Of a stretch of DNA of 20,290 bases, positions 1 to 20,290 are shown piece after piece. The translations under genes were made by a program, and so were the position numbers. Position 1 is the stretch's first letter. The number at the start of each line of letters is the position of its first letter. The notes under the pieces are model-generated. The model did no database searches. It was given only the letters and a program-made list of their open reading frames with translations, and had not been told where the DNA came from. The stretch is taken from contig JAAOMT010000172.1 of assembly GCA_016748015.1 (NCBI GenBank), forward strand, positions 9,687-29,976. Direction: 5' to 3'. This DNA is from Geosiphon pyriformis. Its lineage: Eukaryota > Glomeromycota > Glomeromycetes > Archaeosporales > Geosiphonaceae.

Positions 1-1382
1 GATTCACAAGATTTACACCAAAGTGGATCTTTTAATGTGCGATAGCATTCTTGACATTTCGGCAAGCCTGCTTCAAAAACATTATCATTACTTTTAGCAG
101 CATCACAAAATGGACATATAGGAGATCCACCAATGATTATACCCATGTTACCACATTTAAGACACTTGAATTCATCTGAAAGCTGGTCAAAAAAAGCTTC
201 GAAATCCAAGAACTCTCCTTTAGAATTACGCTGGTATTTTAAACCTCGAATTTGAAATTGCAAAATGAACCGTTCTAGGTCATTTTGATCCTGTACAGTG
301 AGGTCAAGGGAATTCAAATCAGGAAAATCACTTTGATAAATTAAGTTAATTGTCTCTCCTGCTTTCGAATAGATTTCAAATGCCTTTTCTAGATTTTTTG
401 TGGTTCCCCATCCATTTTGATAGCACCATCCAAGATTGTATTGTACATTTTGATTTCCCATCTTTGTTGCTTTTAAATAAAATTCAAAAGCTGCTGCGAG
501 ATTTTTCCCTGTTCCCCATCCATTTCGATAATACTTTCCAATATTGTTTTGTGGACTCAGATTTATTACTTTTTCCAGATGATTCATTGTTTCTAGCCCA
601 TTTGGAAAATAAGTGCTAAGTATGTTTTGTGCAACTAAACTTCCCGCCTCTGCTGCTTTTGAATAGAGTTCAAATGCTTTTTCCAAGTTTTTCGTCGTTC
701 CCAATCCATTTTGATAACAAACTCCAAGATTGTATTGTGCATTTGTATTACCCGCCTCTACTGCTTTTGAATAGATTTGAAATGCTTTTTCCAAGTTTTT
801 CGTTGTTCCCGATCCATTTCGATAACAAACTCCAAGATTGACTTGTGCATCTAAATCTCCCGCCTCTGCTGCTTTTGAATAGAGTTGAAATGCTTTTTCC
901 AAGTTTTTCGTTGTTCCCAATCCATTTTGATAACAAACTCCAAGATTGTGTTGTGCATTTGTATTACCCGCCTCTACTGCTTTTGAATAGAGTTGAAATG
1001 CTTTTTCCAAGTTTTTCGTTGTTCCCAATCCATTTTGATAACAAACTCCAAGATTGTATTGTGCATTTGTATTACTCGCCTCTGCTGCTTTTGAATAGAG
1101 TTCAAATGCTTTTTCCAATTTTTTCGTTGTTCCTAATCCATTTTCATAACAAACTCCAAGATTGACTTGTGCATCTAAATCTCCCGCCTCTGCTGCTTTT
1201 GAATAGAGTTGAAATGCTTTTTCCAAGTTTTTTGTTGTTCCTTCTCCATTTTGATAACAAACTCCAAGATTGACTTGTGCATTTGTATTACCCGCCTCTG
1301 CTGCTTTTGAATAGAGTTGAAATGCTTTTTCCAAGTTTTTCGTTGTTCCCAATCCATTTTGATAACAAACTCCAAGATTGTA
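1..1382 (-). pseudogene. In-frame continuation of the Sel1 gene: repeats then four CxxC pairs, running off the left edge
   Basis: This is the same reading frame as the ORF ending at 1383; I checked it codon by codon from 180 to about 640 and by repeat phase beyond that. It encodes about ten further Sel1 units. One is shortened (near 520-560) and the last ones are more diverged. Then comes an acidic linker rich in Leu, Asp and Gln (about 175-350), followed by CLKC, CPFC, CQEC and CKSC (about 172 down to 6), which look like two zinc ribbons. In arbuscular mycorrhizal fungi I associate the segment CQECYRTLKDPLWCKSC with proteins where a protein-kinase domain follows, so a kinase may lie beyond the left edge; that is inference. 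The absence of any other stop in about 460 codons suggests the nonsense change is recent or the reading wrong. No start of its own is evident. Confidence 0.7.
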
Positions 1383-1860
1383 TTATGCATTTGTATTACC
1401 CGCCTCTACTGCTTTTGAATAGATTTGAAATGCTTTTTCCAAGTTTTTCGTTGTTCCCGATCCATTTCGATAACAAACTCCAAGATTGACTTGTGCATCT
1501 AAATCTCCCGCCTCTGCTGCTTTTGAATAGAGTTCAAATGCTTTTTCCAAGTTTTTCCTTGTTCCCGATCCATTTTGATAACACCATCCAAGATTGTATT
1601 GTGCATTTGTATTACCTGCCTCTGCTGCTTTTGAATAGAGTTGAAATGCTTTTTCCAAGTTTTTTGTTGTTCCCAATCCATTTTGATAACAAACTCCAAG
1701 ATTGTATTGTGCATTTGTATTACCCGCCTCTACTGCTTTTGAATAGAGTTGAAATGCTTTTCCCAAGTTTTTCCTTGTTCCCCATCCATTTTCATAACAA
1801 CGACCTAAAAATAATTGTCCAAAAGAATCTTTTGCTTTCGCTGCTTTCTGAAATTCTATA
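380..1860 (-). repeat. Tandem 108-bp Sel1 repeat array (about 14 units)
   Basis: The unit is 108 bases (36 codons), seen as a strictly periodic landmark, for example CCAAGATTG with its G at 728, 836 and 944 and so on to about 1700. Units alternate between a GNTNAQY type and a GDLDAQV type. A six-unit higher-order duplication is visible: 739-875 and 1387-1523 read identically at an offset of 648. Because the unit is a multiple of three, the opposite strand also shows long open frames; I regard those as shadows. Confidence 0.92.
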
Positions 1861-2129
1861 AATGCTTTTATTGGATTGGGGATAGTTCCAATCCCATGTT
1901 CTAAAGAAAAGCCAATCAAAACATGGTCTATTGAACGCTTTGAATTTTTATTATTCAAGCACTCGAATAAATCTTTTGCTGTTTTCTGATTTTGTTCAAG
2001 ATATTTTTTCACGAATTCAGCAACTTTTGAATAAGGATTATTCAGACCACTTTCTTTGATAACAATCAATGCCCCTTCAACCCAGTCAATGGGTGAATTT
2101 ACGTTTTCAATTGATGAAGTTGAAGACAT
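1383..2129 (-). CDS. Sel1-repeat protein, N-terminal part ended by a premature stop
   Basis: The ATG at 2129-2127 opens a 248-residue frame. I prefer it to an upstream in-frame TTG because it is the first ATG. Residues 1 to about 75 form a non-repeat leader (MSSTSSIENV..., with WVEGALIVIK). After it come Sel1-like repeats of 36 residues on the pattern KAFxLYSKAxEAGNTNAQ / YNLGVCYxNGxGTxKNLE. Sel1 repeats form paired alpha-helices used as protein-protein scaffolds. The frame stops at TAA (1385-1383), exactly where every sister repeat has CAA (Gln) or an equivalent Gln codon, and it continues open past the stop to position 1. The stop is therefore a nonsense change rather than a natural end. 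The intact part could still make a four-repeat protein. Family identity is secure; cellular role is unknown. Readthrough, a sequencing error or a spliced-out repeat remain possible. Confidence 0.8.
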   Translation of the reverse strand: MSSTSSIENVNSPIDWVEGALIVIKESGLNNPYSKVAEFVKKYLEQNQKTAKDLFECLNNKNSKRSIDHVLIGFSLEHGIGTIPNPIKAFIEFQKAAKAKDSFGQLFLGRCYENGWGTRKNLGKAFQLYSKAVEAGNTNAQYNLGVCYQNGLGTTKNLEKAFQLYSKAAEAGNTNAQYNLGWCYQNGSGTRKNLEKAFELYSKAAEAGDLDAQVNLGVCYRNGSGTTKNLEKAFQIYSKAVEAGNTNA

Positions 2130-2505
2130 GATTTTAAGCAATAAAATGGATTATCAAACTTCAAATATTTTGTATAGTAAAGAGGAATTTTTAAAGAGTT
2201 CAACTTGCTAATAAATAATGATTTCAATGTTAAATGACATTCAGGAAAAGGCTAGCCTTGAAGAGATCTGAAACGATAGAAAATTCGGAAAACAGACCCT
2301 TACTTCATCAAAGGCTAAATTTCCTCATTTACATTGCTTAAATGAGTAGAGATCGTCCGGGACGGAATTCACTATGCTTTCATTGTCTTATTGCTATTTT
2401 TAAATTTTAAATGAAAACCTAAAATTGATCTACACTAAACTAAGTGGTATGAAAAAACTTGAAAGGGGTTTTTTGTGGCTAATTGTATGCAAAGCTTTAT
2501 TTAAC
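2130..2505. other. Intergenic, presumed upstream region of the Sel1 gene
   Basis: AT-rich, with no open frame worth reporting. It should contain the promoter of the minus-strand Sel1 gene, but I see no confident core element. A short GC-rich palindromic patch (CGTCC G GGACG) lies near 2354-2364. It stands out in this composition but has no known role. Confidence 0.5.
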
Positions 2506-3741
2506 TACTTTAAGATAATCTCAAAAGATGGGCTAATATTTGATAAATTAAGTGATTTTACATTATAATACTGAAACTCAAAAAATAAAACTTTAAGGTC
2601 GGGCTTCAAGTATATATATTTAATTCGTAAAAATAAAAGTAACAATTTTTTATTAATTAAAAATATAAAAATATTAATAATGATTAATTTTTTTTGTATA
2701 CCAGAAATTTTAATAACTTTGTTTGAATTTAAAATAATCTATAAACTTTAAAAGATTGAAAAATTTAGGAAGAACACTTTTTTGCAGATTTTTTAATCAT
2801 TTATTTTAATCATAATCTTTTCATTATTTCGACGTTTTTAGGTTAATTTATTTATACTCAATTGATTAAAAGAAGTTGCTAAATTTTTATAAAATATCCG
2901 TGGTGCAGCAAGATGGAATAATTATACTTGAATGTTATCGTAATGAAAACTTTTTTATGTTTACACTTAAAGACACAGTTTCTTTAAACAAAGATAAAAA
3001 TTATAGAAATAACTTCCGTTTATCCTCTGAATTCTAGTTATCTTTTGGTAAAATATTATTATTATAAATAAGTCTCTAAATGATGTTATTGAAATAAAGA
3101 GGAATATTTTTAATGATATTTAAGTTAGTATATAGATCTCAATAACTTTATTTATGTATATTCAATTTTCATTTAGAACCTATCTTAATGAGTTAAAAGG
3201 AAACATGAAAATCAGTTTTTTCGTACCTTTTGCTACAACTGATGGAGGCTTTGGGTCTTATCAACTGGGCTACTACATTAGAAAAGAGCAAAGTTATAGT
3301 ATATATTAAGAATTTATCATATTTTTAAAAAAAAAACTAAGATTGAATAGGAACACATGCTTGCCTTTCGTGGATTTAATTAATTTTTTTATTCAGACAC
3401 TAGGTATCATAAATTGTTGTTTGTTATTATTCTAGTAATATTAACAGTTTTAAGTGGCTCTATTGTAGCAGTTAGTTTTAAATTTTAAGATTAAATGAAT
3501 AATTAATTTAGAAAATTAGTTTTGCAGTTGTTTCTATTATGCCAATTTTAGTTAATGTAATAGTCGACACTAAATTTACTCTAATAAATGGAAAAAATAT
3601 AAAATTTCCACATCTATATACCAAAGTAATTAATTTTCAATTTTGAAAGTACAAACATAATTAATTATTATATTCAGTATTATTTTTCTAGATATACCAA
3701 TTTTTTAATAGTGAACTGACAGGATTCATTAATATAATCAA
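2506..3741 (+). repeat. Left arm of a large inverted repeat
   Basis: The reverse complement of 11021-12276 matches this stretch almost base for base over long runs. For example, 3136-3300 pairs with 11461-11625 with only a few substitutions. The arm begins within sequence matching AAAAGATGGGCTAATATT and ends after GACAGGATTCATT. The main length difference is about 44 bases present at about 11901-11944 in the right arm but missing here near 2850. The arms are separated by about 7.3 kb. Confidence 0.9.
2772..3741 (+). pseudogene. Decayed copy of the nine-exon membrane-protein gene (left arm)
   Basis: Remnants follow the exon order of the gene at 4665-8057. Exon 1 similarity starts at the signal peptide (about 2772-3000). 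Exon 2 similarity lies near 3080-3130. An exon 3 piece follows a conserved CATTTAG acceptor (about 3179-3320), keeping ATTDGGFG but then jumping straight to the end of the exon. Next come a hydrophobic helix (about 3403-3485), an exon 8 remnant reading AVVSIMPILV and INGKN before GTAATT (about 3524-3640), and the start of exon 9 (about 3686-3741). Several stops and frameshifts are present. Roughly 500 bases of exon 3 and the exons encoding the distal ectodomain are deleted, so no functional product is likely. It carries the same lesions as the right-arm copy. Confidence 0.8.
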
Positions 3742-3911
3742 TAGGATAATGACAAGCATCGTTTTTGATGTAATGTAAATAATTTCTTGCCTTTTCGAGA
3801 ATGTGATTTAACAAAATTATAGTTTAAAATCCTTATTTATTGGCAAAAAAAACTCCTTAAAAATCCTTTTTACCCATACAAAATTGATAATTTATTTTTG
3901 GGCAGAAAATA

Positions 3912-4030
3912 ATTTCTTCAGCTTCATTAATTGAACCGCAATTTCATCTTTCGACTGGCTTGAAGGAGCATTGATTGTCATGAAAAAAAAATCAGACTAT
4001 TTTTCCAGCTAATATTCAAAAGTTGCTTTT
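3912..4030 (+). pseudogene. Relic of the N-terminus of a second Sel1-family gene
   Basis: This aligns with codons 1 to about 38 of the Sel1 gene at 2129. TCTTCA-xCTTCAT-AATTGAA matches its start; TGGCTTGAAGGAGCATTGATTG gives WLEGALIV against WVEGALIV; and TATTCAAAAGTTGCT gives YSKVA against YSKVA. It is broken three ways: the start codon is ATT, one base is missing between GAA and TGG, and a TAA interrupts just before YSKVA. Similarity fades after about 4030 and no Sel1 repeats follow. It lies on the opposite strand from the surviving gene, immediately inside the inverted-repeat arm. Confidence 0.75.
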
Positions 4031-4664
4031 CTCATGATGATTGTTTAAGAAAATGGTCAAAAAACCTTTTTGGAATTATAATAAAACTAATTTAGAAGTA
4101 GATTTAAGGAGATAATCGACAATATCTCGAATTAGATTTTTTTATCAAAAGAAGCTATAACTTGAAAAGTTTTGAAAAAGAAAAATGTATCATAAGATGA
4201 ACATAATCTAACTTTAAAATTATTATGATAAACTAAAAATAAACATAATAAAAATTATTTTTTTATGCGGAAAAGTAAATATCAGTTGCCATTTATGAGT
4301 GATTGCCAAGGCCCAAAAAAGTTATTTATGTTTCAATTTTATAATAAAAACCAATAGCCCCATTTTCTGGGAAGCTCGAAAGGGATGATCGCAATCAGAT
4401 CCTCAAAAAGAAAATGGGGTAACACACCTAAAAATTTATCAATGTTGAACAATTTCAATTTTTAATTAACAAATATATGTTTATAATATATTTATCTATC
4501 TAAATTACATAGAAAATAAGTCATGCCTTTTTTTACATTTTCTGTTTTCTTTTCGCTATAGTTTATTTTGAATAAAACTCATTAAATTCAAAGCTAATAT
4601 TATAAAAACAAACACAATCATTGGACTCATAATATTGATTTTAAATATTAGTTTTTCAAAAAGT
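4031..4664. other. Intergenic AT-rich stretch with one hairpin
   Basis: No supportable gene. CCCCATTTTCT (4358-4368) and AGAAAATGGGG (4409-4419) are perfectly complementary over 11 bases around a 40-base loop that is unusually mixed in composition for this region. It could be a small folded RNA or the remnant of a small element; I see no tRNA boxes. The right part is the downstream flank of the membrane-protein gene ending at 4665. Confidence 0.45.
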
Positions 4665-7600
4665 TTAGTTTAAACCTGTATTTATCAAGTCTAATTCATT
4701 CGTTTCCTCACGTGCAACTCGTGAAAAAGTAGTTTGATAATGGAACCAAATCAAAATACTATAAAGTCGATAAATAATATTAATTGTTAAAATAACTGAG
4801 CTCATAATGAGACTTATTATAGGAATAATATCGTAGGAAAAGGTGTTTTGATGGTAAATAACCTAGTTGCAATAATAGTAATAATAATATTATTAATAAT
4901 AATAATTGTAATATATTTAATTTGGTGAAGCGTCAAAATTTTGAAAAAAAAGGCTAAATCTTTGAAATCAAACCTGAATTACAAATTGTGGAATATCCTC
5001 AATAAAGATATTGATGGTACTACCCCAAAAGATCAAATCTTCAAGTCTTTTGGAAATCGGGGCACTGAAAAGCCCCAAGTTTGCATACTTTGAATGTAAA
5101 AGATTCAGAGCATCTATATCAGCGGCAGATAGTATAGTGAATAAGGCAGCGGGCTTGCCAAATTGCCGAAACCATACAACATATTCACTATTCATGCTAA
5201 TCTCATTGATTATGATGTATCCTGCCAGTCCTGTGTTGAAAAGAAGAGGTATTGCTAGAAAAATAATACTGTTCAAAGAAAACATATATATAAATTAATT
5301 ATCTTTGCTATTTTTGAATTTTTGATGCATTTACAATTTACAAATTAATTACCTTGGTAAATATATAAATCCCACATCTTTTCCGTTTTTTATAGTGAAT
5401 GTGATATCAACTATAATATCGACTAGAATTAATGTAATAGAAACAACTGCAAAGCTATTACCCTAAAATTAGTAAAAGTTATTAAAATATTTATTTAATT
5501 TTAAACTTTAAACCACAATAATTATCCCAATATAACTGCAAAAAAAATAAATCAAATACCCTGGGATTTTTCTTTTTTCCTATAAAATATAGTCTCATTA
5601 ATATTATTGCAATAATAGCAATTGCAATTAGATGAAATTTATATTCATTCCAAAAATTTGCTAAAAAAGTTATTAAATGATATACAGTTTAATAAAAATT
5701 AATTAATGAAGATTAATTCATTCTCGCTTACGTTTAACTTGGAATCCAAAAGTCTCATCTAAAAAGCCCGTGTGTGAATAAGTGCTAATGGGAGTGAACC
5801 ATTTATTCTCGATTAATGCATTAAGGTCATGTGCAATTTCCATTGGATTTCTAGAATCACTTGTTGAAGAAATTTGAAGTCGTAATATTTCTCGGCCTAC
5901 TGATTCTGATTTCGACTTATCAGTCTTATGATCAATAATTTTGATACGACTTCTTTCAACTGGAATTGTAAAAGATAATTGATCTTCAAGTGTTTTGAAA
6001 ACTTCTCGTTCGTTTTTAATTTTGTTGAAATCCGAGAAATTTGTATTCAGACGTAAGAGTCCAATCAGGGTAGCTTTAAATCAACAACAACAATCAATAT
6101 TATGTATTTTAGTTAGATAGGGACCTTAAAAATTTACTAATTGAAAATAAACAATAAACCTTCTTACCTGCATGTTTGCTTTTTTTCCATCTTAAAGCAT
6201 TCAAACGAAATGAAAAAACAAACAAACAAACGAATGAATGAATGAATTATTAATCTTTAAAACAAAATTGTCAGAAAAGAAAAAATTGAAAAATATGTAC
6301 GTTTACCTGTTTTAAATTGCCATATATTTCTATTAATTCCTTTAATGGCTTCATTATATTGAGCATCTTTCACAAAATTATTATTGACGACAATAAAATA
6401 ATCTTTATCCGGTTGATTAAATGTGCTTCCAAAAACATCCACTCTAATAGTTCTATTATCCATCTCCACATGACAATATTGTGACTTTGCAGAGATACTT
6501 TGCCTCAGAATTGGTTCAGTTTCATTGTTTTGATAGATAGAAATATTATTATTCGAAAATGCGATTTCCACGAAATAATTAATCGTTATTTCTCGCGCCC
6601 CAAATGGAATCTTTTCGTTTAGACGAGGGTAAGTAGTAATGATAAAAGGATTTTCATATCTAGTGTCTGTTCAAATAATAATAAAATTAATTAAAATCTA
6701 CCAACAGCATCATTCCATTTAATCTTACTAACCTTTTTTTGAAAAAAATGGTAAATTTTTAGTATAGACGATGACTTTATTCACGTCAAATGTAGCAGCC
6801 CAGAAAGTATTGTTTGATAAGATAGTAGAGAGATAACCTTCATCCAGATGCGAGATATTCCATGAATCATTCTTAACTCCATTTTGATCATATAATTCTA
6901 TAGCAAATACTACATCTTTCACGATTAAAGTTTTATTTAATAAACCACCATAAGCCAGTGAGATTGTAGTAGTGGAATCAGCAGAAAATTCTTTCGTGAT
7001 GTATTTTAATACTGCCCCACTTCGAAGAAATGATATTTGGCTGTTACTCAGGCGACAATAATATCCCACAGCATTTATTTGAGCATCGCAATCAATCCAA
7101 GTGGCATTTTCATCATTTTGATGGAGTAGCAAATGAGGACCAAAATCAGCTGTTTCTGGCTCCCAAAATGTAACGTATACTGAATATGTCGTTATGTTTG
7201 TATTGAGACCAAATTTAGCCAAATATGCTAATCCGAAGCCACCATCGATTGTGGCAAAAGTTGAATAATCCACAAAACTCTCTTTTAATTCAAGCTTTTC
7301 AAGCATTTTAGGACCAGATATTGGTTTGATGTTTTCGTTGGAATATGTTCTAAATGTAAATTGAATGCATAAGGTTATTTCTTTAAAATTCATATTTAAT
7401 ATTATATATAATGTATATTAACTTACGGAGCATTAAAAACAATCCATTCTATTTCAGAACTGTTCAATTCAATTCTACAAGTCTTTAGAAAATTTTTATC
7501 TTGTTGTATATTTCTTGTTAACCGACAATCTATAACATTGCTGTCTTTAATTAGATCTACATCACTGTATAAAGTGTTATGTATTATCAATATAAAGTTT

Positions 7601-8057
7601 TTTTTTTAAAATTAAGAAGATTTTATGTTTAAGAGTTATTTGACAAAAACCTTTGAATTAATGTTCCATTCCACAAAAATAGTTTCCTTCGTTGTTGATC
7701 ATAAGAAGTCACTAAAAGATAATTAGAGTTTAAAATATCAACAGAACGTTGTCCACGCTTATCTCTATAAGCATTGTAGTTATTTAGAGAAGCTGTGCCA
7801 TCAGGTGTAAACTTGAGAAAGGAATATTGATACGTATTATTATAAATGCATAAATTTGAAAGGATAATTGTTCTATCTTGTTGGGCCAATAATTTATAAA
7901 AGGTACAAGTTCCCTTGAGATCAATTTTATACACCGTTTGATTCATTGTTAGCGATATAGAACTCTTGGTAATTGAAATAAAATAAGTTAAAAACATCCA
8001 AATAATCAAAAGGTATTGATTAAAAAATATGGTTAAGAAAAACTGCTTCATTTTCAT
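4665..8057 (-). CDS. Secretory-pathway multi-pass membrane protein with a large ectodomain (nine exons, 855 aa)
   Basis: Exons on the minus strand: 8057-7651, 7564-7427, 7349-6733, 6666-6307, 6073-5732, 5660-5560, 5462-5353, 5268-4974, 4862-4665. They sum to 2568 bases, exactly 856 codons with the TAA at 4667-4665, and all junctions are GT-AG with matching phase. Residues 1-30 look like a signal peptide. Residues about 30-620 form an ectodomain with many NxS/T sites (e.g. NQT, NGT, NKT, NRT). Hydrophobic helices lie near 630-648, 657-680, 692-714 and 801-820, with further hydrophobic stretches near 730-745 and 768-785. Between the helices is EDIPQFVIQ, faintly like the E-x-x-P-Q motif of XK-related proteins; this is weak. 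It resembles an expanded family I associate with arbuscular mycorrhizal fungi, function unknown, perhaps surface sensing. Intron 4 (6074-6306) is the least certain junction. Confidence 0.8.
4871..4912. repeat. AAT/ATT microsatellite in the last intron
   Basis: An imperfect run of AAT and TAA triplets that switches to ATT midway, inside intron 4863-4973 of the membrane-protein gene. Probably a neutral simple repeat. Confidence 0.8.
6216..6248. repeat. Compound tetranucleotide microsatellite (AAAC)n(GAAT)n
   Basis: About four AAAC units run into about four GAAT units within the longest intron (6074-6306) of the membrane-protein gene. Slippage here may explain why this intron is two to three times longer than the others. 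Confidence 0.8.
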
Positions 8058-8267
8058 CTTAAAAAATTTGTTATTTTTCTTTGTAAAATAATTTTTTGGA
8101 TTTGTTTTCGGTTCTCACAAAGTTTTTTAATCTCTTAAATACTTTAATTATAGAAAATTTTAAAATTTAAATATAGCTAAAATGATATTCATATAATGTT
8201 ATGTATTTTGTAAATATTTATTATTAGAATCCCTATGGAAGATCGATCTCAAGTCTGATAATCTAAC

Positions 8268-8313
8268 TACCTTTCCTATTACCTTTCATATTCCCTTTCA
8301 TTATCCCTTTTTT
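8268..8313 (-). promoter_or_regulatory. Pyrimidine-rich tract with repeated CCTTTC
   Basis: Four near-copies of a CCTTTC/CCCTTTCAT motif occur within 46 bases about 215 bases upstream of the start of the membrane-protein gene. On that gene's sense strand the tract reads as purine-rich. Such tracts are common in fungal promoters. The role is inferred from position only. Confidence 0.3.
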
Positions 8314-8585
8314 GAAGTTAACCAAAGCAAGATTTAAAATTTATAAAAATTAGCCTATTTAAGTGAATTGAATCAATCCATCCATCAATCCAAAAATGTG
8401 AAACCAACTTTTTAGTTTTTTCTAATAATTGGGCGGAATTCCTTTTATAAAGATTTAAGGCTTAAATCTAATTTACCGTATCATAACATTCGAATCTTTC
8501 GTAGCGTGGGGTGATGCAAAAATACTAAAAAATGGATAGATCACAATTATTAATTAACTAATCAAATAATTATGTATGGTTTGGG

Positions 8586-8612
8586 TAATAATAATAATAA
8601 TAATAATAATAA
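8586..8612. repeat. TAA microsatellite
   Basis: About nine uninterrupted AAT/TAA triplets. It creates an asparagine run in a spurious open frame starting at 8572. Confidence 0.85.
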
Positions 8613-8705
8613 AATACAGTTAATTTTAAATATAAACACAAACATGAAATTTCTAAAATTAATTTATCAAAAAGGTGTAAAAATAAAATATCTGAACTAT
8701 ATATA

Positions 8706-8739
8706 CACTATCAGCTATTCGACACTATCAGCTATTCGA
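8706..8739. repeat. Perfect 17-bp tandem duplication
   Basis: CACTATCAGCTATTCGA occurs twice head to tail at 8706-8722 and 8723-8739. It is a simple recent duplication with no evident function. Confidence 0.9.
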
Positions 8740-10929
8740 CCTTCTCTTTTTTGTAATTTTTTTTAGTCTTTATATGTTATCTTTACTTTTTACTTTTTTT
8801 ATCTTTCTTAATTTATTTCATCATTATTCTTTATTTAAGTCTCGAAATTAGATTCTTAATTATTTGTTTGATCGCTTAATAAATACACAAAAAGTGACAT
8901 TTTCTGCATATATTTTCCCATTTGTTGCCAAAAAATCTATTTTTATTTCATATCTGTTGAACTAGATTAAAAATGTAATCTTCAATGAAAAATATTTATT
9001 CATCCTATTTTTCTTAAAAATAGAACTTATAATCAAAAGAAATTTTAATTAGTTTCCCCATAAGTCACTTCTCATATTATTTACCGATTCTATAAACAAT
9101 TAGGTAATGATTTAAAATTCTAAACCAACTTGAAAAAGCAATTTCAATGAGAATAATAAAGAATTTCATTTCTAATTTCGTTTTAGCCTAAAAAAAGTTT
9201 GTTTTATAATAAGTAGTTTAAAAATTATAGATATGATGCAGCTGTCATTTTATGAGATAGATAAGCATAAATCTTAAAGTCTGTATTCACAACCTATTTT
9301 ATTTACTTTAACAAAAACCAATAACATCATATGCAATAATCTTAATATCTTATATACATCGAATAAGCCATTAACTTCTTCCAAGAAAGAAAAAAGGGCC
9401 AAGAGAATCAGTGCAAGCTAAAAATTGTATGATTATAGTTGGGAAAAGCATGATTGTTTTATATAGTAAGTTAGAATTTTGTAATTTCTCCTATATGAAT
9501 CTGCCAAGTTTTTTTTTAAATCACTAATTCTAAGATTCTTTTCCAACCCTTTTATCAGAAGAATAATCTACAAGTCCAATCCTATTCGTACTTGACCTCA
9601 ATAAAACTAAAACGAATATGGCCCCTATTACAATTTCTTTCCTTAGAAAACCCAACTTCCTAAAACTCATTTTCTTGAGATGGGAACAAAAAAAGCAAAG
9701 GAACAGCAAAAAGTCATCATACAAGGCAGCACCAAAATCACAGCCTAATCTGGTAGCTTTTTGATTAGGTTTAATTTTAAAGTAAAAATAAAATATGATC
9801 TCATGGTTGATTTGATTTGTAAAAAATGCCTAATGGATTTTTAAAAACAATTTCACATTGAATGTTTAATACATATAAATATATTAAGCATATAATGGAA
9901 ATTAAGGATAAATATCAAATTGATTTTGGTAATTGTCAGAAAATATTAATTTATTTATTGAAAAAATATTTGATTAATCAATGATAAATTAATTTATTTC
10001 TGAATATAGAGATAATATAAAAAAATTATTTTTAATTAAAAGCATTATATTTTTATTCTTTTTTAATATCTTATGCATATTTAGTTAAAAAACTAATTTA
10101 TCTCGCAATTATCGAAAGCTGTATTAACAAGTGATTCATCAACTTTGATTCTAAATTAAAAAAGTTTGCTATGGTGATGATTGGATACTTAATTTTCTAA
10201 TTGATGGCTTTGTATATACGGGGGTACTTTACATGAGCATGAAGTAATTCTTGAATTTTCCTATTGTTTATTGAAAAAAATACTTCAAAAGCCAGACATC
10301 CGTTATAATTTTTTTTCAGGATATCAATCCAAGAAGTTTTTTCACATTATTGTATATCCAGAATTTGATTGGAATATGAAAAACGTTATAAAGAATCATA
10401 ACTTAATAATAATACAAAATGACTCGAATTTAAACAAACAATTTTTCTTCTTTTATAATAAACTTTTGTTTTCCTTTAACTTTGTGGTAAAATATTTTAA
10501 AATAACGCTTAGAAATATATTTAATAATTATGTATTTTATATATATTTGAAAGTGCTACTAATATTGAAATTATTAATCCCAAGATAATTTTTATTTAAA
10601 ATTGAAAAGGGTTAACCTAAATTATTGTATATTTTATGATAGCAAGGCAATAAAAATATATTAAGGTTTCTCTAATTTGGTTTTTTACAGATTTTTCTCA
10701 AGATTGGAATAAAAGTTTTAGGGAATACATAAAAATTAAACAAAAAACTGTTTGTTAGAAATAAAGTTTATTATTATTTGAAATCAATTTTGATTGCTGA
10801 CATAAATACTCATTTCAGTTTTTTGGACTGAATAACCAATAATTTTTTATAAAATATTTTCAAGTTGGAAACTTTTAACTTAAATATGAAATCGCTTTTA
10901 ACAATAAAAAATAAAGTTGAAATATTACT

Positions 10930-12030
10930 CTACCTGATATCGGTGGCAAAGAGTAGAGTAAATAAAGCATTACACTTTGAATAATAAAATATAGTATTTG
11001 GTTGTTGATAAGTTCTGTTATTATAATAATGAATCCTGTCAGTTCACTATTAAAAAATTGGTATATCTAGAAAAATAATACTGAATATAATAATTAATTA
11101 TGTTAGTACTTTCAAAATTGAAAATTAATTACTTTGGTATATAGATGTGAAAATTCTATATTTTTTCCATTTTTTAGAGTAAATTTAGTGTCGACTATTA
11201 CATTAACTAAAATTGTCATAATAGAAACAACTGCAAAACTAATTTTCTAAATTAATTATTCATTTAATCTTAAAATTTAAAACTAACTGCTACAATAGAG
11301 CCACTTAAAACTGCTAATATTACTACAATAATAATAAACAACAATTTATGATACCTAGTGTCTGAATAAAAAAATTGATTAAATTCACGAAAGGCAAGCA
11401 TGTGTTCCAATTCAATCTTAGTTTTTTTTAAAAAAATATGATAAAATCTTAATATATACTATAACTTTGCTCTTTTCTAATGTAGTAGCCCAGTTGGTAA
11501 GACCCAAAGCCTCCATTAGTTGTAGCAAAAGGTACGAAAAAACTGATTTTCATGTTTCCTTTTAACTCATTAAGATAGGTTCTAAATGAAAATTGAATAT
11601 AAATAAATAAAGTTATTGAGATCTATATACTAACTTAAATATTATTAAAAATATTCCTCTTATTTCTATAACATCATTTAGAGATTTATTTATAATAATA
11701 ATATTTTACCAAAAGATAACTAGAATTAAGAGGATAAACGGAAGTTATTTCCATAATTTTTATCTTTGTTTAAAAAACTGTGTATTTAAGTGTAAATTTA
11801 AGAAAGTCTTCATTACTATAACATTCAAGTATAATTATTCCATCTTGCTGCATCACGGATATTTTATAAAAATCTATCAACTTCTTTTAAATCAATTGAG
11901 TATACCATTTGATATATTGATTGTGATGATTAATTCTTAATAATGGAAATAAATTAACCTAAAAACGTCGAAATAATGAAGAGATCATGATTAAAATAAA
12001 AGATTAAAAAATCTACAAAAAAGTGTTCTC
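10930..12030 (-). pseudogene. Decayed copy of the membrane-protein gene (right arm)
   Basis: Read on the minus strand, similarity to the intact gene at 4665-8057 begins at its signal peptide (about 12030), where ATTTCGACGTTTTTAGG matches ATTTGGATGTTTTTAAC. It passes through exon 1 pieces, exon 2, the CATTTAG acceptor and the ATTxGGFG piece of exon 3 (about 11500-11580), then the single-helix piece (about 11275-11360) and exons 8 and 9. It runs further than the left copy: 10930-11020 keeps a frame-damaged version of the exon 9 segment that reads ALFTILSAADI in the intact gene. It lacks most of exon 3 and the distal ectodomain and contains several stops. It also retains about 44 bases of exon 1 lost from the left arm, so it is the more complete descendant. 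Confidence 0.8.
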
Positions 12031-12276
12031 CCTAATTTTACAATTTTTTAAGTTTATAGATTATTTTAAATTCAAACAAAATTTCTGGTATACAAAAAAA
12101 TCAATCATTATTAATATTTTTATATTTTTAATTGGTAAAAAAATGTTACTTTTTGTTGTTGCGAATTAAATAAATCGTATTCTTGAAGCCCGACCCTAAG
12201 TTTTAATCTTGAGTTTCAGTATCATAAAGTAACTTAATTTATCAAATATTAGCCCATCTTTTGAATTAGCTTAAAT
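11021..12276 (-). repeat. Right arm of the large inverted repeat
   Basis: Inverted partner of 2506-3741. The outer limit is where similarity fails beyond AAAAGATGGGCTAATATT on the complementary strand (about 12276). The inner limit follows the shared GACAGGATTCATT (about 11021). By eye the arms differ by only a few percent over their best parts, far less than either differs from the intact gene lying between them. Confidence 0.9.
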
Positions 12277-13939
12277 GTAACATATTAACTTGATCTGAAT
12301 AGCTAGATGGCTAATTAATTTTTTATTAATATTTTAAGTTTTTTTTATTCTTATTTCTTGTCTGCTGCATTATTTGAAACATAAAATCAATTTCCCAAAT
12401 TTTGAAACCTATCAAAATCAACTTTTTCTAAAATCAAAAATCAATTATGAATAGAGCATATATTTTAAAGAAAAGGATAATTTTTGCAAATGGTTCTTTT
12501 TTATTTGGGATTTGAAAAATTTTTCAACAGCCAGAAGTTGATTATATTTTTAAATTATGAAGCAGATTTAATCCTGAATTTGAATAAATGAAAGGAAAAT
12601 TGAACATTCTAAACTGCAAAAAATAGTTGTATCGACAATGATAAATAGTAATAAAAAAAATTGCATTATTATTTAATTAATAAAAAAATATTTTTTGAAT
12701 AAAAGATTTGATAAGCTTTTAAACTTTTTGCTTATACATTCATAGCATATATTTTTTAATTCAAATTCAAAATTTTTAAGATCCTCTTGTTACAGTAAAT
12801 AAAGCCATTTGACATTTCGCATGAATTAATGGCTTATTACTTTCTGTATCTTACCACAATTGAAATATTGGTGACAATTAAGTTAATAATCATTTATTAG
12901 TCAATTTAGTATACGGTTATTATAAACTTATTTTTCATTATTCATTCTAGAAATTTTTTTGGGTGGGATTTTTATTGCTAATCAAAAATCTCAAATGAAA
13001 CAGTCAAAAGATGAAAATTTATGATAAAATTTTGGAATAACAAAAATTAGCCAGAGATTGTCAAAAATCCGTCTGAGAGTTAAGTTCATAGTTGATAGAT
13101 AGAGTTTTTGAAATTTATATAATGTAAATATCATTAAAAATATATTTTGCTAAATTTTTAATTTCATTTAGTCATTCATTTATTTATTACCTTTATAACG
13201 AACTTTTAAAACAAATAAAAATTTAATAAATTTGGACTGAAAATTAAGATTTAGAATTTTCTAATTTGAATCATAAATAAAAAATCTATTATAAAAGGGT
13301 TGGCTAGATTATCAACAAAAATACTTATAGAATGTTACTATTCGATCTTTTGACTTGATGGTTCCGATTTTTTTACTTGCCACTTTTCATCATTTGTTTA
13401 CTTCAGATTTTAATTTCCTTAAAGCTCAGTGTTTTTATACACATATTTCTTTGAAAAATGAATTTTAATTTGAAAGTATTAACAAGATTTCATCTATTCA
13501 GAGTTTTTATGCTAATTTCCATGGTAATTTCGATAAGTTATAACTATTTATCTAAGTTAATAATTTCCTGTGGTGTCAAGATGAGATCGATCTTTGCACA
13601 TTGCTTTGTCAGAAATTCAGCAAGATTCCCATGGCATTTGATTGTGTTTTCGAGAGTTTTACATAAGATAAGCTCTTATTTAGAAGATGTTCTTATTAGC
13701 TGTTAAAAGGATTTTGGTATATAATATAAAAATAACAGTTAACCTGATAATAGACAAACAAATAACTAAATAAATAAATGATAAAATCCTGTTTTTTACT
13801 AATTCGCAAATCTTCTGAACGAAAATCATTGGTTATAATGGTAATTTGCTGATTATCTCGGAACATAGTAAATTGCTGGTAAAAAAATTTAAATCAGATA
13901 ATAAACTATGAACCCAACCTAGGTGTTTTGAAGAGAATA
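12277..13939. other. AT-rich intergenic region upstream of the lipase-like gene
   Basis: Mostly low-complexity A/T runs with no homology I can recognise. It contains one small ATG-initiated open frame (13458-13706, listed separately). The last 200 bases before 13940 should hold the lipase promoter and any leader; I see no convincing core element. Confidence 0.5.
13458..13706 (+). CDS. Small hypothetical ORF (82 aa) with a hydrophobic N-terminus
   Basis: This is an ATG-to-TAA frame that I do not recognise. Residues about 14-28 (FRVFMLISMVISISY) are hydrophobic enough for a signal peptide or anchor. The rest is basic, with three cysteines (ISCG, AHCF and a C-terminal Cys). Base composition here is slightly less AT-rich than the surroundings, and the frame is longer than its neighbours. 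It lies 230 bases upstream of the lipase-like gene on the same strand, so it might also be a leader exon or part of the promoter. Weak support. Confidence 0.2.
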   Translation: MNFNLKVLTRFHLFRVFMLISMVISISYNYLSKLIISCGVKMRSIFAHCFVRNSARFPWHLIVFSRVLHKISSYLEDVLISC

Positions 13940-15403
13940 ATGAATTCTTTCAAAGTTTTTGCGATAAAAAGCTTCATGATATTATGGAGAAAAAAAATTA
14001 TCTTTTTAATACTTATATACTTTGCATTTTACTTTTGGTCACATGAAAATTCTAAAAGCTTGATAGTTTCTCATCAAGCTCTAAAAATTCAAAATTTCTA
14101 CAAAAAGGATGGAAATCTCACTTTTCCCATCGTGGTTAATCGTAAAAACCAAAATAAAGTTTCTTTCCAATTCAATCGAATCACAAAACGATCTCAATCG
14201 CTTCCTAAAACTTTAATAAATTATAAAAAAAGTTTATTACCGCTTTATAAAGAGTTGGCACACCTTGCAAGTGATTCTTATTGCAATTTAAAAAGTGGGC
14301 CCATAAATGGTTTGATCTTTTCAGAATAAAACAATTGATTTAGATCCACTTCATATTAAATATTATTTTTTACTATTTATCTTAAATTTTTACTTTTTAG
14401 TCAAATTCGGATTTGTTACTAATAAAGAACATCATCTGATTTTTGTTGTGTACTTTGGAGGACCAGTAATTATTTCTCATTTTCTGAAATAGCATGTCAA
14501 AATGAAATTCACTAAATAAGAATTTCTTGATTTTATTCTTAGAAAATAAAAAAGATTTCCTGGCGCACTGAAATTGATAGACAAATTTTATTTCAAGTGA
14601 AAGGCTTCCCAACATTTGACGATGATGCCCGGGTTAATAAACTATCCTTGGAAATTGTTGAATCCATGTTTCCCAGAATTTTAGGAACTATACGGGAATT
14701 TTTAAATACAAATTCCAAGATAAAGCACATTTTTTTCGTTGGGCATGCTATTGGTGGAGGTTCGAGAAACTAGGATTTTTTTTTTTAGTTTTCATAGTAA
14801 AAATTTGAAATACTTTTATATTTCTGAAATACCTAGGATACGCCTCAATCGCTGGTGTTCGATGGGCTATCCAGAGATATGATATTACTGCTTCGAATTT
14901 ATGGCCTGAAATAGATATGGGTAATATTGGACAACATGTTGTCACATTTGGAGCTCCCAGAATTGGAAATAGCCGATTCAGTAAATTTGCAAATAGCGTA
15001 ATTTCACATCATCGCATAACCCATGGAAATGACCATGTCCCACACTCTCCTTTAGATCCATTAAAGTGGTATCATTTTGGGTTTGAAATCTGGATTGAGC
15101 CATTAGAAAATTGCAATTGTCCCGATGATGATGTTAATTTTGAATCATATTCATATTGGGATTGTAATAATCAATTATTTGAAGAGGAACAAAGACAAAT
15201 ATGGCTTGAATATTGGACTAGTGAGAATATGGTAAGTTTTATTTAAATAAAATCTTTTAGACCGATGAAATTTGAAGAAATCTTTTCTTTAGGAGTGTAA
15301 TGGAGGACAATCAATCATCAACGTTCCAGATGATTTGTTCCATGACGGGCCTTATTTCGATGTTAGAATGGGTGATTGTAGTCAATTTTTGAAAAGAAAG
15401 TAA
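13940..15403 (+). CDS. Class 3 lipase-like protein, probable pseudoenzyme (catalytic Ser replaced by Ala)
   Basis: Five exons: 13940-14309, 14401-14465, 14543-14759, 14837-15231, 15293-15403. They sum to 1158 bases, exactly 386 codons with the TAA, with GT-AG junctions and matching phases. The start is the first ATG (MNSFKVF); a TTG four codons upstream is not preferred. Residues about 20-36 are a hydrophobic signal or anchor. Lipase_3 landmarks follow in order: LASDSYC (about 110), HHLIFVVYFGGP (usually FRG), the nucleophile elbow VGHAIGGGYASIAG with Ala214 in place of Ser, VTFGAPRIGN, HRITHGNDHVPH with Asp283, HFGFEIWIEPL, and FHDGPYFDVRMGDC with probable catalytic His366. Active members cleave ester bonds of acylglycerols. 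With the nucleophile missing, a non-catalytic role or early decay is more likely. The cysteine-rich segment usual between SYC and the FRG strand seems shortened. Donors of introns 1 and 3 (GTTTGA, GTTCGA) are weak. Confidence 0.85.
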
Positions 15404-17339
15404 AAATATGGACTATATTTTCAGAAGGGTGACACAAAATTAAGAAGATTTTTTCCAGATTAAAAATGACAACGATTATTTTTCCCCGTTAAACATAATA
15501 AAAGTAACTCTTTTTATTGAAAAACAAACCCTTTCTTTTATAATTCCTTCAACACGTTTTGGATTGAATAAATAAATTTAAAAATTGTTTCTAATGGAAT
15601 AAGATTCCAAACAGTAAAAACTTCTCTTCTAAGTCAGTTTCTGTTTATGGCTTTCAGTTTTGGTGAGTCCAATTTTTAACTTGTCTTCACATATTTACTA
15701 TTGGATTAAAGATCTGGCGCTATTGGAGTTTTATTTCTCTGAAATATTGCTTCTTTGGCTTTACCAATCATACATGAGGTGTTACATCTATATTATGAAA
15801 TTTTCTATAAGAATCGGTGCTTATAAAGAATTCGTCTGTCAAAGAATTGGTTGCTAATCCTCTTGGTTCCAATGCTTATAGATTTAACCATTTAATTCGG
15901 TTTACCTCATAATCCTTTGTTTTTTATGCATCTATCATAATATATGTATTTAAAAAATTTATTCAATTAAAAATTGTCAAAAATTTGAAAATTCATGCCA
16001 AGTTACATTCACAAATTAAAACAACTCTAATTTTACTCTAATCGAATGCAAAAATTTGAAATTAAATGCGTTAAAAACGCAAATTTTGGGAAAAACTTTT
16101 TATTCTAAATTTTATTTATTAAATATAATCAGCTTAAAATTAATAAAAGCTATTTGTAATTTTAAATATCTAATTCAAAAATCTTTCTTTTTTTATAATG
16201 TCACTTATTTTATTGTTTTTACTTATTAATTCCGAATTTAAATTAAATCAAAGATTTATTTTTTGATTAACTAATAAATCAAAATCAATTTTATTTGAAA
16301 ATTTTGTCTTTGATATACAATTTTTAAATATTTTTTTAAAAGTATTTATAGAAAATATACAGATATATTTTAAATCACGTTTTTTTTGTGCATAAATTAA
16401 TCGAGGTATTTATTGATTTTATACAAACAATACTATTTGATTGTGCTTCTATTTGCAGCAGTTAATATCGCAATTCCAGCTGTGTCAACTTTGGAATCAT
16501 ATGGAATGATATTTTCTTGCGTAAAATATTTTCCATTAAGTCCTTGTCAGAATTATGTGAAAACGTTTTTCATGAAAAAGAATTTTTTTGATATTTTAAG
16601 TTTTATAACTAGACATGTTTCTTATGATGTGTTTTAGTTATTGCAGATTTATATTGGAATGTAAGATTACAATATATTGTATGTTCAAAAAAAATTTCTA
16701 TACAAAAGTGCACAGATATGATAACATAGAGCCATCGATTATTAACAAAAATAACGTGGTCGCATAATTTTAGCCGTCCCCTGTGGAAGGATAATAATTA
16801 AATTTTTATTATTATTCAAATAAGAGCTTTTTTCAATTTTATTAAGTAAATAAAAGACGCAATTAATTCAAAAAATTGATAGTCTAGATGTTTGATAGAT
16901 AAGCTAATAAAAGAATTTAGTATGAAGGGAGTTAGAAAAAGAAGATGAAATTTACGCTTTAAAAAACAGGGGTATTCGTTTAACGCAATAAAGGTCTGTT
17001 TCAAAAAAGGAAGGGGGAAACATCTATTGGACTCGGGTAATTTGCCTTAATGTTTGGAGGCGCTTTCGGCTATGAAATATGAACACCATGTTCTTTATGC
17101 TGTGGCCATTTACATTATTCAGTCTAGTGTATTAATTTTTGCATAAGAGATATGGGTCCCACGGTTTTAAGGGTGATGTGAATTTGATTTCCCATACTGA
17201 TTGTATTTAGCCATTTTAGGATAGCCGAGTCAAAAAAAAATGAGTCATGAGGATCTGCTTAATATTACGTTGGTCATGAGGATCCGCGTAATAATATAAA
17301 AAATTTCTAGAAAGTACTAAGGTTTCAAAAAATGACGCT
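15404..17339. other. AT-rich intergenic stretch downstream of the lipase-like gene
   Basis: No supportable gene. The first 150 bases are the 3' flank of the lipase-like gene. An open frame without an ATG start at 16413-16637 looks like a secretion signal followed by a short Cys-containing tail (see findings). From about 16750 the composition becomes more mixed, leading into the GC-richer block. Two direct copies of GTCATGAGGAT at 17244 and 17273 are noted separately. Confidence 0.45.
17244..17296. repeat. Short direct repeat, period 29
   Basis: GTCATGAGGATCTGCTTAAT and GTCATGAGGATCCGCGTAAT occur 29 bases apart, differing at a few positions. It lies at the entrance of the GC-richer block and may belong to it. 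Confidence 0.7.
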
Positions 17340-17454
17340 TTGTTTTTAATAGTTAACCCCACCCTTGTATTCTTGGATTCTTGTTTTCACGTTTTCGCGT
17401 GAAAAACAAACGTATAATTTTGATTTCAAAATCAACAACTTAGAGGCAGTAACA

Positions 17455-17463
17455 TATATAAAG
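17455..17463 (+). promoter_or_regulatory. TATA-like box
   Basis: TATATAAAG sits directly before a mixed-composition stretch in the GC-richer block. TATA-like sequences are frequent by chance in AT-rich DNA, so this is only suggestive of a promoter, such as one in an LTR. Confidence 0.2.
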
Positions 17464-17561
17464 AGGTGTTCCCTGCCTTCAAGCAAAATTTTATCCTATA
17501 TGGGATTGCTCTTAACTTTATCGACAACGAATTACTGGCGTCCACCAACTCACGAACCCAA

Positions 17562-17669
17562 CAGCTATAACCAGTACGACTAACGACTCACTATTCATTA
17601 CTCACAAATTCAAAGAACACTAAAAAAATCCAAGAGAGGTTCATTCTCGTCCCCAGTCGTACTGATAGC
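17562..17669. repeat. Inverted repeat around a 73-base loop
   Basis: CAGTACGACT (17572-17581) and AGTCGTACTG (17655-17664) are exact reverse complements. CTAT on the left side and ATAG on the right extend the pairing after a small offset. An RNA copy could fold as a stem-loop. Confidence 0.75.
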
Positions 17670-17874
17670 CACAGCAGGTCTCCAAGGTTAAAAGCCTCCA
17701 GTTGATAGAACAATCCAGGTAAGGGTGTTGACGTATCTCTTCTAGCTCTAAGTGTTGAGTGAGGGAGGGGGGCATCCTTTACCGGAAAAAATCCCAACCT
17801 TAACCGAAGAAACTCAACCAAGCGCGGGGTTTCCAACTCCTTTATATCGCCAAAAGTGGTGTTCTCTAACCACT

Positions 17875-18085
17875 GTGCATGCACCCATTCTGCTGAATGT
17901 CTGTTTTCACTTATGGTCTATGACATGAATTGTTATACCTTTGTGCATGTACCCATTCTGCCGAATGTCTGCTTCCACTTACGGTCAATGACATGAATTG
18001 TTATTTAACCTCTGTGCTTGCCGCATTCCAGCTAAATGTCTGTTTCCACTTATGGTTATTGATGTGCATCATGGGTTAAACTCTT
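17875..18085. repeat. Three imperfect tandem units of about 68-71 bp
   Basis: Units begin at 17875 (GTGCATGCACCC), 17943 (GTGCATGTACCC) and 18014 (GTGCTTGCCGCA). Each carries AATGTCTG, then CCACTTATGGT or a variant, then a TGACATGAATTG-like segment. The third unit is the most diverged. Confidence 0.85.
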
Positions 18086-18334
18086 CCTATCTACTATCTA
18101 GTGAATGGACTGAGCTTGGCAAAATCAGCGGGAAAAGAAGACCCTAATAAATTTGACACTAGTTTGACACCAATAATTGACGGATAACCATCACCCACCA
18201 ATAATTCGCAATTCAACATTCGAATAACCAATGAATACGGAATAGAAATTCATGAAAAATCGATCATCAAATAACTGAATTAAATTTTAGGATTAGGTGG
18301 TGAGGAATTGATAATTGTTAGTCTGTTATTTATG

Positions 18335-18460
18335 TCTTGCAAGAATAAAAAGTGGGAGGGGGGTAGTTTAAGATTTCTTACAAGAATGAAAAGCGGGAGG
18401 GGGTAGTTTTAGTTTAAGATTTCTTACAAGAGTGAAGAGCGGGAGGAGGTAGCAGCATTT
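18335..18460. repeat. Three G-rich tandem units of 41-46 bp
   Basis: Units start at 18335, 18376 and 18422. Each reads TCTTxCAAGA, then GAAxAGxGGGAGG, then a GGTAG tail. Adjacent G runs separated by a single A give each unit partial G-quadruplex character. Confidence 0.85.
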
Positions 18461-18480
18461 GTCAATTATCTTTTCTATAT

Positions 18481-20290
18481 CCATCTAGTCTATATAGAAA
18501 AATTGTTCACCGTTGCCAATTTGTATAAACTCTTGTTATTTACTGTTTATTGTTTAAGCCTATTGAAATTTAATTCAGAAATTTGAAATGATCGATATAA
18601 AACATTTAAGAAACCTTATGTATAATAAACTATTATATTTAATATAAATATTTTTAAAAAATAGTAGTTCGATAATAACATTAAGAATTGTTAATATTAG
18701 CATAAGTTCAAGCAATAATAACTTTATTTTTCAAACCACCGATCAAATATGCTTCTCGAGACCTTTTATACGCAAGTTCCGTTTATTTGATGATCTAATA
18801 TCGGGTTTAAATATAAAAGTTGAGACAATATTGAGCATGCTTAATATGCTCTTTCATCGTGTAAAACGAAAACCCTCTGCTCTTGCTATCGAAATGTATT
18901 AATTTGATCAACTACGAATGAAAAATTTAGCATTTTCGAAAAACAATGATGAGTAAATGTACTTGCTAAAAATCATGTTCAGTCTGGTTATTCAATACAT
19001 CCTTTATTTATTACTTGGGAGTCTTAGGATATTATTGTCAAAATCGATCACACGCAATAATGCTTGAATCAAATAGACGAGCGTTTTATTGTTAAATAAA
19101 ATCTAATATCTAAATCTTCAAAATTAAGTTTCGTTTCATATAATTAAAATTCCACAATATTTCTTTAACAAAAATAATTTTATTTCTAGAATTTTATTTA
19201 TTTTTGAGAAAGTGGTTTTTTTAATGTGCCAATTATTTTCGGTACTTTCTAAATTTGATGAAAGAAATATAATTGAAATTTCGGGGGGGGGGGGTAGGTA
19301 TAATAATTCAGAGATCAATATTATAAACTCGTGATAAATATTTAAAATCTTTTTGAAAAACAAATAAATTTTATTTAACGCATTTATTTTATTAATTTTT
19401 AGTAGAAATTAATAAAAACAAACTTAATATATATATTTTATTTGTCTTTTTCATTTCTATACTAGGTTTTTTTAGTAAACGATTAAAAGAAACCGTAAGG
19501 CTCTTGTACTATTATTTAAACTTTAAATTCTATTATATTCAAAAATCAATTATTATTTAAAATTGCTTTGTTGTTTTCATTCTTTAATCACTTTTGGTGC
19601 AAAAAATGGTTTCATTCAAAGTTGTCTAAAGTAGCTTGTAAATTCGTTTCAATGAGAGAGATATAAAAGAATATTAAAGTGAGAGCATTTATAATTTTTT
19701 TCAAATGAGCTTTATATTATAAAAGAGGCAAAATTCCGCTTTCAAATATCTCATACAACCTTGGCACTAAGTTTTGCGTTAAAATTATTCAATATTTATT
19801 TTGAATTATTTTTCAGAAATAGTTATTTATAATCTCAACTAATTGAGAATATTGGAGCTGTGTTAAAGCATAATATAAAGAAAAAAGTAAAAGGAATGGT
19901 TGCAAAAAAATGGCGTATCTTAAGAAATATTTATTGGTCAAATCAAAGAAGAATGGGCAAACCTTCTAGGAAGTTGGTTCTTATTAACATTCATGACATG
20001 TATGTTCGTATTCAGGCTTGTATAAATGTCAAAGGAGGCTTTATTCAATATTAATTTATAGCTTTGATATTAATAAAACATATCCTGGTTTTTATATTTT
20101 TGTTTTTAATTAGAATAATTTAATTAATTTTAATAAAAATAAAAATAATTGAGAATAATAACAAAAAAAATAAATAGATTTAAATTAATCAACAAAAAAA
20201 TATATATTAATAAATATAACCGAAAAAACTATTAACTAAAAAAATTATCTTTACTAATTAAATTGTTTTTATTTTATTATACTATTATTA
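18481..20290. other. AT-rich intergenic region to the right edge
   Basis: No supportable gene. A small hairpin (GAGCAT and ATGCTC around 18833-18851) and a 12-base G run (19283-19294) are the only structures I noticed. A basic open frame at 19860-20054 begins with GTG rather than ATG and matches nothing I recognise. Confidence 0.5.
19283..19294 (+). repeat. Poly-G homopolymer (12 G)
   Basis: An uninterrupted run of twelve G in otherwise AT-rich DNA. The length may be unreliable in sequencing. Confidence 0.85.

Follow-up and report, generated by a model that had tools for sequence, protein, structure and literature searches.

The stretch of DNA analysed here, 20,290 nucleotides from Geosiphon pyriformis that are referred to as the window, contains an open member of a repetitive orphan gene family lying between two inverted copies of a decayed relative (termed arm A and arm B), together with part of a Sel1-repeat gene. 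The features that enter the argument, with other contigs denoted by a C and a number, are the following.

1383 to 2150, minus strand: Sel1-repeat gene, 5' portion, close to the outer end of arm A (Pfam PF08238, E 9.4e-53).
2509 to 3738, plus strand: arm A, a truncated copy of the dead lineage and the likely daughter of arm B (1154 of 1208 aligned positions identical to it); its inner end adjoins gene-unit DNA.
3738 to 3739, no strand: inner breakpoint of arm A, the junction being aligned with C157, C326 and C189.
3739 to 9752, no strand: gene unit (the gene and its flanks), a segmental duplicate by alignments of the window with other loci at about 73-86%.
3786 to 3989, plus strand: fragment resembling the 5' end of a Sel1-repeat gene (72% to 2051-2255, in inverted orientation).
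4665 to 8057, minus strand: open nine-exon gene of 855 codons (gene model with GT-AG introns).
10163 to 11019, minus strand: 3' continuation of arm B's copy, absent from arm A (754 of 838 positions identical to C189).
11020 to 12275, minus strand: arm B, the same dead copy and the likely parent of arm A; its copy continues past the inner end, collinear with C189.

The enclosed gene is the intact relative that a first-pass annotation of this DNA had placed between the arms. Its protein has an N-terminal hydrophobic segment, a long middle part and C-terminal hydrophobic segments by hydropathy, and searches of Pfam families and of PDB sequences returned no match to it. The gene and its flanks form a unit that is present wholly or in part on five contigs (C157, C44, C120, C326 and C189), of which only C189 carries a dead copy among the arm-A matches listed, C44 and C157 ending inside or close to the unit. 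Because the unit recurs on five contigs and the dead copy is listed on one of them, the enclosure of the gene by the arms need not, on these alignments, mean anything. On C189 the matching junction is followed, after about 1.3 kb, by the dead copy, in the orientation opposite to that of arm A, an arrangement which suggests that gene unit and dead copy were neighbours before, with an older local association of the two as a possible reading. The small fragment at 3786-3989 stands head-to-head with the Sel1-repeat gene across arm A.

Self-comparison of the window recovered the inverted arms to within 3 bases of the limits given earlier (2506-3741 and 11021-12276), at an identity of 95.5% (BLAST E = 0) and with a longest perfect common run of 97 bases. 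The arms are separated by 54 substitutions (28 transitions and 26 transversions) and by 14 insertion or deletion events amounting to 70 bases, among them 43 nucleotides that arm B has in common with C189. Since both arms match the intact gene only in blocks of about 66-80%, they resemble each other much more than they resemble it, and the suggestion that their mutual identity might be no higher than their identity to the gene can be set aside. Their description as 'nearly identical' fits the inner half (3101-3738, with 19 substitutions in 638 positions and no indel) and fits less well at the outer end (2509-2860), where 22 substitutions in 332 positions are joined by 11 indels. The term 'young' holds in a relative sense only, with a divergence of 4.5% between the arms as against 9.9% between arm B and C189. 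Measured against C189, the two arms evolve at similar rates: over 900 sites, 17 are unique to arm A, 13 are unique to arm B, 70 fall on the branch between C189 and the arms, and two differ in all three copies. An allelic copy of the locus was considered and rejected, since, arm B aside, no long match to arm A is better than 81% (C189); a genome search for a continuous second copy of 12277-17000 found none, and returned only relatives of its parts.

Both arms descend from a gene that was broken in characteristic places. The two internal deletions described by the first-pass annotation are present as it had drawn them: in exon 3 the sequence passes from the GGFG motif (codons 218-221) directly to codon ~363-365 with a change of frame, and the beginning of exon 4 is fused to the first C-terminal helix, near codons 624-642. 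The exon-3 joint recurs in four of five dead copies (A, B, C189 and C372), the fifth (C303) being unalignable upstream of it, and the joint between exon 4 and the helix recurs in all five; the copies on C372 and C303 are interrupted upstream by runs of N, such that their joints are visible only in part. Arm A, arm B and C189 carry stops and frame changes, including a premature stop at codon 25 that is common to all three. Two smaller deletions, of about 58 and about 13 nucleotides, are confined to arms A and B, the corresponding sequence being wholly or partly kept in C189, C372 and C303. Because the large joints and the stop are common to copies on other contigs, with two further small deletions private to the arms, the large deletions are best read as predating the pair, and the order proposed earlier, of decay first and inverted duplication later, is upheld by this distribution of lesions.

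The ends of the arms indicate how the pair may have arisen. Arm A stops abruptly at 3738 within gene homology, at a point unrelated to gene structure, and the outer and inner flanks of the two arms differ; arm B's copy goes on from 11019 to about 10163, some 0.86 kb past the extent of arm A, and remains collinear with C189, its identity to that copy being 90.0% beyond the arm end and 90.1% (851 of 944 positions) within the arm. The inner flank of arm A aligns with C157, C326 and C189, all of which continue without the dead copy at that point, and its outer flank (2150-2508) is upstream DNA of the Sel1 gene, which is not contiguous with the gene unit at other loci. Since arm B's copy extends past the arm end in collinearity with C189, B is likely the parent and A a truncated daughter; arm A could also have been complete at its origin and have lost its 3' end later. 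A processed (retro-) copy is ruled out, because the copied part contains intron sequence as well as about 270 bp of DNA lying upstream of the region homologous to exon 1.

These observations make it probable that dead arm B was copied in inverted orientation, as a DNA segment, to give arm A. A full-length ancestor within the membrane-protein family would have suffered deletion of the central part of exon 3 and of the stretch from exon 4 to exon 6, would have been dead thereafter, and would then have spread to several places by DNA-level duplication. One descendant, represented by arm B and its 3' continuation, would have acquired the two further small deletions, after which an inverted copy of about 1.23 kb of it would have been placed some 7.3 kb off, on the downstream side of a gene unit that is itself a duplicate and belongs to another branch of the family. 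We infer that the copy was made from B to A, by end-joining or by template switching during replication. The open gene probably lies between the arms as a bystander, and no evidence for a function of the arms was found in this analysis.

Alternative origins must be weighed against this inverted segmental duplication. The contig is short (29,976 bp), the window reaches its end, and the sequence to the left of the window consists of N, all of which might allow a fold-back or chimeric contig to have produced a mirrored arm. Fold-back chimeras yield almost identical arms, and the substitutions and indels that separate A from B (including the 43 nucleotides common to B and C189), the extension of B beyond A, and the differences between them in both flanks render such an artefact barely credible. 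The pairing of inverted arms around a gene also recalls a mobile element, whether of a fold-back or MULE type with the arms as its terminal repeats and the gene as cargo, or in the form of a transposon-captured gene fragment in each arm; Mutator-like elements lie near expanded gene families in Rhizophagus irregularis, according to PMC8647823, and an AT-rich 46-nucleotide pair (72%) lies 0.2-0.4 kb outside both ends of B's copy. But each arm is a fragment of a gene that contains both exons and introns, and no terminal inverted repeats were found at their ends among all 14 inverted-repeat pairs around A (the longest of which is a 61-nucleotide Sel1-Sel1 pair) or the 25 longest of 53 around B. 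Nor do arms and interior move together, the arrangement on C189 being different and the other gene-unit contigs being without a listed dead copy, and the mobile-element origin is accordingly rated as very unlikely.

Two further proposals concern what the arms might do. Inverted arms of 1.2 kb at this identity are suitable substrates for recombination, and they might exchange sequence or invert the interior, such that both orientations would exist in populations. The low divergence and lack of indels in the inner half hint at exchange, as does the sharply stepped divergence within two further local inverted pairs from the same family, and the change-point in divergence between A and B was equalled in 482 of 10,000 permutations. 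But with C189 as outgroup the other branch shows a similar tendency (50 of 678 sites in the inner part, 20 of 222 in the outer), so that variable rates may suffice for the pattern; the divergence between A and B does not require exchange, and gene conversion between them is not claimed. Nothing in this single assembly indicated that the interior has inverted; the longest arm-A matches in it after B are diverged copies on C189, C372 and C303, and exchange or inversion is on balance a doubtful explanation. The other proposal, that a read-through transcript would form double-stranded RNA and feed small RNAs that silence the family, draws on 33 matches to Piwi domains in the genome, on the perfect 97-base run, and on the one Dicer-like and many Argonaute-like genes attributed to R. 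irregularis in PMC6399891. It would require transcription to continue for nearly 10 kb, through the gene and its flanks, and the longest exact word common to the arms and the enclosed gene is 19 nucleotides; exact runs beyond that length occur only with three dead-copy loci (29-54 nucleotides) among 16 loci compared. No 21-mer of arm A (0/1210) or arm B (0/1236) matches the enclosed gene exactly, three from each arm match with at most one mismatch, and 20 (A) and 18 (B) do so with at most two. Because no exact 21-mer is common to arms and gene, small RNAs directed from the arms against the family appear a weak idea, and a hairpin-RNA locus is highly improbable.

The structure is then, on the reading of an inverted segmental duplication, real but ordinary for a birth-and-death family. 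Newborn gene duplicates in Caenorhabditis elegans, as outlined in PMC2728529, include adjacent inverted and partial duplicates, and are contrasted there with yeast; the present case resembles them in being local, inverted, partial and made at the DNA level, and differs in that the copied sequence had become a pseudogene beforehand, the arms lie 7.3 kb apart, and another family member is enclosed. R. irregularis has expanded orphan, Sel1, kinase and PIWI families, some beside Mutator-like elements, according to PMC8647823, a setting with which the many Sel1 repeats, the Piwi domains and the repetitive orphan family found here agree, whereas no element ends were found at the arms among the pairs listed. 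Nothing on a membrane family that diversifies, on pseudogenes or on gene conversion in fungi of this group appeared among the titles and abstract openings listed or in passages of PMC10234402, which does not prove that no such work exists.

Comparison of the open family members adds a result that reaches beyond the arms. In comparisons without a filter, exons 1-3 reach dN/dS of about 1-2, and exons 4-9 remain near 0.4. Some values run against a fast N-terminal part. Under the strictest filter, which by design takes out variable stretches, exons 1-3 fall to 0.55 for window and C157, 0.53 for window and C44 (interval wholly below zero) and 1.38 for C157 and C44 (interval including zero); the intactness of C157 is uncertain because its exon 7 donor reads TT in the alignment, and C44 runs off its contig. 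Taken singly, exon 3 has a dN-dS interval above zero in one of 17 pairs, exon 1 has dN/dS above 1 in five of 12 (with two intervals below zero), and exon 4 in five of 13. By these estimates the N-terminal exons stand at dN/dS near or above 1, depending on the filter, and the C-terminal half is constrained; the family may be evolving rapidly on the side that faces outward. A bias in the orientation of local copies cannot be claimed, since, among exon-3 matches separated by less than 20 kb within a contig, two pairs are inverted (C368 and C333) and two are direct (C383 and C207), in a count that omits matches resembling pieces of one copy.

Multigene surface-protein families combine diversifying ectodomains with gene conversion, and the family described here, as a putative surface family, resembles them in its constrained C-terminal part, its fast N-terminal part, its pseudogenes and its paralogues with stepped divergence. 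It is possible, and proposed only tentatively, that the family consists of surface membrane proteins in which diversifying selection acts on the N-terminal ectodomain, and that local inverted partners, live and dead, reshuffle ectodomain exons by conversion; inverted local duplication would then drive a repertoire of birth, death and conversion that might serve recognition in a mycorrhizal fungus, with arms A and B as a burnt-out instance. The arms themselves show that the copying of a gene can continue after its death, in this case nearby and as an inverted duplicate. The family-level side result outweighs them in importance: if the dN/dS contrast and the stepped pairs hold across isolates, a membrane family without a Pfam match would become a testable candidate recognition family.

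Self-alignment of the window recovered the inverted arms described in the first-pass annotation, in which two broken copies of a membrane-protein gene enclose an intact relative:

2509-3738, + strand: arm A, as aligned with arm B
12275-11020, - strand: arm B, as aligned with arm A

The arms were identical at 1154 of 1208 ungapped columns (54 substitutions and 14 indel events), and were closer to each other than to the enclosed gene, as had been proposed, since they match that gene only in blocks, at approximately 66-80%. The substitutions were unevenly distributed (22/332 in 2509-2860, 13/238 in 2861-3100 and 19/638 in 3101-3738), and the last of these intervals contained no indels. The enclosed relative (8057-4665, - strand) was open, its 855 codons being distributed among nine exons separated by GT-AG introns. 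In the upstream part of the arms, a stretch of approximately 140 nt (window 2612-2778) was 70-73% similar to short matches on contigs C393, C384, C367 and C114.

A genome search with arm A listed 34 matches, of which the longest after the arms themselves were dead copies on contigs C189 (81%), C372 (79%) and C303 (76%). Two joints characterize the five dead copies (the arms and these three): (i) a fusion of codon ~221 (GGFG), out of frame, to codon ~363-365, seen in four of the five (A, B, C189 and C372); and (ii) a fusion between the beginning of exon 4 and the first helix of the C-terminal part, seen in all five, the upstream part being interrupted by N runs in C372 and C303. A stop at codon 25 was common to A, B and C189, and two additional small stretches, wholly or partly kept in C189, C372 and C303, were missing in A and B alone. 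Because the joints and the codon-25 stop are common to copies on other contigs, while the two small losses are confined to the arms, the dead lineage predates the two arms, which are sisters among the copies found. The earlier ordering, with decay preceding inverted duplication, was right, with the correction that decay also predates the dispersed dead lineage, and not just the two arms.

The copy in arm B extends beyond the arm, from 11019 to approximately 10163, collinear with C189 (754/838 identical) and at the same level of identity as inside the arm (851/944). Arm A terminates at 3738, directly next to the flanking part of the gene unit (the enclosed gene with its flanks, 3739-9752); on C157, C326 and C189 that flank continues without a dead copy at A's junction, and no more than short AT-rich matches occur, near C326. 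Since B continues collinear with C189 and A stops where the flank runs on elsewhere, B was likely the parent and A its partial inverted daughter. A further 43 nt kept in B and C189 were lost from A, and a comparison of A, B and C189 across 900 sites assigned 17 changes to A, 13 to B and 70 to the other branch, with two sites different in all three. Inverted duplication of this sort is of a known kind: PMC2728529 describes newborn duplicates in C. elegans as frequently adjacent to each other in inverted orientation, with approximately half of the young pairs being partial or chimeric, and arm A is similarly an inverted, partial copy.

The interior between the arms is a separate segmental unit; window 3739-9752 aligned wholly or partly with C157, C44, C120, C326 and C189 at approximately 73-86%, and among these five contigs the arm A search listed a dead copy for C189 only. 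There, the gene unit is truncated at its 5' side, and the dead copy lies approximately 1.3 kb past the unit's Sel1-like fragment:

C189:4806-6797 and 8756-10000 (within L001, a stretch of C189), direct orientation: 5'-truncated gene unit and nearby dead copy

Because both stand near each other on C189, they may have been neighbours before; the mirrored enclosure was observed in the window only. Arm A is flanked by the 5' parts of two divergently oriented Sel1-like sequences (2051-2255 and 3786-3989, 72%).

It had also been suggested that the arms might drive inversion of the interior or supply hairpin small RNAs against the family. The arms are in principle adequate as inversion substrates; neither the A/B divergence pattern nor the C189 comparison contained a trace of exchange between them beyond what rate variation could explain. 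The longest exact word between either arm and the enclosed gene was 19 nt, and exact 21-mer matches were absent (0/1210 for A, 0/1236 for B), with three in each arm at up to one mismatch (3/1210 and 3/1236), and 20 in A and 18 in B at up to two. Among the 14 inverted-repeat pairs listed around A and the 25 longest of 53 around B, none was located at the arm ends; one of 46 nt (72%), rich in A+T, was found 0.2-0.4 kb beyond the copy in B.

The window (C265:9687-29976) extends to the right-hand end of a contig of 29,976 bp, one of 406 in an assembly of 124.7 Mb; contig DNA to its left is N, and G+C within window 2,000-17,000 is mostly 21-32%. Sel1 repeats are abundant in the genome (2002 first-look candidates, 150 of them scored), and Piwi domains gave 33 exon-level matches. 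These features are consistent with an arbuscular mycorrhizal fungus like Rhizophagus; comparable Sel1/PIWI expansions are reported for Rhizophagus irregularis (PMC8647823). The window itself contains a Sel1-repeat gene with 108-bp units (275-2150, - strand), which may contain an intron or be broken, because its 5' open frame stops at 1383 and the repeats go on in another long frame. Also present are a class 3 lipase-like gene (13883-15246; PF01764 at 14809-15246) with many DNA relatives on other contigs (approximately 66-83%), and short direct repeats of ~68 and ~43 nt (17860-18452) within a higher-G+C stretch.

Querying the genome with the window gene's exon-3 frame yielded 41 matches. Of these, 16 had internal stops, not all of which are lesions since the query includes some intron at its ends. 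Among 24 stretches retrieved, two additional local inverted pairs were identified:

C368:333613-336057 (+) and 340016-337745 (-): inverted pair (stretches L017 and L018), 2059/2178 identical
C333, near 337013 (+) and 353623 (-): inverted pair (stretches L019 and L020) with a divergence step

Divergence stepped from 3.4% to 15.3% in the C368 pair and from 9.2% to 0/470 bases in the C333 pair, with change-point LLRs of 36 and 38, each reached by 0/500 shuffles. Four comparison pairs (three across different contigs and one direct pair ~130 kb apart) gave LLRs of 8-17, reached by 1, 0, 0 and 0 of 500 shuffles; the difference is one of degree, the change points of the comparison pairs being significant too because N-terminal exons are generally more diverged. 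Each of the two inverted alignments is cut off at one end by an N run (in L018 from 3517, in L020 up to 2532), so the C368 copy may extend further than is visible, and an assembly cause for both pairs is possible.

Unfiltered dN/dS in exons 1-3 was 1.03 (window-C157), 0.97 (window-C44) and 1.96 (C157-C44), and among these three comparisons the dN-dS interval was above zero only in C157-C44 (0.025 to 0.111); exons 4-9 gave 0.37, 0.37 and 0.40, respectively. With gap-adjacent codons dropped, the exon 1-3 ratios were 0.89, 0.88 and 1.84 (the C157-C44 interval still above zero); with poorly conserved stretches also removed, they were 0.55, 0.53 and 1.38, and under this strictest filter the interval lay below zero for window-C44 and included zero for C157-C44. 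In single-exon comparisons, restricted to dS 0.02-0.35, the ratio exceeded 1 in 15 of 17 pairs for exon 3 (10 copies, median 1.23), 5/12 for exon 1, 5/13 for exon 4, and 0/9 for both exon 5 and exon 8; since these comparisons include overlapping pairs and partial copies, relaxed constraint can account for part of the high ratios. Identity between the window gene and C157 was 79-85% in exons 1-3, 90-96% in exons 4-9 and 89.5-99% in introns. Across the window gene and its C157 and C44 copies, exons 1-3 were thus less conserved than the introns.

The encoded protein, which matched no Pfam family and no PDB sequence, contains a single N-terminal hydrophobic segment and several C-terminal ones, and all 14 of its NxS/T sites precede the C-terminal segments; these features fit an exposed ectodomain. 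What is worth following in this family is its fast-evolving N-terminal part, together with its stepped inverted pairs.
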